From NCBI GenBank assembly GCA_002841625.1, contig PHAG01000009.1, forward strand, positions 248,001 to 312,000: a DNA stretch of 64,000 bases, read 5' to 3'. The DNA is from Firmicutes bacterium HGW-Firmicutes-1 (GTDB lineage Bacteria > Bacillota > Clostridia > Lachnospirales > Vallitaleaceae). The notes beneath the pieces are model-generated. The model saw only the letters and a list, made by a program, of their open reading frames with translations, ran no database searches and was not told where the DNA came from. Made by a program: the position numbers and the translations under genes. Shown piece by piece: positions 1-64,000 of the stretch; the first letter of the stretch is position 1, and each line of letters begins with the position of its first letter.

Positions 1-351
1 GTAAAAAATGTTGACGAAGCAATAGAACATATTAATCACTATGGATCCGGTCATACCGATGCCATCATTACTGAAAATAACGTTGCATCTGATAAATTTA
101 TGACACTAGTAGACGCTGGGAATGTGTTTTTAAACTGTTCCACACGTTTTAGCGATGGATTCAAATATGGCTTCGGAGCTGAAGTTGGTATTAGTACGAA
201 TAAAATTCATGCCAGAGGACCAGTTGGACTTGATGGCTTACTCATTTATAAGTATAAGATGATTGGAAAAGGTCATATTGCAAAGGACTATTCAGAAGGC
301 ATTAGGAGCTTTACACATAAAAAGATAGATAAACCATTTCCTATTCATTAA
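1..351 (+). CDS. proA: Gamma-glutamyl phosphate reductase, 3' end
   Basis: This is the C-terminal 116 residues of an open frame that enters from the left edge of the window. The segment [12 protein letters not shown], followed by a stretch containing the NCSTRFSDG and [17 protein letters not shown] motifs, is the characteristic tail of ProA. ProA reduces gamma-glutamyl phosphate to glutamate semialdehyde with NADPH in cytoplasmic proline synthesis. The end is followed within about 30 bases by a strong hairpin and T-run, so the gene is the last of its transcript. The start and the catalytic cysteine lie outside the window. The family assignment is confident from sequence alone. Confidence 0.93.
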
Positions 352-382
352 TCAGTGACAATGAATAAGTTCTAAATTATAT

Positions 383-438
383 AAGACTCTCATCAATACC
401 CATTATGATACTTAACGGGTCTGAGAGAGTCTTTTTTT
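383..438 (+). terminator. Intrinsic terminator after proA
   Basis: Perfect 9-bp arms AAGACTCTC (383-391) and GAGAGTCTT (425-433) enclose an inner ACCC/GGGT pair and are followed by seven T residues. It separates proA from the convergent gene that ends at 482. Confidence 0.9.
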
Positions 439-481
439 ATTATATCAATTGCCTATTCCTTCATGAAGAAGGTTTTATAAA

Positions 482-3166
482 TTAATCTAATTCATTTGGT
501 GAATAATTTGTAACTTCGATTTTTACAATTTCATTACCACTTGTCACAAAGGTAACACCTTCGAATGTTTTTCCGTATGTGTAATATTTGAAATTAGTAG
601 ATTCATCAACCTCAGTTGGATCTCCATAAGCTTTGAATACTTCTTCGATGGTAGATCTTTCTGTAATTCCTTTTGGTAATTCTAAAGAAATCTCAGCGCC
701 ATAGTTGTAGTATTCTATATAAGTAATAAAACAGTGACCTATAGGTGCACCTTTTTCACTATAATTTATAATTTGAGTTCTTAGGATCTGATTATCTTTT
801 CTTAGCTCAATCCCTACTGCACTTCTTTTTCCTGCAACGATTATATCACTATTTGACAGAAGAACCCAACCGTTTTTTTCAAACTCAGCAATAGGAGCTG
901 GTAATTTGTAATAATTTCCACCATACTTTAGTTGGTAAGATAATAATTCTTTACCTATGTTTTTAGGCGTATTATAATTTTTAACTACATCAGGAAATTC
1001 TGTAGGAACAGATTTAGATGACGTTTCTTTAGGTGTAACTAGATTTTCCACATCAATACTATCTACGTTGTTACTTTCTTTATCCATTGAAATTTCAACG
1101 TTAGAATCGGAATCAGATTGAATGTAATCCTTCAATAATTTTACTCTAGGATAACCTTGTTCGTACTCAATTTGTTCGGGTTTTGCAAGGTTATTATCAA
1201 GTAAATAATCATTTATTTTCTTTTCAGCAACAATAATTTTTTTCAAGCATGGGCTTTGCAATACTCTTTTTAACCTTTTGTTAAAGGTAGCGTTATCTAT
1301 TTCGAAGGATATGTCATTATATAATGCAAAGATAAAAGGAAATTTTCTTTTTTCAACTACGTCTATAAGGGAAGCAGCAGTTGTCAAAGAATCAAAATAG
1401 AGCAGTTTAGTATTTATGTAGTCGAGAGCAATAAAGGGGGACAGTTTTCCTTCAGTTTCAGGGAACTTTCTTTTGAAATCAATAATTAACTGATGAATGG
1501 TTTCTAAGAAAGCAGTTGTTAAAATTTTCATTGAATGAATGTTTTGAAGATAGCTTATAAATTGTTCATACTTTACGTTTTGTGGATTTGGAAAATCTTC
1601 ATCAATAATAAGTAGATCATAGCTTTCTAAATACCTTTCATCTCTTCTATGAGCAAATCCGTGCCGCGTTTTGGAGAATTCTACATCATATGTATAATTC
1701 AAGAAACGATTATAATCATCAATACACTCGATTGTTTTTTTATTTCTATCATAGGCGTCCTGACTCGACCAAATACCGTGATCATGTTTTCTGTAAAGTG
1801 TCATTACAGATTTTATATGACCAATATCCCCTAATTGGGAACAGAAAATATTTAACATCCAATCGCCAACAAACATTTCAAAAAGAGCATCTGGTATTTG
1901 TTCTATGAACGGACCATAATAAAAACCACAGGAAATATTTCCAATAATATACCTTTCTAATATATATAATGTGGTAAAAATATCGCCGATAGCTTCTTGT
2001 TGCATATTATAAAGCTCTTGTTTTCTTTCATTTTCATAGTCCATAATAATACTATCAAATGAAATTGCACATTCTGGGTGAATTTCCATAAAATTTATAT
2101 GTCTTTGTATTTTATGATCATGAATCCAGTAATCGTCACCGTCCACCAGCGCCATATATTTACTTCCTTGGCAAGATCTTATCACACGCTTTAAATTTTT
2201 TACCATACCTAAATTTACATTGCTTATTAAATGCTCAATAGTAATGTTTTTACTCATTACTGTATTTTTAATATACGTATCTATCATACTCGTTGTTTGA
2301 TCTGTAGAGTTATCATCACAAATAATAATTTTTAAGTCGAAATCGCCTCGTTGTTTTACAATTGAATCAATACACTCAACTATATATTTTTCGTGATTAT
2401 AGGCTAATACACCTACATTTATAGTAGGTCTTTTCATTACTGTTTGATTTTCTGTTTCAAGTAATCTTGAATACATATTTTTCAGCTTTCTTGATATAAT
2501 CGCTGCAGTATCTAAATTTTTCTGAGCTTTATTTTTTTTCATAAGGATGCCAAATTGATTATTTTCAAATAAAACAAGATTTTTCTTTTTAAATTGTTCA
2601 TAGCATTCTTTTACGGAAGCCCAATTTATTGTGTCGAACACAATAATACCGCCATCTATTACTAAGGGGGCGTAATGATCAATATCTGCTTGTACATTTT
2701 TACGATCATGATTACCATCAATATGTAACATATCTATTTTGATTTTTTCGAAATCTAAAACAGCTTGGTTTGAGGTTTTTCTAATGATTTGAACAACATC
2801 AGAAAGACCATATTTTTCATTATTTATCAACACATTGTTATACATAGCTTCAAAATCAATACCTTCAAGAAAGGTATTTACCTTATTTCTGAATCCTTCT
2901 TCTAAATCATATTCTTTGGCTTCACTGAGACAATATGGATCAATTCCATACGCATTTCCGTTATTGTCCATAAAAGCCTGAGCAACTGAAAATAAACTCT
3001 TCCCTTTATATACACCAATCTCAACATAATTTTGCAGCTTAAAGTGAGATGCTAAATAAGCCATTAAATAGCACTTAGGTAGTGGTGAACCCCCACCAAA
3101 ATCATATAATGAAGTATTACTATGAATCTTTTTCATTCGGTTAAATAAGTTGTCTTCCCCTTGCAT
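482..3166 (-). CDS. Multidomain methyltransferase / GT2 glycosyltransferase fusion
   Basis: 894 residues, started at the ATG at 3166 behind GGAGAGG rather than the in-frame TTG 15 bases upstream. Residues about 40-215 look like a class I SAM methyltransferase (motif VEIGVYKG near 48-55, then IDGNHD). Residues about 247-480 are a family 2 glycosyltransferase (VLAYNHEKYI, ICDDNSTD, VDGDDYW). Residues about 515-700 resemble the N-terminal half of the glycosyltransferase at 19688-20803, sharing the FPFIF-LY and SP-KKIIVA patterns. The last 150 residues form a separate domain (KLPAPIAEFEKNGW, then a GDPTEV section) that I associate with exported Firmicute proteins. The gene diverges from the glycan cluster. 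The exact sugar acceptor and the role of the tail are unknown. Confidence 0.75.
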   Translation of the reverse strand: MQGEDNLFNRMKKIHSNTSLYDFGGGSPLPKCYLMAYLASHFKLQNYVEIGVYKGKSLFSVAQAFMDNNGNAYGIDPYCLSEAKEYDLEEGFRNKVNTFLEGIDFEAMYNNVLINNEKYGLSDVVQIIRKTSNQAVLDFEKIKIDMLHIDGNHDRKNVQADIDHYAPLVIDGGIIVFDTINWASVKECYEQFKKKNLVLFENNQFGILMKKNKAQKNLDTAAIISRKLKNMYSRLLETENQTVMKRPTINVGVLAYNHEKYIVECIDSIVKQRGDFDLKIIICDDNSTDQTTSMIDTYIKNTVMSKNITIEHLISNVNLGMVKNLKRVIRSCQGSKYMALVDGDDYWIHDHKIQRHINFMEIHPECAISFDSIIMDYENERKQELYNMQQEAIGDIFTTLYILERYIIGNISCGFYYGPFIEQIPDALFEMFVGDWMLNIFCSQLGDIGHIKSVMTLYRKHDHGIWSSQDAYDRNKKTIECIDDYNRFLNYTYDVEFSKTRHGFAHRRDERYLESYDLLIIDEDFPNPQNVKYEQFISYLQNIHSMKILTTAFLETIHQLIIDFKRKFPETEGKLSPFIALDYINTKLLYFDSLTTAASLIDVVEKRKFPFIFALYNDISFEIDNATFNKRLKRVLQSPCLKKIIVAEKKINDYLLDNNLAKPEQIEYEQGYPRVKLLKDYIQSDSDSNVEISMDKESNNVDSIDVENLVTPKETSSKSVPTEFPDVVKNYNTPKNIGKELLSYQLKYGGNYYKLPAPIAEFEKNGWVLLSNSDIIVAGKRSAVGIELRKDNQILRTQIINYSEKGAPIGHCFITYIEYYNYGAEISLELPKGITERSTIEEVFKAYGDPTEVDESTNFKYYTYGKTFEGVTFVTSGNEIVKIEVTNYSPNELD

Positions 3167-3214
3167 TAATATCCTCTCCAATTCGGGTTTTTACCTGTTA
3201 TTATGGTACATGGT

Positions 3215-3243
3215 ATTATATGCAAAAGTTGTCCTACTCGCAA
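3215..3243 (-). promoter_or_regulatory. Sigma-A-like promoter for the methyltransferase/GT fusion
   Basis: On the minus strand TTGCGA (3238-3243), a 17-base spacer and TATAAT (3215-3220) sit about 50 bases upstream of the ATG at 3166. Confidence 0.65.
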
Positions 3244-3283
3244 CTGAAATGAACACTGATATTGTATTTTCCACGTAATGCAC

Positions 3284-3313
3284 TTATCCATTTTTGTCTT
3301 CATACTATATAAT
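3284..3313 (+). promoter_or_regulatory. Possible promoter of the glycan operon
   Basis: A perfect TATAAT (3308-3313) preceded at 18 bases by a weak TTATCC. It would produce a leader of about 165 bases that includes the three hairpin repeats at 3355-3474. The -35 match is poor, so the call is tentative. Confidence 0.4.
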
Positions 3314-3354
3314 AACTGAGCGCATATCCCATGACTATAAAACTTGGACAAGTA

Positions 3355-3474
3355 ATGAGAGTCAAGGGTACCGAAGGTCCTTGACTTTTCAAAAATGAGA
3401 GACAAGGATACCTGAGGTCCTTGACTTCTCAAAATGAGAGTCAAGGGTACCGGAAGGTCCTTGACTTCTCAAAA
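3355..3474 (+). repeat. Three tandem 39-41 bp hairpin repeats in a leader
   Basis: Copies at 3355-3394, 3395-3433 and 3434-3474 follow one another without spacers. Each begins ATGAGA and carries GTCAAGG (GACAAGG in copy 2), then ACC, a 3-4 base loop (GAA, TGA, GGAA), then GGT and CCTTGAC followed by a TCTC or TTTC tail. Each unit can therefore fold into an imperfect hairpin: TGAGA pairs with TCTCA across a one-base bulge, then the GTCAAGG/CCTTGAC and ACC/GGT pairs. The last copy directly abuts the GGAGG of the next gene. Confidence 0.85.
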
Positions 3475-3483
3475 GGAGGTATC

Positions 3484-4347
3484 ATGAAGGGTATTATATT
3501 AGTTAACGGTTCAGAACCATTGCTATTTCCAATAACAAAGGCCCTATCAAAACACATTTTACCAATATATGATAAGCCATTTATTTACTATGAATTGTAT
3601 ATTATGATGATGTCAAATATAAAGCAAATACAGATTATGTTGACTCCAACTGATACAGTTATTCATCAACAATTACTAGAATTACTAGGTGATGGCTCAT
3701 CATTAGGTATTCAATTAACCTATAAAATTCATGAACAATTAAAGGGAATTGCCGAGCTGTTCCTTTTGGAGAAAAACTTTATTGATAATGAATCAGTTGC
3801 ATTACTATTGGGAAATACGCTCCTTCTTGGAGAAGAAATAGAAATATATCTGAATAGCATGGATGATTATATTCAGGGAGCTTTCATCTTTGAGGATGGT
3901 GCTTATAATTTGGCAGAACGCATTGCATTAAGTGGAAAGAAACCTAAGGAATTGACACCAGACTTAGCTATTCCAGGAATCTATTTTTATGATAATTCAA
4001 TAGTTGAAATTGTTCACAATTTAAAATCATCATTAACCAGTGGTTTGGAAATTATGGATATAAATCAGGTATACCATGCTCAGCAAAAATTAAAAGTGAT
4101 ACGACTGGAAAAAGGAAGTAATTGGTTTGATACTAGTACATGCATAGGTTTAATAGAAACAGCCAATTTTGTAAGTGAGGCTCAAAAAACAAATGGATAT
4201 TATATTGGTTGTATTGAAGAGATTGCTTATAAAAAAGGGTACATCTCATATGAACAGCTACAATTACTTGCTAAACCATTAAATCATACGGAATATGGTA
4301 AATATCTAGAAAATATTGCAAAGAGACAATGGGAGTGGGAAAGCTAA
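3484..4347 (+). CDS. RmlA-like nucleotidyltransferase with degenerate active site
   Basis: 287 residues, started at the ATG behind AAAGGAGGT (3473-3480) because the longer frame runs into the hairpin repeats. The fold is that of glucose-1-phosphate thymidylyltransferase: KGIILVNGSE, SKHILPIYDKP, LLGDGSSLGIQL, PGIYFYDN and WFDTST are all recognisable in order, and length is normal. However, the nucleotide-binding signature GGSGTR reads NGSEPL, so the conserved glycines and arginine are missing. The metal-binding GDN reads GNT. I infer that it has lost or altered catalysis and may be a regulatory or structural paralogue. It is the first gene of the + strand glycan run. A divergent active enzyme is not excluded. 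Confidence 0.7.
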   Translation: MKGIILVNGSEPLLFPITKALSKHILPIYDKPFIYYELYIMMMSNIKQIQIMLTPTDTVIHQQLLELLGDGSSLGIQLTYKIHEQLKGIAELFLLEKNFIDNESVALLLGNTLLLGEEIEIYLNSMDDYIQGAFIFEDGAYNLAERIALSGKKPKELTPDLAIPGIYFYDNSIVEIVHNLKSSLTSGLEIMDINQVYHAQQKLKVIRLEKGSNWFDTSTCIGLIETANFVSEAQKTNGYYIGCIEEIAYKKGYISYEQLQLLAKPLNHTEYGKYLENIAKRQWEWES

Positions 4348-4380
4348 ATATGAATTCATTTATGATTGAGAGGTTTTAAA

Positions 4381-5256
4381 ATGAAGTTACCATTAATATG
4401 CTTTATAACATGGAATAGGGCTGGATTAACAGCACTTAATTTAAGAGCACTTCTTGATACGAATGATGATTTTGAATTATACATAATTGATAATAATTCA
4501 CAAGATGATACCTGGCAGTTTATTCAGAGTGTCAAAGATGAAAGAATTAAATGTAAAAAAAGATTTGATATCAATCGGGGAGAAGTATATGCAATTAATT
4601 ATGCATTAAGCAAAAGGAATAAGGAGCAATATTTTATTTTAGTTGAAAATGACATACGTATAAAAACAAAAGATTGGGTAACTAAGTTCTTAGATACCAT
4701 GGAGACCTTTCCGGAGCTAGGATTACTAGGAGCTACGAATCAAGTAATATTAGAGTATGAAGTAAAGCCATTACCAGAATTGATAAGTAAAGGAGAGGTT
4801 GGATACTATGGAGTTTATCAAGTTAGAGGGTGTTGCAATTGCTTTCGTCCAGAACTACTTGATCAATTAGGATATTTTAATGAAGAAACCGGATGGGCAG
4901 ATCGCGATAATTGTTTTCGAATTAATAAATTTACAAACTATGTGACAGGCTATAGTTCATGTATAGAAATTGAATTAACAAAAAGTATACTATGTAATCA
5001 ATGTTTAATAAAAGATCAATGCTCTCTTCTAAAAGATGCTACAACTTGTTTTGAGGTATATAAAAAAAATGATCAGTATCCACAATTTACTGCAGCAATG
5101 AGCGACAAACATGCAGCATATACCCATGAGTTATTAGAAGGAAAACGCTCTATCTACTGTGCATCTATACATGATCCGGAGTCCATTAAGAATCATGTTT
5201 ATCATAAAGAATGGGCGTTGGATAATTTTCAATTCTTTATAGATAAAGCGAATTAG
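4381..5256 (+). CDS. GT2-like glycosyltransferase with four-cysteine insert
   Basis: 291 residues. The ATG at 4381 is preceded by GAGAGG, and an in-frame TTG 15 bases earlier overlaps that site. The N-terminal half is a family 2 (GT-A) glycosyltransferase: ICFITWNRAGL, YIIDNNSQDDTW, and VENDIRI as the metal-binding D-x-D-like segment. The C-terminal part has a cysteine cluster C-x2-C-x5-C-x8-C (CNQCLIKDQC...), then YCASIHDPES near the end. The same two signatures occur in the genes at 5320 and 10418, so this is a small paralogous family. The cluster probably binds zinc or iron, but this is inference. It presumably transfers a sugar to a surface glycan or glycoprotein. Confidence 0.75.
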   Translation: MKLPLICFITWNRAGLTALNLRALLDTNDDFELYIIDNNSQDDTWQFIQSVKDERIKCKKRFDINRGEVYAINYALSKRNKEQYFILVENDIRIKTKDWVTKFLDTMETFPELGLLGATNQVILEYEVKPLPELISKGEVGYYGVYQVRGCCNCFRPELLDQLGYFNEETGWADRDNCFRINKFTNYVTGYSSCIEIELTKSILCNQCLIKDQCSLLKDATTCFEVYKKNDQYPQFTAAMSDKHAAYTHELLEGKRSIYCASIHDPESIKNHVYHKEWALDNFQFFIDKAN

Positions 5257-5319
5257 TGTTGAATACATTTAACCGAATGTGAAGGCTTGTAACATTGACT
5301 AGTAAAAAAGGAGAGAATT

Positions 5320-6192
5320 ATGATACCACCAATGGTAAGTTTTGTTACATGGAATAGGGCGGGATTAAATGCACGAAATTTAACCGCACTTTTAAAGACA
5401 ACAGATGATTTCGAATTGTATATTATTGATAATGGGTCAAAGGATGACACGTGGGAATTTATACAAAGTTTGGAGGATGATAGAATCAAGCTTAGGGAAA
5501 GATTCGAGGTTAACCGTGGCTTAGTATACGCAATGAATTATATTTTAAGGAAACGTAAAAAAGAGCAATTTTACATTACATTAGACAGTGATGTCAGTGT
5601 ATTAACTGAGGATTTTGTTCGTAAATATATGAATGTAATGGATGCCTTTCCTGAGGTTGGCTTGTTAGGTGCGGTAAGAGACACATTTTTTGAAGAAAAA
5701 AATATAAAAAGTCAGTTGATTGCTCAAAATGATGAGGGGTTTTACCCCTTTCATATTATAGTTGGATGTTGTATTTGCATTAGACCAGAAGTATTTGAAT
5801 ATTTAGGGTATTGGAATGAAGAAACATGTGGAGCGGACATAGATATATGTGCACGTATTAATAAAATGACACCTTATAAGACTGGCTTTATTCCTACCAT
5901 TTTCATTGATCAAACCCAAAGGATTTCATGTGACGATTGTTTGCTAAAAGAAAAATGCACATTGATTAAAATGGATGAAAATTGTTTTGACCAATATGAT
6001 AGGTTGTATAAGCATAGAGAATTTGCAAAAATAATACAGGTTAAAGAAGCTGCCTATTTACAGGAGCTAAATGCAAAAAGACGTACTGCATTTTGTGCTT
6101 CTATACATGACCCGGATTCAACAATTGATTATGTATATAATCATGAATCGGCTAAAGAAAACTTTGAATTCTTTATTAAGAATGCAAATTGA
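5320..6192 (+). CDS. GT2-like glycosyltransferase, paralogue with four-cysteine insert
   Basis: 290 residues, ATG behind AAGGAGAG. It is a close paralogue of the preceding gene, with FVTWNRAGLNARNL, YIIDNGSKDDTW and a DSDVSV acidic motif, then C-x2-C-x5-C-x8-C (CDDCLLKEKC...) and FCASIHDPDS. The similarity runs along the full length and points to tandem duplication. Sequence divergence between the two is substantial, so they probably differ in donor or acceptor. It lies 63 bases after its paralogue and 22 bases before the next glycosyltransferase, in one operon. No signal peptide or membrane segment is visible, so it should act on the cytoplasmic side. Confidence 0.75.
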   Translation: MIPPMVSFVTWNRAGLNARNLTALLKTTDDFELYIIDNGSKDDTWEFIQSLEDDRIKLRERFEVNRGLVYAMNYILRKRKKEQFYITLDSDVSVLTEDFVRKYMNVMDAFPEVGLLGAVRDTFFEEKNIKSQLIAQNDEGFYPFHIIVGCCICIRPEVFEYLGYWNEETCGADIDICARINKMTPYKTGFIPTIFIDQTQRISCDDCLLKEKCTLIKMDENCFDQYDRLYKHREFAKIIQVKEAAYLQELNAKRRTAFCASIHDPDSTIDYVYNHESAKENFEFFIKNAN

Positions 6193-6214
6193 TTATAGAA
6201 ATGAGGTGAACAAT

Positions 6215-7228
6215 ATGAAGATAGGCTTTTTCTTGTCTTCAAATGAAGATGCAGTTAGTACGTATTCAGATAAAGCCATTGCAATAGGTTTGAAAAAAAT
6301 GGGATATGATATTGAGATAATTCAAAACAAAGAAGAGAAATTAAATATACTCGAAAACCCTTTTTTTGATGCAATATTTTTTCAAAAAACGATTCAATGT
6401 AAAGGTCATACCGAACAATATATTAAGCATCTAAAGGGAAGGGTTCATTTAATTCATATTGATGATGATTTTCAAGATATGGTTGTTAAGGAACATATAG
6501 ATACCTTGAATATAACCGATCTCATTTTAGTAGGAACCAATCAACATAAGTCAGCATTAGCTCATTATACCTACACACCAGTTGAAGTGTTTTCTTGTGT
6601 TGTGGATATTGAAAATTATCCATATACGTTAGTACGTAAAAAAGATAATAATCCCTTAATAATAGGTTGGCAGCAAGGCTGCGCAGATGCTTATGTAAGA
6701 GAATTTTTAATGATTAAAGGCCCTTTAAATGCACTACATGAAAGATATGGTATTGAATTACATTTATATGGATGGCACATGGGAAAGGACTATCCAGATA
6801 GAAGACAAGTTGTTTTGGAGGCGCTACCTTTTTCAAGATGTGTAGAGTATCAACCTATTAAGGAATATCTTTCAAATATTGTACCTCAAGTTGCAAAATC
6901 AGATATTTTTATCATGCCTTATAATATGAGTGATAAAGATCGAATCGGGAAAAGTGGATTTGGATTAAAAAGGGTGATGTCTTTAGGGATTCCAGTAGTT
7001 GTAACAAATTCTCTTCATCATAGAAGTTTGATTGAAAATGGCGTAACTGGCTTTTTAGCCTCAACTGAAGAAGAATGGTTTGATAATATTAGTGCTTTAA
7101 TTGAGAATATAGAATTAAGAGAGAGATTTTCATTGAATGCACGAAGACTAATTGAAGAGCAATATAATGAAGAAGAGGTACTTAAAAGATTTGTTGAATC
7201 TGTTAATAAACATATCTCAATATTTTGA
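6215..7228 (+). CDS. GT4-like glycosyltransferase, family B copy 1
   Basis: 337 residues, started at the ATG at 6215 behind GAGGTGA. A longer in-frame start would overlap the preceding gene and give an unrelated N-terminus. MKIGFFLSSNEDA opens a first Rossmann-like half. The second half carries the GT-B donor region: LHLYGWHMGK, QVAKSDIFIMPY, then FGLKRVMSLGIPVVVTNS and GVTGFLASTEEEW. The next gene is a clear paralogue (about the same length, shared AIFFQKTI and HIDDDF motifs). Both sit in the operon of paired glycosyltransferases. The substrate is unknown. Confidence 0.75.
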   Translation: MKIGFFLSSNEDAVSTYSDKAIAIGLKKMGYDIEIIQNKEEKLNILENPFFDAIFFQKTIQCKGHTEQYIKHLKGRVHLIHIDDDFQDMVVKEHIDTLNITDLILVGTNQHKSALAHYTYTPVEVFSCVVDIENYPYTLVRKKDNNPLIIGWQQGCADAYVREFLMIKGPLNALHERYGIELHLYGWHMGKDYPDRRQVVLEALPFSRCVEYQPIKEYLSNIVPQVAKSDIFIMPYNMSDKDRIGKSGFGLKRVMSLGIPVVVTNSLHHRSLIENGVTGFLASTEEEWFDNISALIENIELRERFSLNARRLIEEQYNEEEVLKRFVESVNKHISIF

Positions 7229-7252
7229 TAATCAATAGATAGGTGATGTTAT

Positions 7253-8269
7253 ATGAAAATTAAGTTTTTTTTATCTGATAATGAAATGGCACCAACAACG
7301 ATTTCGGGAAAGTTATTTGCTCAGGCTATAAAAAATGAGGGGTATGATGTAGAAGTTATTCAAAATACAGTTGATAAAAAAGACATTCTTGCAAAACCAA
7401 ATTGTGATGCTATATTTTTTCAAAAAACAATTTATAGTGCACACAGTTATGAAGATATAAAACATCTTAAGGGAAAAGTTTATTTGATTCATATTGATGA
7501 TGACTTTGTCGGAATGAATCAAATTGAGCACATTAACACCTTAAATGTTACAGATCTGATTTTGGTAGCTAACAAGAAACATGCGGAGCTATTGAAAAAT
7601 TATGTAGTGACAGCTACTGAAGCAGTTGAAAGTATACCAGATTTTCAAAATTATCCTTATATACCCTTTGAAGAAAGAAAGAATAATCCATTAATTATTT
7701 GTTGGCAGAAAAATTTTGCGGATGCTTATGTAGATGATTTGCTAATGATTAAAGATGTTTTAATAAAAGCACATGAGAAATATAATGTAGAATTACATTT
7801 ATATGGATGGCATTTGGGAAAACATTATGGATGGACCGATCGCAGCTCAAATATTCGAGATGTTCTTCCATTTGCAGAATTCATTCCTTTTCAACCCTCA
7901 GAAATTTACTTGAAGGAATTGGTTCCCCAAATTGCAAAATCAGATATTTGTATCGTACCATATTTAAATATACCCGAAAGAGATGGGAAGGGAGCCTTTG
8001 GGCTAAAGCCTATGATGATGCTAGGCTTACCTGTTGTTGTATCCGATTTTGAAGTACATAAAAGCTTAATAACGGATGGTGTAAATGGATATTTAGCTTC
8101 TACTCCAGAGGAATGGTATCAAAAACTCGAAAGTCTTATTGTATATCCTGAGATTAGAAGAGAATTTTCAATAGCAGGTAGGCATATGATGGAAAGTGAA
8201 TATAGTTATAATAGCTGTACGAAGGTATTGATCGCTGCATTGAAAAAACATATACCAATATTTAATTGA
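7253..8269 (+). CDS. GT4-like glycosyltransferase, family B copy 2
   Basis: 338 residues, ATG behind AGGTGAT. It is paralogous over its whole length to the gene just upstream: MKIKFFLSDNEMA, DAIFFQKTIYS, VYLIHIDDDF, LHLYGWHLGKHYG, QIAKSDICIVPY, LKPMMMLGLPVVVSDF. The pair therefore arose by tandem duplication. It is a GT-B fold enzyme with the donor-binding half in the C-terminal region, and no membrane segment. The following gene has almost the same length and a similar layout. The three probably act in sequence on one glycan, which is inference from context. Confidence 0.75.
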   Translation: MKIKFFLSDNEMAPTTISGKLFAQAIKNEGYDVEVIQNTVDKKDILAKPNCDAIFFQKTIYSAHSYEDIKHLKGKVYLIHIDDDFVGMNQIEHINTLNVTDLILVANKKHAELLKNYVVTATEAVESIPDFQNYPYIPFEERKNNPLIICWQKNFADAYVDDLLMIKDVLIKAHEKYNVELHLYGWHLGKHYGWTDRSSNIRDVLPFAEFIPFQPSEIYLKELVPQIAKSDICIVPYLNIPERDGKGAFGLKPMMMLGLPVVVSDFEVHKSLITDGVNGYLASTPEEWYQKLESLIVYPEIRREFSIAGRHMMESEYSYNSCTKVLIAALKKHIPIFN

Positions 8270-8297
8270 AAATTTTACTATTAAGGAGGTCATAAAA

Positions 8298-9311
8298 ATA
8301 AAAGTATTATTTGTATACTCAGATCCACTATGTGCTAGCACGATAAAATGCTGTTTTGAGCTTTCAAAAGGCATCGAACAACATATGAATAGTTCAGTGA
8401 TTAGTTATACTCATTTTAACGAAGAACTTGTACTTACCAATGATATTATTATATTTCAAAGAATTGGCGCAAATGGGGTGATGATTTCATCAAATGATGC
8501 GAATGGGATTTTTACTTTGATAGATCAATATAAGAACAGTAAAATGTTTATTTATTTATTAGATGATTTGTTATTAGATGATCAAGATGGTTTGCCTATT
8601 GAATTTATAAAGCGCTGTAATGCTGTAATATGTTCAAATGACTCTATCGAAAAGCATATCCAGATGTATAATAAAAATGTTCATGTTCTTAGAACATTTG
8701 TTGATATGAAGGTTATTGATAAAACACAAGCAATGGAGCTAGCCGGATTTAATATTATATGGGCAAGCACAGGCGGTTTTGGCTTGGATATTATGAAACA
8801 AATAATCACTACTATTAGAAATGAATTGGATATAAACTTTATATGTATGGGTGGCAGTGCTAAATTGTTCAAAAGTATTGAGGGTACTACGATTGTTCCA
8901 ATTGTACCCTTTGAACAAATGGTTTCTTATCTAAAAGGCTGTCAAATACTATTAAATCCAATGATAGCAGATGAAGCGGCTATCATCAGAATACAAAAAA
9001 GAAATAGAAGAACGATAAAAGAATTTATTGATTGTAAATCTGAAATAAAATACGCCTTAGCAGGTGCTACCAATACCGCTATTATTTCCAGTAAGACCAG
9101 TTCTTATTTATATGCAATCAAGGACAATGAAAACGGTATTTTAGTTGATTCTGCACCAGAAGACTGGATTAAAGCTATTAAGAGATTGTATTATGATGAG
9201 AATTTGAGAAGTCATATAATCAACAATGCCTATAACGATGTTGCGAAAAATTATACACTAGATAAGGCAGCGCAGAATATCATAAGCATATTTGGAAAAT
9301 TGTTTGTGTAG
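8298..9311 (+). CDS. GT4-like glycosyltransferase with apparent ATA start
   Basis: The frame is open from 8298, where an ATA codon follows a perfect TTAAGGAGGT (8281-8290) at ideal spacing. The reading KVLFVYSDPLCAST then gives the expected first beta strand. The total is 337 residues, matching the neighbouring paralogue-sized enzymes (337, 338). The first ATG lies 87 bases further in at 8385 and would remove that strand, with no ribosome binding site nearby. The rest shows a GT-B architecture: VPFEQMVSYLKGCQILLNPM, LAGATNTAIISS, ENGILVDSAPEDW. Either an unusual start codon is used or the start has mutated. Confidence 0.65.
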   Translation: MKVLFVYSDPLCASTIKCCFELSKGIEQHMNSSVISYTHFNEELVLTNDIIIFQRIGANGVMISSNDANGIFTLIDQYKNSKMFIYLLDDLLLDDQDGLPIEFIKRCNAVICSNDSIEKHIQMYNKNVHVLRTFVDMKVIDKTQAMELAGFNIIWASTGGFGLDIMKQIITTIRNELDINFICMGGSAKLFKSIEGTTIVPIVPFEQMVSYLKGCQILLNPMIADEAAIIRIQKRNRRTIKEFIDCKSEIKYALAGATNTAIISSKTSSYLYAIKDNENGILVDSAPEDWIKAIKRLYYDENLRSHIINNAYNDVAKNYTLDKAAQNIISIFGKLFV

Positions 9312-9372
9312 AGAGCAAAAATAGATAGAAGAATAGGATTCTAAAGAATCATTGCTTGGAGGGCGATTTATT

Positions 9373-10380
9373 ATGAAAATAGGGTTTCCTATAGGTACTA
9401 ACGGTAAAGGAGGTGCAACATCCTGGGTTAAAACCTTTAGCGATTATTGTATATCTATGGGTTATGATGTTTTTTTTAATACTGATGAGGAAGTTGATGT
9501 TTTAATTACATTGGCAAACTATTTATCTTTGGAAAAAATTATGGAGTATGAAAAAAGAAATACAAAAATTATCTATAGAATGGATGGTATTTACTTTGAT
9601 TACTTATTGGAAGACAATAAGAAAGTTGAATTGTTCAATAAGCAAGTTCGGGATTCAATTAGTCATGCTGATAGAGTTATCTATCAAAGTAATTTTTCTA
9701 AAGATTTAGTGAAATTGCTTTTTGATGGAAAAGAGATACCCGGAGATATTATATATAATGGTGCAGATACGAAAGTGTTTAAACCAGAAGGAGATGTTTT
9801 ATTAAGGCCGATAGATAAAAAGATAATTTTATCTATTGCTTATTGGGGCACCCCTTTAATGGCAAATTATAGTATTCATGCAATCTTAAAGATTGCAAAA
9901 GAATTTCTCGATAATGAAGCCATTGAATTTTGGATTTTAGGCCTCGCTTATCCAGAAACCGAAAAGCTTATCCAAGATGCTAATTTACCTAATATTACGA
10001 AATATGATTTGAAAACACCTATTAAACGGGAAGATATGCCCAAGTATATCAGAACTGCAGATATGATTTTACATACCCGTTCTAATGATGCGTGTTCAAA
10101 CTTGATTGTTGAAGCAATGAATGTAGGAATACCAATAGTGGGACTCAATTCAGGAAGTACACCAGAGTTATTAGGTGATGCAGGATTGCTGTGTGAGTGC
10201 AAACCTTCCTATGATGAATTCCCTGAGATTAATATAAAAGATATGGCTCATAAAATAAGGCAGACCTTTGAACATTATGATGTTATAAAAAATAAAATAA
10301 AAGAGCGAGCTATTTTATTTACGCAGGATATTATGTGTGAAAAATATATTGATCAAATTAAGTTACTTGTTAAAGAGTAA
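9373..10380 (+). CDS. GT4 glycosyltransferase, family C
   Basis: 335 residues, ATG at 9373 with a GGAGGG site. MKIGFPIGTNGKGGATSW starts a GT-B fold protein with the glycine-rich loop. The donor half has FWILGLAYPETEKL, MPKYIRTADMILHTR, then the E-x7-E region CSNLIVEAMNVGIPIVGLNSGS and PELLGDAGLLCE. The gene at 11463 on the opposite strand is a full-length paralogue. It is the last + strand gene of this run and is followed by a bidirectional terminator. It probably adds a hexose or related sugar to a surface glycan; the substrate cannot be read from the sequence. Confidence 0.8.
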   Translation: MKIGFPIGTNGKGGATSWVKTFSDYCISMGYDVFFNTDEEVDVLITLANYLSLEKIMEYEKRNTKIIYRMDGIYFDYLLEDNKKVELFNKQVRDSISHADRVIYQSNFSKDLVKLLFDGKEIPGDIIYNGADTKVFKPEGDVLLRPIDKKIILSIAYWGTPLMANYSIHAILKIAKEFLDNEAIEFWILGLAYPETEKLIQDANLPNITKYDLKTPIKREDMPKYIRTADMILHTRSNDACSNLIVEAMNVGIPIVGLNSGSTPELLGDAGLLCECKPSYDEFPEINIKDMAHKIRQTFEHYDVIKNKIKERAILFTQDIMCEKYIDQIKLLVKE

Positions 10381-10384
10381 ATAA

Positions 10385-10419
10385 AAAGATCCCCCATTTC
10401 TTAAGTGGGGGATCTTTTT
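10385..10419. terminator. Bidirectional terminator between convergent glycosyltransferases
   Basis: AAAGATCCCCCA and TGGGGGATCTTT form a 12-bp perfect stem with a 9-base loop. A-runs and T-runs on either side let it serve both the gene ending at 10380 (+) and the one ending at 10418 (-). Confidence 0.92.
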
Positions 10420-11350
10420 AAAATCTATTGAAGTTATTGATTGAATTTTCGTAGTCATATTGGTTATTAATCATTGATTCAGCATCATGTATAGAAGCAC
10501 AATATAAGGAGCGGCTTTTATCTTTTATTTTATCTAAGAATTCATTTGTTTTTACATTTTGTTGCTTATAAAAAGGTGTATAGGATACACTTTTCTTTTT
10601 CAAATATTCTTGACAGCACTGACCATCTATTTTTTTATCGTAGGAGCAGTAGTCCTGTGCGATACATTGATTGCAACTTATAAAGTCAATAATATCTATA
10701 TAAAAGTTTGTTGTAATTGCTGTATAATATTCAGTAAATCTATTTATCCTTCCACACATTTCTGCATCACCTCCATAGACTTCTTCACTCCAGTAGCCTA
10801 CATGTTTTAATATATTTGGAGTCATATAATTTATATTTCCAAGAATATTAGGAAAAAAGTAAGTAGTTATATTATTTCTACTCATTGGCTTTAAAATAAG
10901 AACATTCTTATTCTTCAATATCCATTCGCTATCCATATTAATAGACTCAGAAATAGGAAATCTTCTTTTTAACGATTCTATATATCCTTTTGATACTGCG
11001 CCAATTAGAGCTAACTCAGGAAAAGTATCCTGGGTATGCTCGAATTTTTTTACCCAATTTTTATCGAGTATACTTACATCATTTTCTATATGTACAAACG
11101 ATTGCTTCTCATCTCGGTGGCTTAAACCATAGTTGATCGCACATATACTACCGTAGTTCTTGCGAAATCTTTTTATTTCTTTTATTCGTTCATCCTTTAA
11201 GCTCATGATATAATCCCAATTATTTTCCATAGAAAAGTTATCGACGATATATAATTCGAAATCATCTTCTGTTTTAAGTAAAGTATCTAGATTACTAGCT
11301 GTAACACCTAGCCTATTATAAGATACAAAGCATACTACTGGTACTGCCAT
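10418..11350 (-). CDS. GT2-like glycosyltransferase, third copy with cysteine insert
   Basis: 310 residues, started at the ATG at 11350 behind GGAGGTG; a longer in-frame start 33 bases earlier swallows that site. It is a paralogue of the genes at 4381 and 5320: VVCFVSYNRLGV, YIVDNFSMENNW, VHIENDVSI, then C-x2-C-x5-C (CNQCIAQDYC) with a doubled final cysteine, and LYCASIHDAESM. It is longer by about 20 residues in the middle. It is on the minus strand with its neighbour at 11463, opposite to the rest of the cluster. Confidence 0.75.
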   Translation of the reverse strand: MAVPVVCFVSYNRLGVTASNLDTLLKTEDDFELYIVDNFSMENNWDYIMSLKDERIKEIKRFRKNYGSICAINYGLSHRDEKQSFVHIENDVSILDKNWVKKFEHTQDTFPELALIGAVSKGYIESLKRRFPISESINMDSEWILKNKNVLILKPMSRNNITTYFFPNILGNINYMTPNILKHVGYWSEEVYGGDAEMCGRINRFTEYYTAITTNFYIDIIDFISCNQCIAQDYCSYDKKIDGQCCQEYLKKKSVSYTPFYKQQNVKTNEFLDKIKDKSRSLYCASIHDAESMINNQYDYENSINNFNRF

Positions 11351-11462
11351 AAAAAGCACCTCCATATATAAAAAAAACCCCATGACAAATATATATATGA
11401 CTTAACTTTATAGATTATCACTATCTAATTGATTTGAAACCATGGTATGGATTATGTCTAGA

Positions 11463-12473
11463 TTAGGATTCGCAAAGCTTTTTTAGCTTATTTAAATATT
11501 TTTCATAAGTTTCCTCTAGTGTAAAAAATTTAGTGCGATCATGCATTTTTTCTTGATAGTAATCTCTTTTTATCAAGGTAATAACAATGTTATTAAACAA
11601 ATTGTCAATATTTACATCAGGAAACCCCTCTATATCTGTAGTACATTCTGCCAACAATGCAGCATCACCAACCAATTCGGGAAGGCTCCCAGTATTCAGG
11701 CCTACCAAAGGCGTTGCAGTATGAATACATTCTATTACAAGGTTTGAACATCCTTCATTTGCTTTTAGATGTAAAACCAAATCAGCAGTTCTTAGATAAT
11801 AAGGCATTAAGTTATAGTCAATCGGAGTAGTAAGATTGATTACAGAAATATTGGATAGGTTTGCATTTTTAATAAACATTTCGTCTTGAGAAGTTGCTCT
11901 ACCTAGTACCCAGAACTCAACATCATCTATTCCTTGAAATCTTTTGGCTATATTTAAGAATATTTCAATTAATTTAGCTGAGGTATGAGGTGTTCCCCAA
12001 TGTGCTATAGCTAATATTAATATTTTATCTTGAGATCTTGAAAATTTATATCCATAACGACTAAAAGCCGATGCATCCGTACTATTATAAATGATGTCTC
12101 CATCAGGCTCTTTTCCATTATAAATGCTTCTAAATAAGATTTCTTTAGAAAATTTACTCTGATATACGATTGCATCTGCATAGGAAGTTAGTTCTTTCAA
12201 AAGATCATTTTTTCTATCAATCAATACTTTACTTGGATGATCATAGTATAAATAAATTGCGCCGAGCCTCTGAAGAATCTTAATCCCTCTTTCTTTTAAC
12301 TGCTTTAAGTCAGAAACTGTAGAAATATTCGCTACAGAACAGAATACATCAACATTTAAATCTAAGCCATAACTAATATCGTGTCCTTTATGTTTACAGT
12401 AATTACTAAAAGTTTTAATCCAAGATCGAGCACCTCCTGGACCATCAAAATCTGCTGAGAAGCCTATTTTCAT
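11463..12473 (-). CDS. GT4 glycosyltransferase, family C paralogue
   Basis: 336 residues, ATG preceded by GAGGTG. MKIGFSADFDGPGGARSW, FWVLGRATSQDEMF, MPYYLRTADLVLHLK, CSNLVIECIHTATPLVGLNTGS and LPELVGDAALLAE align in order with the + strand gene at 9373, so the two are diverged copies. It is transcribed with the downstream gene at 10418 as a minus-strand pair separated by about 110 bases. The pair has counterparts on the + strand, which suggests an inverted block gained by duplication or recombination. Confidence 0.78.
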   Translation of the reverse strand: MKIGFSADFDGPGGARSWIKTFSNYCKHKGHDISYGLDLNVDVFCSVANISTVSDLKQLKERGIKILQRLGAIYLYYDHPSKVLIDRKNDLLKELTSYADAIVYQSKFSKEILFRSIYNGKEPDGDIIYNSTDASAFSRYGYKFSRSQDKILILAIAHWGTPHTSAKLIEIFLNIAKRFQGIDDVEFWVLGRATSQDEMFIKNANLSNISVINLTTPIDYNLMPYYLRTADLVLHLKANEGCSNLVIECIHTATPLVGLNTGSLPELVGDAALLAECTTDIEGFPDVNIDNLFNNIVITLIKRDYYQEKMHDRTKFFTLEETYEKYLNKLKKLCES

Positions 12474-12665
12474 TATTACACCTCATTTAAAGATACTTAA
12501 CTAGCTTACCCTTTCTCATATATATTGATTTTTTGTGTTTTATATGATATCAACTATGAATTTCATTATGTATGATTTCATCTAGGGAACCCAATATATA
12601 TGTTGTCCATATAATATATTAAATCGCATATAAAAAGTTGATGAAAATAGGGAAGGAGTATATTT

Positions 12666-13628
12666 ATGATCTTAGTGACGGGTTGTGCAGGTTTTATTGG
12701 GTTTCATTTATGCCAAAGGTTAATAAAAGAAGGATATGAGATTATAGGAATTGATAATCTAAATAAGTATTATGATGTTAAGCTAAAAAAAGCACGGTTA
12801 GAAATAATAAAAAAAAGCGATACATTTGAATTTCATAAGCTTGATATAACCAACAAAGAGAATTTAAATAAACTATTCAGAAAAAATCAAATAACTAAGG
12901 TATTTCATTTGGCTGCTCAAGCAGGTGTAAGATATAGTTTGATAAATCCAGGAGCCTATATAGATGCTAATATTCAAGGGTTTTTGAATATTTTAGAGGT
13001 ATGTAAGGAATATAAAATTGAACATCTTATTTATGCTTCCTCTAGCTCAGTATATGGTGGTAATACTGATATACCTTTTAGTGTTTTGCAAAATGTTGAC
13101 CATCCAGTTAGTCTGTATGCTGCTACGAAAAAAGCAAACGAGCTAATGGCTTACACCTATAGCTATTTACATAACCTACCTACAACGGGATTGAGATTTT
13201 TTACTGTTTATGGTCCATGGGGAAGACCTGACATGGCTCTGTTTTTATTCACCGAGGCTATTCTAAATGATAAACCGATAGAAGTTTTTAATTATGGAAA
13301 AATGAAAAGAGACTTCACATATGTTGATGATATTATTGAGAGCTTATTTAGACTCTTAGGAAAGCCTTCAGAAGAAGAGATTCCATATAAGGTATATAAC
13401 ATTGGTAATGGACAACCAGTTGATTTGGAAAAATTCATTGAAGTAATAGAAAAGGAAATTGGAAAAGCAAGCAAAAAAGACTATAAACCGTTGCAACCGG
13501 GAGATGTTCCAATAACTTTTGCTGATTGTAAAGAACTGGAGGAGGAAATCAATTTTAGTCCTAATACTTCAGTTGAATTCGGTGTTAAGAGATTTTGGGA
13601 ATGGTATAAAAGTTATTATAAGCTGTAA
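12666..13628 (+). CDS. NAD-dependent epimerase, UDP-glucuronate 4-epimerase type
   Basis: 320 residues, ATG behind GGAAGGAG. It is an extended short-chain dehydrogenase: GCAGFIG nucleotide loop at 6-12, HLAAQAGVRYS, SSSSVYGG, the Y151-x3-K155 catalytic pair (YAATK), and LRFFTVYGPWGRPDMA. The sequences around AGVRYSL and YGPWGRPDMA are those of UDP-glucuronate 4-epimerases (LspL/Cap1J type), which interconvert UDP-GlcA and UDP-GalA. A UDP-GlcNAc-type substrate is possible too. It starts a new + strand run of sugar-nucleotide genes after the inverted pair. Confidence 0.85.
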   Translation: MILVTGCAGFIGFHLCQRLIKEGYEIIGIDNLNKYYDVKLKKARLEIIKKSDTFEFHKLDITNKENLNKLFRKNQITKVFHLAAQAGVRYSLINPGAYIDANIQGFLNILEVCKEYKIEHLIYASSSSVYGGNTDIPFSVLQNVDHPVSLYAATKKANELMAYTYSYLHNLPTTGLRFFTVYGPWGRPDMALFLFTEAILNDKPIEVFNYGKMKRDFTYVDDIIESLFRLLGKPSEEEIPYKVYNIGNGQPVDLEKFIEVIEKEIGKASKKDYKPLQPGDVPITFADCKELEEEINFSPNTSVEFGVKRFWEWYKSYYKL

Positions 13629-13744
13629 TACAGTTGATAAATCAAAGGCATGAAAAAATTGTACGTGATAAGAGAACCTTAGTGGATGTCAATTAATATA
13701 ATGATTGTAGGTCGCATGAAATAATGAATTAAGAGGTTGATAAT

Positions 13745-14884
13745 ATGTCAATACAGCTATTCGTTCCAACCTTTAAAGTGGAAGAATGCTTACAAGAGAT
13801 AAGAGATTGCTTAGAAAAAGGCTGGACAGGCCTAGGCTATAAAACGATTGAGTTTGAAGAAAAATGGAAAGCATATACGGGGTTGTCACATGCTCATTTT
13901 GTAAATTCTGCAACGGTAGGCCTTCATTTAGCAGTAAAGATTTTAAAAGATGACCTGGGCTGGCAAGATCAGGATGAAATTATTTCAACTCCGCTCACGT
14001 TTATCTCAACAAATCATGTGATTACATATGAAGGACTAAAGGTAGTTTTTGCAGATATTGATGAATCTCTATGTTTAGATCCAGTAGATGTAGAAGAAAA
14101 AATAAATGAAAAAACAAAAGCAATTGTATTTGTTGGAATCGGAGGTAATGTAGGTAAGTACAAAGAAATTGTAACACTTTGTAAAAAATACAATTTAAAG
14201 CTCATTTTAGATGCGGCTCATATGGCAGGTACTAAGCTTGACGGTGAAAATGTTGGTAAGGAAGCTGATGTTGTTGTTTATTCATTTCAAGCAGTTAAAA
14301 ATCTACCTACAGCAGATTCAGGAATGATTTGCTTTAAGGATAAGGATATGGATCAAATGGCAAGAAAGTTATCATGGCTTGGAATAAATAAAGATACTTA
14401 TCTTAGAAGCAATGACAGTGGTAGCTATAAGTGGAGATACAATGTTGAATATGTTGGTTTTAAGTATCATGGAAATTCGATTATGGCTAGTATTGGACTT
14501 GTTCAATTGCAGTATCTTGAACAAGATAATAGTTATAGAAGACTAATTGCGAGCTGGTATGATGAAGGTTTTAGTCAGTATAAGGAGTTTATTAGAACGA
14601 TACCTATCACTGAAGGATGCGAGTCATCAAGACACTTATATATTATTGAAGTGGAAAATAGAAATGAATTAATGAAGGTCCTAAATGATAATGAAATATA
14701 CCCAGGAGTACATTATATTGATAATACTACATATTCAATGTATTCCTATGCAATGGGAAGTTGCCCTAGAGCCTCTTATAAGAGTGATCATATTTTGTCC
14801 TTACCCATACATTTAAGATTAACCAAACAGGATGTTGACATGGTAGTTGGGACTATTATTCAAGCTGTACAAGTAGGTGAGTAA
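13745..14884 (+). CDS. DegT/DnrJ/EryC1 aminotransferase (first)
   Basis: 379 residues. PLP-dependent sugar aminotransferase with the usual order: NSATVGLHLAVKIL, STPLTFISTNHVI, FADIDESLCLDP, LDAAHMAGT (Asp157 contacts the PLP ring nitrogen) and SFQAVKNLPTADSGM with Lys185 as the Schiff-base lysine. In many family members the lysine context is S-F-x-x-x-K, as here. It would put an amino group on a keto-sugar nucleotide. The next gene overlaps the intergenic site closely and encodes an N-acyltransferase, so the two probably build an N-acylated amino sugar. The ketosugar-producing dehydratase is not in the window. Confidence 0.9.
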   Translation: MSIQLFVPTFKVEECLQEIRDCLEKGWTGLGYKTIEFEEKWKAYTGLSHAHFVNSATVGLHLAVKILKDDLGWQDQDEIISTPLTFISTNHVITYEGLKVVFADIDESLCLDPVDVEEKINEKTKAIVFVGIGGNVGKYKEIVTLCKKYNLKLILDAAHMAGTKLDGENVGKEADVVVYSFQAVKNLPTADSGMICFKDKDMDQMARKLSWLGINKDTYLRSNDSGSYKWRYNVEYVGFKYHGNSIMASIGLVQLQYLEQDNSYRRLIASWYDEGFSQYKEFIRTIPITEGCESSRHLYIIEVENRNELMKVLNDNEIYPGVHYIDNTTYSMYSYAMGSCPRASYKSDHILSLPIHLRLTKQDVDMVVGTIIQAVQVGE

Positions 14885-14885
14885 A

Positions 14886-15413
14886 ATGGAACATCAGTAT
14901 AAGATTTGGGGTGAGAAGATCAACTTAAGACCACTTCTAGAAAAGGACTTAGAAAAAATTAGGTTATGGAGAAATCAAAGGGATATACGAAAGTGGTTTA
15001 TTGATGCCAAAGAAATTACAATAGAAGGTCAACAAAAATGGTTTCATGAGTATTTGAAAAAGAAGGATGAATTGAATTTTGTAATAGAGGAAATCCAGGG
15101 TATAAATCAACCGATTGGAATGCTTTCTTTATATCATATTGATTTGGACAAAAAAGAAGCAGAACTAGGTAGAATATTCATAGGTGTTCAGCAGGCTTTA
15201 GGTAAGGGTTATGGCATGGAAGCAACAAAAATGCTTTGCAATTTTGCATTTGAGACATATAAGCTTAAAACTATCCGACTAGAAGTTTTTACAGATAATT
15301 CTCGTGCGATCGCTTCTTATCATAAGGTAGGTTTTAAGATTTATAAGGATACTCTTTTAAATGATAGATCGATGCTTCATATGTCTCTGGCATGTAGTGA
15401 TTTCAAGAAATAG
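14886..15413 (+). CDS. GNAT-family N-acetyltransferase
   Basis: 175 residues. The ATG at 14886 sits one base after the stop of the aminotransferase; the ribosome site AGGTGAG lies within that gene's end. The fold is GNAT of the RimJ/RimL-like group: INLRPLLEKDLEKIRLWRN, GRIFIGVQQALGKGYG (acetyl-CoA loop), LEVFTDNSRAIASYHKVGF. Tight coupling to a sugar aminotransferase suggests that it acetylates the new amino sugar, as PseH or similar enzymes do. That role is inferred from the neighbours. Cytoplasmic, no membrane segment. Confidence 0.85.
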   Translation: MEHQYKIWGEKINLRPLLEKDLEKIRLWRNQRDIRKWFIDAKEITIEGQQKWFHEYLKKKDELNFVIEEIQGINQPIGMLSLYHIDLDKKEAELGRIFIGVQQALGKGYGMEATKMLCNFAFETYKLKTIRLEVFTDNSRAIASYHKVGFKIYKDTLLNDRSMLHMSLACSDFKK

Positions 15414-15454
15414 CCTAGTCTACCAAATAAGGAGAAATGAAAGGGTGATACGAA

Positions 15455-16426
15455 ATTAATATACCAAAAATAAGTGTTATTATACCATCCTATAATCATG
15501 AAAAATATATTGCCCAAGCAATTGAGAGCGTTTTAAATCAAACGTTTGGGGACTTTGAACTATTAATTGCAGATGATTGTTCAAAAGATAAATCAAGAGA
15601 AATTATTGAGAAATACAAGGATCCCAGGATAAAAACTTTTTATACTGAAAGAAATTTGGGAGCAGTAGCTATGTTAGAATCCTTGATTAATCAGTCAAGG
15701 GGGGACACGATTGCTTTACTAAATTCAGACGACTATTGGTTGCATGGAAAGCTAGAAAAGCAATATAAAATAATGCAGGATCATCCTGAGTTAGGTGCAT
15801 GCTTTACTTGGGCAGATATTATTGATGAAAATAAAATGGGTAATGATATAGAATTTGCAGATAAATTAAAACACCAAAACCGAAGTCAAGGAAAGTGGTT
15901 ACAGCAATTTTTCTATAAAGCAAATTGCCTCTGTCATCCAAGTATATTGATTAAAAAAAAGGTTTACGAAGATGTAGGCTTATATAGATATTATTTGCGC
16001 CAATTGCCAGATTTTGATATGTGGGTTAGATTAATCAAACAATTTCCAATTCATATACTACAAGAAACTATGGTTGTTCATCGAAGGCATGGTTCTAATG
16101 CAAGTATGAATACCAATGAAAATGTAACAAGAGGAAAACATGAATTGTACCTCATTTACAATTCTTTCTTTGATAATATGAGTGATGAAATTTTCGAAGA
16201 AGGCTTTGAGGATAATTTAATCAACAAGAAAGCTACCTTACATGAAGAATTGCTATGTGAACAGGCATTTTTATTACTTAATAATCCAGTATGTGGAAAT
16301 GTGTGTAGGAGCATCGGCTTAATTAAGCTTGCAAACTTGCTTCAGTATAAAAAAACTAGAGATATTTTATCCTATTGTTATGAGTTTACACCGAACAACT
16401 TTTTTGAATTAACGGCAAGAAAATAA
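15455..16426 (+). CDS. GT2 glycosyltransferase with apparent ATT start
   Basis: The frame is open from the TGA at 15446. ATT at 15455 follows AAGGGTGA at good spacing and reads INIPKISVIIPSYNHEKYI, the standard start of a family 2 glycosyltransferase, giving 323 residues. The first ATG (15671) would remove the nucleotide-binding strand and the first acidic motif IADDCSKD. Downstream NSDDYWLHGK and QLPDFDMWVRL confirm GT2. An alternative is an ATG at 15437 behind AAGGAG that is in the same frame but is cut by the TGA at its fourth codon. The gene is either read from ATT or recently weakened. Confidence 0.65.
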   Translation: MNIPKISVIIPSYNHEKYIAQAIESVLNQTFGDFELLIADDCSKDKSREIIEKYKDPRIKTFYTERNLGAVAMLESLINQSRGDTIALLNSDDYWLHGKLEKQYKIMQDHPELGACFTWADIIDENKMGNDIEFADKLKHQNRSQGKWLQQFFYKANCLCHPSILIKKKVYEDVGLYRYYLRQLPDFDMWVRLIKQFPIHILQETMVVHRRHGSNASMNTNENVTRGKHELYLIYNSFFDNMSDEIFEEGFEDNLINKKATLHEELLCEQAFLLLNNPVCGNVCRSIGLIKLANLLQYKKTRDILSYCYEFTPNNFFELTARK

Positions 16427-16458
16427 AAGATTTAAGTTTAAAAAGAAGGTATAGATAT

Positions 16459-17112
16459 ATGGAAGATATAGTGGTTTTTGGCTCTGGTGGACATGCAAAG
16501 GTAGTGATTGATATCATTGAAAAACAAAAGCTATACAATTTAATCGGATTAATAGACCCCTATAAAGAGATAAACGATAGGTACTTTGATTATCGAATAA
16601 TTGGTAATAGCAAAGATTATTCCATTTTAAACAAAGTTTACGGAGGTATCGTTGCGATAGGTGATAATTGGATCAGATTTGAGATGAGCCAAACAATCGA
16701 TAAAATAGCACCCAATTTTCAATTTATAACCTGTATTCACCCCAATGCTACGATTGGAAGACTTGTAAGGATTGGTGAAGGAACAGTAATTATGGCAGGT
16801 GCAGTAGTGAATAGTGATACAACGATAGGAAAGGGATGTATCATAAATACACTGTCTTCGATTGATCATGATTGTAATGTGGGTGATTTTACATCTATTG
16901 CACCTAACTCATCAACAGGTGGAAGGGTCATTATACAAAATTATACGGCTATAGGGATTGGGACTAATATTATCCACAACATACACATAGGAGAACATAC
17001 TGTTGTGGGGGCTGGATCTACAGTAATTGACAACCTACCGTCCTATGTTTTAGCTTTTGGGACACCCTGTAAAGTCATAAAGGAACGATGGAAAGGTGAT
17101 AAATATTTATGA
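16459..17112 (+). CDS. NeuD/PglD-type sugar O- or N-acyltransferase
   Basis: 217 residues. An N-terminal Rossmann-like part (VVFGSGGHAKVVIDII) is followed by a left-handed beta helix of hexapeptide repeats (ATIGRL, IGEGTVIMAGAVV, IGKGCIINTLSS). The catalytic histidine lies in SSIDHDCNVGDF. This is the NeuD/PglD family, which acetylates sialic-acid-like or bacillosamine-type sugars using acetyl-CoA. It overlaps the next gene by four bases (ATGA), so the two are translationally coupled, the second being an aminotransferase. Together they fit synthesis of an acylated amino sugar. The exact substrate is unknown. Confidence 0.87.
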   Translation: MEDIVVFGSGGHAKVVIDIIEKQKLYNLIGLIDPYKEINDRYFDYRIIGNSKDYSILNKVYGGIVAIGDNWIRFEMSQTIDKIAPNFQFITCIHPNATIGRLVRIGEGTVIMAGAVVNSDTTIGKGCIINTLSSIDHDCNVGDFTSIAPNSSTGGRVIIQNYTAIGIGTNIIHNIHIGEHTVVGAGSTVIDNLPSYVLAFGTPCKVIKERWKGDKYL

Positions 17113-18194
17113 TAAATGTTACAAAGACTTATTTACCAGAGATTGAGAGATATAAGGAGTACATACAGAAAATATATGATAAAGCATGGTTAACGAACAA
17201 TGGAGAATTTGTAAGAGAGTTAGAGATAAAATTAAGTAAACATTTAGGCGTAAGAAATATACTATTGGTTGCAAATGGAACATTAGCACTTCAAATAGCT
17301 TATAAGGCCTTAGCGCTTTCTGGTGAAGTAATAACCACACCTTTTTCATTTGTTGCAACTACGAGTAGCTTGGTTTGGGAGGGATTAACACCGATATTTG
17401 CGGATATAGATAGTGATACCTTTAATATTGATCCAGAAAAAATTGAAAGTAAAATAACGGATAAAACCAGTTGTATTGTTCCAACACATGTTTTTGGTAA
17501 TGGTTGTAATGTGGAGGCAATAGATGAATTATCAAAAAAACATAATCTTAGAGTAGTTTATGATGGTGCGCATGCGTTTGGTATCAATTATAAGGATAAT
17601 AGTATTTTAAATTATGGAGACATTTCCATTCTTAGCTTTCACGCTACAAAACTATTTCATACTATAGAAGGTGGAGCGCTTATTATAAATAATGATTCCT
17701 TATATGAAAAGGTTAAACTGATGATTAATTTTGGTATTAAAGCTTATGAGGAAATAGATGGATTAGGAATTAATGGTAAAATGAATGAATTTCAAGCTGC
17801 AATGGGACTTTGCGTGCTAGAAGATATTGATAGAATCAATGAAAAGAGGAAAAAAATCTTTGAGCATTACAAGAATCACTTAAATAATTGTCCACATGTA
17901 AGGCTGCAAAAGCATAACGAATTTTGCAATATGAATTATGGATATTTTCCGGTTGTTTTTAACACAGAAGAAGATTTAAATAAAGTGGTTCATAGTCTTA
18001 ATGATCATCAAGTTATACCAAGAAGATATTTTTATCCATCACTCGACAGGTTACCATATGTTGAACCTTCCGATAATCCGATATCAAATGATATCGCATC
18101 AAGAATTTTATGTTTACCCATATATGAGGCACTTGAACTGAAAGATGTTGATAAAATAATTGACATAATACTGACTTGTATAAAATGTTCTTAA
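17109..18194 (+). CDS. DegT/DnrJ/EryC1 aminotransferase (second)
   Basis: 361 residues. ATG overlaps the stop of the acyltransferase. Motifs: VANGTLALQIAYKAL, TTPFSFVATTSS, FADIDSDTFNIDP, VVYDGAHAFG (Asp152), and SFHATKLFHTIEGG with Lys181 as the PLP lysine. It resembles the VioA/FdtB/PglE group, which aminates dTDP- or UDP-4-keto sugars. The partner hexapeptide acyltransferase matches the PglD/FdtC type. The two DegT proteins in the window are not close copies, so two different amino sugars or positions are likely. Confidence 0.9.
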   Translation: MINVTKTYLPEIERYKEYIQKIYDKAWLTNNGEFVRELEIKLSKHLGVRNILLVANGTLALQIAYKALALSGEVITTPFSFVATTSSLVWEGLTPIFADIDSDTFNIDPEKIESKITDKTSCIVPTHVFGNGCNVEAIDELSKKHNLRVVYDGAHAFGINYKDNSILNYGDISILSFHATKLFHTIEGGALIINNDSLYEKVKLMINFGIKAYEEIDGLGINGKMNEFQAAMGLCVLEDIDRINEKRKKIFEHYKNHLNNCPHVRLQKHNEFCNMNYGYFPVVFNTEEDLNKVVHSLNDHQVIPRRYFYPSLDRLPYVEPSDNPISNDIASRILCLPIYEALELKDVDKIIDIILTCIKCS

Positions 18195-18235
18195 CAAATA
18201 TAGTTGCTTTTAATAATCAATAAAGAGGGAATAAA

Positions 18236-19573
18236 ATGAATATACCTGAGATTTCAATAGATTTAAAGGAAGTATTACTAAAGAAAATAATCGAAAAGGT
18301 AGCAGTGGTTGGTGTTGTAGGGCTAGGCTATGTAGGTCTTCCGCTTGCGGTTGAAAATGCCAAAGCAGGTTATAAAACAATAGGCATAGATATACAAAAG
18401 GAAAAAGTGAATAAGGTGAATGCTGGATGTAACTATATTAGTGACATTATAGATGAAGACCTAAAAAAAGTAGTTGAGGATGGGCGCTTAAAGGCAACAA
18501 CTGATTTTGCTTTCATAAATGAGTTGGATTGTGTTGTAATATGTGTTCCAACACCACTAGATGAACATCTGCAACCCAATATCAGTTATATAAGACAATC
18601 AGTTGAATGTGTTGGACAACATTTACATAAAGGTATGCTAATTATTCTTGAAAGTACTACTTATCCGGGTACTACCGAAGAATTGGTAAAACCTATTTTA
18701 GAGAAAATATCGGGTCTAAAATGTGAAGAAGATTTTTACTTGGCGTTTTCTCCAGAAAGGGTAGACCCTGGAAACAAAAATTATCATACTCAAAACACTC
18801 CAAAAGTAGTGGGTGGTGTTGGTCAGGACAGTACCAAATTAGCGAAAACTTTATACCAACAAATTTTAGCTAGTGATATTTATGAAGTTTCATCACCAGC
18901 CGTTGCAGAAATGGAAAAGCTGTTAGAAAACGTCTATAGAAATATCAATATTGGATTAATAAATGAAATGGCAATTATCTGTAACAGGATGCAAATTAAT
19001 ATTTGGGAGGTCATAGATGCAGCTAAAACCAAACCATATGGATTTGAAGCCTTTTACCCTGGGCCAGGTATTGGGGGTCACTGTATACCACTGGATCCAC
19101 ATTATCTGACCTATAAGGCAAGAGAGTTCAACTACCACACAAAACTGATAGAAACCTCCAGCGAAATTAATAATTATATGCCCGAATATATAGTGGAGAG
19201 GATTTCGAAAATACTAAATAGCTTTAGTATGTCTTTAAGAGGTTCGAAAATCTTGATCTTAGGAGTTGCTTATAAGGAGGATATTGATGATTACAGAGAA
19301 AGTCCAGTTTTAAAGATTATGGATATTTTAAAAAGACAAGGGGTTCTGGTTACCTATCATGATCCTTACATATCTGAATGTCAGGATGCAGGTATTGTAT
19401 ATATAAATACAGAACTTAATGAAAAAAATTTGAAAGAAGCTAACCTTGTTGTTATTGCAACAAAACATAGTCTTTTTGATTATGATTATATTCAAAGTAA
19501 TGCAGTTATGATCTTTGATTTAAGAAATGCGATGCATGATGTGCAAAATAGAGAAAATGTCGAAACCTTATAG
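18236..19573 (+). CDS. UDP-sugar 6-dehydrogenase (UDP-GlcNAc/ManNAc dehydrogenase type)
   Basis: 445 residues, ATG behind AAAGAGGG. NAD-binding loop VVGLGYVGLPLAVENAKAG near residue 27, VCVPTPLDEHLQPN, ESTTYPGTTEE, SPERVDPGNKN, the central helix AEMEKLLENVYRNINIGLINE, and the active-site cysteine in GIGGHCIPLDP. The last section KILILGVAYKEDIDDYRESP is the UDP-binding domain. The SPERVDPGN and GIGGHCIPLDP forms are typical of the WbpA/WecC group, which oxidises UDP-GlcNAc or UDP-ManNAc to the uronic acid. A hairpin terminator follows immediately, so it closes this transcript. Confidence 0.88.
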   Translation: MNIPEISIDLKEVLLKKIIEKVAVVGVVGLGYVGLPLAVENAKAGYKTIGIDIQKEKVNKVNAGCNYISDIIDEDLKKVVEDGRLKATTDFAFINELDCVVICVPTPLDEHLQPNISYIRQSVECVGQHLHKGMLIILESTTYPGTTEELVKPILEKISGLKCEEDFYLAFSPERVDPGNKNYHTQNTPKVVGGVGQDSTKLAKTLYQQILASDIYEVSSPAVAEMEKLLENVYRNINIGLINEMAIICNRMQINIWEVIDAAKTKPYGFEAFYPGPGIGGHCIPLDPHYLTYKAREFNYHTKLIETSSEINNYMPEYIVERISKILNSFSMSLRGSKILILGVAYKEDIDDYRESPVLKIMDILKRQGVLVTYHDPYISECQDAGIVYINTELNEKNLKEANLVVIATKHSLFDYDYIQSNAVMIFDLRNAMHDVQNRENVETL

Positions 19574-19588
19574 CACTCATTCCATGGT

Positions 19589-19626
19589 AAAATCCCATAA
19601 TAAAGTTAAACAGTGGGATTTTATTA
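19589..19626 (+). terminator. Intrinsic terminator after the UDP-sugar dehydrogenase
   Basis: AAAATCCCA (19589-19597) and TGGGATTTT (19614-19622) form a perfect 9-bp stem with a 16-base loop and T-rich tail. Confidence 0.88.
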
Positions 19627-19687
19627 TTTGACATAAGAAGTTCTCGAATAGAATATGTAAAAAAATATAATAATTGGAGGGTCTGTT

Positions 19688-20803
19688 ATGAGTAATGTAC
19701 TTGAAAAAAAGTTAATTATCTTGGATGATTTATTTCCCTATCTTAAGACAGGCTTTAGGGTATCAGAATACAATCATTATCTAGATAAATTTCCTAACTG
19801 TGAGATGTATTCCAACGTATATGAAAAATATATTGATGAATATTCCAAAGTCTATCCTCAATATACAGAGAAGATTAAACCAATTGCAAGCTTTGACAGT
19901 TCAAGAAGAGATTACGCTTTAATTTACACGGTTTTTATAAATGGTATCATGAATTATCTAAAATTTATTAATGCTACGCATACGCCATTTGTTTTTACAC
20001 TATATCCCGGAGGGGGATTTTGGTTAAATGATCCAGTTGTAAATAATAAACTCGTGTATGCATTTAAATCTCCATATTTTAGGAAAGTTATAGTTACCCA
20101 AAAAAGAACCTATGATTATATTATAGAAAATGGTTTTGTTACAAAGGATCAAGTAGAGATGATCTATGGGATGGTAACACATCCACAGTATTTTAATGAA
20201 ACAATACCTAAGAAATATTACAAGAAGGATAAGCCTAACTTTGATATTTGTTTTGTTTCACATAAATATATGCCTAGAGGAATCGATAAAGGGTATGATG
20301 TTTTTATTGAAGTATGTAAAAAGCTTGCAGTTGATATCCCAGACATTAGATTTCATGTTGTGGGGAATTATAGCAATGGAGATATTGATGTTAGCCAGAT
20401 TCGAGACAAAATTACGTTCTATGGGTTACAAAACTCGGATTTTTTTCAAAAGTTTTATTCAAGTATGGATATGATTATTTCACCAAATGTTCCGTTTGTA
20501 TTGGTTAAAGGAAAAAATTTCGATGGTTTTCCAACAGGTTGCTGTATTGATGCAACATTGAATGGTGTTGGTTTATGCTGTACAGATGAGTTGCATCAAA
20601 ATATATCGTTTAAGCATCATCAAGATATCATAATTGTACAAAGAGATGTGAATACAATTGTTAATCAGGTTAAATACTATTACACTTCACCACAGAAATT
20701 GTATAAGTTATCTATGCTAGGCCAATTGAAATCAAAAAAATTATTTGATTTTAATATGCAGATGGAAAAAAGAGTAGCTGTTATCCAAGAAGCAATGCAA
20801 TAG
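19688..20803 (+). CDS. GT4-like glycosyltransferase
   Basis: 371 residues, ATG behind a GGAGGG site. N-terminal half LIILDDLFPYLKTGFRVSEYN, TPFVFTLYPGGGFW, SPYFRKVIVTQK. C-terminal half FDICFVSHKYMPRGIDKGYDVF, FHVVGNYS, GLQNSDFFQKFYSSMDMIISPN and FDGFPTGCCIDATLNG, i.e. a GT-B fold with donor site in the second half. The N-terminal half resembles residues about 515-700 of the fusion protein at 482-3166, which lacks the donor half. The gene has its own short leader after the terminator. Acceptor unknown. Confidence 0.78.
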   Translation: MSNVLEKKLIILDDLFPYLKTGFRVSEYNHYLDKFPNCEMYSNVYEKYIDEYSKVYPQYTEKIKPIASFDSSRRDYALIYTVFINGIMNYLKFINATHTPFVFTLYPGGGFWLNDPVVNNKLVYAFKSPYFRKVIVTQKRTYDYIIENGFVTKDQVEMIYGMVTHPQYFNETIPKKYYKKDKPNFDICFVSHKYMPRGIDKGYDVFIEVCKKLAVDIPDIRFHVVGNYSNGDIDVSQIRDKITFYGLQNSDFFQKFYSSMDMIISPNVPFVLVKGKNFDGFPTGCCIDATLNGVGLCCTDELHQNISFKHHQDIIIVQRDVNTIVNQVKYYYTSPQKLYKLSMLGQLKSKKLFDFNMQMEKRVAVIQEAMQ

Positions 20804-20962
20804 CTAAAGATACAAATAAATGGAGAATTCAAAGGATATATATGACTAGCTTATCACAGTAGATTCATTGGGATTTGTATTAACTCATATACTGTATAAT
20901 GAAGGATGATGATTCAATGTCTAGCTATTCTACATCCGAACAGCACATATAGAGGTTATTTA

Positions 20963-21796
20963 ATGAAAAAAGTATTAATCACTGGGGCAGGAGGGCAACT
21001 AGGTTCAACGCTAGCCGTACAGAGTGTCCTTTATGATGTTTTCTCTTTTAATAAAAAGCAACTAAATGTTGTAAATAAGCAAGAAGTTTTTCAAGTGTTT
21101 AAGGCTATAAAACCACATTTTGTGATTCATACTGCAGCCTATACGAATGTTGATGAGAGCGAAGTCAATAAGCGTATTGCCTTTGAGGTTAATTGTGACG
21201 GAACAGAAAACATAGCATTGGCTTGCAAAAAATGGGATTCAGTTATGATTTATATGAGTACAGATTATGTTTTTGATGGTAAAAAAAAAGAGCCTTATAC
21301 AGAAGAAGATGTACCGAATCCAGTTAATTGGTATGGTTTAACAAAATTAATAGGGGAGGAAACAGTTAAAGTTCTATTGGATAAATATTTTATTTTAAGG
21401 ACTTCTTGGTTGTATGGTCCTAGTGGCAAAAATTTTGTAAAAACCATCCTTGAGATGGCAGAGACTAGCTTAGAAATCAAAGTGGTGAATGACCAAATGG
21501 GTTGCCCAACTTATGTCAAAGATTTGTGTAAGGTCATTTTTCAACTCATCGAAGTCAATGGTTATGGTATTTATCATGCATCAAATGTAGGCGTCTGTTC
21601 ATGGTATGATTTTGCCAATTCAATACTTAAGATGAGCGGAAATAAAGAGACATTTCTTCTTCCGATTTCTTCAGAAGAACTGAATAGATTAGCAATAAGG
21701 CCTCACAATTCAGCTCTTCAAAACACAAAAAGTGTTTATACAATGCCTGAATGGAAAGAAGCTCTAGAGGATTTTATGAAGACTGATCACGAATAG
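20963..21796 (+). CDS. rfbD: dTDP-4-dehydrorhamnose reductase (RmlD/RfbD family)
   Basis: 277 residues, started at the ATG behind AGAGG rather than the in-frame ATG 57 bases earlier, since the nucleotide-binding motif LITGAGGQLGS must be near the N-terminus. VIHTAAYTNVDESE, STDYVFDGKK, the Y-x3-K pair in WYGLTKLIGE, LRTSWLYGPSGKNFV and VVNDQMGCPTYVKDL are characteristic of RmlD, which reduces dTDP-4-keto-rhamnose to dTDP-rhamnose with NAD(P)H. No rmlB or rmlC is in the window, and the RmlA-like gene at 3484 looks inactive. The rest of the pathway must lie elsewhere if this enzyme makes rhamnose. Confidence 0.88.
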   Translation: MKKVLITGAGGQLGSTLAVQSVLYDVFSFNKKQLNVVNKQEVFQVFKAIKPHFVIHTAAYTNVDESEVNKRIAFEVNCDGTENIALACKKWDSVMIYMSTDYVFDGKKKEPYTEEDVPNPVNWYGLTKLIGEETVKVLLDKYFILRTSWLYGPSGKNFVKTILEMAETSLEIKVVNDQMGCPTYVKDLCKVIFQLIEVNGYGIYHASNVGVCSWYDFANSILKMSGNKETFLLPISSEELNRLAIRPHNSALQNTKSVYTMPEWKEALEDFMKTDHE

Positions 21797-21823
21797 AGAG
21801 AGAGGAGATTAGATACGCTCCTC

Positions 21824-22327
21824 TTAAACCTCTATAGGCTTTTTCATTATTCTATAAAAAAAGTATGCAACGATTACTGCAATGATATTTAAGGTCACTG
21901 CGGTAACGATTTTTGTTTGTGTAACTGTTTCTTTCATTTCATAGCCTTCTTCTATAATCTCAAGGCTAATATTATGAACATCTATGTCTCCCCCGTGTTC
22001 TATACAGGCTCTACTAAATATCCCTTTTATCTTAATGATGTCACCTTTATGTTTATAATCCCCATAAGTTTTTATTAAATTGGCATCTTCAATTGTAAGC
22101 CATATGCCTATTGCATTGGTACCATCGTTTATATTAACCCATGCATAATCGCCTCTTTCCAATGCCTCTCCAATTGCTTCTCCTTGAATAGTAACTTCTT
22201 TTTCATCTAACTCTCTTGTGTTTTCGATAAGTTCATTAATTTCTATATAAGATGTCCCGTTGACGATCCCTGTTAAAAGGGTAATGAAAATGAATAATAT
22301 AATTAATACTTTTGGTTTCTTTCCCAT
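21824..22327 (-). CDS. Membrane-anchored OB-fold-like protein
   Basis: 167 residues. The start is inside the end of trkH (25-base overlap), with GGAGGT upstream. A hydrophobic N-terminal segment (VLIILFIFITLLTGIV) reads as signal or anchor. The middle, with YIEINELIENTRELDEKEVTIQGEAIG, WVNINDGTNAIGIWL and GDIIKIKGIF, looks like an OB-fold nucleic-acid- or ligand-binding domain. A C-terminal transmembrane helix (VTLNIIAVIVAYFFYRIM) ends in a basic tail. Overlap with the potassium channel gene suggests co-expression with the Trk system. Function unknown; it may assist assembly or sensing on the outer face. Confidence 0.6.
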   Translation of the reverse strand: MGKKPKVLIILFIFITLLTGIVNGTSYIEINELIENTRELDEKEVTIQGEAIGEALERGDYAWVNINDGTNAIGIWLTIEDANLIKTYGDYKHKGDIIKIKGIFSRACIEHGGDIDVHNISLEIIEEGYEMKETVTQTKIVTAVTLNIIAVIVAYFFYRIMKKPIEV

Positions 22328-23841
22328 AACTTCTTGATACCTCCGATAAAATAACCGATTAATGCAAAGACTGAAAGAAACTCAAGTCTTCCTAAAAACA
22401 TAGCAATGATATAGTAGATTTTTAAGAGTGAAGGCATTGAAGGTGAGGTAATTCCAATAGAGAAACCAACATTGCCTGTAACGGATGCTGCTTCAAACGC
22501 AGCATCTAAAAGCGGATATCCATAATAGGCCGCTATAGCTGTTCCAATTGTAAAAGTTATCATATAGCAGATGATAATGACAGAGGATGTTTTTATAATT
22601 CTGTCGTCTAGCACATGATCCTTTATGTGATGAAACTTATAAGCTTTTACATTTCTTTCAGGGGATAGTAGCCTTTTGACATCTGCAACAATGCCTTTTA
22701 TAACAATTCCAACCCTGAGTCCTTTAAAACCTCCAGCAGTAGAGCAGGCAGAACCTCCAATTAGCATAGCTACTATCATAATTAAAATTCCAAAGCCACC
22801 CCATTCTTTAGCAAACTGCCGAGCATATATAGACCCCAATCCAGTAGTTGTATGAGCAGATAATACATTATATACAACTCTTCTAAATGCAGAGATAGCA
22901 TTAGAATATATCCCGGTTTTTGATAACCCAATGGCAGCAAAGGTACAGGCAAGAAACGAGGTAATAACGAAGCTTTGTACTTCAATATTTTTAAGTAGTT
23001 CCTTTTTTTTGCCTTGCCATATAGCATAGTGAAGACCGAAATTTAAGGAGCCTAAAATGAAAAATACAATTGTAATCACTTCAAAGGAAAAGCTATGATA
23101 ATACATAATATTCTGAGACATCGGTGAAAAGCCACCAGTGCTCCAGGAAGATACAAACATAAATAGTCCGTGAAAAAATGCTGATACGGGATTTAAACCA
23201 ATTAACATACCATTTATCCATAAAACAATTGTTCCAAAAATTAAATAGATCATACTGATTTTCCAAATGAGCCTTGTAGTACCTTTTACATTTGGAGCAA
23301 GCTCAATATCCTTACCCTCACCGACGTAGAACTTATAGGCGCCACCAACTTGTTTTACTAAAAATGTCAATGCAAGTACTACGACTCCTTGGCCTCCAAT
23401 AAAAGTAAGCATATGTCGCCACATATTTAAGCTAACAGATATATGATCTAAATCTTGTGTGAGCGCCAAGCCTGTTGTGGTAAACCCACTCATTACATCG
23501 AAGCAGGCATCTAGAAATGAAAGGGTATGTCCGCTTAATCTGTATGGAATGGAACACAATACCATTAATAGAATCCATGAAAAGGAGACAACTACAAAAC
23601 CATGTTTCCATTGTAAAGCTGCTTTGTTTTCACGTATTCGCTGACCGAACAAGACCAAAGACATACCTATAAGAGTAGAAATAACCATAGTGATTGCAAA
23701 GTCAAATAGAGGATTCCATTCTTTAAAAACCAAAGAGGTTAGTATCGGTATTATCATAAGAAGAGCTGTTCCCAGAACAATATATCCAGAATAATAACTA
23801 ATTACCATTGTATTATAAAATCTTATTTTGTTTGTGTTCAA
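22303..23841 (-). CDS. trkH: Potassium uptake transporter, TrkH family
   Basis: 512 residues, starting at TTG behind GAGGTGAG. Four pore repeats of the TrkH/KtrB type are visible: SGFTTTGLALT, SSWSTGGFSPMS, LSAHTTTGLGS and ASVTGNVGFSIG, each carrying a selectivity-filter glycine. About ten hydrophobic segments are present. GGQGVVVL near the first loop and GGSACSTAGGFKGLRVGIV late in the protein are family marks. It carries K+ (with Na+ or H+) into the cell and needs cytoplasmic RCK proteins, encoded directly upstream by two trkA genes. The small peptide gene at 23846-23950 lies four bases upstream. Confidence 0.93.
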   Translation of the reverse strand: MNTNKIRFYNTMVISYYSGYIVLGTALLMIIPILTSLVFKEWNPLFDFAITMVISTLIGMSLVLFGQRIRENKAALQWKHGFVVVSFSWILLMVLCSIPYRLSGHTLSFLDACFDVMSGFTTTGLALTQDLDHISVSLNMWRHMLTFIGGQGVVVLALTFLVKQVGGAYKFYVGEGKDIELAPNVKGTTRLIWKISMIYLIFGTIVLWINGMLIGLNPVSAFFHGLFMFVSSWSTGGFSPMSQNIMYYHSFSFEVITIVFFILGSLNFGLHYAIWQGKKKELLKNIEVQSFVITSFLACTFAAIGLSKTGIYSNAISAFRRVVYNVLSAHTTTGLGSIYARQFAKEWGGFGILIMIVAMLIGGSACSTAGGFKGLRVGIVIKGIVADVKRLLSPERNVKAYKFHHIKDHVLDDRIIKTSSVIIICYMITFTIGTAIAAYYGYPLLDAAFEAASVTGNVGFSIGITSPSMPSLLKIYYIIAMFLGRLEFLSVFALIGYFIGGIKKLWERNQKY

Positions 23842-23845
23842 GAGC

Positions 23846-23950
23846 TCACCTCACTATGATGAAGGTTAATATGAAGGTTAATGATATAAATGAAATAACA
23901 GATAAAATCTCAAGGAAGATTCCTTCAAATTCATTTCTTTTGTTTTTCAT
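23846..23950 (-). CDS. 34-residue single-pass membrane peptide between trkA and trkH
   Basis: A short frame on the minus strand: ATG at 23950, TGA at 23846-23848. GGAGGTG stands just upstream, and the ATG lies inside the last codons of trkA (20-base overlap). The product starts MKNKRNEFEG and then has a 20-residue hydrophobic stretch (IFLEILSVISFISLTFILTF), ending IIVR. Its last codons form the GAGGTGA site for trkH four bases downstream. Size and context resemble KdpF, a small peptide that stabilises the Kdp potassium pump. That parallel is inference. The coupled start and stop make it unlikely to be chance. Confidence 0.72.
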   Translation of the reverse strand: MKNKRNEFEGIFLEILSVISFISLTFILTFIIVR

Positions 23951-24617
23951 GATGCACACCTCCATTACGAAACCGTTTCTTTAATTCTTGTAAAACAACA
24001 TTGTTTGAAACCATTAAAACCCTATCATCTTCAAGAATCTGGTTATCTCCTCTTGGGTAAATGATTTTTTCGTTGCGGAGTATAGAAACGATTATGCATT
24101 CAACAGGTAGGTGCAAGTCCCTAATATAAAAATTACACCAAGGGCTACTTTCTTCTATAGATATTTCAACCAATAACATTGCACCCCGTTCAAAGGTCTG
24201 CATAATTTTAAAATTATCTCTGTCAAATTCAAATTCAATTAAGTTTGCGATAACCTCAGTACTACAAACTGTTTTATCAACGCCAAGAGCTTTAAACATT
24301 ACGGTGTTTTTAGGGTTATTAATACGTGCAATTGTTTTATTAATATCAAAATTAATTTTTGATATTTCGCAAATAATCAAATTCTCCTCATCACTACCCG
24401 TAACTGCTGCTATAATTTCAGCTTCTTCAATACCTGCATCAATTAATACATCAAGATCTGTGCCATCACCACAAATAATATCAGCTTCAATATCTTCTGC
24501 AATTCTACTGCAGGTATTTTTATCTCTTTCTATCATTGTTACATGATAATTTCTATCTTTAAGCGTTTTGAGCAGGAAGTATCCTACCTTACCACCGCCT
24601 ATAATAATTGATTTCAT
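23931..24617 (-). CDS. trkA: Trk regulatory RCK protein TrkA (second copy)
   Basis: 228 residues. ATG overlaps the previous trkA by four bases. RCK_N domain with the nucleotide loop IIGGGKVGYFLLKTL and the acidic end of strand two (MIERD), then CGDGTDLDVLIDAGI, ARINNPKNTVMFKALG. The C-terminal RCK_C part runs from about residue 135 (FERGAMLLVEISI... PRGDNQILEDDRVLMVSN). It binds NAD(H) or ATP and gates TrkH on the cytoplasmic face. The two copies differ in sequence and probably form a hetero-oligomer or respond to different ligands. Its last codons hold the start of the 34-residue membrane peptide. Confidence 0.92.
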   Translation of the reverse strand: MKSIIIGGGKVGYFLLKTLKDRNYHVTMIERDKNTCSRIAEDIEADIICGDGTDLDVLIDAGIEEAEIIAAVTGSDEENLIICEISKINFDINKTIARINNPKNTVMFKALGVDKTVCSTEVIANLIEFEFDRDNFKIMQTFERGAMLLVEISIEESSPWCNFYIRDLHLPVECIIVSILRNEKIIYPRGDNQILEDDRVLMVSNNVVLQELKKRFRNGGVHHEKQKK

Positions 24618-25267
24618 ATTGGCATCTCCTTAGAAATTGAAGATATTAATTTATCTCTGTGTTTTTTATTTATAGTACATATAATTCTGTCGCCATATTT
24701 TAAAGGTTCATCTTTTTTAGGAAGAATTATTTCGCCCTCTTTAAGAATTCCAGAAATAATACAGGAGTATTTATCTTCTATGTCTTTTACCAAACAAGGC
24801 TTTTCTCTAAGTATTGTAAGCTCAATAATTTCATAATCTTTATCTAATGCTGCAACAATATCAAGACTTTTTACTGTTAATCTGCTTTTAAGTATCTTAA
24901 CACCTAAGCGAACAGGATTAATCGTGTCAATATCCAGTTTTTCATATATATACTTTTTGTTTGGATCATTAACCCGGGCGATAATATTTGGAACCTTATA
25001 AATTTTTTTAGCAATAAGTGCAACAGTAATATTTATGTTATCATCCTGATTCACCGCCAACAAAGCATCTGCTTGTTTAATTCCTGCTTCAATAAGAATG
25101 TCATTATCAAATTCTACGCCTTTAATTTTTTGCCCATTAAAACCACTTCCTAAAACGTTTAATTTTTCTCCATTTCTATCAATGATTGAGACGTCATGTC
25201 CTGAATCGGTTAACTCCTTAGCTAAATTACTTCCTAATCTTCCACAGCCAATAACTATAATATACAT
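24614..25267 (-). CDS. trkA: Trk regulatory RCK protein TrkA (first copy)
   Basis: 217 residues, ATG behind GAAAGGTG. RCK_N: YIIVIGCGRLGSNLAKEL, IDRNGEKLN, GVEFDNDILIEAGIKQADALLAV, ARVNDPNKKYIYEKL. RCK_C begins near 135 (VAALDKDYEIIELTIL) and ends LPKKDEPLKYGDRIICT. The family controls TrkH opening in response to nucleotides. It overlaps the next trkA by four bases and follows the TPR gene by 26 bases, so TPR, trkA, trkA, the small peptide, trkH and the OB-fold protein form one operon. A KdpE box could control it, but I see no clear one. Confidence 0.92.
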   Translation of the reverse strand: MYIIVIGCGRLGSNLAKELTDSGHDVSIIDRNGEKLNVLGSGFNGQKIKGVEFDNDILIEAGIKQADALLAVNQDDNINITVALIAKKIYKVPNIIARVNDPNKKYIYEKLDIDTINPVRLGVKILKSRLTVKSLDIVAALDKDYEIIELTILREKPCLVKDIEDKYSCIISGILKEGEIILPKKDEPLKYGDRIICTINKKHRDKLISSISKEMPI

Positions 25268-25293
25268 GATTCACACCTTTCTTTTTTGATAAA

Positions 25294-25689
25294 CTAATCC
25301 ATATCAAAATTAGTGTTGTTATTACCTAAATCAGGTTTTATAGGTTTTTTCCTAAAGGAATAAGTAGTCAGCCTTCTTAGATTTCTGATTGCTGGCAGGT
25401 AAGTAGGATCAAGTGCGTTCGCAGCAAGATAATGTCTACCTGCATAACCTAATTCTCCATTTAGTTCCGAAAGGGCACCTAATAAATTGTGTGCTTCAGG
25501 AGCATGATAATTTATAGAAATAGCTTTCATAATATTACTTTCAGCCTCTTGGAAAAATTTGTTTTCTAGATAATCAATAGCTTGCAAAATATAATAGTGA
25601 TATTTATTAAAGTTTTTGATTGTAGCATCCATGTCATTTTTTTCGTTTATTTCATTCAACATGTCATTGATTTCCTGTGCCTTATCCAA
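25294..25689 (-). CDS. TPR-repeat protein at the head of the Trk operon
   Basis: 131 residues if translated from TTG at 25689; GAGGTG sits at 25696-25701. A GTG at 25698 lies within that site and would leave no spacing. TPR-like helices are visible: YYILQAIDYLENKFFQEAESNIMKA and PEAHNLLGALSELNGELGYAGRHYLAANALDP. There is no membrane segment. Its position suggests a role linked to potassium uptake, but TPR proteins are versatile and nothing in it is specific. Confidence 0.6.
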   Translation of the reverse strand: MDKAQEINDMLNEINEKNDMDATIKNFNKYHYYILQAIDYLENKFFQEAESNIMKAISINYHAPEAHNLLGALSELNGELGYAGRHYLAANALDPTYLPAIRNLRRLTTYSFRKKPIKPDLGNNNTNFDMD

Positions 25690-25811
25690 TCCAATCACCT
25701 CGTTTCCAACAAATTAATTTCTACAATATGATGATATCAAGTAACACATGAACAAGGTGTGAAGAATAGGAGTAATGGTGTAAATGTTATGTTAAGATGA
25801 GCAAATCTTTA

Positions 25812-25841
25812 TACAATCTTTACATTCTTCTATGATATAAT
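25812..25841 (+). promoter_or_regulatory. Candidate promoter of the KdpD-like/KdpE operon
   Basis: TATAAT at 25836-25841 with a weak TACAAT 18 bases upstream, about 40 bases ahead of the start at 25884. The same gap must hold the divergent Trk promoter, which I could not place. Confidence 0.4.
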
Positions 25842-25883
25842 GGCGTTATAAACATAACGGCAATCTAAAGAGGTGAATTTTGA

Positions 25884-27470
25884 ATGAAAATGAAATTATT
25901 CGAGCATTTATCTGCAGGTGTTCCTTTTATAGAAGAAGAATGTATACAAAAGAAAGATCATTACAAAAAGGTTCTAAATTTGATGATCACTATTTGTATT
26001 ATGCTAGGAATCACTTTCTTGTCTTTTGCCTTTAGATTTATTGGATTTCATGAATCCAACATTATTGTTACCTACATTTTAGGCGTATTGCTTGTTGCAA
26101 AACAGACAGATGGATATTTTTATGGAATTGTAGCTTCAGTAATTGGCGTATTAACCTTTAATTTCTTTTTTACAGAACCTTATTATACTTTTTATGTCCA
26201 TAGGGCAGATTATCCGGTAACCTTTGCTATTATGCTGATTGCTGCTATGATCACAAGTACCTTAACTGTAAAAGTCAAGAGAGAAGCCATGCTATCCTAT
26301 TCAAGAGAACAGAAGACTCAATTATTGTATAAAATTAATAAAAATCTCCTACAGGTAAGAACAATGACCCAAATTGCCGAAGTAGGTGGGAGGGATATTG
26401 GGAAATTATTTAGTCGTACGGTGCTTATCGCTACTACTAATCCAGATGATACAAATTATGAACCGTATATTTATGCCCACCATAATGATGAACGAGGAGA
26501 GTTGCTGAAATCAAACGATGAAATCATGGCAATCACGAAAGCTTTTCAAACAGGAGAAGCAGTAGGTGCTGGTACGCATGTGTTTTCAAATTGTGTTGCT
26601 TATTATTTTCCTATCATAGGTCATGGTAATGTTTTAGGAATTGTAGGTATTGCATGTTTTAATCATCAATATTTATCAGAGGAACAAATTAAGCTATTAG
26701 AAACTGTGACAACACAAATAGCTCTTGCAATTGAAAGAGAACGTTTATGGGAAAAACAACAAAAATCTAAACTGGATGTAGAGAGGGAGAGAATTAAGGG
26801 GAATTTACTGCGTGCAATTTCTCATGATTTAAGAACACCTTTAACAAGTATATTAGGTGCAACCTCTACAATCTTAGACAATGATCATATTATAGATGGT
26901 GAAGTAAAAAGAGAGTTGTTACAAAATATCTATGAGGATACAAGCTGGCTGATTCATACGGTAGAAAATATATTGAGTATAACAAGAATTGATGATGGTA
27001 GAATTGAAATTGTAAAGAACATGGAAGCCATAGAGGAAATAGTGGGTGAAGCTGTTTCGCGGATTAAAAAATTATCTACAAATCATACTATAAAAATTAA
27101 TATACCAGATGATCTGATATTGATTCCTATGGATGGTATGTTGATTGAACAAGTATTGATTAATCTTATAGATAATGCAATTAAATATACACCATATGAA
27201 TCTACGATTGAAGTTAAGGTATATTTAATCAATAACAAGGTGGTATTTGAAGTCTCGGATGATGGAGAGGGCATTAAAGAAGAAAATAAAGAGGTTATCT
27301 TTAATAGATTTTATTCTAATGCACTTGGGAATGATACAGAGAAGCGTGGTACAGGTCTTGGGTTAGCGATATGTAAGTCTATCATTACTGCTCATGGTGG
27401 AGAAATATCTGTATTTAATAATTTCTCTGGAGGTGCAACATTTAGATTTATATTAGAGAGTGAGGAGTAA
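25884..27470 (+). CDS. KdpD-like sensor histidine kinase without the N-terminal KdpD domain
   Basis: 528 residues. Four hydrophobic segments lie between residues 30 and 130 (DUF4118-type), followed by a GAF-like region (about 140-285), a HisKA helix with His314 (AISHDLRTPLTS), and a HATPase domain with N-box LIDNAIKYTP, DDGEGI and GTGLGLAI. Full KdpD is near 900 residues and carries an N-terminal cytoplasmic KdpD plus universal-stress domain. Both are absent, as in several Gram-positive homologues. It shares an operon with KdpE, six bases apart, and faces the Trk operon, so it probably senses potassium or osmotic state for Trk. No kdpABC is in the window. Confidence 0.88.
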   Translation: MKMKLFEHLSAGVPFIEEECIQKKDHYKKVLNLMITICIMLGITFLSFAFRFIGFHESNIIVTYILGVLLVAKQTDGYFYGIVASVIGVLTFNFFFTEPYYTFYVHRADYPVTFAIMLIAAMITSTLTVKVKREAMLSYSREQKTQLLYKINKNLLQVRTMTQIAEVGGRDIGKLFSRTVLIATTNPDDTNYEPYIYAHHNDERGELLKSNDEIMAITKAFQTGEAVGAGTHVFSNCVAYYFPIIGHGNVLGIVGIACFNHQYLSEEQIKLLETVTTQIALAIERERLWEKQQKSKLDVERERIKGNLLRAISHDLRTPLTSILGATSTILDNDHIIDGEVKRELLQNIYEDTSWLIHTVENILSITRIDDGRIEIVKNMEAIEEIVGEAVSRIKKLSTNHTIKINIPDDLILIPMDGMLIEQVLINLIDNAIKYTPYESTIEVKVYLINNKVVFEVSDDGEGIKEENKEVIFNRFYSNALGNDTEKRGTGLGLAICKSIITAHGGEISVFNNFSGGATFRFILESEE

Positions 27471-27475
27471 AAGTT

Positions 27476-28177
27476 ATGAATAATAAACCTTTGGTCTTGG
27501 TAGTAGAGGACGACAAACCAATTTGTAAGTTTATTTGCGTATCACTTGAGGCTCAAGGGTATGCTTGTGTAGATACTCAAAACGGTAAGACAGCAATATC
27601 ACTTATTTCATCACACAACCCTGATATTATTATTATGGATTTAGGGCTTCCTGACATTGATGGTATCGAAGTAATTGCAAAGGTTAGACCTTTTACAAAA
27701 GCTGCAATTATTGTAGTATCAGCGCGGGGTCACGAAAGAGAGAAAGTAGAAGCTCTTGATAGTGGGGCAGATGACTACTTAACAAAGCCTTTTAGTGTTG
27801 CAGAACTATTAGCACGCATTCGTGTTGCTCTTAGGCACACAAATCAAAGTGTTCTTTTTGAAGATGAAGAATCTAAAATTTTTGTGATAGGTGAATTAAG
27901 GATTGACTATGAAAGACGACGTGTTTTCATATCAGATGAGGATATACATCTAACGCCAATAGAATATAAATTATTAGTATTGTTGGCAAAACATACCGGT
28001 AAAGTATTAACCCATAAGTATATTTTAAATGAAGTTTGGGGGACATATTCAGGTGACGATACGCAGTCGCTTAGAGTATTTATGGCTAACATTAGAAGGA
28101 AGATAGAAAAAGATCCTGCGGAACCTAAATATATACTTACGGAAGTTGGTGTAGGGTATAGGATGATTGATGAATAA
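27476..28177 (+). CDS. kdpE: Response regulator KdpE family
   Basis: 233 residues. Receiver domain: EDD acidic pocket at 11-13, phospho-acceptor Asp55 in IIMDLGLPD, Lys in DDYLTKPFS. OmpR-type winged helix from about 130 (VIGELRIDYERRRVF, LTPIEYKLLVLLAKHTGKVLTH, VFMANIRRKIE). It follows its kinase by five bases. The nearest potassium genes are the divergent trk set, which are plausible targets; no kdpABC genes are present here. Confidence 0.9.
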   Translation: MNNKPLVLVVEDDKPICKFICVSLEAQGYACVDTQNGKTAISLISSHNPDIIIMDLGLPDIDGIEVIAKVRPFTKAAIIVVSARGHEREKVEALDSGADDYLTKPFSVAELLARIRVALRHTNQSVLFEDEESKIFVIGELRIDYERRRVFISDEDIHLTPIEYKLLVLLAKHTGKVLTHKYILNEVWGTYSGDDTQSLRVFMANIRRKIEKDPAEPKYILTEVGVGYRMIDE

Positions 28178-28263
28178 AGTAGTCTTTGCCATTAAATTGC
28201 TCGTATGATATAATTTAACTGGATGACAGATATTTATGTTGATATTTATTTTTGGAGGTTCAA

Positions 28264-29157
28264 ATGGCTAGCTTATCACTTATGCCGATCAAAGGGAATA
28301 CTTATTATATACCTAGTCCAACTAATATTGGTGTATATGTTCAAAACAATGAAGCAACCATTATTGATAGTGGATTAGATAAAGATGTAGCAAAACAAAT
28401 TCTTAAACTGCTTGCTGAACAGGGGTGGTCTTTAAGCTGTATTATTAATACTCATTCCCATGCTGATCATATTGGTGGGAATGCTTTTTTGTGCGAAAAA
28501 ACAGGGTGTCAGGTGATTGCCTCTAAAGGGGAAGCGGCTTTCATCCAAGTACCTTTGCTAGAACCCTCTTTACTATATGGAGGATATCCATATAAGGTAT
28601 TAAAAAATAAGTTTTTAATGGCCAAAGCTTCTTATGTTACACAGATTATTGAAGCGCCAACTGTTCTAACACACACAAAATTAGAAATTATCCCTTTAAA
28701 AGGTCATTCAATAGATATGATTGGCATCAAAACTCCAGATAACATCTTATTTATGGGGGATTCCTTATTTCCTGAAAATATTTTAACTAAGTATAGTCTA
28801 ACCTATCTGTGGGATATTCGGACTTCTCTAGAAACGATCGATGCATTAAAAACCATCGATGTAGATTTATTTGTTCCAAGTCATGGGGAGCCTATTCAAG
28901 ATGTATCAGTTCTTTGTGATGTGAATAAGAATAAGATCATTGAAATTGCAAATGTTGTTTATCAGAATTGTGATGAACAAGTAACGACAGAAGACATACT
29001 ACAAAGAATATGTCTTCATTATCAAACGAGTCTGAATGCGACCCAATATGTTTTGTTATCCAGTACATTACGTTCTTACTTATCCTATTTATATGACGAG
29101 GGTAAAATAGAGACTTCCTATGAGAATGGTAAACTCACCTGGATTAAAAAAGCTTGA
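28264..29157 (+). CDS. Metallo-beta-lactamase-fold hydrolase
   Basis: 297 residues, started at ATG 28264 (GGAGG at 28254). The zinc motif THSHADH (H64, H66, D68, H69) is present, with a later GHS and a GDSLFPENI metal aspartate and SHGEP histidine. The spread of ligands matches the glyoxalase II / MBL-fold hydrolase group. Thiol-ester hydrolysis is the common reaction, but the substrate is not evident. The last ~70 residues form a helical extension (winged-helix-like, ATQYVLLSSTLRSYLSYLYDEGKIE). Single-gene unit. Confidence 0.82.
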   Translation: MASLSLMPIKGNTYYIPSPTNIGVYVQNNEATIIDSGLDKDVAKQILKLLAEQGWSLSCIINTHSHADHIGGNAFLCEKTGCQVIASKGEAAFIQVPLLEPSLLYGGYPYKVLKNKFLMAKASYVTQIIEAPTVLTHTKLEIIPLKGHSIDMIGIKTPDNILFMGDSLFPENILTKYSLTYLWDIRTSLETIDALKTIDVDLFVPSHGEPIQDVSVLCDVNKNKIIEIANVVYQNCDEQVTTEDILQRICLHYQTSLNATQYVLLSSTLRSYLSYLYDEGKIETSYENGKLTWIKKA

Positions 29158-29168
29158 GTAACACGCTT

Positions 29169-29645
29169 TTATATAACGCGATTTTCAGTAACTGCTTTTT
29201 TATCAAGGTAAAGACCTATCACAAAACCTGCAAGAACACTAACGTACATGCCATATTTTAATGCACCAGGAATGTAGTTTTTTAAGGTGATTGAAACAAT
29301 AATGCCAAGTACGACACCAATAATTACGCCGAAATTAACATAATGTCTTATCTCAACTATTTTATGTCGTGTTTTTAAATGCTTATAGATCGTATCCATG
29401 ATTTTAAAATATTGGGTAGTATCATGATTAGATTGGGTTTTGATGAACGAAAGTTCAGTTAAGAGGGTTTCAACTTCAGTCTTTAGCTCACAACATTCGG
29501 TACAAGATGATTGAAATAAATCAACCTTAACCAATAGTTTTTTTAACCAATTAATTTGATACTTTTTAGTTTCTTTTTCACTGAATCCGTTGGTTACGGC
29601 TTCAATTTTATCTATTAATTCTAAATACCATGTACTTTGTTCCAT
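29169..29645 (-). CDS. Small membrane protein with cytoplasmic helical head
   Basis: 158 residues, ATG behind GGAG. The N-terminal 100 residues are helical and charged, with two cysteines (CTECCELK). Two adjacent transmembrane helices follow (VIIGVVLGIIVSITL and YGMYVSVLAGFVIGLYL), with a short tail. I do not recognise a family. It is convergent with the MBL gene, the two ends being 12 bases apart. No partner is suggested by context. Confidence 0.5.
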   Translation of the reverse strand: MEQSTWYLELIDKIEAVTNGFSEKETKKYQINWLKKLLVKVDLFQSSCTECCELKTEVETLLTELSFIKTQSNHDTTQYFKIMDTIYKHLKTRHKIVEIRHYVNFGVIIGVVLGIIVSITLKNYIPGALKYGMYVSVLAGFVIGLYLDKKAVTENRVI

Positions 29646-29828
29646 ATGTTTTCTCCTACATTGTAAGTAATCTAGTACTCAGTTTATCTCTTTTGAAGGT
29701 TAGTTGTCAATGAAAAGAATTAATGTATGAATGCAAATTTCACTTAAAAAAATACTAATAGTATAGATGTTAAAAAAATAGTGGTATAATAGGGGTATGA
29801 AGTATAAGTGGGTGATGTTATTAATCAT

Positions 29829-30545
29829 ATGAGTAAGTTTTTTTTTGTGGTAATTGTCATTTTGACTTTAATAGTTATTATAGAAGAGCCATCTGACAAA
29901 ATAGTAACCGCTTTAGAGCCTCATTTAGATAAGGGGTGTAAGGTAATTGATTATGAAATAATAGACACAAATTTATATGCCATCTTAGGAGATGGACAAG
30001 ATGCAATTTATGGAAAGACAATAGCAATCTATCAAATTAGAGATGTTGATCAAAAAATCCAATTGATAAAAATATATGAAAATGACTTTTCAAAAATGAA
30101 ACCTTGGAAAATTGATTGTACAGATCTTGAGGGTGATGGTGAAATCGAAATTGTTATAGGCGTTCATAAGAAAACACATTATGACCAAAATGAAGGTAAT
30201 AGAATGTTTATTTTCAATTGGGATGGTAAAAAATTATATAAAAAATGGACTGGCTCAAAATTAGGAAATGAACTGCTGCAGTTTGAGTTTATAGAATTGC
30301 TAAATCGTCAAGGAGACGAACTAATTGTAATAGATTTAGAAGAAGGAGGTAAGGAAAGAATATTAGTTTATTACTGGTTTGATTTTGGATTTAGCTTGTT
30401 GGCAGAAAGCAAAGGTTATGATGATCTATATGATGTGAAACCAATGGGAACAAATTTGTTAGAAATAACGTATAATCATAAAGGGATAAAAAATAAAAAA
30501 ATAGGTTCAATCATAAAAGGAAAAATGGTTGACACAACCGATTAA
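29829..30545 (+). CDS. Membrane-anchored protein resembling a repeat-propeller lipoprotein partner
   Basis: 238 residues from the ATG at 29829. An in-frame GTG at 29808 is possible and lies next to GGGTGAT. An N-terminal hydrophobic helix (FFFVVIVILTLIVII) serves as anchor or uncleaved signal. The remainder shows an acidic calcium-like loop (DCTDLEGDGEIEIVIG) of the FG-GAP/dockerin-like style and beta-rich repeats, which suggests an exported propeller. It is followed ten bases later by a DUF3160 lipoprotein, so they are probably translated together. Function unknown. Confidence 0.6.
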   Translation: MSKFFFVVIVILTLIVIIEEPSDKIVTALEPHLDKGCKVIDYEIIDTNLYAILGDGQDAIYGKTIAIYQIRDVDQKIQLIKIYENDFSKMKPWKIDCTDLEGDGEIEIVIGVHKKTHYDQNEGNRMFIFNWDGKKLYKKWTGSKLGNELLQFEFIELLNRQGDELIVIDLEEGGKERILVYYWFDFGFSLLAESKGYDDLYDVKPMGTNLLEITYNHKGIKNKKIGSIIKGKMVDTTD

Positions 30546-30555
30546 GGAGGGAATA

Positions 30556-32772
30556 ATGAAAAGATTATTATGTTTGATTTTGTGTTTAAGCTTTGTTTTA
30601 GCAGGCTGTAAGGATAAATACATAGAACCAGTAGAGGAACCATTGATTGCAGTCACTTGGGCTAACTTAGCCGAGTATAAAAATATTGAGGTGCCATATA
30701 TACCAGTAGCCTATGAGGCAAAGGTGTTGCCATATACAATAGAAAGTGACCTATCTAATATTGAAAATATTGACATGTTTTCTGGATTTTCACAAGAGCA
30801 GATTAATATGTTAGTTGATAATGGGTTTGTAGTTTTGCCAAGTAACAATACAAAGTTACATTATACGTATGATGCAAATGAATATTTGCATATTCCAAAT
30901 TTTGTTACAACAGATTCTGTTCTTCATATGTATCATCAGTTTTATGACAAATCCTTAGCTTATATAGAAGGTGAGTTTCTTGCCGATGACTTAAAACTAT
31001 TAACTGATAGCATGTTGAAAAAATCAATCAAGGTGAATGAAGCCGTAACGGACACAGAGCTAACAGATTTAACGAAAGAAAATATAGTCTTTTTCTTAGT
31101 AGCTAAGATGCTTTTAGCGGGCAATTCCTATGTATCTAAAGAGTATGATAGTGCAATCGTTGAAATTGCAAAAAAAGAATATAATCTAATTCAAGAAGCA
31201 GAAGGTTACGTAAGATCACCTTTATTTGACAAGGATTTAGACTACTCCCAGTTTAGAGTAAGAGGCCATTATACAAAAAGTGCAGAATATGAACGCTTTT
31301 TTAAGACAATGATGTGGTATGGTTTTGCATCAATGCCTTTAATGGTAAATGAAGGAAAAGGCCTGGATGTTGAAAACGCTCAAAAAGCTATTTTAATGAC
31401 CTACTCTGTTTTTGTTGATGGGGATCAGGATAATACTGCAAAACTATGGAATTCAATATATGAACCAACAGGTTTTTATGTAGGCTTATCAGATGATTTG
31501 AATTTTTTTGATCTTAAGGATGTGTTGATTAAAGTATTTGGCGAAAACCCAGAAATCAATGCCTTTGCAGATAAACAGTATTATGGAGCTCTTTTTGAAG
31601 AAATAAGAAAGTTAAGAAATCCTAAAATTAATTCTAAAATTACACAGCAGGATACTGCTAAAGGAAAACAGTTTAGATTTATGGGGCAACGATACGTTTT
31701 AGATAGTTATATTTTACAGGAGCTAATGGAACCGATATTAAGACCTGTACCTACAGGACTGGATGTAATGGGAACGATGGGTAGCTTACAGGCAGAAAAA
31801 ATGCTTTTTGAAGATATGAAACCCCAAGAGCAATGGCCAAAATACGAAACGAATTATAATGAGATTAAAAATGAAATAAGTAAATACGAAGATAGTATAT
31901 GGCAAAGTAATTTATACAATGGGTGGTTATGGACAATAAAAGCTTCACTTAAGGAATATGATGAAACGTCAAACATGCCTTATTTTATGATGAATGAAGC
32001 TTGGAGCAATAAGTCCCTGAATACTGCACTTGGTAGTTATACAGAACTGAAGCATGATACAGTACTCTACGGAAAACAAGCCGCTGCTGAAATGGGCGGG
32101 CCAATTGATTATGCCGATCAACATTATGTTGAACCAAATGTAGAATTATATTCAAAGCTATTATGGCTGATGCAATATTCAACAGCCAATCTAGAAGCTA
32201 GAGGCTTATTGAATGAGGATTTATTAAAAAGCTCTAAGGAATATATAACAATCCTTGAACTTCTTGTCAACTGTTCAGTGAAAGAGCTTAACAATGAGCC
32301 TTTGACAAAAGAAGAAAAAGATAAGCTTTTATGGTATGGTGGTACCTTAGAAAGCATTTCAAATGGATTTTATGTAGGATCAATTCCTAAGGGAGAGGAT
32401 ATACCTCCAGCTGAAAAAAGTGGTATGTTGGTTACGGATGTCGCTACAATAGGAAATGGAAATCTTTCTATGGGTACAGGTTTCTTTGATGAAATATATG
32501 TAGTGGTACCTGTAGAAGGAAAGTTATATTTATCAAGAGGTTCGGTTTACTCTTTCTATGAGTTTGTTAGTGATACAAGACTAACTGACCAAGAGTGGTG
32601 GGCCTTAAACGGACTCATTATTAAAAGTGAAGAGTATGGAGATGTACTTGAATTCGCAGAACCATCTGTAGACCTTCCAAAACAACCTTATTGGGTAGAA
32701 ACTTTTAAGACGAATACGAATGAACTTGAAATTGATAGTACCGATATTGACTGGGACGAATTAAACGAATAA
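30556..32772 (+). CDS. DUF3160 lipoprotein
   Basis: 738 residues from the ATG behind TTAAGGAGGG. Signal sequence MKRLLCLILCLSFVLAGCKDKY has a lipobox LAGC, so the mature protein is lipid-anchored outside. The body contains NFVTTDSVLHMYHQFYDKSL, WYGFASMPLMV, and DYADQHYVEPNVELYSKLL, the signature pieces of the DUF3160 family found in clostridia and related bacteria. Function of the family is unknown to me. A terminator follows directly. Translation is probably coupled to the small propeller-like protein upstream. Confidence 0.85.
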   Translation: MKRLLCLILCLSFVLAGCKDKYIEPVEEPLIAVTWANLAEYKNIEVPYIPVAYEAKVLPYTIESDLSNIENIDMFSGFSQEQINMLVDNGFVVLPSNNTKLHYTYDANEYLHIPNFVTTDSVLHMYHQFYDKSLAYIEGEFLADDLKLLTDSMLKKSIKVNEAVTDTELTDLTKENIVFFLVAKMLLAGNSYVSKEYDSAIVEIAKKEYNLIQEAEGYVRSPLFDKDLDYSQFRVRGHYTKSAEYERFFKTMMWYGFASMPLMVNEGKGLDVENAQKAILMTYSVFVDGDQDNTAKLWNSIYEPTGFYVGLSDDLNFFDLKDVLIKVFGENPEINAFADKQYYGALFEEIRKLRNPKINSKITQQDTAKGKQFRFMGQRYVLDSYILQELMEPILRPVPTGLDVMGTMGSLQAEKMLFEDMKPQEQWPKYETNYNEIKNEISKYEDSIWQSNLYNGWLWTIKASLKEYDETSNMPYFMMNEAWSNKSLNTALGSYTELKHDTVLYGKQAAAEMGGPIDYADQHYVEPNVELYSKLLWLMQYSTANLEARGLLNEDLLKSSKEYITILELLVNCSVKELNNEPLTKEEKDKLLWYGGTLESISNGFYVGSIPKGEDIPPAEKSGMLVTDVATIGNGNLSMGTGFFDEIYVVVPVEGKLYLSRGSVYSFYEFVSDTRLTDQEWWALNGLIIKSEEYGDVLEFAEPSVDLPKQPYWVETFKTNTNELEIDSTDIDWDELNE

Positions 32773-32777
32773 TATTC

Positions 32778-32810
32778 AAAAAGGTAGGAAATCAGTTTCC
32801 TGCCTTTTTT
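32778..32810 (+). terminator. Intrinsic terminator after the DUF3160 gene
   Basis: AAAAGGTAGGAAA pairs with TTTCCTGCCTTTT (one G-T pair) around a 4-base loop, followed by six T residues in total. Confidence 0.88.
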
Positions 32811-32828
32811 AAAAGGAGATTATGAAAA

Positions 32829-33983
32829 ATGAAATTTGAATTTATGACTGCAAATAGGATTCTTTTTGAAAGAGGTGCAATTAACCAAATTGGTAAATTA
32901 GCAAAAAATATGGGAAACAAAGTATTACTTACCTCTGGAATGTCAACTGAAGATACAGATAAGGTAGTTGGTTATTTGAAAGAAGAAGGGTTAGATACGA
33001 TTGTGTTATTTGTTCAGGGGGAACCCTCTGTTGAAGGAATAAAAGCTGGCTTAGACCAAGCAAGGAATGAAAAATGTGATATGGTAATTGGCTTCGGTGG
33101 TGGAAGCGCGATGGATAGTGGGAAAATCATTGCTGCTATGCTAAAGAATCCAGGAGAAGTCCTTGAATATTTAGAAATTATCGGAGAAGGACGTTCACTC
33201 TTAATGCCCTCTGCACCATGTATTGCTATACCAACCACATCAGGTACAGGAGCAGAAGTTACCAAAAACTCGGTATTAAGTTCAAATGAGAAGAAAATAA
33301 AAGTAAGTTTACGTAGTCCATTTATGTTGCCTGAATTGGTACTGATTGATCCAGAATTAACAAAGAGTGTCCCGCCAGCAGTAACCGCGAGTACGGGTCT
33401 AGATGCATTAACACAAGTATTGGAACCCTTTGTATCGAATGCTGCAAATCCAATTACAGATGCATTTTGTCGTGAGGGAATGTCTCGAGCAGCCAAGTCT
33501 TTAAAAAGAGCATTTGATCAAGGAGACGATATCATTGCAAGAGAAGATATGGCAATAGCAAGTCTCTTTGGTGGATTGGCCCTTGCAAACGCAAAACTAG
33601 GTGCTGTTCATGGGTTTGCAGGAGTAATTGGTGGTATGTATCCGATACCTCATGGCGTAGTATGTGCAACATTATTACCTCATGTGATTGAAACAAATGT
33701 TAAGGCCCTCAAAGAGCGCGACTCTAGTAGTGAAGCGCTAAAACGTTTTGATGAGGTAGCTCAAATATTAACAGGCAATAGCAATGCAAAAGCTGCTGAA
33801 GGAGTTATTTGGATTCAAGAACTATGCAATCATCTTAAAGTGCCGGGATTGTCAACATTTGGAATGACTCAAAATGAATTTCCAGCCATTATTGAAAAAT
33901 CAATGGGTGCAAGTAGTATGAAAGGAAACCCAATTCAATTGACCTATGAAGAATTGGAATATATTTTAAATAAAGCGTTATAA
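32829..33983 (+). CDS. Iron-containing alcohol dehydrogenase
   Basis: 384 residues. The Fe-ADH (type III) motifs are in place: GFGGGSAMDSGKIIAAM for NAD binding, PTTSGTGAEVTKNSVL, and metal-ligand histidines in GAVHGFAGVIGGMYPIPHG. ATG follows AAAAGGAG. The family reduces aldehydes to alcohols with NAD(P)H and binds Fe2+ or Zn2+. Some clostridial members act on 1,3-propanediol or butanol, but the sequence does not fix the substrate. Single-gene unit between two terminators. Confidence 0.9.
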   Translation: MKFEFMTANRILFERGAINQIGKLAKNMGNKVLLTSGMSTEDTDKVVGYLKEEGLDTIVLFVQGEPSVEGIKAGLDQARNEKCDMVIGFGGGSAMDSGKIIAAMLKNPGEVLEYLEIIGEGRSLLMPSAPCIAIPTTSGTGAEVTKNSVLSSNEKKIKVSLRSPFMLPELVLIDPELTKSVPPAVTASTGLDALTQVLEPFVSNAANPITDAFCREGMSRAAKSLKRAFDQGDDIIAREDMAIASLFGGLALANAKLGAVHGFAGVIGGMYPIPHGVVCATLLPHVIETNVKALKERDSSSEALKRFDEVAQILTGNSNAKAAEGVIWIQELCNHLKVPGLSTFGMTQNEFPAIIEKSMGASSMKGNPIQLTYEELEYILNKAL

Positions 33984-34036
33984 CAATTATACACTTTCGT
34001 TAAGTTACGATTACTGGTAGGGATCAAACATAAACA

Positions 34037-34080
34037 ACCTCCTTTGATATTTTATATAAGATCAAAGGAGGTCTTTTGTT
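34037..34080 (+). terminator. Intrinsic terminator after the Fe-ADH gene
   Basis: ACCTCCTTTGAT (34037-34048) and ATCAAAGGAGGT (34061-34072) make a perfect 12-bp stem followed by CTTTTGTTTT. Confidence 0.92.
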
Positions 34081-34218
34081 TTAGAACTTGCAATTTTTAC
34101 TTGAGTTCAAGTTCACTTGGAAATCTTTCATCATTGGTCAACTATAAATTATTTATTTTATAAATGAAGAAAATAAATTTATCCTAATAGTGACATAATA
34201 GTACTCAAAAGGAAGTGA

Positions 34219-35247
34219 ATGATAGTGTTTAAACCAGAAAGAATCATTTTTGAAAAAGATGCATTAAATTATCCCATAGGACAAGAAATAAAAAATTATT
34301 TTAATAGCAATGCTAATATTGAACAAACAGTAGTTTCAAGTAACAGGGTAAAAAATTTAATTCCTGGTGATGAATTAAAAGAACAATATGTAAATGGTAA
34401 AAAAACATTGGTGGTAGGGGTAAAGAAGGGAATGAAATTTCAATCCTGTAAGCCGTCCGCCCACTATCAGCTACCTTTAGTTTCAGGATGTATGGGTATG
34501 TGTCAGTATTGTTATTTGAACACTAGATTAGGCGATAGGCCTTATATAAAAGTTCATGTTAATATTGAAGATATCCTAAATCAAGCTAGAGAATATACTG
34601 AGGAACGTATACCTGATATCACAATTTTTGAAGGAGCTGCTACATCAGACCCTATTCCATTAGAACCATACACACATAGTTTGCAAAGGGCAATTGAATT
34701 TTTTGGCAATCATGAGTATACAAGATTTAGGTTTGTTACTAAGTATAATGATGTAGATGGTTTATTAGATTTAAAACATAATGGTCATACAGAAATTAGA
34801 TTTAGCATCAATACGGATACCATTATCAAACAGTACGAACAAGGCACTGCATCTAGAGATAAAAGGATAGAGGCTAGTATAAAAATGATGCAATCGGGAT
34901 ATCCCGTAGGGTTTTTGATAGCACCAGTATTTATTTATCCTGAATGGCAGAAAGATTATCATCAATTGCTAGAGATTCTTAAAGATAAAATACCTAAAAT
35001 GTTAAAATTCCCTATTACATTTGAAATCATTTCCCATAGGTATACAACTACAGCTAAAAATAGAATTCTTGAAGTATTTCCAGAAACAACTTTACCTATG
35101 AATGAAGAAGATAGAAAGTATAAGCATGGTCAGTTTGGATATGGTAAATATATATATAAAAACGAGGATATGAAAGATATTAAAGAGTTTTTTGCACATG
35201 AAATTAATCGTTTATTTGATAGTAATGAAATTAAATATATAATATAA
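34219..35247 (+). CDS. splB: Spore photoproduct lyase, clostridial type
   Basis: 342 residues from ATG 34219. A GTG two codons later has better spacing to AAGGAAGTGA and may be the true start. SplB is a radical-SAM enzyme that reverses the UV-induced thymine photoproduct in spore DNA. The 4Fe-4S cluster cysteines are C91, C95 and C98 (CMGMCQYC). Residue 141 is alanine (FEGAATSD), where Bacillus subtilis has the catalytic Cys141. A cysteine at 77 (FQSCKPSA) is present, in line with my recollection of the clostridial enzyme (Clostridium acetobutylicum Cys74). The gene supports a spore-forming host. Confidence 0.93.
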   Translation: MIVFKPERIIFEKDALNYPIGQEIKNYFNSNANIEQTVVSSNRVKNLIPGDELKEQYVNGKKTLVVGVKKGMKFQSCKPSAHYQLPLVSGCMGMCQYCYLNTRLGDRPYIKVHVNIEDILNQAREYTEERIPDITIFEGAATSDPIPLEPYTHSLQRAIEFFGNHEYTRFRFVTKYNDVDGLLDLKHNGHTEIRFSINTDTIIKQYEQGTASRDKRIEASIKMMQSGYPVGFLIAPVFIYPEWQKDYHQLLEILKDKIPKMLKFPITFEIISHRYTTTAKNRILEVFPETTLPMNEEDRKYKHGQFGYGKYIYKNEDMKDIKEFFAHEINRLFDSNEIKYII

Positions 35248-35632
35248 ACTGAGTTTTTAAAGTTCTGTATTAACGGATTATTATTTTATGAAAAAGAAGT
35301 CGAAAATTAAAAGTAAGGCTTGTGACTTGTAAGAAAATGTAATATACTTTTAATAGATATCGGTAAGTAAGGCATGGGAGAGGGTAGTGACAGCTTGAGA
35401 ATATGACTTATTAGAGAACTATTATTTTATAATTATATATTGATTGTAAAGTTACCCTCGGTGAGCTTTTGAAAGTTTGTAATTGGCAAATTACAGATTA
35501 TTTAATTGCTGGTTCGGGGGTTTTTTGTGTTGTTTGAAGGTATAAGTAATTATGTCTATAATGCGAAATTTACATTGTCTGATATAAAGCTTGACTATAG
35601 CAATAATGGGAAGTAGAGAGGGATGACAAGCC
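35248..35632 (+). other. 385-base non-coding stretch with an unassigned RNA-like structure
   Basis: No credible gene. Within it, ACCCTCG near 35454 can pair with CGGGGGT near 35514, enclosing a second hairpin TGTAATT/AATTACA near 35480-35495, and a run of six T residues follows. The shape is a structured terminator or leader. The stretch ends in the conserved junction motif at 35596-35614. I cannot match it to a known riboswitch. Confidence 0.45.
35596..35614 (+). repeat. Island junction motif 1 (TATAGCAATAATGGGAAGT)
   Basis: This 19-base block is the first of the shared junction motifs. The segment TATAGCAATAATGGGAAGT recurs exactly at 39320-39338 and with changes at 45582-45600. Here it stands 18 bases before the start of the YobI-like gene and includes no complete left arm that I can find. 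Confidence 0.7.
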
Positions 35633-38600
35633 ATGGATAATAAACATAATTTTCAAAAATTGACACCAATAAATAAAGCTGACATGGGCATTTACAATGA
35701 TGCATTAAATTATGTGTTTGACAATCCCGACATAAAAAATGTTGGAATATCTGGTGCATACAGTGCTGGTAAAAGCAGTGTTATTGAAACTTATAAAACA
35801 CTACGGCCTGATATAAAATTTATGCATATTTCACTTGCAAATTTTCAACCATCATCTGCTGATGCTTATCAAGCAGATAATCAAAATGAGAATGTTCTTG
35901 AAGGAAAAATCTTAAATCAACTAATACATCAAATAGAACCTGCGAAAATACCTCAGACTAACTTTAGAGTAAAACGTCAGCTGTCCTCCCCAAAACTATG
36001 GCTGGTAACAGCTTTGATTTCGTCATTTTCACTTTTGTTAATATATATATTGAATTTTAGTAGATGGGGCAAATTCATTGGAACACTCACTCCAGCAGTA
36101 GTTGGTAAAGTTTTTAGTTTTACTACAGCACCACTAACGGCACTGTTAGCAGGTATCGCTTGTGTCATGATCCTTTTTTATTTGATATTTTCAGTTATTA
36201 AAGAGCAATTTAATAGAAACCTGTTTAAGGGAATCAGCGTACAAGGAAACACTATAGAAATCTTCGAGCAAAGTGAAGAATCATTTTTTGATAAGTATCT
36301 TAACGAAGTCTTGTATCTCTTTGAAAACTCAGATAGGGATGTTATTGTGTTTGAAGATATGGATAGGTATAATACCAACCAAATTTTCCAGCGTCTTAGG
36401 GAAATTAACACGTTAGTTAATAGCCGAAAGAAGAGCACTGAGAAACCTTTACGGTTCTTCTATCTCATGAGGGATGATATATTTATTTCTAAAGAGCGCA
36501 CAAAGTTCTTCGACTTTATTATGCCTGTTGTTCCTGTTTTGGACGGTTCAAACTCGTACGATCAATTTATTGCCCACTTTAAGAAAGGCATTATTTTCGA
36601 TTTGTTTAACGAGCACTTTTTACAAGAAATATCATTGTACATTGACGATATGAGAATTTTAAAAAACATTTACAATGAATTCTTGGTTTATCACAATCGC
36701 ATAAGCACTACTGAACAAGACCCCAATAAGCTGTTAGCAATAATTATTTACAAGAACATCTTCCCGAGAGATTTTAGTGATCTTCAATTAAATAGCGGAT
36801 TTGTTAATACGCTATTTAGTAAAAAAGATGAGTTCATAAATGATGAGATTGCACGGTTGAGAGTAAAAATTGACACGATTAACAGTATAATAGAAGCTGC
36901 TGAAAATGAGCATTTAAAATACGTAGATGAAGTAAATGAGCTTATCAACCCAAAGATTCAAGAACTGCAACGAGTTAATTACTATAATAATAATAATACA
37001 CAAATAAACATCTTAATTGCAGAAAGAGATCAAAGAATAAGCAATCTAAACAATAGAAGTGATGAAAGGCTAAATAACCTGAAAGGGCAAATCTCCAAAA
37101 CAGAAAGTGACATCATAGCACTTCAAAATAAGAAACTTCATGAGATTATCAATAAGGAGAATGTGGAACAAATTTTCACTGTAACTTATACAAACGAAAT
37201 CGGAGAGGAATCAAGCTTTAATGAAATCAAAGGAAGCGATTATTTTGCTCTGATAAAATACCTCATTAGAAATGGATATATTGATGAAACATACCCGGAT
37301 TACATGACATATTTTTACGAACACAGTTTAAGCCGCATTGATAAGATTTTTTTGCGAAGTGTCACCGATCAAGATGCAAAGGATTATACTTATCAGCTTA
37401 AAAATCCAGAGATAGTACTTACACATTTAAGTGTACATAACTTTGAAAAAGAAGAAATTCTTAATTTTGATCTGTCGGCTTACTTGCTTGAGCATCAAAC
37501 TGATATTAACAAAAATAAGTTGTATAATATGCTCGTGCAGATTAAAGAAGGTAAGAATTATAAGTTTGTTAGTTTATATTTTGAGTCCGGAAAACGTATA
37601 GCACCCTTCGTAAAAGTTCTGAATAATGTGTGGACAGAAGCTTTTTACTCTATTCTTTCAGAAAGCAACTTTACAGAAGAACAAAAAAAGAATTACGCAT
37701 TACAAAGTATTTATCATACTACCACATCTGATTTGGAACGAATGAACTCAGAGAATGCACTTTCAGATTTTATAGCTTCTCACAGTGATTTTCTAGATAT
37801 TGAGGAACCGGATAGTGAGTGCCTAATAGAGGTATTTCGCTTGTTAGACGTTAAGTTTTTGGATATTGACTACGAAAAATCTAACAAAGAACTGTTCCAA
37901 GATGTATACGCAAATGATTTCTATGTTATTGGTTTTAATTTGGTATGTCTCATGTTAAGCAAAGTATATGGTTGTTCGGAAGAAAGCGAATTAAAACAAA
38001 AGAATTATACGCTAGTTCTCCGTAAACCTGATGAGCCACTTGTAAGATATATACAAACAAATCTGAATGAGTATGTCAGTGTGATTTTAGAACATTGTGA
38101 GGGAAAGATTTCAGATTCGGAAGTAGCGGTTCAGGAACTTCTTAATGATACTGATTTAGAATCATCACTAAAAAGCGATTATATTGACAAGCTCAACACT
38201 CCTTTAAGTAATCTACAAGATATTGATGATATCTCTTTTTGGCCTCAACTACTTGATTGCAGATTGATCGTATACTCCGAAAGTAATGTTCTGCAATATT
38301 TCTGCCGGAGTGGTAGCGGCCTTGATAAGTCTTTAGCAGATTTCATCAATAGCAAAGGGAACAGTTTTAACTTTTACTATGATGAAATAGATAGTGAATT
38401 CGAAAAAGGAAATGGGGCAAAGTTCTTTTATGAGGTAGTGAGGAGCGAGGAGCTGAATATTAAAACTTATGCAAGCATCTTAAATTCTTTAAATAGGCAT
38501 ATTAAATCATTTAATATAGATGGCATATCCGATGCTAAAATGGATGTGCTGATAGACCAGGGAATTGTTACCATGATTCCAGAAGTATTATTATTTATGA

Positions 38601-39283
38601 GAGGGCACTACCAACATAAGATAATAGATTTTATTAAGCACAATATTCAAGAGTATACAGAAGTCGTTATCTCAGAAGAAACATTTGATTTCAATGAAAT
38701 GCTAGAAATTTTAGAAACTGATATTGATGACAAATACAAATTATCTATTTTGGTAAATACTGTCGACCCAATATCCGCAATGTTAAATTCCTGCTCAGTA
38801 GAAGTTAAAGCATATATTTTACAGAATAATCTAGATTCTAATGATATTCCAAAACTACTTAAGGCATATCCATCTTTTGCCGAAAAACTACAATTCATTG
38901 TAAATGATATAGCAATGCAAAACCTTGATGAAATTATCCAAAATAATTTTTTTGTACCATTTCTATTATGCAAACAGTTACTTAGAATGTCTTCAGTCAA
39001 TACAGATGTCAAATCACAACTTTTTGCAATGACTGTAGATGATTTTTCAGAATCTGAATGCAAAGAATGTCTTTCAATTCTGAATTACACGGATTTGATT
39101 AGTGCTTTCAACGGAAAACGGCCTGCTATTCCTATTACAGATACAAACCAAAGAATACTGGATATATTCGTAAAAAAACGCTGGATAGTAGGGTATGACG
39201 TGGATAAAAGAGATGAATCTTTGTTCAGAATTAGTAGTAGGCGTATAGCTAAACGAGAAACATTGCCAACAGAATTGCTTTAA
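35633..39283 (+). CDS. YobI-like P-loop NTPase with membrane segments
   Basis: 1216 residues. Walker A is GAYSAGKSS (residues 41-49) and Walker B is VIVFEDMDRYN near 240. Two hydrophobic helices stand around 120-140 and 165-185 (LWLVTALISSFSLLLIYIL and PLTALLAGIACVMILFYLIFS), as in membrane KAP-type NTPases. A coiled coil (roughly 395-505) and a long helical C-terminal region follow. Order and length resemble Bacillus YobI, the founding member of the YobI-like P-loop family, which occurs in phage-defence surroundings. I infer a sensor ATPase, possibly acting at the membrane. It is the first unit of the island. Confidence 0.78.
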   Translation: MDNKHNFQKLTPINKADMGIYNDALNYVFDNPDIKNVGISGAYSAGKSSVIETYKTLRPDIKFMHISLANFQPSSADAYQADNQNENVLEGKILNQLIHQIEPAKIPQTNFRVKRQLSSPKLWLVTALISSFSLLLIYILNFSRWGKFIGTLTPAVVGKVFSFTTAPLTALLAGIACVMILFYLIFSVIKEQFNRNLFKGISVQGNTIEIFEQSEESFFDKYLNEVLYLFENSDRDVIVFEDMDRYNTNQIFQRLREINTLVNSRKKSTEKPLRFFYLMRDDIFISKERTKFFDFIMPVVPVLDGSNSYDQFIAHFKKGIIFDLFNEHFLQEISLYIDDMRILKNIYNEFLVYHNRISTTEQDPNKLLAIIIYKNIFPRDFSDLQLNSGFVNTLFSKKDEFINDEIARLRVKIDTINSIIEAAENEHLKYVDEVNELINPKIQELQRVNYYNNNNTQINILIAERDQRISNLNNRSDERLNNLKGQISKTESDIIALQNKKLHEIINKENVEQIFTVTYTNEIGEESSFNEIKGSDYFALIKYLIRNGYIDETYPDYMTYFYEHSLSRIDKIFLRSVTDQDAKDYTYQLKNPEIVLTHLSVHNFEKEEILNFDLSAYLLEHQTDINKNKLYNMLVQIKEGKNYKFVSLYFESGKRIAPFVKVLNNVWTEAFYSILSESNFTEEQKKNYALQSIYHTTTSDLERMNSENALSDFIASHSDFLDIEEPDSECLIEVFRLLDVKFLDIDYEKSNKELFQDVYANDFYVIGFNLVCLMLSKVYGCSEESELKQKNYTLVLRKPDEPLVRYIQTNLNEYVSVILEHCEGKISDSEVAVQELLNDTDLESSLKSDYIDKLNTPLSNLQDIDDISFWPQLLDCRLIVYSESNVLQYFCRSGSGLDKSLADFINSKGNSFNFYYDEIDSEFEKGNGAKFFYEVVRSEELNIKTYASILNSLNRHIKSFNIDGISDAKMDVLIDQGIVTMIPEVLLFMRGHYQHKIIDFIKHNIQEYTEVVISEETFDFNEMLEILETDIDDKYKLSILVNTVDPISAMLNSCSVEVKAYILQNNLDSNDIPKLLKAYPSFAEKLQFIVNDIAMQNLDEIIQNNFFVPFLLCKQLLRMSSVNTDVKSQLFAMTVDDFSESECKECLSILNYTDLISAFNGKRPAIPITDTNQRILDIFVKKRWIVGYDVDKRDESLFRISSRRIAKRETLPTELL

Positions 39284-39285
39284 AT

Positions 39286-39415
39286 AACTTTCCATTATGT
39301 TACGATGGACAAACTTGGTATAGCAATAATGGGAAGTTGAGCCTTATTATAAGTGCTATCTAAACTGAGAAGCTTTGTTTAGAGTTTATGATATGTTGAA
39401 CCGTATCATAAATGA
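39286..39415 (+). repeat. Island junction 2: inverted arms plus two GTTGARC motifs
   Basis: Arms AACTTTCCATTAT (39286-39298) and ATAATGGGAAGTT (39326-39338) are complementary with one G-T mismatch and enclose 27 bases. The right arm runs into GTTGAGCCTTATTATAAGTG (39336-39355). A second motif, GTTGAACCGTATCATAAATG, is at 39395-39414 and is followed by GACGGCG and eight T residues, i.e. terminator-like. A separate TCTAAAC/GTTTAGA hairpin lies at 39359-39383. This is the most complete junction of the family. Confidence 0.75.
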
Positions 39416-39609
39416 CGGCGTTTTTTTTGATTGCTATGTTTGTAGAAATCAATAGTACCATAAGTAAATGTGATTGTTTTTTAGTTATGTAGAGTATAAA
39501 TTTTTAAACTATTTGCTGATGAAATTACCAATATAGATAAAGAAGTTTATAACATTTAAATTGTATTGTTATTAAAATATATGGATGATATATAGATAAG
39601 GAGGGTTAC

Positions 39610-41337
39610 ATGCTACTTAATCACCTAACCATAAAAAACTTTAGAAATTTTGAATCTATAGAATTGTCTCTAACAAATAAGAATGTGGTATTTGGTCTTA
39701 ATGATATCGGAAAAAGTAATTTTCTTGCAGCAATCAGATTTTTACTAGATATAAACTATAGAAGAAGTGGATTTGTTGATTCTGATTTCTATAATCGTAA
39801 CACTGATAAAGAGATTGAAATAACCTTAAAAATCGACATATCTGATTTTGCAAATGATGATAATAAGAAGATACGTACTATGATGAAAGGCGCAATTCCA
39901 TCGAATGAAGATTTTGTTTTTATTCAAGTAAAGTCAGTTTATAATTCTGATATTTTAATCGGAGAGCCTGATATGTTTTGGGGTGTCAATTATCAAAAAC
40001 TTGAAGCAATTCCGAGTACTCAAACAAGATTTGCACTAGATAACTTTTTTAACATTGTTTACATAGATTCATCGATTCAACTTGATATCACGTTTAGGCG
40101 GTACTCAAAAGAGATTTTTAAAAAAGAATCAAGCATCACACAAGATGAAAAGAAAAAACTAGATAAAAGCATCAAAGACTTCAACTCTAGTATAAGTAAG
40201 CTAGGCTCTATTAAGTCATTTGAGACAGAAATATTAGATGAATATAAGAGGTTTAGAGAAGAAAAGAATTTAAAAGTTTCAATCCAATCGGAGATTGAAA
40301 TAAGTAATATTCATAGTAAACTTACACCATTTATTCAAGATGATAAAAGCCAAAATTATCCTACCTCTGGTGATGGTAGAAGGAAGCTTCTGGCATACAC
40401 ACTCGTCACACTAGAAAATAGAAAGATTGAAGATAAAAAAATAAACATATTTCTAATTGAAGAACTTGAAAACCACTTTCATAGGTCGATGCAAATTGCT
40501 TTGTCTTATGAACTTTTCAATGATGTTTTATTCAAACATTTGTTTATTACTACTCATTCATCTTTAATTGTTAGCCAGATGGATAACGTCAACTTAATTA
40601 AACTATACAAAGAGTGTAAAGTAGTTGGAAAATCTCACGTTTATGTAGTTCCACAAGAGTATAAGAAAATGAAACAAAAGTTGAACCAGAATCTTGCTGA
40701 GGCAATATATGCAGATTATGTTTTGCTTGTTGAAGGACCATCTGAAAAAGTGATTTTCGACAGAATATTGGTGGATAAATGTCCAAAGTATGAGAGCTTA
40801 GGTGGATATATTTTAGAAGTCGATGGTATTAACTTCAAAGAGTATTATTCAGTATTAAAAGCTTTAGGTATATCCATTATTGCTAAAACCGACAATGATA
40901 TTCAAAAAGTAAAGTCAAAAGACCTGTATCTATTAACTGGGTTTAACCGTTGCCTTGGATTGATTGGGAAAAGTGCTACACTTCATATGAGTGGATTAGA
41001 CTTCAACAAATATGAAAATGATTCTAGTTATTCTGTTGATATTAAGAAATCAAATTATGATAAGGCAAAAAGAATTCGAAAGAAATTAAATGACAATCAA
41101 ATCTTTTTATCTAGAGTCGATTTAGAGAACGACTTGTTTGAAGTAATACCAGGGGTACTGAATAATCTTGCTACTAACAACGGTAGTAAAAAATCTGGTG
41201 TTGACTATCTTCAAAGCGCAAAACTTGTAAATATGATAGAACTATGCAAAGATATGACTCCGTACTCCATCAATAAAATTTATTCACATGAACATTTCCA
41301 ATGCATTAGAAAGTTGGTGAAATTATGCAACCAATAG
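39610..41337 (+). CDS. gajA: Gabija protein GajA: ATPase/TOPRIM nuclease
   Basis: 575 residues. N-terminal ABC-type ATPase: NFRNFESIEL, Walker A GLNDIGKSN (about 32-40), a TSGDGRRKL signature-like loop near 255, Walker B NIFLIEELENHFH near 285. C-terminal TOPRIM domain starts at about 370 with the catalytic glutamate in YVLLVEGPSEKVIFD and continues to TDNDIQK. This is the architecture and length of GajA. GajA is a DNA nicking endonuclease controlled by nucleotide levels, acting with GajB against phages. It overlaps gajB by 13 bases. Confidence 0.9.
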   Translation: MLLNHLTIKNFRNFESIELSLTNKNVVFGLNDIGKSNFLAAIRFLLDINYRRSGFVDSDFYNRNTDKEIEITLKIDISDFANDDNKKIRTMMKGAIPSNEDFVFIQVKSVYNSDILIGEPDMFWGVNYQKLEAIPSTQTRFALDNFFNIVYIDSSIQLDITFRRYSKEIFKKESSITQDEKKKLDKSIKDFNSSISKLGSIKSFETEILDEYKRFREEKNLKVSIQSEIEISNIHSKLTPFIQDDKSQNYPTSGDGRRKLLAYTLVTLENRKIEDKKINIFLIEELENHFHRSMQIALSYELFNDVLFKHLFITTHSSLIVSQMDNVNLIKLYKECKVVGKSHVYVVPQEYKKMKQKLNQNLAEAIYADYVLLVEGPSEKVIFDRILVDKCPKYESLGGYILEVDGINFKEYYSVLKALGISIIAKTDNDIQKVKSKDLYLLTGFNRCLGLIGKSATLHMSGLDFNKYENDSSYSVDIKKSNYDKAKRIRKKLNDNQIFLSRVDLENDLFEVIPGVLNNLATNNGSKKSGVDYLQSAKLVNMIELCKDMTPYSINKIYSHEHFQCIRKLVKLCNQ

Positions 41338-42872
41338 ACTTTGATATCAGAGAAAAAGTTCTTAATGACCAAGGTAATATTGTTATTAGCGCAAGTGCAG
41401 GAACGGGAAAAACACATACCACTATCGAAAGAATAAAAGCTGACATTAGCAGATGCAACAACTATCAGACGTTTGCTGCAATCACCTTTACAAACAAAGC
41501 ATCAAAAGAAATTCAAAACAGACTTGGTCCCAATAAAGGATCAGGTTTTGTCGGGACTAACGATAACTTCATTTTATCTGAGATAATTCAACCATTCATG
41601 TATGATGTTTATGGGGAAGAATGCAAGGGAGATATAAAACCTGATTACAGTACTGAAAATCAGATTAAGAGCACAGTTGATGGTATTGAAAAAATAAAAG
41701 CAACATTGACAATGTGTAAAGCATCTAATCAAAAGAGAAATTTCCCATTCATTCTTACACTTGATATTTTGACTAAATCTGATTCAGCAAGAAAGTACTT
41801 AATGTCAAAGTATTATCGAATATATATTGATGAATATCAAGATAGTGATGTTGACATGCACAGGCTATTTTTATATCTTTGTGATGATTTAAATATTCCT
41901 CTGTTTATTGTAGGTGACGTCAAACAGTCAATCTATGGTTGGAGGGGTACGGATAAAGAAGGTTTCATTAGTTTGTTCACTAAAGACGGCTTCACTAAAT
42001 ATGAACTTAGACATAATTTCCGCTCAAATATTCAAATTCAAAATTACTCGAATATACTCATTGAAGATGTAAGACATTATTATCAAAAAGTAGAATTAAA
42101 GGATGAAGTTCAGTTATTTGAGTATTCAAGTGAAAATGAAGCGCTAGAATTTATTAAAAGCTGGGTTGATATGAAAGAGTCTTGTGCAATGCTAATATAT
42201 CAAAATGCACAGGCAGAACGATGGAGTAATATGCTTAAAGCGGATGGTTTAGATTTTTCACACATTCCTTCTTCACCACTAGATAATTCTAACTTAGAAA
42301 GTGAACATATTTGGATTGCTCGTGAAATTGCAAAGTATAACTATCGAAGTTCATATAGTGAATACGATTTTATGGATGAAATAGTAACACCTAAAGCATA
42401 CAAAGTATCAGAAATCAGAAAGCACCTAGAAGATACAGTTTCTAAAAAAGGGAACAAAGCAGAATTGAAAGATTCATATATTGAATTTCTTATTTATCTA
42501 GACTATGACGAAGGCACTCTAAACCTAAATCAAACCATTGATACACTATTCAAGGTATTGAATGACGATAAGTATTTCAATACCTATAATCAGGATTTGT
42601 TCAAACAGGTGGTTACTACAATTCATTCTGCTAAAGGACTTGAATACAAACAAATCATTATATTTGCGGATAATTATAATTTTCAGGATGATGATAATAG
42701 GTTTCTTCATTATGTAGCAGTTACAAGACCAGAAGATAAATTACTAATTTTATGTAATGGTAAATATAGTTTCAACAATTATATGAGAAAAATTAATTAT
42801 GCAGTTGGTGAAACTAAGAAATTAGGCATTGAGATTGTAGTAGATGGCGTCATTAAAATAATGAACGATTAA
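41325..42872 (+). CDS. gajB: Gabija protein GajB: UvrD-like helicase
   Basis: 515 residues, ATG within the end of gajA. Superfamily 1 helicase motifs in order: SASAGTGKTHTT (Walker A, about 22-33), AAITFTNKAS, YIDEYQDSD (Walker B), GDVKQSIYGWRGTD, ELRHNFRSN, TTIHSAKGLEY and HYVAVTRPEDKL. It is smaller than UvrD or PcrA and matches the size of GajB. In Gabija, GajB is a helicase-like activator that associates with GajA. The adjacent overlap and paired domain set make the call firm. Confidence 0.9.
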   Translation: MQPIDFDIREKVLNDQGNIVISASAGTGKTHTTIERIKADISRCNNYQTFAAITFTNKASKEIQNRLGPNKGSGFVGTNDNFILSEIIQPFMYDVYGEECKGDIKPDYSTENQIKSTVDGIEKIKATLTMCKASNQKRNFPFILTLDILTKSDSARKYLMSKYYRIYIDEYQDSDVDMHRLFLYLCDDLNIPLFIVGDVKQSIYGWRGTDKEGFISLFTKDGFTKYELRHNFRSNIQIQNYSNILIEDVRHYYQKVELKDEVQLFEYSSENEALEFIKSWVDMKESCAMLIYQNAQAERWSNMLKADGLDFSHIPSSPLDNSNLESEHIWIAREIAKYNYRSSYSEYDFMDEIVTPKAYKVSEIRKHLEDTVSKKGNKAELKDSYIEFLIYLDYDEGTLNLNQTIDTLFKVLNDDKYFNTYNQDLFKQVVTTIHSAKGLEYKQIIIFADNYNFQDDDNRFLHYVAVTRPEDKLLILCNGKYSFNNYMRKINYAVGETKKLGIEIVVDGVIKIMND

Positions 42873-42885
42873 TGGGGGTACTTAA

Positions 42886-43515
42886 ATGTCAATCGGAAGA
42901 AACGACCCTTGCCCATGTGGAAGCGGTAAAAAGTATAAGAAGTGTTGCCTTGACGGTGAGACATCATGGCGACAAGGAATAGTAAATAGTGACATCGAGC
43001 AAGCAGTTAAGACTACACTTCTTGGAGCTTATGACTTCATAGTTGAAAAGCAGCTCCAAGGCGGTTGCCATTTGATATCAGCTATTTTATTCATGCTATT
43101 ATCAGAGCAAGGCTATGAGCCAATTGTTAAGACTGGTGAGGTAGGAATTGCTGATTATCTATTCGACCACTCATGGATAGAATTAGATGGTAAAATTATA
43201 GACCTTACAATTATGAACACGTTAGATGACAATAAAAATCTACCACCAATTGTGATGAATAAATCCGTATCGTCTGGATTAGAATCAGACTATAAATATG
43301 GGGTATCACCCAACCTTGATTTAGAAGCACAACTTGTTTTAGCTCAGTCGATTGGTCAATACATCCGTGCAGGAAAAGAACATAATGCTTATTTCATTTT
43401 TGAATCAATAGCTGAAAAATCTGGCATTCAGATTGAAAATACAGACCTTTTCCTTAAGAAATATATGAAGTCATATAGAAGACGCGCAGTGGCTATACCT
43501 AGCGGTGAGCGATAG
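42886..43515 (+). CDS. SEC-C motif protein appended to the Gabija pair
   Basis: 209 residues, beginning 14 bases after gajB. The N-terminus [20 protein letters not shown] is a SEC-C zinc finger (C-x-C-x8-C-C). A second, longer region (about 30-190) has no motif I recognise, but HDF-type tails such as [20 protein letters not shown] suggest a transglutaminase-like or ligase-type small fold. SEC-C proteins often bind ribosomes, SecA or nucleic acid. Here it looks like an accessory third gene of the defence unit. That role is inferred from spacing only. Confidence 0.65.
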
Positions 43516-43540
43516 AAAAAATCGCAGTCTAATATGCCAC

Positions 43541-43560
43541 GTTGAACCGTATCATAAGTA
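43541..43560 (+). repeat. Island junction 3 (GTTGAACCGTATCATAAGTA)
   Basis: A single complete motif, followed by GGAACGGTTTTTTC. AACCGT at the motif can pair with ACGGTT around a 13-base loop, giving a terminator-like hairpin with six T residues. It comes 25 bases after the SEC-C gene. Confidence 0.7.
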
Positions 43561-43684
43561 GGAACGGTTTTTTCTATAAGTATTAACAAAGTCTAGAAAT
43601 TTTGATTTATCTAGCTGTTTTATGTAATCAAGTATGATTGTTATAAAATTAGTATAGATATAAACGGATGAAGGGACAGGAAGT

Positions 43685-45304
43685 ATGAAGAAATATTATG
43701 GAGTTATTAAGTCAGACTTTTATAACCAAATCAGGAATAAGTTTTATCAATTTGCAGCATTTACCAGAGGGTACATTCGGTTAGGAAAAGTTAACCGAAT
43801 TAATGAGAGAAAGAGCTATCATTTTATTTATGAAGAAAAGATGAGTCCAATAAAACATGATAACAGCATACTTGATGGTAAATACTATAGACCTGTCTGC
43901 TTCATCGCACATGATATAATTCCAAAAGAGTACCTGGAAGAGTTTTCAAGAAATTTGCAAAAGTTACTGAAGAGACATATGTTTGGTAACCATACAATTA
44001 TTTTTGAAGATGATAGGATTAAATCAAATGTTAGCATTGATAAACATGTTTGGAATTATGATTCTTGGAATGAAATCGGTTCTATAGATTTTAAGAACGA
44101 CCGCATTCTAAGTAATCATATCAAATATGTACAATTGAAAACGCTGAATGTATCTGTATCCTATTTTGCCTTGCAGGTTGAAGTGTATTTATCACCAGAA
44201 CGTCAAGCGGAGATTGAAGAAGTTGTAAATTCCAATTATGATTTAGACAAATACCATACAAGTTTGTTTTTGAGTTCAAAAAAGAATGGTGGGGCGAGAA
44301 CTCGTTGGACATTGACAAGGTATAATCAAGATCATATGAAGAGTGAAGCTGTTGATGCTATGATGATAGAAACAAAGTGGTTTCTATTCAATAAACTCTC
44401 TAAGTGGTTTAGATTACAATTACATGGTAACGGCATTATGCCGCCTAGTGTCAATATTTACAAGACTGATATTCATTATAGTAATGAAGCAGCTACGAGA
44501 TTCTTTTACTCAGTTGGGCTGAAGAAATTTGATGGTGAATTTCTGAGAGAAAATGCTAAGATATTCTTTGATATAGATCGCTCTTATGGCAACAGAAGCA
44601 TGTATCAGGATTTCGTATATGTGGTTAATGAGGAAACAGAAGAGAAGCAAGATATGTATGTATCATTTGATCACCAAATAACAACTGAGTTTGAAGAACT
44701 TTATACTAAGATATTTAGATTTAGAATTGCAGATTATATTGGAGTTTATTATCATTCTGTATACTCTAAGTATCGTAATATTGTTAAGAGCATGAAATCA
44801 AATAAAACAAGCAGAAGGCGAGTGCTGAAAAACATATATAAGTTTGAATCTGATTTTGCCATGTTTGATAGAATCTTTACTGAGATAAAGTGGAAAATAG
44901 AAGAGAAGAAGGTGCATAAGTACTTTCCGGAGAAGGAAAAGATTGAAAACGTCCGTCCATGTTTTGGAAATTTCACTACAATAGATTATGCTTCTAGAGT
45001 AACGAAAGATCTTAGTATGATTTCGGAAAATAAGACTCAAATACTTGATGAGCTACAAAGAAAGAGCGATTTAATAAAACATAAAAGAGATTTTGAGAAT
45101 GAGAACCGAAATTTCGCCATATCTGTAGTCATGCTAATGATAACTCTATTGACATTTATGGTTGTTATCTTTGATGGGCTTGCAAAGCCACTTAGTACGT
45201 TTATAGTCAATTCATGGGGATGGATAAGTGATAATTATATTATCACCCTTGTTGCGGTAAGTACACTGTTACTTATATTCATTTGGAATAGATGGCAACG
45301 ATAG
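43685..45304 (+). CDS. Orphan 539-residue protein with two C-terminal membrane helices
   Basis: ATG behind GGGACAGGAAGT. I do not recognise a family. The first 450 residues look soluble, rich in aromatic and basic residues. Two hydrophobic segments near the C-terminus (ISVVMLMITLLTFMVVIF and YIITLVAVSTLLLIFIW) would anchor it, so the large head is probably cytoplasmic and the tail resembles a holin-like hairpin. It stands alone between junction motifs 3 and 4 and so behaves like a self-contained cassette. A membrane effector of a defence system is one idea, unproven. Confidence 0.55.
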   Translation: MKKYYGVIKSDFYNQIRNKFYQFAAFTRGYIRLGKVNRINERKSYHFIYEEKMSPIKHDNSILDGKYYRPVCFIAHDIIPKEYLEEFSRNLQKLLKRHMFGNHTIIFEDDRIKSNVSIDKHVWNYDSWNEIGSIDFKNDRILSNHIKYVQLKTLNVSVSYFALQVEVYLSPERQAEIEEVVNSNYDLDKYHTSLFLSSKKNGGARTRWTLTRYNQDHMKSEAVDAMMIETKWFLFNKLSKWFRLQLHGNGIMPPSVNIYKTDIHYSNEAATRFFYSVGLKKFDGEFLRENAKIFFDIDRSYGNRSMYQDFVYVVNEETEEKQDMYVSFDHQITTEFEELYTKIFRFRIADYIGVYYHSVYSKYRNIVKSMKSNKTSRRRVLKNIYKFESDFAMFDRIFTEIKWKIEEKKVHKYFPEKEKIENVRPCFGNFTTIDYASRVTKDLSMISENKTQILDELQRKSDLIKHKRDFENENRNFAISVVMLMITLLTFMVVIFDGLAKPLSTFIVNSWGWISDNYIITLVAVSTLLLIFIWNRWQR

Positions 45305-45505
45305 GACGTAAAACATAAGAGACCAATTAAGGGATATTATGTTTTTGATATCTGCCTTTATTCTATTCAAAAAAAGACAGGTTATCGTATATTTCTGGTG
45401 CTTGTTTTCATTTGTGTAATATCACTTTAGTGCCATTTTATTCGACAATGTAGCCCGACAACTAGAAATTTTATGACAGAGAAGAAAACACAGTTAAGTT
45501 CTGAC

Positions 45506-45600
45506 GCTGAATCGTACCATAAATAACTATGAACTTCCGATTATGTTTAAACCCTGTCATGAACCGGTTCGGGACAAATAGTAGCAATAATTGGAAGCTG
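45506..45600 (+). repeat. Island junction 4: motif plus inverted arms
   Basis: GCTGAATCGTACCATAAATA (45506-45525) is followed by AACTTCCGATTAT (45532-45544) and ATAATTGGAAGCT (45587-45599), which pair with few mismatches. The loop holds a palindromic ACCGGT and a CCC...GGG pair. The right side continues as TAGCAATAATTGGAAGCTG, almost the same as junctions 1 and 2. Confidence 0.72.
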
Positions 45601-45661
45601 GATAGATTAAGATTATGTTTAATTTGGGCAATATCAATCATATTAGTGGAGGAGGGCAATA

Positions 45662-46654
45662 GTGAGTAAATTGCAAGAAGTCTTTAATAATCGTGAGATT
45701 GCAGTTGGAATATGGGTTATGTTTGCTGTTGCTATCTCAGTTTTTACAAAACCGGTTCGCCAATTCTTAAAATCAGTATTTCCAATATTATTTTGTCGCA
45801 AATTTGTTGTATTTTATATTGTCTTTTTAAGCTATTTTGGATTAGTGACATACGGGTTATATGCCATAGGTTTTTGGGATACTTCATTACTAAAAGACAC
45901 AATCTTTTGGATCTTGTTTTTAGAGTTACCGTTATTTGTTAAAACAATAGAAAAGGCTAAAGATAACCATTTCTTTGCACAACTAATAAAAGAAAATATA
46001 GCATTAATTGTCATCATCGAGTTTATACTGAACTTCTGGACATTTGGAGTAATCACAGAAATTATTATTGTACCAATTTCTGTACTTATTGGTTTTTTAT
46101 ATGCGATATCAGCGAGAGAAAAAAATTACCAGCAAGTTAAACGTTTCCTCGACTGGCTTTTCGTCATTTTTGGTGTAGTGGTAATCATAAATACTGTTGC
46201 GAATATTATCCAAACACCGAATGAAATTATAAATGTAACTGTATTAAAAGAGTTATTACTCCCTATTCTATTGATTAACCTTAATCTTCCCATCGTATAT
46301 GGATTAGCACTATACAATACATATGAACAAGTCTTTACGCGGGTAAAGGGTAATAAATCACAAAAGCCAAAAATTAAACGAAAGGTATTTCGATTCGCGG
46401 GAGTTTACCTATCCAAAATTACAGCTGTGCGTAATCATTCAGCACAAACCTTAGTGATTAGTTTAACTGAATCAGATATGAACGCCAATCTAGACAAACT
46501 GGAAAAACGGCTATCAATGCAAGTTGGGGAGAATTATATGAAAAGAACACGATTTTATATTATATGGTGCCTAGTCGGTATGCTTGCTTGTATAATCGGT
46601 CTTATACTAAGTAACTCTAATGTACCTTTGAAAGAACTATATTCACCGTATTAA
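45662..46654 (+). CDS. Orphan polytopic membrane protein
   Basis: 330 residues, GTG behind AGGAGGG. About seven hydrophobic segments are clear up to residue 215 (for example IAVGIWVMFAVAISVF, FVVFYIVFLSYFGLVTYGLYAIGF, LPILLINLNLPIVYGLALYN), then a 75-residue soluble stretch, then a final one near the end (YIIWCLVGMLACIIGLIL). The soluble stretch carries RFAGVYLSKITAVRNHS. I do not recognise the family. The stop codon overlaps the frame of the next gene, so the two are coupled. Confidence 0.55.
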   Translation: MSKLQEVFNNREIAVGIWVMFAVAISVFTKPVRQFLKSVFPILFCRKFVVFYIVFLSYFGLVTYGLYAIGFWDTSLLKDTIFWILFLELPLFVKTIEKAKDNHFFAQLIKENIALIVIIEFILNFWTFGVITEIIIVPISVLIGFLYAISAREKNYQQVKRFLDWLFVIFGVVVIINTVANIIQTPNEIINVTVLKELLLPILLINLNLPIVYGLALYNTYEQVFTRVKGNKSQKPKIKRKVFRFAGVYLSKITAVRNHSAQTLVISLTESDMNANLDKLEKRLSMQVGENYMKRTRFYIIWCLVGMLACIIGLILSNSNVPLKELYSPY

Positions 46655-46694
46655 GGAAATCATCACATACATTTGCTCTGACGGAATTATCATT

Positions 46695-47183
46695 TTGTTC
46701 TGTTTCTTTATCTATTCCATCGGATTGCGAAAAAAGAAAAACGAAGAAATATCGCAAGTAAAAAAATATTCTCTGCATAATTTGTTTTACCTAATTAAAA
46801 GGCAATATAATATATTACAGGAATTTCCACCCATTGACGCACCAAAAGAACTTTTTATGCAGTACATAACTACGGCATACGAATTGAAGTCAGAATGTGA
46901 TAAATCTGCTGCAATATTCAAAAATCTATTAACAACATGGGAACTGGATATAATAAATCAGTTACAGCAATATATAGCCACATTGGTTCACAATATCGGA
47001 ATAGACGAAGCTGAAATAAATCAATATACTCCAGATAGCTTCAATTCATATTTTGTGGACAAAAAATTAATGGCACCACAAAATGAAAAAATAAATGTTT
47101 TCACACATGATGTTCAAAATGGGATAGAAAAATACACGGAACAGATAAAATTGTGTTTTGAAGAGTTTAAGTCCTATATGTAA
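46695..47183 (+). CDS. Small membrane-anchored helical partner protein
   Basis: 162 residues from TTG at 46695, but the open frame runs back to 46632 with no ATG or GTG. The bases from 46650 encode an extra 15 residues that extend the transmembrane helix (TYICSDGIIILFCFFIYSIG). An ATT or ATC start before 46695, overlapping the previous gene, is therefore possible. The rest is a basic helix and an amphipathic domain with no known motif. It belongs with the membrane protein upstream as a two-gene cassette. Confidence 0.5.
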   Translation: MFCFFIYSIGLRKKKNEEISQVKKYSLHNLFYLIKRQYNILQEFPPIDAPKELFMQYITTAYELKSECDKSAAIFKNLLTTWELDIINQLQQYIATLVHNIGIDEAEINQYTPDSFNSYFVDKKLMAPQNEKINVFTHDVQNGIEKYTEQIKLCFEEFKSYM

Positions 47184-47188
47184 ATTTA

Positions 47189-47204
47189 ACTTCTCATTAT
47201 GTTC
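47189..47204 (+). repeat. Island junction 5 (AACTTCTCATTATGTT)
   Basis: One left-arm motif shortly after the stop of the previous gene. It lacks a clear right arm. A purine-rich ribosome site for the next gene follows at 47217. Confidence 0.6.
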
Positions 47205-47233
47205 ATTACTTCAGAAAAAAGGAGAGATATATA

Positions 47234-47959
47234 TTGCAAGATAGATATGCAGGTGATGTTGGTGATTTTGGAAAAATTGGCATGTTATGTAAGTTAACTG
47301 ATAGCGGTTTAAGGATTGGTGTAAATCGGTACCTTACATACAAACTAGAAGAGCATATTAATGCAGATGGCAGACATATCGGATATCTAAATAATATTCT
47401 TTTCATATGCTGTGATGATGAACTATTGAAATCTCTTTACGCTATTGCGACTGGGATAAGAGGTGTTGTTCAACTGGAAAATGCAAATCTAATTCCCAAA
47501 GCGATTTATTATAGAGAAATACTAAAACCAGGTAGTGATAGAAATTTTAATAGATCAATCTGGTTTAGGAATTCATTAGAAGCATTATCGGAATGTGATA
47601 TAATATTTTGTGATCCGGATAATGGCTTGATTGTAAAAAGTGTATCACAGAAGTCAAATAAAAGTGATAAGTACATATTACCAGATGAATTGGTTTCTTA
47701 TTATAAGGCTGGAAAGAGCGTGATTTTTTATAATCATCGATATTGAGAACAAGAGCAGGCATACTTGCAACGGTTTCATACGTTAAAGCAGAGGAATGAA
47801 CTTGTGGGAGCAGAATTTAAAGGATTAAAATTTGTTCGAGGAACAATACGTGACTTTATTTTTATCCTTCAAGAACAGCACTTAGATTCGATTCGAATAA
47901 CTATTAAGAATATGATGAAAACAAATTGGCATAAACATTTTTCAGAACTTAATATATAG
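47234..47959 (+). pseudogene. Gene broken by a single in-frame TGA
   Basis: A TTG start behind AAAGGAGAG opens a frame beginning MQDRYAGDVGDFGKIGML, continuing to YNHRY and TGA at 47744-47746. The same frame then runs on, without a start codon nearby, through EQEQAYLQRFHTLKQ to a TAG at 47957-47959. Rejoined, it is about 241 residues. The opening motif resembles a family of small bacterial proteins that start MQDRYAGDIGDFGK. CGA to TGA is the simplest change. I see nothing that supports readthrough or selenocysteine. Confidence 0.72.
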
Positions 47960-48042
47960 AACTAAGCATCCTATAATGTTTATTGATGGCTATTTAAAAA
48001 AATATATAACAGACAAATTTGAATTTGCATGGAGGACTTAGT

Positions 48043-48522
48043 ATGAATAAACAAAGAGATTTGCTTGAAATGAACAAAGAGGAAGTGACAGAATTGATTA
48101 CTATATTGCAGGGCGATGAATCCTTGGACTCAGGACCTTACTACCACGGCACAAAAGCCGACTTGAAAATGGGGGACTTGTTGGAAACCAGCCATAGCTC
48201 TAACTATGGCAAACGAAAGAAGGCCAACTACGTCTATCTGACCGCGACACTAGATGCGGCTATGTGGGGAGCTGAACTTGCGGTAGGCGATGAACCCGGT
48301 CGGATCTATCGTGTGGAACCCACTGGTACCATTGAGGATGACCCCAATTTGACGGATAAAAAGTTTCCAGGGAACCCAACTAGGTCATACCGCACTCGAC
48401 ATCCACTGAGAATAGTGGGTGAAGTCTTGGACTGGGAGGGACACTCCCCAGAGGAGCTCCAGAAAATGCGGAATCACCTTGACGAGCTTAAACGACTCGG
48501 TATCGAGGCAACTAACGACTAA
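48043..48522 (+). CDS. arr: Rifampin ADP-ribosyltransferase (Arr family)
   Basis: 159 residues from ATG 48043 (GGAGGA upstream). GPYYHGTKADLKMGDLLE, NYVYLTATLDAAMWGAELA and GRIYRVEPTG are the Arr signature set. Arr enzymes inactivate rifamycins by ADP-ribosylation with NAD+; some non-resistance homologues exist. The middle of the gene (48130-48520) is visibly GC-richer than its surroundings, with GGACTT, CCGCGACACT and AACCCGGTCGG stretches, which points to transfer. It is a single-gene unit between junctions 5 and 6. Arr genes are common as integron cassettes in other bacteria. Confidence 0.88.
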   Translation: MNKQRDLLEMNKEEVTELITILQGDESLDSGPYYHGTKADLKMGDLLETSHSSNYGKRKKANYVYLTATLDAAMWGAELAVGDEPGRIYRVEPTGTIEDDPNLTDKKFPGNPTRSYRTRHPLRIVGEVLDWEGHSPEELQKMRNHLDELKRLGIEATND

Positions 48523-48575
48523 CTGCGTGTTAGTCGACAAATTCCAATTTGTTTTGCAAATGAACTCACAAGTTG

Positions 48576-48654
48576 AACTTCTCATTATGTTTATAATGAT
48601 TGAGTTTAGTCGATGAAGTTTAGAATATGACAGGATGAACCTTACCATAAGTGA
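48576..48654 (+). repeat. Island junction 6: left arm, hairpin and GATGAAC motif
   Basis: AACTTCTCATTATGTT (48576-48591) can fold against TATAATGATTGAGTT (48592-48606) with small mismatches. GATGAACCTTACCATAAGTG follows at 48634-48653. The segment from the Arr stop to here has no gene. Confidence 0.7.
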
Positions 48655-48818
48655 GTGCTATTTTAGGCGAGAATGCAAAGAATAAACTATTACTAGACAG
48701 GATAAACTATTAATGTTTTGAAAAGGTTACGAAAGATGATGAATTAATATTGAGTGTTACAAGTTTACTTACTAGACAATATATAACTGATAGCAATGTG
48801 CGGAAATGATACAAAACA

Positions 48819-48847
48819 TTGACACAAATGTTTAAATGGTGTAATAT
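48819..48847 (+). promoter_or_regulatory. Promoter of the XRE/ImmA/PIN operon
   Basis: TTGACA (48819-48824), a 17-base spacer and TAATAT (48842-48847), with an overlapping TATAAT three bases further. The spacer and flanks contain an imperfect dyad ACAC...GTGT (48823-48843), a possible operator for the XRE repressor. Confidence 0.7.
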
Positions 48848-48889
48848 AATAGTACAGAGGTTTGATATATTAGAGAAGGAGCGATAGTT

Positions 48890-49285
48890 ATGTTAACGTT
48901 TGAGCAATTAGGTCTTAAATTGAAAGAGCATAGAGAAAGCAAAGATTTAAGCCAAAAAGAGTTAGCATCTTTATTATTAGAAAAAGGAATAAATTTGACT
49001 AGAGAATCTATTAGTAAAATAGAAAGTGGAAAGCGTTTAGTTAATGCAATTGAGTTGAGAGTAATTGCAGAGACTTTGAATACCAATACTGAAACATTAT
49101 TAGGTGAGGAAGAAGAAGAGATTAATTTAGTTGGATTATGTAGACGAAATGGTGATATAGAAGTGACAGAAGAAGTTGAGTGGGCTTTAGATGACTTATG
49201 GTATTTTATGACAACCATTGCTAGACAAAAGAAGCTATATAAAGGCGAAATTAAGATAGAAAAAAATGAACCGAGTTGGGTGTAA
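48890..49285 (+). CDS. XRE-family helix-turn-helix regulator
   Basis: 131 residues, ATG after AAGGAGCGA. HTH of the Cro/C1 type at about 8-65 (LGLKLKEHRESKDLSQKELASLL, RESISKIESGKRL, LRVIAETLNTNTETLLG), with a long C-terminal helical tail. It heads a three-gene operon with a metallopeptidase and a PIN-like protein. Such regulators usually repress their own operon, and the ImmA/IrrE peptidase next door is the standard device for cleaving an XRE repressor. Self-regulation is inference from arrangement. Confidence 0.82.
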   Translation: MLTFEQLGLKLKEHRESKDLSQKELASLLLEKGINLTRESISKIESGKRLVNAIELRVIAETLNTNTETLLGEEEEEINLVGLCRRNGDIEVTEEVEWALDDLWYFMTTIARQKKLYKGEIKIEKNEPSWV

Positions 49286-49287
49286 TT

Positions 49288-50076
49288 ATGGCTAAAGGAT
49301 ATAGTTTTATTGATTATACTAAAGAAGATAAATTATTAAGGTTGGCAATAAGAGAAAAGGCAGAAGAAACATTAATTAGATATGCAAAGAAAGGCATATC
49401 TGATATTTTTGATATTGTAGAAAATGAAGCTGTTCTTTTTGTTAGACCAGAAGAAATTGTTAAGATGTCAGGAGCTACGTTATTTAATGACGGTATGCTT
49501 TTGATGTTTATTAATTCTGCTTATACTTTGGGGCATCAAAGGTTTACAGCGGCGCATGAGTTAGGTCATATTGTGTTGCACTTGGAAAAAATTAAAGAAG
49601 TACATCTATTAAAAAAAGATGAAACTCTAGAGAGAGAAGCAGATTTATTTGCAACAGAGTTCTTAATGCCCGTTAATGGGGTAACAGAAATGTTCTACAA
49701 ACTAGTTGATGTAGAGCCATTAGATGTAACTTTAGATGATATCATTATTATGCATAATTACTTTAAAGTCAGCTTTAAAGCAATGTTAAAAAGACTTGTC
49801 TATTTAGGCTTATGTGCTGTTGAAAATTATGGAGAGTTAGAAGAATGGTGTAGCTTGGATAAGGCTGAAAGTTTGAGGAAAAAAACAGAACAATTGGGTT
49901 ATAGTTGTGATTTGATAAGTAAGAATAAAAGGTACTATATTAATAAAGAGTACGAATTTATTTTGATGAAAAATTACAAAAAAGGGGTTATTTCTTTTGC
50001 GAAGTATGCAGAGACATTAGATTATATGGGTAAAAGTCCCTTGAAAAAGGGGGATTGGGATGCGAGTAACAACTAA
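49288..50076 (+). CDS. ImmA/IrrE-family metallopeptidase
   Basis: 262 residues from the ATG two bases after the XRE stop. The HELGH zinc motif (AAHELGHIVLH) and downstream glutamate (EREADLFATEFLMP) are the ImmA/IrrE signature. The enzyme usually cleaves a cognate XRE repressor, which here is the gene upstream. The last ~80 residues are a distinct tail (SCDLISKNKRYYINKEYEF). It overlaps the following PIN-like gene by 17 bases, so the three products are made together. Related triads work as toxin-antitoxin or stress switches; the exact role here is unknown. Confidence 0.85.
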   Translation: MAKGYSFIDYTKEDKLLRLAIREKAEETLIRYAKKGISDIFDIVENEAVLFVRPEEIVKMSGATLFNDGMLLMFINSAYTLGHQRFTAAHELGHIVLHLEKIKEVHLLKKDETLEREADLFATEFLMPVNGVTEMFYKLVDVEPLDVTLDDIIIMHNYFKVSFKAMLKRLVYLGLCAVENYGELEEWCSLDKAESLRKKTEQLGYSCDLISKNKRYYINKEYEFILMKNYKKGVISFAKYAETLDYMGKSPLKKGDWDASNN

Positions 50077-50689
50077 GTTTGAAGCAGCAGTTTCAGATAC
50101 AGACATACTCATAGATTTATACAGAACGGATACACTAGAGTTATTTAGGTTTCTATTTAGTAAGATTGTAATCCCTAACTACATATACACTAGGGAAATA
50201 CCGAAATCAGCATCAAAGTTTAAAGATGGTACTTTGTTTGGGCTTAAGAAATACATAGAAGAAAGTAAAGGGTACATTGAAATTGTGAAAGATGATGATA
50301 TGGCAAAAGAAGAGAGGATATTAAAAAAAGCATTAGTAAATGAAATAAAAGATATTGCAGGTAGGGGAGAAGTGGATTGTGTAAGCCACGCTCATGCAAC
50401 AGGTATAAAAATTGTTATATCAAATAATCATAGGGAATTTGAATATCTTAATAAACCAATACCACCATTAATTAATACATATGCCATTATGGTGAATTAC
50501 TATCACATATTAACAATCGCTTATATGCATGAGAAAATTGACAAAGCATTGGCTACAGAATATTATAACAAAATTAATGCTGTAAAAGGTTCTTCACACA
50601 GCTTTGGACAAAAGATTGACGAATCCATAGAGTATTTTAGAGTGAACAATTATGCAAAAGTTTTGGAGCTGGAAGATGCTATTGATTAG
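50060..50689 (+). CDS. PIN-like nuclease domain protein
   Basis: 209 residues, ATG behind AAGGGGGATTGGG inside the peptidase gene. The acidic PIN-type pattern is visible: VSDTDILIDL, RGEVDCVSHAHATG, VISNNHREF, and a hydrophobic IVIPNYIYTREIP strand. It is longer than toxin VapC (about 130) and has a helical tail, resembling the DUF3368/PIN_3 group. I infer a ribonuclease effector that is held in check by the XRE and peptidase partners. The assignment is from motif spacing, not a close homologue. Confidence 0.6.
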   Translation: MRVTTKFEAAVSDTDILIDLYRTDTLELFRFLFSKIVIPNYIYTREIPKSASKFKDGTLFGLKKYIEESKGYIEIVKDDDMAKEERILKKALVNEIKDIAGRGEVDCVSHAHATGIKIVISNNHREFEYLNKPIPPLINTYAIMVNYYHILTIAYMHEKIDKALATEYYNKINAVKGSSHSFGQKIDESIEYFRVNNYAKVLELEDAID

Positions 50690-50735
50690 ATAATTAAGAT
50701 TGCTGAGTTGATAAAAACTGCCGTAAATGAAGTCC

Positions 50736-50756
50736 GGTGAACCTTACCATAATTAG
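50736..50756 (+). repeat. Island junction 7 (GGTGAACCTTACCATAATTAG)
   Basis: The last clear motif, about 47 bases after the PIN-like stop. It is followed by TGGGCTTTTTTC, again terminator-like. No left arm is seen. The gap up to 51113 contains only this, a terminator at 51022 and a degenerate copy near 51071. Confidence 0.65.
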
Positions 50757-51021
50757 TGGGCTTTTTTCTGAAGTGGTGATCAGTTGGTCTCTTCAAAAGG
50801 GACAAGTTGAATAGGAGCTAGGTTACACAAAGTTAAATAAGCTAAAAACTTGCTGTTTTTATCTAGCAATATATATTACTACTGTTAGTGAAAGTCAAAG
50901 ACACTTGGGAATAATAAATTTTTATGGATAAGAAATTAGCACCATACAAAGAAAAGGTATAATTATTAAAATTGGAAGCGGCAAAAACACCGTATATATA
51001 TTGCATTTCCTATAAGTAAAC

Positions 51022-51057
51022 AAAATACCTCCTAGTTTTTATACTAGGAGGTATTTT
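51022..51057. terminator. Intrinsic terminator between the PIN-like and wrbA units
   Basis: AAAATACCTCCTAGT and ACTAGGAGGTATTTT form a perfect 15-bp stem with a 6-base loop. The flanking T-run is short on either side, so direction is uncertain. Confidence 0.8.
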
Positions 51058-51113
51058 AGCGGATACCACAGTTGAACCTATGACACCCATATATATTAGG
51101 GGAGGGGGGGAGA

Positions 51114-51725
51114 TTAGCTAAATAATTTTTTGGCGATTTCAGCTACATGCTTTCCTTGGAATCTTGCACCGTTGAGTTCAAGTTCACTCGGGAATCTTTC
51201 GCCACTTCCACCAGTAACCGTTGAAGCTCCATATGGACTACAGCCATTGATTTCGGTTAAGGTCATTTGCTCTTGAAAAGAGTAAGGTAATCCGACAATT
51301 ACAAATCCATGATGAAGTAAAGTGGTATGGAAGTTCAAAATAGTTGATTCTTGACCTCCATGTTGGGTTGCAGAAGAAGTAAATACGCTTCCAACCTTAC
51401 CAATTAATTGTCCTTTAGCCCATAAGCCACCTGTGGAATCTAAAAATGATTTCATTTGAGCAGCCATATTACCGAAGCGAGTTGGTGTACCGAAAATGAC
51501 TGCATCAGCATTTGCCAAATCATCTAGGGTTACAATAGGAACGTCTTCGAAGGCTTTTTGAGCTTCTAATGCTCCTATTGATTCAAGTATTTCTGTAGTC
51601 AAAGTTTCAGGTACTCTACGAAGAATTACCTCAGCGCCTTCAACGCTTGAAGCACCTTCGCTAACTGCTGTTGCCATTTTAAATATATGTCCATAGGTTG
51701 AATAAAACAATATTAATACTTTCAT
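51114..51725 (-). CDS. wrbA: NAD(P)H:quinone oxidoreductase, WrbA type
   Basis: 203 residues, ATG behind [26 protein letters not shown] is the FMN-binding loop; [20 protein letters not shown] and [26 protein letters not shown] are WrbA family marks. It reduces quinones by two electrons, protecting from redox stress. It lies 60 bases downstream of a MarR regulator and is presumably controlled by the same promoter, which would match quinone sensing by MarR. Confidence 0.93.
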
Positions 51726-51785
51726 AGTAAATCCTCCTTGAAAATGTTGAATAAATTGTATTGTTTCAAAAATTCGATCATTTTA

Positions 51786-52232
51786 TTATGAAACTCCACC
51801 TAATTTTTTCATGATATTGATGAGTGACTGTTTTTCTTCTGTAGTGAGAACATTAAATATTTTATTGATATTCTCTATATGGTCCGGAAAAACGGTTTCA
51901 AATAGAGTCGTTCCTTTGTTAGTTATGGATACGATAGTGCTTCGACGATCATCTGGGGCAGGATATCTAGAAATGAAGCCGTCTTTTTCTAGATTATCGA
52001 TAACAACTGTCATGTTGCCACCGGTTGATAGCATCTTTTCTATGATTTCATTTATTCTTAAATCGCCCTTATGATATAAAACTTCTAATACACCAAACTG
52101 AGATGCTGTTAAGCCTCCTGCCTTTACTGTGTGCATTTCTTTTCTTCTGACAGTTTGAGTACCACGTGTTAGGGTTACAAGAGCTTTTAGATTTATGTCT
52201 GTGGATTCGCCGTAACTCAATTTGTTTTTCAT
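51786..52232 (-). CDS. MarR-family transcription regulator
   Basis: 148 residues. A winged helix of the MarR type (GGLTASQFGVLEVLYHKGDLRINEIIEKML, TGGNMTVVIDNLEKDGFISRYPAPDDRR) with the usual dimerisation helices. It precedes wrbA in one operon. No Shine-Dalgarno sequence stands in front of the ATG; the -10 box ends six bases upstream, so the mRNA may begin at the start codon. A palindromic operator lies within the promoter, which suggests that it represses its own operon and responds to redox-active or phenolic ligands, as in related MarR proteins. Confidence 0.9.
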   Translation of the reverse strand: MKNKLSYGESTDINLKALVTLTRGTQTVRRKEMHTVKAGGLTASQFGVLEVLYHKGDLRINEIIEKMLSTGGNMTVVIDNLEKDGFISRYPAPDDRRSTIVSITNKGTTLFETVFPDHIENINKIFNVLTTEEKQSLINIMKKLGGVS

Positions 52233-52238
52233 AAAATA

Positions 52239-52267
52239 AGTATAGTACTAATTAGTAGTAATGTCAA
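52239..52267 (-). promoter_or_regulatory. marR-wrbA promoter
   Basis: TTGACA (52262-52267), a 17-base spacer and TATACT (52239-52244) on the minus strand. The expected start of transcription is at about 52232, the A of the ATG. Confidence 0.8.
52246..52257. promoter_or_regulatory. Candidate MarR operator
   Basis: TACTAATTAGTA is a perfect 12-base palindrome in the spacer between -35 and -10, ideal for repression by a dimer. Confidence 0.6.
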
Positions 52268-52496
52268 TAGTAATTATTATTAAATGATAATAATTATCAA
52301 ACGCATAGTATAACCTCTTTGTCTCTAGGGGATAGGTTGAAAACTATAATAGGTGATGTGAATGGTCATTTTAGATAAACCGTTTGCGTATAATAGGGAA
52401 GAGCTATTATATTTATGAAAGATTTTTTTCTTTATTAATAGGGGGATTTATACTATAATTAAGTAGTAACATTAAATATTTGTAAATGAGGTGCTT

Positions 52497-53759
52497 ATGA
52501 AGAAGATATGTTTGTTGATGATGATTGCGCTGATTTTCGCAGGATGTGTGAATAGAAATGTACCTTCAAAAGAAGTTTTATCAGAGGTTAAGGATTCGAT
52601 AAGGGATGTAGAGCCTAAAGAGATTGTTGTTGGTGTAGATGAGAGGGTTGATGTGATTGTTGATTCGATGAGCTTGGAAGAGAAGGTGGGTCAATTATTT
52701 GTTGTTGATTTATTTTCGTATAACAATGATCAGGAAGTTGTTGAGATTTCGGAAGAGTTGGAGAGGAAGTTGCTTGATTTTCCAGTTGGAGGTGTGATCT
52801 TTTTTTCTGATAATATTGTGAATAGAGAGCAAGTAATTGGTCTTATAGATAAATTGCAAGAGACAAGTGAAGTTCCGTTGTTTATTTCTATAGATGAGGA
52901 AGGTGGTAATGTAAGAAGGCTTGGTAAAAATAGTGAAATGGGGATGACGCCGATTCCCGTGGCTTCAATAATTGGAAATACATTAGATATACATAATGCT
53001 TATCAAGTAGGGAAAATATTAGGGAAAGAGCTTAATGCATTGGGGTTTAATATGGATTTTGCACCAGTGGCAGATGTGAATACAAATGAGAGTAATCCAG
53101 TGATTGGGGTCAGAGCTTTTTCTAGTGATCCTAGTGCAGTTGGTGATATGGTTTCGGAAGAAATAAAGGGCTTGCAGGAACAAGGAGTAGCAGCAGTTGC
53201 AAAACATTTTCCAGGGCATGGGGATACCTCCTCAGATACCCATACGGGGGCAGTATTTGTTAATCATGATAAAAAGAGATTGGATGAAGTCGAACTGATT
53301 CCTTTTTCTAAGGCTATCAATGTAGGGGTTAAAGGTATTATGGTGGCGCATATTGCGTTACCTAATATAACGAACAATGATGTTCCAGCTTCGTTATCAC
53401 AACCTATTATTACCGACATTCTAAGAGAAGAAATGAATTATAATGGGTTGGTTATTACAGATGCATTGAATATGGGTGCAATAACTGATTTGTATGAAGC
53501 TGATAAGGCGTGTATTCAAGCACTCGAAGCTGGTGTTGATATATTGTTAATGCCAGAGGATTTTGATTTGGCATATGAAGGAATGATCAAGGCGGTAAAA
53601 AGTGGTGAGTTAGCAGAAGAAAGAATTGATATTTCAGTAAAAAGAATAATCAAACTGAAGAGTGAGATTGGTTTATTTGAAAAGAATAGGATCAGACAAC
53701 CGTTAAGCGTTATTGGCTCGAAAGAGCATTTGGATATTATAAATGAAATCATAAAGTGA
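52497..53759 (+). CDS. Beta-N-acetylhexosaminidase lipoprotein, NagZ-like (GH3)
   Basis: 420 residues from ATG 52497 (GAGGTG upstream). Signal sequence with lipobox ending FAGC at Cys17. Glycoside hydrolase family 3 catalytic motif: KVGQLFVVDLFSYN, SIDEEGGNVRRL, GFNMDFAPVADVN, KHFPGHGDTSSDTH, LVITDALNMGAI with the nucleophile-type aspartate in DAL. It should remove GlcNAc from peptidoglycan fragments at the outer membrane face. Gram-positive homologues also have the N-terminal anchor. Single-gene unit with a short promoter region upstream. Confidence 0.92.
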   Translation: MKKICLLMMIALIFAGCVNRNVPSKEVLSEVKDSIRDVEPKEIVVGVDERVDVIVDSMSLEEKVGQLFVVDLFSYNNDQEVVEISEELERKLLDFPVGGVIFFSDNIVNREQVIGLIDKLQETSEVPLFISIDEEGGNVRRLGKNSEMGMTPIPVASIIGNTLDIHNAYQVGKILGKELNALGFNMDFAPVADVNTNESNPVIGVRAFSSDPSAVGDMVSEEIKGLQEQGVAAVAKHFPGHGDTSSDTHTGAVFVNHDKKRLDEVELIPFSKAINVGVKGIMVAHIALPNITNNDVPASLSQPIITDILREEMNYNGLVITDALNMGAITDLYEADKACIQALEAGVDILLMPEDFDLAYEGMIKAVKSGELAEERIDISVKRIIKLKSEIGLFEKNRIRQPLSVIGSKEHLDIINEIIK

Positions 53760-53833
53760 GGTGGGCAAGTGTTTGAATATTACCCCCATCTTTGGAAACC
53801 ATAATTAGACAATGTCTAATTAGGAGGTTTGCA

Positions 53834-54259
53834 ATGTCAGGATTAATCTTTGCTATATTAGCGGGAGCATTAATGGCCATTCAAGGGGTTTTTAATACTA
53901 GACTAACAGAAAGCAGTAGTATGTGGGTGGCAAATACCGTCGTTCACTCAACGGGGTTATTACTTTGTATACTACTATGGTTTGTCACTGGGAGACTTCC
54001 GTTTGAACCAATTTTAAAAGCAAATAAATTATATTTTCTTGGTGGCTTAATCGGTGCTGTAATTGTTTATACAGTCGTTAAAAGTATTTCGAATCTTGGA
54101 CCAACAATGTCGGTCATGATTTTTCTAAGCTCACAACTGATTGTTGCATACTTAATAGAGTTATTTGGTATATTTGGAACAGAATCAATTGACTTTGAGT
54201 TTAAAAAATTAATTGGAATGGCAATCGTGATAGTAGGGATTATCGTTTTTAAAATATAG
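53834..54259 (+). CDS. Small DMT-type transporter (YdcZ/DUF606 family)
   Basis: 141 residues from ATG 53834 behind AGGAGGT; the longer frame from an earlier ATG is not needed. Four or five hydrophobic segments: SGLIFAILAGALMAIQGVF, NTVVHSTGLLLCILLWFVTG, FLGGLIGAVIVYTVVKSI, SVMIFLSSQLIVAYLIELFG, GMAIVIVGIIVF. It matches the DUF606/YdcZ half-transporter family, which usually forms dimers and exports small compounds. Substrate unknown. Confidence 0.85.
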   Translation: MSGLIFAILAGALMAIQGVFNTRLTESSSMWVANTVVHSTGLLLCILLWFVTGRLPFEPILKANKLYFLGGLIGAVIVYTVVKSISNLGPTMSVMIFLSSQLIVAYLIELFGIFGTESIDFEFKKLIGMAIVIVGIIVFKI

Positions 54260-54263
54260 GGGT

Positions 54264-54292
54264 TTTACAACAATTAAACAATGCTTTATAAT
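54264..54292 (+). promoter_or_regulatory. Promoter before the hydroxyacid dehydrogenase
   Basis: TTTACA (54264-54269), 17-base spacer, TATAAT (54287-54292). The predicted start, near 54299, coincides with the beginning of the hairpin at 54298. Confidence 0.65.
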
Positions 54293-54297
54293 AGAAG

Positions 54298-54348
54298 AGT
54301 AGGAATGTTTGCTAGCCACTAGGTTAGAGTGTTTCTGCTTTTATTTTT
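54298..54348 (+). terminator. Terminator hairpin at the start of a leader (attenuator or short RNA)
   Basis: AGTAGGAATGTT pairs fully (with G-U pairs) with AGTGTTTCTGCT. Inside, CTAGCC pairs with GGTTAG around a 4-base ACTA loop. TTTTATTTTT follows. It also lies downstream of the DMT-type gene and may end it. Confidence 0.75.
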
Positions 54349-54375
54349 ATATAAGCTATCGGAGTGGAGGGAAAA

Positions 54376-55335
54376 ATGAAAATTGTTATTTTAGATGCAA
54401 ATTCCTTAGGTGGGGATCTTGACTTATCAGTATTTGAAGCATTCGGTGAGCTAAATATTTATGGCTTTACTGATAAAAACGAAGTAATTGAAAGAATCCA
54501 AGATGTAGACGTCATTATTACAAATAAGGTACAATTAAATGAAACCAACTTAAAATTTGCAGCAAAGCTCAAATTAATTTGTATTACGGGAACGGGAACA
54601 AATAACATTGATAAGAGTTATGCGGTGAAAAATAATATGACGGTATGTAATGTCGTAGATTATTCTACGGAAAGTGTTGCTCAACATACTTTTGCTACCT
54701 TGTTTTATTTATACGAGAGTTTAGCCTTTTATGATCATTATATTAAGGAAGGTTTGTACATCAATGATGACAAATACCGACATTTCCAAAAACGCTTCTT
54801 TGAACTTAAAGGAAAAACATGGGGAATTATAGGCTTGGGAAATATAGGAAAAAGAGTTGCAGAAATTGCGAGTGTATTTGGATGTAAAGTGATCTACTTT
54901 TCTACTTCAGGCAAAAATAGGGATAATAAGTATCCGTTAGTGGACCTCAATACTTTGCTAAGAACTTCAGATGTAGTCTCTATTCATGCACCATTAAACG
55001 AGCATACATACAATCTAATTACATTAAAGGAACTAAAGATTATGAAACCCACAGCATATTTATTGAATCTTGGAAGAGGCGGAATTGTTCATGAAGAGGA
55101 TCTTGCCAAAGCGATAGAAGAGGAAGTTATTCTGGGTGTGGGATTAGATGTGCTTGAAAAAGAACCAATGGATATCGATAATCCATTTATTAAATTGAAG
55201 GATAATCCAAGATTATTCATTACGCCTCATGTTGCTTGGGCAAGTGTAGAAGCAAGGAATAGAGTAATAAGTGAAGTTTATAAAAATATAGAAGCCTTTC
55301 GCAAGGGTGAACAGCGAAACGTGATAACCAAATAA
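54376..55335 (+). CDS. D-isomer-specific 2-hydroxyacid dehydrogenase
   Basis: 319 residues from ATG 54376 behind GGAGTGGAGGG. Rossmann loop WGIIGLGNIGKRVAEIASVFG, the catalytic arginine in NLGRGGIVHEEDL, the glutamate in LDVLEKEPM and the histidine of ITPHVAWAS make a complete catalytic set. It would oxidise or reduce a D-2-hydroxyacid with NAD(H). The substrate (lactate, glycerate or 2-hydroxyisocaproate type) is not fixed. Transcription must pass the hairpin at 54298-54348. Confidence 0.9.
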   Translation: MKIVILDANSLGGDLDLSVFEAFGELNIYGFTDKNEVIERIQDVDVIITNKVQLNETNLKFAAKLKLICITGTGTNNIDKSYAVKNNMTVCNVVDYSTESVAQHTFATLFYLYESLAFYDHYIKEGLYINDDKYRHFQKRFFELKGKTWGIIGLGNIGKRVAEIASVFGCKVIYFSTSGKNRDNKYPLVDLNTLLRTSDVVSIHAPLNEHTYNLITLKELKIMKPTAYLLNLGRGGIVHEEDLAKAIEEEVILGVGLDVLEKEPMDIDNPFIKLKDNPRLFITPHVAWASVEARNRVISEVYKNIEAFRKGEQRNVITK

Positions 55336-55410
55336 TGCCATCGAAATGCCATCAACATATTGTTGAATATGTGATATAATATATGTGGTAAAAATGATTG
55401 GAGGATTCAC

Positions 55411-56094
55411 ATGAAAAAATATATACCAATATTAATAATATGCTTACTACTGCTGGGTAGTACGGGTTGTAAAAAACAACCAGAAGCAAAAACCTTGATT
55501 CAACAACCAAATACGGTTGCAGAGGATGTTTCTAACCAAGGGGTTGAAAGTACAACGGAAGGTGCTCCAGTAACTGATGTTGCAACTGAGGGTACGATTG
55601 TGACAAATGAGGGATTATTAACTGAATTACAAGGATTTGTTGAAAAATTTTATTATAATTTTTTGTTTAAACCACAAGCTGAAAATGGAAAATTGACAGA
55701 TACAGATATGCAGCTTTTTGCTATTTCATTTATTTATCAATTTGAATACAATGAACTTAGATTTGATTCGGAAAAATTTGTACTTTACATACCTGAGGCA
55801 AATGTTACAGAGGTTATAAAAAGGTTTTTTGATTATGATTTTACTACACACAAGTATCCAGAAAATTCGCCTATTACGTATGAAGATGGATATTATTTAA
55901 TGAAAGCTAGAGATGTGAATTTTGGAGCTAAGCCAGTTATTAAGGAAGCGCTTCAATTATCAGAGCATTCTTATAAGATTGTATTTGGATCTTCAGATGC
56001 AAATGTGAAGGAAAAATATGAGGCAATCATTGAGGATCGAGATGGTAGATGGGTAGTAATCAGCTATAAAATTGTCAAAGAAGCTGCAAAGTAA
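55411..56094 (+). CDS. Lipoprotein of unknown function
   Basis: 227 residues, ATG behind GGAGGA. Signal peptide with lipobox GSTGC, then a spacer rich in Gln, Thr and Val and a globular domain. The domain has FYYNFLFKPQAENGKLTDTDMQLFAISFIYQFEYN and a beta-rich second half. No known motif is recognised. It is anchored outside and single-gene. A TATAAT box lies upstream, but its -35 is unclear. Confidence 0.75.
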   Translation: MKKYIPILIICLLLLGSTGCKKQPEAKTLIQQPNTVAEDVSNQGVESTTEGAPVTDVATEGTIVTNEGLLTELQGFVEKFYYNFLFKPQAENGKLTDTDMQLFAISFIYQFEYNELRFDSEKFVLYIPEANVTEVIKRFFDYDFTTHKYPENSPITYEDGYYLMKARDVNFGAKPVIKEALQLSEHSYKIVFGSSDANVKEKYEAIIEDRDGRWVVISYKIVKEAAK

Positions 56095-56108
56095 ATTACA
56101 ATGATCAT

Positions 56109-56915
56109 TTAAGAAGGAATATATGGTTTTAAATGTAGTATTTTGTATGGAAGTTTGATTTTCTGGTATATTTGATCGTATAATGTTTTATCAACATTAT
56201 CTAAATAATTTCTAGGGAAAAGCTTATTTGTAATTTTATAATGTTTTAAATAATCAGCAGCCTTGTTAAAAGCAATGGCTGCTTTTTCTTCGGATGTATA
56301 TTTCCCGACAATAAAATTACCATTAATATGGATTTTAGTGACATATATGTCTTTGCCTTTAGAAGTTACTTTTTCTACGCCATAATATTTATTGATTACG
56401 ACAATATTGTGGTATCTCATATTATAAGAATTGCCATCCTTGAAATAAAAATCTCTTCCTTCAACAGAGAAATTCTTAATTCCAAATCTTTGTAGTATGT
56501 TAGATTGTATTCCAAAGTCATTCACAAATAAATAACCCATTCTTTTGAAGATTTTATGGGTAGAATAATAAAAAAGATCATCAACATCAAATAATAATTC
56601 TTGAGATGGATCAATAAAATACGAGAAGTAGTATTTATGCATATATATTGGGTTTTTTATATAATAACCGTTATCTCTGAAGTTGTGTAAAACAATCCAT
56701 TTCTCAAAAGAAAGCGTAAGGCTGCTGGTATAGTTGTCATAATTATGCTTTCCTTCTAATAATATATCATTAGCATCTAAATAGGCTTGGTGTGCAGATT
56801 GTTCATCTTTAAAACTACCAAGGCTTATATGCTTATTTTTATAGGTAATGGATGCTCGAAAATAAAGTGTTCCATCATGTTTAACGGAAGGGTAAACACC
56901 TTTTAAATGGGACAT
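56109..56915 (-). CDS. AP2-like domain protein
   Basis: 268 residues, ATG behind GAGGTG. Two AP2-like segments, at about 5-50 (GVYPSVKHDG... YRASITYKNKHISLGSFKDEQSAHQAYLDAN) and about 175-225 (YYGVEKVTSKGKDIYVTKIHINGNFIVGKYTSEEKAAIAFNKAADYL), surround a central region of aromatic residues (KYYFSYFIDPSQELLFDVDDLFYYS). AP2 domains of this type occur in HNH homing endonucleases and integrase-like proteins of bacteria and phages, and bind DNA. No HNH motif is clear. It could be a domesticated DNA-binding protein. Function unknown. Confidence 0.65.
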   Translation of the reverse strand: MSHLKGVYPSVKHDGTLYFRASITYKNKHISLGSFKDEQSAHQAYLDANDILLEGKHNYDNYTSSLTLSFEKWIVLHNFRDNGYYIKNPIYMHKYYFSYFIDPSQELLFDVDDLFYYSTHKIFKRMGYLFVNDFGIQSNILQRFGIKNFSVEGRDFYFKDGNSYNMRYHNIVVINKYYGVEKVTSKGKDIYVTKIHINGNFIVGKYTSEEKAAIAFNKAADYLKHYKITNKLFPRNYLDNVDKTLYDQIYQKIKLPYKILHLKPYIPS

Positions 56916-56938
56916 GTTCTTTCACCTCACTTGTATTA

Positions 56939-56967
56939 ATTATATCATAGAGGAGGGATTTATTCAA
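56939..56967 (-). promoter_or_regulatory. Promoter of the AP2-like gene
   Basis: TTGAAT (56962-56967), 17-base spacer, TATAAT (56939-56944), 24 bases upstream of the ATG at 56915. Confidence 0.75.
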
Positions 56968-57218
56968 AAATTGGTGGTAAAAAATCAAGGTTTTTGCTTT
57001 CTGAGCCATAAAAGTCATAGGCTTTTGAATAATTAAGAATAATAGGGTTATAATAGTAGACAAATCTAATTTATGTAAAACTATACAAAAAAGATATTCT
57101 TATAGGCATATTTACCAATATTATCAATGAATATTTCCGATATATGATAATTTTACATAAAGAAGATGGGAGAATTTTCTGAATAATTTTAAAGACTACC
57201 AAAAAAACCGAATTGTTA

Positions 57219-57247
57219 TTGACTATTGAAGGAAGGTCTAATATAAT
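57219..57247 (+). promoter_or_regulatory. Promoter of the SleB-type gene
   Basis: TTGACT (57219-57224), 17-base spacer, TATAAT (57242-57247), followed by a leader of about 95 bases before ATG 57346. Confidence 0.78.
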
Positions 57248-57345
57248 TGGCAACGTCCTGACTTTATTAGGAAAATAAATATGTAAGAAGTTTTAAAATC
57301 ATGATCTCAATATGGATCAAAAAGGTATTACAAAGGAGTTTTCAT

Positions 57346-58071
57346 ATGATTAGATTTAAAAAGCTTTTAGGAAAGATTTTCTTAACAATGAAAAGCTTAT
57401 CCCCAAAAGCATATACAAAAGGACTTGTTATAGTCTCAGCTGGTATGGTGACAGTTCTTTTGTTAGGAACGAATGGATTTATAGTCAATAGTAAAACAAA
57501 TCCAGAAAAAGTGATTGATCAAGACGAAAAAGTAGTAGAGGAAGTTGACGCAACGAAATTAGAGCAAACAGCTCAAGAAACGGAACTGCCACAGTCTTCT
57601 AATTTAATGAAAGAAGAAGAGGACGTAAAAGCAGTATTCGAGGCAGCATCTCAAGAAACATTAAATGAGAAAGAAATTGTAATTTATACTGAAGAGGATT
57701 TCATGGCGTTAGTCAAGATTGTCGAAGCAGAAGCTACTGGCGAAGATGTTAAGGGTAAAATCATGGTGGCTAACGTAGTTCTTAACAGAGTAAAAAGTGA
57801 TCGATTTCCAAATACTATATATGATGTAGTCTACCAAGAATATAATGGTAGAGCACAGTTTTCTCCAATTGATGATGGCAGAATTGACTCTGTAACATTA
57901 ACGGACGCGACTTATGAGGCAGTTGAAAGAGCGCTACAAGGAGAAGATTATTCAGAAGGAGCAATGTTTTTTGCTGCTCGTTCTATGGCATCAAGCGGAG
58001 CGATGAGCTGGTTTGATAATAGCCTTACAAAGGTCGCCCAATACGGCGTACACGAGTTTTACACATATTAG
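57346..58071 (+). CDS. SleB/CwlJ-type cell-wall hydrolase
   Basis: 241 residues from ATG 57346 behind AAAGGAG. An N-terminal basic stretch and one transmembrane helix (GLVIVSAGMVTVLLLG) with a Glu-rich linker give an exported, membrane-anchored protein. The C-terminal ~120 residues are a Hydrolase_2 domain: ALVKIVEAEATGEDVKGKIMVANVVLNRVKS, FPNTIYDVVYQEYNGRAQFSP, GAMFFAA. The acidic residue in VEAEATGE is catalytic in the family. It cleaves peptidoglycan, either spore cortex or vegetative wall. A double hairpin follows the gene. Confidence 0.9.
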   Translation: MIRFKKLLGKIFLTMKSLSPKAYTKGLVIVSAGMVTVLLLGTNGFIVNSKTNPEKVIDQDEKVVEEVDATKLEQTAQETELPQSSNLMKEEEDVKAVFEAASQETLNEKEIVIYTEEDFMALVKIVEAEATGEDVKGKIMVANVVLNRVKSDRFPNTIYDVVYQEYNGRAQFSPIDDGRIDSVTLTDATYEAVERALQGEDYSEGAMFFAARSMASSGAMSWFDNSLTKVAQYGVHEFYTY

Positions 58072-58076
58072 AGCAG

Positions 58077-58137
58077 TTCAGTAGAGCAGGTGCTCTACTG
58101 AAAAGCCAGTAACAACTTAAGTTGGTACTGGTTTTTT
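58077..58137 (+). terminator. Double-hairpin terminator
   Basis: First hairpin TTCAGTAGAGCA/TGCTCTACTGAA (58077-58102, perfect). Second hairpin CCAGTAACAAC/GTTGGTACTGG (58106-58131) with six T residues. Confidence 0.9.
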
Positions 58138-58169
58138 AATTTTCTGGAGTCGATTTTCTTTTCTTAGAG

Positions 58170-58198
58170 TTGTATAGTAAGCTAAAATGTGGTACTAT
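58170..58198 (+). promoter_or_regulatory. Promoter of thrC
   Basis: TTGTAT (58170-58175), 17-base spacer, TACTAT (58193-58198), 52 bases ahead of ATG 58250. Confidence 0.55.
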
Positions 58199-58249
58199 AA
58201 AAACAATTATTTTTGGTATTAACGAATACAAGTAAAGGATGGTTACACT

Positions 58250-59737
58250 ATGACTCAAGTTTTGTATAACAGTACAAGAGGACAAGAAAAAAATATAGAA
58301 GCATCTTTAGCAATTGTAAAAGGTTTGGCTTGTGATGGAGGGCTTTTTGTTCCAAATCAATTGCCTAAAATGACAACTTCTATGGAAGCTTTATATGCGA
58401 TGAATTATCAAGAATTAGCCTATGAAGTAATGAAACATTTTTTAACTGATTTTACAGAGCAAGAGCTTAAAGCTTGTATAGCGAATGCTTATGATGATAA
58501 ATTTGATACGAAGACAATTGCACCACTTGTAAAAAAAGGGGATGCTTATTACTTAGAATTATTTCACGGGAATACGATTGCATTTAAGGATATGGCGCTA
58601 TCGATTTTACCATATTTAATGAAAACTGCTGCCAAGAAACAAAATATAGATAATGAAATTGTGATTTTAACTGCAACCTCAGGAGATACTGGGAAAGCAG
58701 CACTAGCTGGTTTTGCTAATGTTGAAGGAACAAAGATCATTGTATTTTACCCTAAAGACGGAGTGAGTCCAATTCAAAAACATCAAATGGTAACACAAAA
58801 GGGAGAAAATACATACGTTATTGGTATTGAAGGGAATTTTGATGATGCCCAAAATGGTGTTAAGGAAATATTTAATGACGAAGCTTTCGGGAAAGAAGTT
58901 GAAGCAAAGGGTTATCAATTTTCCTCTGCAAATTCCATAAATATAGGTAGATTAGTACCTCAAATTGTTTATTATTATTATGCATATACATCACTTGTAA
59001 ATGCAGGTGATCTAAAAGATGGTGAGCCGATGAATGTAGTTGTACCTACAGGCAATTTTGGCAATATCCTAGCAGCCTATTATGCAAAAGAAATGGGATT
59101 GCCTATCGCTAAGTTCATTTGTGCGTCAAATGATAATAAAGTACTATTTGACTTTATAAATACTGGAGTTTATGATAGAAAGAGGGAATTTATTTTGACT
59201 AGTTCTCCATCTATGGATATATTAATCTCAAGCAATCTTGAACGACTCATTTATCAGATTTCTAAAGGCAACAGTGACTTAACAGCTAATTTAATGAAAA
59301 TGTTATCAAAAAATGGTGAGTATACGATTACAGATACGATGAAAGATGGTCTGAAGGATTTCTACGGCGATTATGCATCCGATGAAGAAACCCTTGAAAC
59401 AATAAAAGCAGTATTTGATAAAACAGATTATTTGCTTGATACACATACAGCAGTAGGGTATGCTGTTTATAAAAAATACAAAGCGGCTACCTCAGATACT
59501 ACGAAAACTGTTATAGCAGCAACCGCGAGTCCATATAAGTTTACACGAAGTGTTATGTTAGCAATTGATAAAGAATATGATAAATATAGCGATTTTGAAC
59601 TTATAGAAAAGATGGAAGAATTATCACAGGTAAACGTACCAAATGCTATAAAAGAAATCTTATCGGCAGAGGTGCTTCATCGAATGGAATGTACGAAAGA
59701 ACAAATGAAAGAAAAAATAAATAAAATCCTAAACTAA
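58250..59737 (+). CDS. thrC: Threonine synthase
   Basis: 495 residues, ATG behind AAAGGA. The long ThrC type (class 2). FHGNTIAFKDMALSIL contains the PLP lysine K113; LTATSGDTGKAALAGF binds the phosphate group; FPSANSINIGRL-like FSSANSINIGRL and VVPTGNFGNILAAYYAK follow. It converts O-phosphohomoserine to threonine. It is followed 16 bases later by the flavin reductase-like gene. The two are likely in one transcript. Confidence 0.95.
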   Translation: MTQVLYNSTRGQEKNIEASLAIVKGLACDGGLFVPNQLPKMTTSMEALYAMNYQELAYEVMKHFLTDFTEQELKACIANAYDDKFDTKTIAPLVKKGDAYYLELFHGNTIAFKDMALSILPYLMKTAAKKQNIDNEIVILTATSGDTGKAALAGFANVEGTKIIVFYPKDGVSPIQKHQMVTQKGENTYVIGIEGNFDDAQNGVKEIFNDEAFGKEVEAKGYQFSSANSINIGRLVPQIVYYYYAYTSLVNAGDLKDGEPMNVVVPTGNFGNILAAYYAKEMGLPIAKFICASNDNKVLFDFINTGVYDRKREFILTSSPSMDILISSNLERLIYQISKGNSDLTANLMKMLSKNGEYTITDTMKDGLKDFYGDYASDEETLETIKAVFDKTDYLLDTHTAVGYAVYKKYKAATSDTTKTVIAATASPYKFTRSVMLAIDKEYDKYSDFELIEKMEELSQVNVPNAIKEILSAEVLHRMECTKEQMKEKINKILN

Positions 59738-59753
59738 AAAAGAGGTGATTATA

Positions 59754-60254
59754 ATAAAGGATATAGCGTTTAATGATAAGCTAAAGGAAGTAATGGAGCA
59801 ATTGGGAAAGGGCGCTTTCTTAACGGTTAAGGTTGGAGAGGAAGTCAATACGATGACAATTGGTTGGGGTATGGTTGGGCTAATCTGGAACAAGCCAATT
59901 TTCCAAGTTCTTGTCAGAGAGTCAAGACATACTTACGATTTGCTTGAACGTAGTGAAGACTTTACTGTGAGCTTGCCAATTGGTAAGAATATGAAGGAAG
60001 CCCTTGCTTTTTGTGGTAGTACTACAGGGAAGAATATTAACAAGCTTGAACAATCCCTTGTAACAACTAAGAATAGTAAAAAGGTAAAGACTCCAATTAT
60101 AGGTGAGTGCAATCTCCATTTTGAATGTAGAATACTTGCAAAACATAAACTTGTAGAAGATCAAATTGGAACTGATTTAGGTGTCCTGTTTTATGATAAC
60201 GCGGATTACCATACCATGTATTATGGAGAAATTGTTGCTTGTTACGAAACATAA
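59754..60254 (+). CDS. Flavin reductase-like protein with apparent ATA start
   Basis: 166 residues. A GTG at 59745 is inside the ribosome site AGAGGTGA (59741-59748). Spacing then puts the start at the ATA at 59754 (or 59751), reading KDIAFNDKLKEVMEQLGKGAFLTV. No ATG is nearby (next at 59793). The body has the flavin reductase-like FMN fold: VNTMTIGWGMVGLIWNKPIFQVLVRESRHTYDLLERSEDFTVSLP and CGSTTGKNINKLEQ. It reduces or binds flavin; the partner is unknown. Third gene of the window lacking a standard start. Confidence 0.72.
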   Translation: MKDIAFNDKLKEVMEQLGKGAFLTVKVGEEVNTMTIGWGMVGLIWNKPIFQVLVRESRHTYDLLERSEDFTVSLPIGKNMKEALAFCGSTTGKNINKLEQSLVTTKNSKKVKTPIIGECNLHFECRILAKHKLVEDQIGTDLGVLFYDNADYHTMYYGEIVACYET

Positions 60255-60259
60255 TTATG

Positions 60260-60308
60260 AAGGGGCTACTTCAAAAGAGAATTTAATTCTGTTTTGAGGT
60301 AGCCCCTT
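60260..60308. terminator. Terminator between flavin reductase-like gene and CDF transporter
   Basis: AAGGGGCTACTTCAAAA and TTTTGAGGTAGCCCCTT form a 17-bp stem with one mismatch around a 15-base loop. No long T-run follows, so it may act mainly as an RNA end structure between convergent genes. Confidence 0.75.
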
Positions 60309-60341
60309 AAGTTATGATTGATTAAGATGGTATTCATATGC

Positions 60342-61223
60342 TTATGTCATTTGTTCAGGGTGAAATTGTGCTGGATTAACATGGACAACTACATCATCAA
60401 CATCATCTAATGCCATAAGCTCAAATTTGATTTTATCCGATATTTCATGTCCTTCAAATACGGTTAAGTTAGCATCAATTGATACCTTAACGATTAATAA
60501 GAACTTTAAGCCGATTGGTTTAGAAATAATTGCATCAATATGTTCTACGCCTGTTATTTGATTAAGGATATTAGCCATTTTAGTCATAAGTGTAGGGTTG
60601 ATATTTGTATCCATTAAAACAGAATATGCATCGGTGAATATTCTTACACCTGTGTATGCAATCCAAAAGGAAATTAATATCCCAGCAATTCCATCAACAA
60701 ATGGAATGTTGTAGTAACCAGATAGGATTCCGATGAGGGTTACCAACGATACAAATACATCGTTTCTATGATCTTGCGCATTTGCCATTGCCAGAAGGCT
60801 ATTGTATTTTTTACCAATCGATTTCGCAAATATAAATAAGGATATTTTAACGATAATTGTTCCAATTGCAACGACAACTAGCCAGTTAGAATATTGGAAC
60901 TTGTTTTCTGCGCTTAATGAGTTAAAAGCACTTCTGAAAATAGAAAATGCTACAAGCAGAAGGGAGAAACTAATGATCATTGCAAATATATATTCAGCCT
61001 TTCCATGTCCATAAGGATGATCCTTATCTCCAGGTTTGGAGGATATTTTATTTCCAATATATGTCATTAGAGAAGCAAACACGTCGCCTGCGCTATTTAA
61101 TCCATCAGCTATCATAGCTTGACTATTTGATGTAAATCCAACAATCAATTTTGAAAGTAACAATACTATATTTCCTAGCATGCCAAGAATGGCTACTTTT
61201 GTAATTTCTTTGTGCTTTTGCAT
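60342..61223 (-). CDS. Cation diffusion facilitator transporter
   Basis: 293 residues from ATG 61223 behind GGAGTG; the in-frame earlier ATG at 61244 would include that site. Six hydrophobic segments, with the zinc-type motif in helix two (MIADGLNSAGDVFASL) and the DHPYGHGKAEY loop. A cytoplasmic C-terminal domain (VEHIDAIISKPIGLKFLLIVKVSID... HEISDKIK) binds the same metals. The family exports Zn, Mn or Co by proton exchange. Metal specificity cannot be read safely; the D-x3-N-like helix five (AMANAQDHRNDVF) would fit Mn or Zn. Confidence 0.9.
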   Translation of the reverse strand: MQKHKEITKVAILGMLGNIVLLLSKLIVGFTSNSQAMIADGLNSAGDVFASLMTYIGNKISSKPGDKDHPYGHGKAEYIFAMIISFSLLLVAFSIFRSAFNSLSAENKFQYSNWLVVVAIGTIIVKISLFIFAKSIGKKYNSLLAMANAQDHRNDVFVSLVTLIGILSGYYNIPFVDGIAGILISFWIAYTGVRIFTDAYSVLMDTNINPTLMTKMANILNQITGVEHIDAIISKPIGLKFLLIVKVSIDANLTVFEGHEISDKIKFELMALDDVDDVVVHVNPAQFHPEQMT

Positions 61224-61297
61224 AAGGTTCACTCCGTATATCAATCTACCTTTTTAGTATTATTACATAATAAGCTATTTGTTGGAAACATACAAGC

Positions 61298-63157
61298 TTA
61301 TTTCTTTCGGTTTTCAAAATAAACAAAGGAATCAATGGTATCTAATATATCTTTGAATTCTTCTCTTGGCGCTATTTTAATATATTCTTTTAATATTCGG
61401 TTTTGTTCTTCGCGAGATTTGTACCTTCCATAGAATATATCAAAAAGATTATGGCCCCTAATATAAATTTTAATCGTTTCCATGTTATTTTTGAGATCTT
61501 CAATGGTGCTAATTTTAACGCCTGTTTTTTCTACCATAATCTTTGCACTTCTTAGATTAAAAATGTATTGTTGGTATCTAGAAAAGAGAATTGTATAAAA
61601 ATCTTCTTCTTTACTTATGATCCCAAGCTGGGTCATGATCGTTGGATTAAGAAAATAATTTTCGAAGGAGTAATATTTTAGAATCAGTACATTTCTTGGT
61701 GTAATACGTGGAATTTTAGCGTCATCATCATGCATTCGTTTAAAATAATAACTACACAACTGCTCAGTTAGAAAATTTGGATCTTTGCCATCACTATCTC
61801 TAATCATTAAAAAATTATCTTTTAAATAGGTTTGATTAATATACTTAAGGTTTGCATAGGTTCTAATGTTAGTACAGCTATTTGTGGGAATGATAGCAAT
61901 CCGATTAAGATTATCTTGTTCATCTCTAATTTCTGAGTAATATTGATCGAGTATTAGGGGTAGCCTATTTCGATCATCCTTTCCTTCAACAATGAATGCA
62001 AAGTTTACATTCATTAAATCATTTGCGTTATATCCCAAATCTTCTAAAATAACATCAAGGTTCGTTGTTTCATTTATTGTTGTATGGTGATTTTGATTTA
62101 ATAGAACTTGTTTAATTTGCTTAGCGGAAAAGTTGAACAACATTGAGGGTGAATGAGTAGTAAAAATAACTTGATTTTTTTTGGAAAGCTTATACAAAAT
62201 TTCACTCGTAATCTTTTGAAGTTCAGGATGTAAATGAAGTTCTGGTTGGTCAACTAAAATGATACTGCTAACCTTACTCTCTACATCTAAATAGGCTTGA
62301 AAGAGAGAAAGGATATATAAGCTTTTCATACTAGTGGAGGCTTGCTGTATGGGCACTTGATGAGGGTTGTTTAAGCTTTTTGCAACTGTATTAATTTTGA
62401 GCATTTGAGAGATATCAAAGTTGAATTTATAATGGATCTCGTATTGTTCTCCATAACTTTTTTGGAAATATTTATTAATACCATCTTCATATTTTTTAAT
62501 ATTAGCGCTGTAAAGCTTATGTTTTACCAATAGAAGACTTTCATAAAGAGTTAATGCCTCCGGAGATTTTCTGTTTATGAGTGGAATACAATTAAAACAA
62601 TCATTGCATTTTTTGCCTTTATCAAATTGACACAAATTATTTTTTACTTCGTCTAAGTCAGTGAAATTTTGAAGGTCTAAAAAGGTATCATTGAGTAAAT
62701 CAAAGCTTCTGCCTTCATCAACTATATATAGTGAAGGGATTAGCTCTTGAATATAGGCATTGTTGTTTTGAATACCGTCATAGTATTTTTTGCTACCATC
62801 AGTATGGATTTTACAGCCTATGTAGACAGATTGATCAGCAAAGGAGGGTATTTTTTTTGTGAAGTCCTCCAACCATTTATCATAATTTTTAAGCTTACTA
62901 ATCTTTCTAAGGTGATGTAATTCAATTAGATCTTCATTAGATAGTTCCAAGGTCAAATTAATTTCTATATTTTTATTTCGCTGATTGAAATCAAAGGGGG
63001 AGATAACATATTGAGATGACATTGCACGTATTGCACTTAAAATTGAGCTTTTACCTGTATTATTTTTACCTACTAAAATCAAGGTATTTTCAATATCGGT
63101 TATCGTCATTTCTTCAATAGACTTAAAGTTTTTTATTTGCAAGGTTGTGATTTTCAT
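61298..63157 (-). CDS. Solitary OLD-family ATPase/TOPRIM nuclease
   Basis: 619 residues. ABC-type ATPase with Walker A VGKNNTGKSS (29-38), Walker B-like IILVDQPELHLHPELQK near 300, and FTTHSPSMLFNFS. TOPRIM domain from about 390: FAFIVEGKDDRNRLPL, then RDSDGKDPN. An insertion with cysteines, CQFDKGKKCNDCFNCIPLI (C-x8-C-x2-C-x2-C), interrupts the ATPase and may hold a metal. OLD nucleases serve phage exclusion or Gabija-type defence. No GajB-type helicase is next to it, so it is a class 1-like stand-alone member. Confidence 0.85.
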   Translation of the reverse strand: MKITTLQIKNFKSIEEMTITDIENTLILVGKNNTGKSSILSAIRAMSSQYVISPFDFNQRNKNIEINLTLELSNEDLIELHHLRKISKLKNYDKWLEDFTKKIPSFADQSVYIGCKIHTDGSKKYYDGIQNNNAYIQELIPSLYIVDEGRSFDLLNDTFLDLQNFTDLDEVKNNLCQFDKGKKCNDCFNCIPLINRKSPEALTLYESLLLVKHKLYSANIKKYEDGINKYFQKSYGEQYEIHYKFNFDISQMLKINTVAKSLNNPHQVPIQQASTSMKSLYILSLFQAYLDVESKVSSIILVDQPELHLHPELQKITSEILYKLSKKNQVIFTTHSPSMLFNFSAKQIKQVLLNQNHHTTINETTNLDVILEDLGYNANDLMNVNFAFIVEGKDDRNRLPLILDQYYSEIRDEQDNLNRIAIIPTNSCTNIRTYANLKYINQTYLKDNFLMIRDSDGKDPNFLTEQLCSYYFKRMHDDDAKIPRITPRNVLILKYYSFENYFLNPTIMTQLGIISKEEDFYTILFSRYQQYIFNLRSAKIMVEKTGVKISTIEDLKNNMETIKIYIRGHNLFDIFYGRYKSREEQNRILKEYIKIAPREEFKDILDTIDSFVYFENRKK

Positions 63158-63278
63158 TTTGGCACCTCGTTGGTTGATTTTTGAAGGTTTATAGTTTATT
63201 GTAGCTCTTTTTTTGGGGATTGGGAAGTGCTATTTTGATGAATTCGGTTTATTTTTATTAGGTCAAATATATCAAAAC

Positions 63279-63307
63279 TTGAAAAAAAAAGTACTTTAGT
63301 ATATAAT
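63279..63307 (+). promoter_or_regulatory. Promoter of the HD-GYP gene
   Basis: TTGAAA (63279-63284), 17-base spacer, TATAAT (63302-63307), with a leader of about 60 bases. Confidence 0.8.
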
Positions 63308-63367
63308 AAACATATCTATGGTTATTATAAGATGTTTTGGACGAAAAAAGTACTATGGGGGTAACTT

Positions 63368-64000
63368 ATGCGGTACGTGCCAATATCTTGCTTGAGAGAA
63401 GGTATGATTGTTGCAAAAAGCCTATACAATACCAATAATAAGTTATTGGTAAGAAGAGGTTTTCCAATTAAGCAGGCATATCTTGAACGGATAAAGAGCC
63501 TTGGCTATCAAGGGGTTTATATTGATGATGATTTGTCTGAGGGAATAGAAATCAAAGATATTATTAGTCATGAACTAAGAAGGACAACTGTATATGCTAT
63601 AAAAGATGTCTTTTCTGCGATGAACATGTCAAAGGATAGTGCTTCTAAAAGTGTTTCTAATAAATTGGATAACACCAAAAAACTAATCGAAAATATCGTT
63701 TATGATATTATTAATAATAAAAACGCAATCGTAAATATGGTAGATATTAAAATGTTTGATGAATATACTTTTTATCATTCCGTTAATGTCGCAATACTTT
63801 CTATCGCACTAGGACAAGGACTAAAGCTCACAGAAAAGGAATTATACGACCTAGGACTTGCTGCAGTTTTGCATGATATTGGGAAGGTTTATATAGATAA
63901 AGATATTTTACTAAAAAATGGTGAATTAACACAAGAAGAGTTTGAAACAGTTCAGATGCATTCAGAATTTGGGTATAGGCACTTAAGAAATTCATATGAA
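63368..64000 (+). CDS. HD-GYP domain protein, 5' part
   Basis: 211 codons before the window edge, from the ATG at 63368. The N-terminus MRYVPISCLREGMIVAKSLYNTNNKLLVRRG is the usual pre-HD-GYP segment. The HD motif lies in LGLAAVLHDIGKVYID, preceded by YTFYHSVNVAILSIALG; the GYP loop is beginning (SEFGYRHLR). Such enzymes degrade cyclic di-GMP or a related dinucleotide. The rest is beyond the window. Confidence 0.88.
   Translation, partial: MRYVPISCLREGMIVAKSLYNTNNKLLVRRGFPIKQAYLERIKSLGYQGVYIDDDLSEGIEIKDIISHELRRTTVYAIKDVFSAMNMSKDSASKSVSNKLDNTKKLIENIVYDIINNKNAIVNMVDIKMFDEYTFYHSVNVAILSIALGQGLKLTEKELYDLGLAAVLHDIGKVYIDKDILLKNGELTQEEFETVQMHSEFGYRHLRNSYE

Follow-up and report, generated by a model that had tools for sequence, protein, structure and literature searches.

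A conserved single-helix peptide encoded between trkA and trkH, a candidate accessory subunit of one TrkH clade

The trk locus and its short gene

Throughout the text, the window means the whole stretch of 64,000 nucleotides from Firmicutes bacterium HGW-Firmicutes-1 that was analysed. On its minus strand, trkA1, trkA2, a short peptide gene, trkH and the gene of an OB-fold protein follow one another in this order, overlapping or almost so. A KdpDE-like pair diverges from this Trk operon. The features of the locus are as follows.

27476..28177, plus strand: KdpE-like response regulator (Response_reg, Trans_reg_C)
25884..27470, plus strand: divergent KdpD-like sensor kinase (DUF4118, GAF, HisKA, HATPase)
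25294..25698, minus strand: 134-aa repeat-like protein upstream of trkA1, TPR-like by eye
24614..25267, minus strand: trkA1, 217 aa, one TrkA_N and one TrkA_C domain
23931..24617, minus strand: trkA2, 228 aa, one TrkA_N and one TrkA_C domain
23957..23963, minus strand: GGAGGTG, ribosome site of the peptide gene as read from the sequence, within the 3′ end of trkA2
23846..23950, minus strand: peptide gene, single-helix product with a GxxxE motif at residues 10–14
23846..23852, minus strand: GAGGTGA, apparent trkH ribosome site, formed by the 3′ end of the peptide gene
22303..23841, minus strand: trkH with a TTG start at 23841, 512 aa, PF02386, of the peptide-bearing clade
21824..22327, minus strand: gene of the OB-fold protein, 167 aa, overlapping the 3′ end of trkH

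The peptide, MKNKRNEFEGIFLEILSVISFISLTFILTFIIVR, is encoded by a minus-strand frame of 34 codons that runs from ATG to TGA (23950..23846). An initial annotation of this DNA had described a 34-codon frame between trkA and trkH that overlaps the end of trkA, carries its own GGAGGTG and forms with its end the ribosome site of trkH, which would start at a TTG four bases on. All of this is present in the window. The overlap with trkA2 amounts to 20 nt, and the GGAGGTG (23963..23957) stands 6 bases 5′ of the peptide ATG. The gene ends in ATA GTG AGG TGA, with the stop at 23848..23846 and the GAGGTGA at 23852..23846, and four bases (GCTC) lie between the stop and the TTG at 23841. An alternative in-frame ATG at 23965 (39 aa) sits on the peptide's own Shine-Dalgarno, and alignment with relatives favours 23950 as the start.

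The charged N-terminus and single helix of that annotation agree with the translated frame, which reads as a basic N-terminus followed by hydrophobic residues 10–33. Its remark that usual gene callers would miss so short a frame does not strictly hold, because the 105 nt of the gene exceed the minimum gene length of Prodigal, which is 90 nt.

The TrkH of the window matches PF02386 with 144.7 bits (gathering score 27). In Foldseek, an AlphaFold2 model from a homologous locus (L095) matched TrkH, KtrB, HKT and KdpA chains; against 6v4k, the TM score was 0.86 by target length at 23% identity. The genome holds one other, ordinary TrkH (L001) and gave no KdpA match. No KdpD N-terminal domain was matched in the KdpD-like kinase. 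The 134-aa repeat-like protein has no Pfam match, and some of the relatives have similar frames 5′ of trkA1. An Rfam scan of positions 20500–29500 gave no match, and a scan for promoters and terminators found no more of them than in shuffled sequences.

Conservation of the peptide and its tie to one TrkH clade

The search of the order covered 392 genomes. Besides the window's own, only three TrkH orthologues of at least 50% identity were found (70, 54 and 50%), and a short hydrophobic frame lies at the same place in all three loci. A search with the four-row TrkH alignment as query covered the best 80 of 129 matching named loci, and a search of the class yielded 5 further loci besides the window's own, 2 of them copies of named loci. 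In this first set, a hydrophobic single-helix frame stands directly 5′ of trkH in 88 of 89 loci; at the sole miss (L064), the contig ends at trkH. With starts picked near a ribosome site, the peptide is 30–53 aa long in 85 of the 88. The other three (L068, L070, L111) measure 63–83 aa from an upstream start and come within the 30–53 range from a later one.

A draw of 398 genomes from the phylum split the TrkH proteins sharply: 19 genomes matched at E 2.6e-175 or better, and the next best at 1.1e-88. The peptide was present in all 18 clade members of this draw other than the window's. The initial annotation had proposed looking for conserved short frames in the trkA-trkH gap of related genomes, and every one of the 104 clade loci that reach upstream has a short single-helix frame right before trkH (100 distinct peptide DNAs). 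This count leaves out the cut locus L064, two copies (L117 and L119, of L036 and L084) and L115, which is the window again.

The carrier records are labelled as belonging to about nine phyla, among them Bacillota, Actinomycetota, Caldisericota, Cryosericota, Spirochaetota and Thermodesulfobacteriota, but the labels may be mistaken in the many records that are metagenome bins, and 27 of the 104 lack a usable title. The clade is patchy: the sole other searched genome of the window's genus is without a peptide-bearing clade TrkH. A plasmid search for the TrkH gave no match at 1e-60.

In one genus (g507; L138, L140, L145–L147, L150 and L163–L169), the peptide is present in an unusually long trkA-trkH gap of 171–190 nt. 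Several of its genomes are near-complete, at 2.4–2.9 Mb, and the genus is a possible tractable host.

A single peptide of such length is by itself weak evidence for a gene, and the frame might be a chance opening within the trkA-trkH gap. Its signature, looked at in isolation, would not settle the matter either: shuffling the residues of a peptide produces the loose motif somewhere in it in 35% of cases. When the gaps themselves were shuffled with their dinucleotides kept, a hydrophobic frame arose in 78 of 4160 (1.9%), and a hydrophobic frame together with the motif in 14 of 4160 (0.34%), against 103 of 104 real loci under the same test. In the real loci, [GAS]xxxE is found in 104 of 104, with Gly in 101. 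This count is not circular, because the frames were picked by hydrophobicity only and the motif was sought afterwards.

Selection was measured in 14 hand-picked groups of close relatives, covering 61 of the 104 loci and leaving out the codons that overlap trkA as well as the last three. The pooled pN/pS was 0.44 in frame, and shifting the frame raised it to 0.98 and 1.36. It was lowest in Acetobacterium and Sedimentibacter (0.13 and 0.14); the weakest groups (0.66 and 0.72) are two Coriobacteriia pairs with about 30 differences each. Conservation across relatives was the test set beforehand for a chance frame and rules it out; together with the clade-wide presence and the purifying selection in frame, it leaves that explanation next to no probability. 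By these comparisons the peptide gene is protein-coding, conserved and under purifying selection at the protein level.

Outside the clade, the picture is different. No such frame was found in 40 control TrkH loci, of which 29 came from other TrkH searches and 11 were the best places of the phylum draw (the draw holds 50 more genomes with TrkH at 1e-60 to 1e-88, and gaps were read at these 11 best places only). In 37 of the controls, TrkA lies upstream at gaps of −74 to +19 nt, which therefore leave no room for a peptide; for the remaining 3, 250 nt upstream were read.

A profile built on the peptides matched, at E 0.01, in 20 genomes of the 398-genome draw, and 15 of these matches lie between trkA and a clade trkH. 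All 19 genomes with clade TrkH carry the peptide, which the profile detected in 15 and inspection of the gap in the other 4; the profile is thus not fully sensitive. The other 379 genomes gave 5 matches, none directly 5′ of a trkH. By eye, one of them is SecG-like, two are prepilin-like and a fourth falls within a long frame that looks efflux-like; close to the fifth (L143), the opposite strand carries a distant TrkH-like frame of 24% identity. Among 24 chosen genomes, the profile matched 20 of 20 with clade TrkH and 0 of 4 without, but these matches are not independent because the profile contains many of the same sequences. Two of the 20 genomes had one weak extra match each (0.0026 and 0.005).

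In a FastTree of 140 TrkH proteins, a single branch (support 96) sets the 100 peptide-bearing ones apart from the rest, which amounts to one change; several rows of this tree are long-branched and drew a program warning. The peptide adjoins trkH in every locus read. In L113, the trkA genes lie downstream and the peptide still stands beside trkH, and in L085 and L100 it is separated from trkA by gaps of 590 and 316 nt. These cases tie it to trkH rather than to trkA.

The clade TrkH proteins are themselves distinctive, with 58 positions conserved at 85% or more in the clade and at 30% or less in 39 controls. Five histidines (133, 143, 249, 330 and 404) occur in 98–100% of 100 clade members and in none of the 39 controls, and H271 in 100% vs 36%. 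H330 is the residue immediately before the TTTG filter motif, and several clade histidines are close to filter motifs.

The view of the initial annotation that this is a real conserved gene is thus backed by the conservation, by the purifying selection and by the strict tie to one TrkH clade. The attachment to trkH rather than trkA goes beyond what it described, as do an invariant glutamate in the peptide and a second partner 3′ of trkH.

The peptide family and the second neighbour of trkH

In an alignment of 56 members made by MAFFT and not anchored on the motif, Glu14 is invariant (56/56), the only such residue besides the start, and Gly10 is kept in at least 90%. Both lie near the N-terminal end of the hydrophobic stretch. 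Over the 12 residues before the motif, Lys and Arg number 294 against 93 Asp and Glu; this count comes from a motif profile anchored on a Glu-demanding pattern, in which a few rows are misplaced and which was not used for conservation. By the positive-inside rule, the basic excess suggests an N-in, C-out topology.

No consistent Pfam or NCBIfam match was obtained for the peptide, only matches of single members (best E 0.00079). No PDB family fits, and PHROGs gave one stray match for one member. A periodic packing face of small residues was not significant at 100 degrees (p = 0.7), in an analysis where the Glu column is circular. AlphaFold2 was also given a read-through chain of peptide and TrkH from the L095 homologue. 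In the model, the TrkH part is good, and the peptide is a helix of moderate confidence (ten-residue means 56–74). In a mean-field coupling analysis of 100 peptide-TrkH pairs (effective number 66), the best inter-protein pair came behind seven intra-TrkH pairs, and a few positions recur throughout, so that we give the analysis no weight.

The OB-fold gene lies 3′ of trkH in 103 of 103 clade loci that reach that far; in the remaining locus of the 104 (L156), the contig ends inside trkH. Its product, by its features an exported membrane protein, has an apparent signal peptide, an OB domain and a C-terminal helix. The AlphaFold2 model (pLDDT 94.2) is an OB barrel by VIA-align, with Z up to 13.0 and an rmsd of 2.5 over 91 residues (3kfu_D), closely followed by OB domains of aspartyl- and asparaginyl-tRNA synthetases and of others. 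No function follows from the fold shared with tRNA synthetases, because a fold alone shows none. No PDB sequence relative was found at E 1, and there was no consistent Pfam or NCBIfam family, the commonest match covering 6 of 52 members and the matches being mostly to OB domains of other proteins.

The OB-fold protein has a conserved C..EHGGDxDIH motif. Cys108, His111, Asp116 and His118 each reach 90% conservation or more among 52 members. The motif could bind a metal.

Possible role and comparison with known systems

We consider it likely that the peptide is a small accessory subunit of one TrkH clade, which it would stabilise or tune. Its basic N-terminus would stay in the cytoplasm, and residues 10–33 would span the membrane as one helix. 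This helix would dock on TrkH with Glu14 placed one turn inside its cytoplasmic end, where a basic or polar TrkH residue could hold it; we would guess at clade-typical basic residues such as K177, R321, K402, K417 and K474. Filling that site may stabilise TrkH or tune gating by the TrkA ring, a role with precedents in KdpF of KdpFABC and CydX of cytochrome bd. Translation is probably coupled along trkA2, the peptide gene and trkH, so that the subunits would be made together. Against the subunit reading weigh the patchy spread of the clade, the pN/pS of 0.66–0.72 in the weakest groups, the moderate confidence of the modelled helix, the failure to find a significant packing face and the barren coupling analysis.

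Such coupling might also be the whole point of the gene: its translation would carry ribosomes from trkA to trkH and the mRNA to the membrane, and the product itself would do little. The peptide gene indeed overlaps or closely follows trkA in most loci. By a loose pattern and with estimated trkH starts, a trkH ribosome site was recognised in 63 of 100 relatives, and in 54 it begins inside the peptide frame. In 28 of 100, the peptide frame closes with AGG as its last codon, and the ribosome site may be what keeps the C-terminal Arg; since AGG can belong to that site, this residue is to be read with care. A mere leader sits poorly, however, with selection on amino acids that persists once the last three codons and the trkA overlap are set aside, with a glutamate invariant across records labelled from about nine phyla and with confinement to one TrkH clade. 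Moreover, in 11 of 100 relatives, 21–46 nt separate the peptide stop from the estimated trkH start. We therefore regard a leader role as improbable.

To much the same small degree, we credit the idea that the peptide acts not on TrkH but on another membrane partner nearby, the OB-fold protein or the KdpD-like kinase. The constant company of the OB-fold gene speaks for it, as does the kinase with its regulator, a pair that borders the operon both in the window and at many Bacillota loci, and in this genome there is no KdpA for the KdpDE-like pair to control. Against it, the peptide adjoins trkH in every locus read, and the OB-fold gene always lies beyond trkH. The kinase, for its part, has no relative within the stretch read at many actinobacterial and Cryosericum loci. 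No locus separates the peptide from the OB-fold gene, so gene content leaves some room for this idea.

If the peptide is a true subunit of TrkH, one branch of a much-studied family of channels contains a part that has been overlooked, although records bearing the labels of about nine phyla keep it. Work on the clade that leaves the peptide out, whether structural or in a heterologous host, would then deal with an incomplete complex. With 34 residues and one invariant acid, it would be a minimal and sharply testable case of a single helix tuning a channel.

A wider and more speculative picture, which we hold to be possible but doubtful, is that of a multi-part Trk machine. In it, the TrkH clade would require two further subunits, a tiny one that crosses the membrane and has its invariant Glu embedded there, and an OB-fold one outside the cytoplasm, in parallel to KdpF-KdpA-KdpC. 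The machine would be gated by two TrkA proteins and not driven by an ATPase, and would often stand beside a KdpDE-like pair. The clade histidines would form a pH- or metal-dependent gate that is absent from ordinary TrkH.

To our knowledge, no small membrane subunit has been described for Trk or Ktr channels, and among the open-licence PMC papers listed on the subject, none deals with a small TrkH subunit. The TrkH/TrkA system of Vibrio parahaemolyticus (3pjz, 4j9u, 6v4j–6v4l) shares the TrkH fold. The titles of the matched entries read TrkH or TrkH-TrkA, and no small subunit or OB-fold partner is named. The present locus differs further in that TrkA is encoded by two separate genes, with a single TrkA_N and a single TrkA_C domain apiece, and in a TrkH clade with His 133, 143, 249, 330 and 404.

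KdpC, a subunit with a periplasmic domain, is a loose analogue of the OB-fold partner. The fold here is an OB barrel with a C-terminal helix, and the relation was judged from Pfam and NCBIfam scans only. KdpC was once proposed to cap the KdpA pore, according to a paper that itself contradicts a gating role for KdpC (PMC6255902).

The initial annotation had likened the peptide to small ion-pump subunits such as KdpF. This likeness holds as a functional model and fails as family membership. Like KdpF (PF09604), the peptide is a tiny single-helix protein encoded directly before a subunit of the K+-transporter superfamily, KdpA there and TrkH here, and at 34 aa with a hydrophobic stretch at 10–33, it has the expected single transmembrane helix of about 30 residues. 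KdpF differs in that it belongs to a P-type ATPase complex and is encoded directly 5′ of kdpA in the kdp operon, whereas the trk peptide stands beside TrkH/TrkA, between trkA and trkH, and has a GxxxE after its basic N-terminus. PF09604 matched none of 56 trk peptides at E 0.1, and in 8 genomes searched with it, no trk peptide was matched at E 10. The model did match KdpF by kdpA, over the cut-off in G1127 and G772 and below it in G982 and G765; with KdpF found beside kdpA in 4 of 7 KdpA-bearing genomes, it is not fully sensitive. Since the model matches true KdpF genes and no trk peptide, we reject the identification of the peptide as KdpF by sequence.

Of 25 genomes searched for KdpA itself, 7 had a match over the cut-off. 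In three of these 7 (G764, G765 and G772), kdpA lies about 5–11 kb from the trk peptide.

In function, KdpF is described as a part of KdpFABC that stabilises the complex (PMC12629597, and the title of a reference from 1999) and as raising transporter activity (PMC7267776). CydX, the 37-aa protein of cytochrome bd oxidase, is similar to the trk peptide as a small protein encoded in the operon of its large partner and tied to one class of that partner. According to PMC4325964, CydX has few highly conserved residues, and its presence goes with the long Q-loop class of CydA. CydX differs in its partner and its context (cydAB, not trk), and 0 of 56 trk peptides match it at E 0.1. CydX is the closest precedent for such a pattern of evidence, and KdpF and CydX together are good functional models for the trk peptide.
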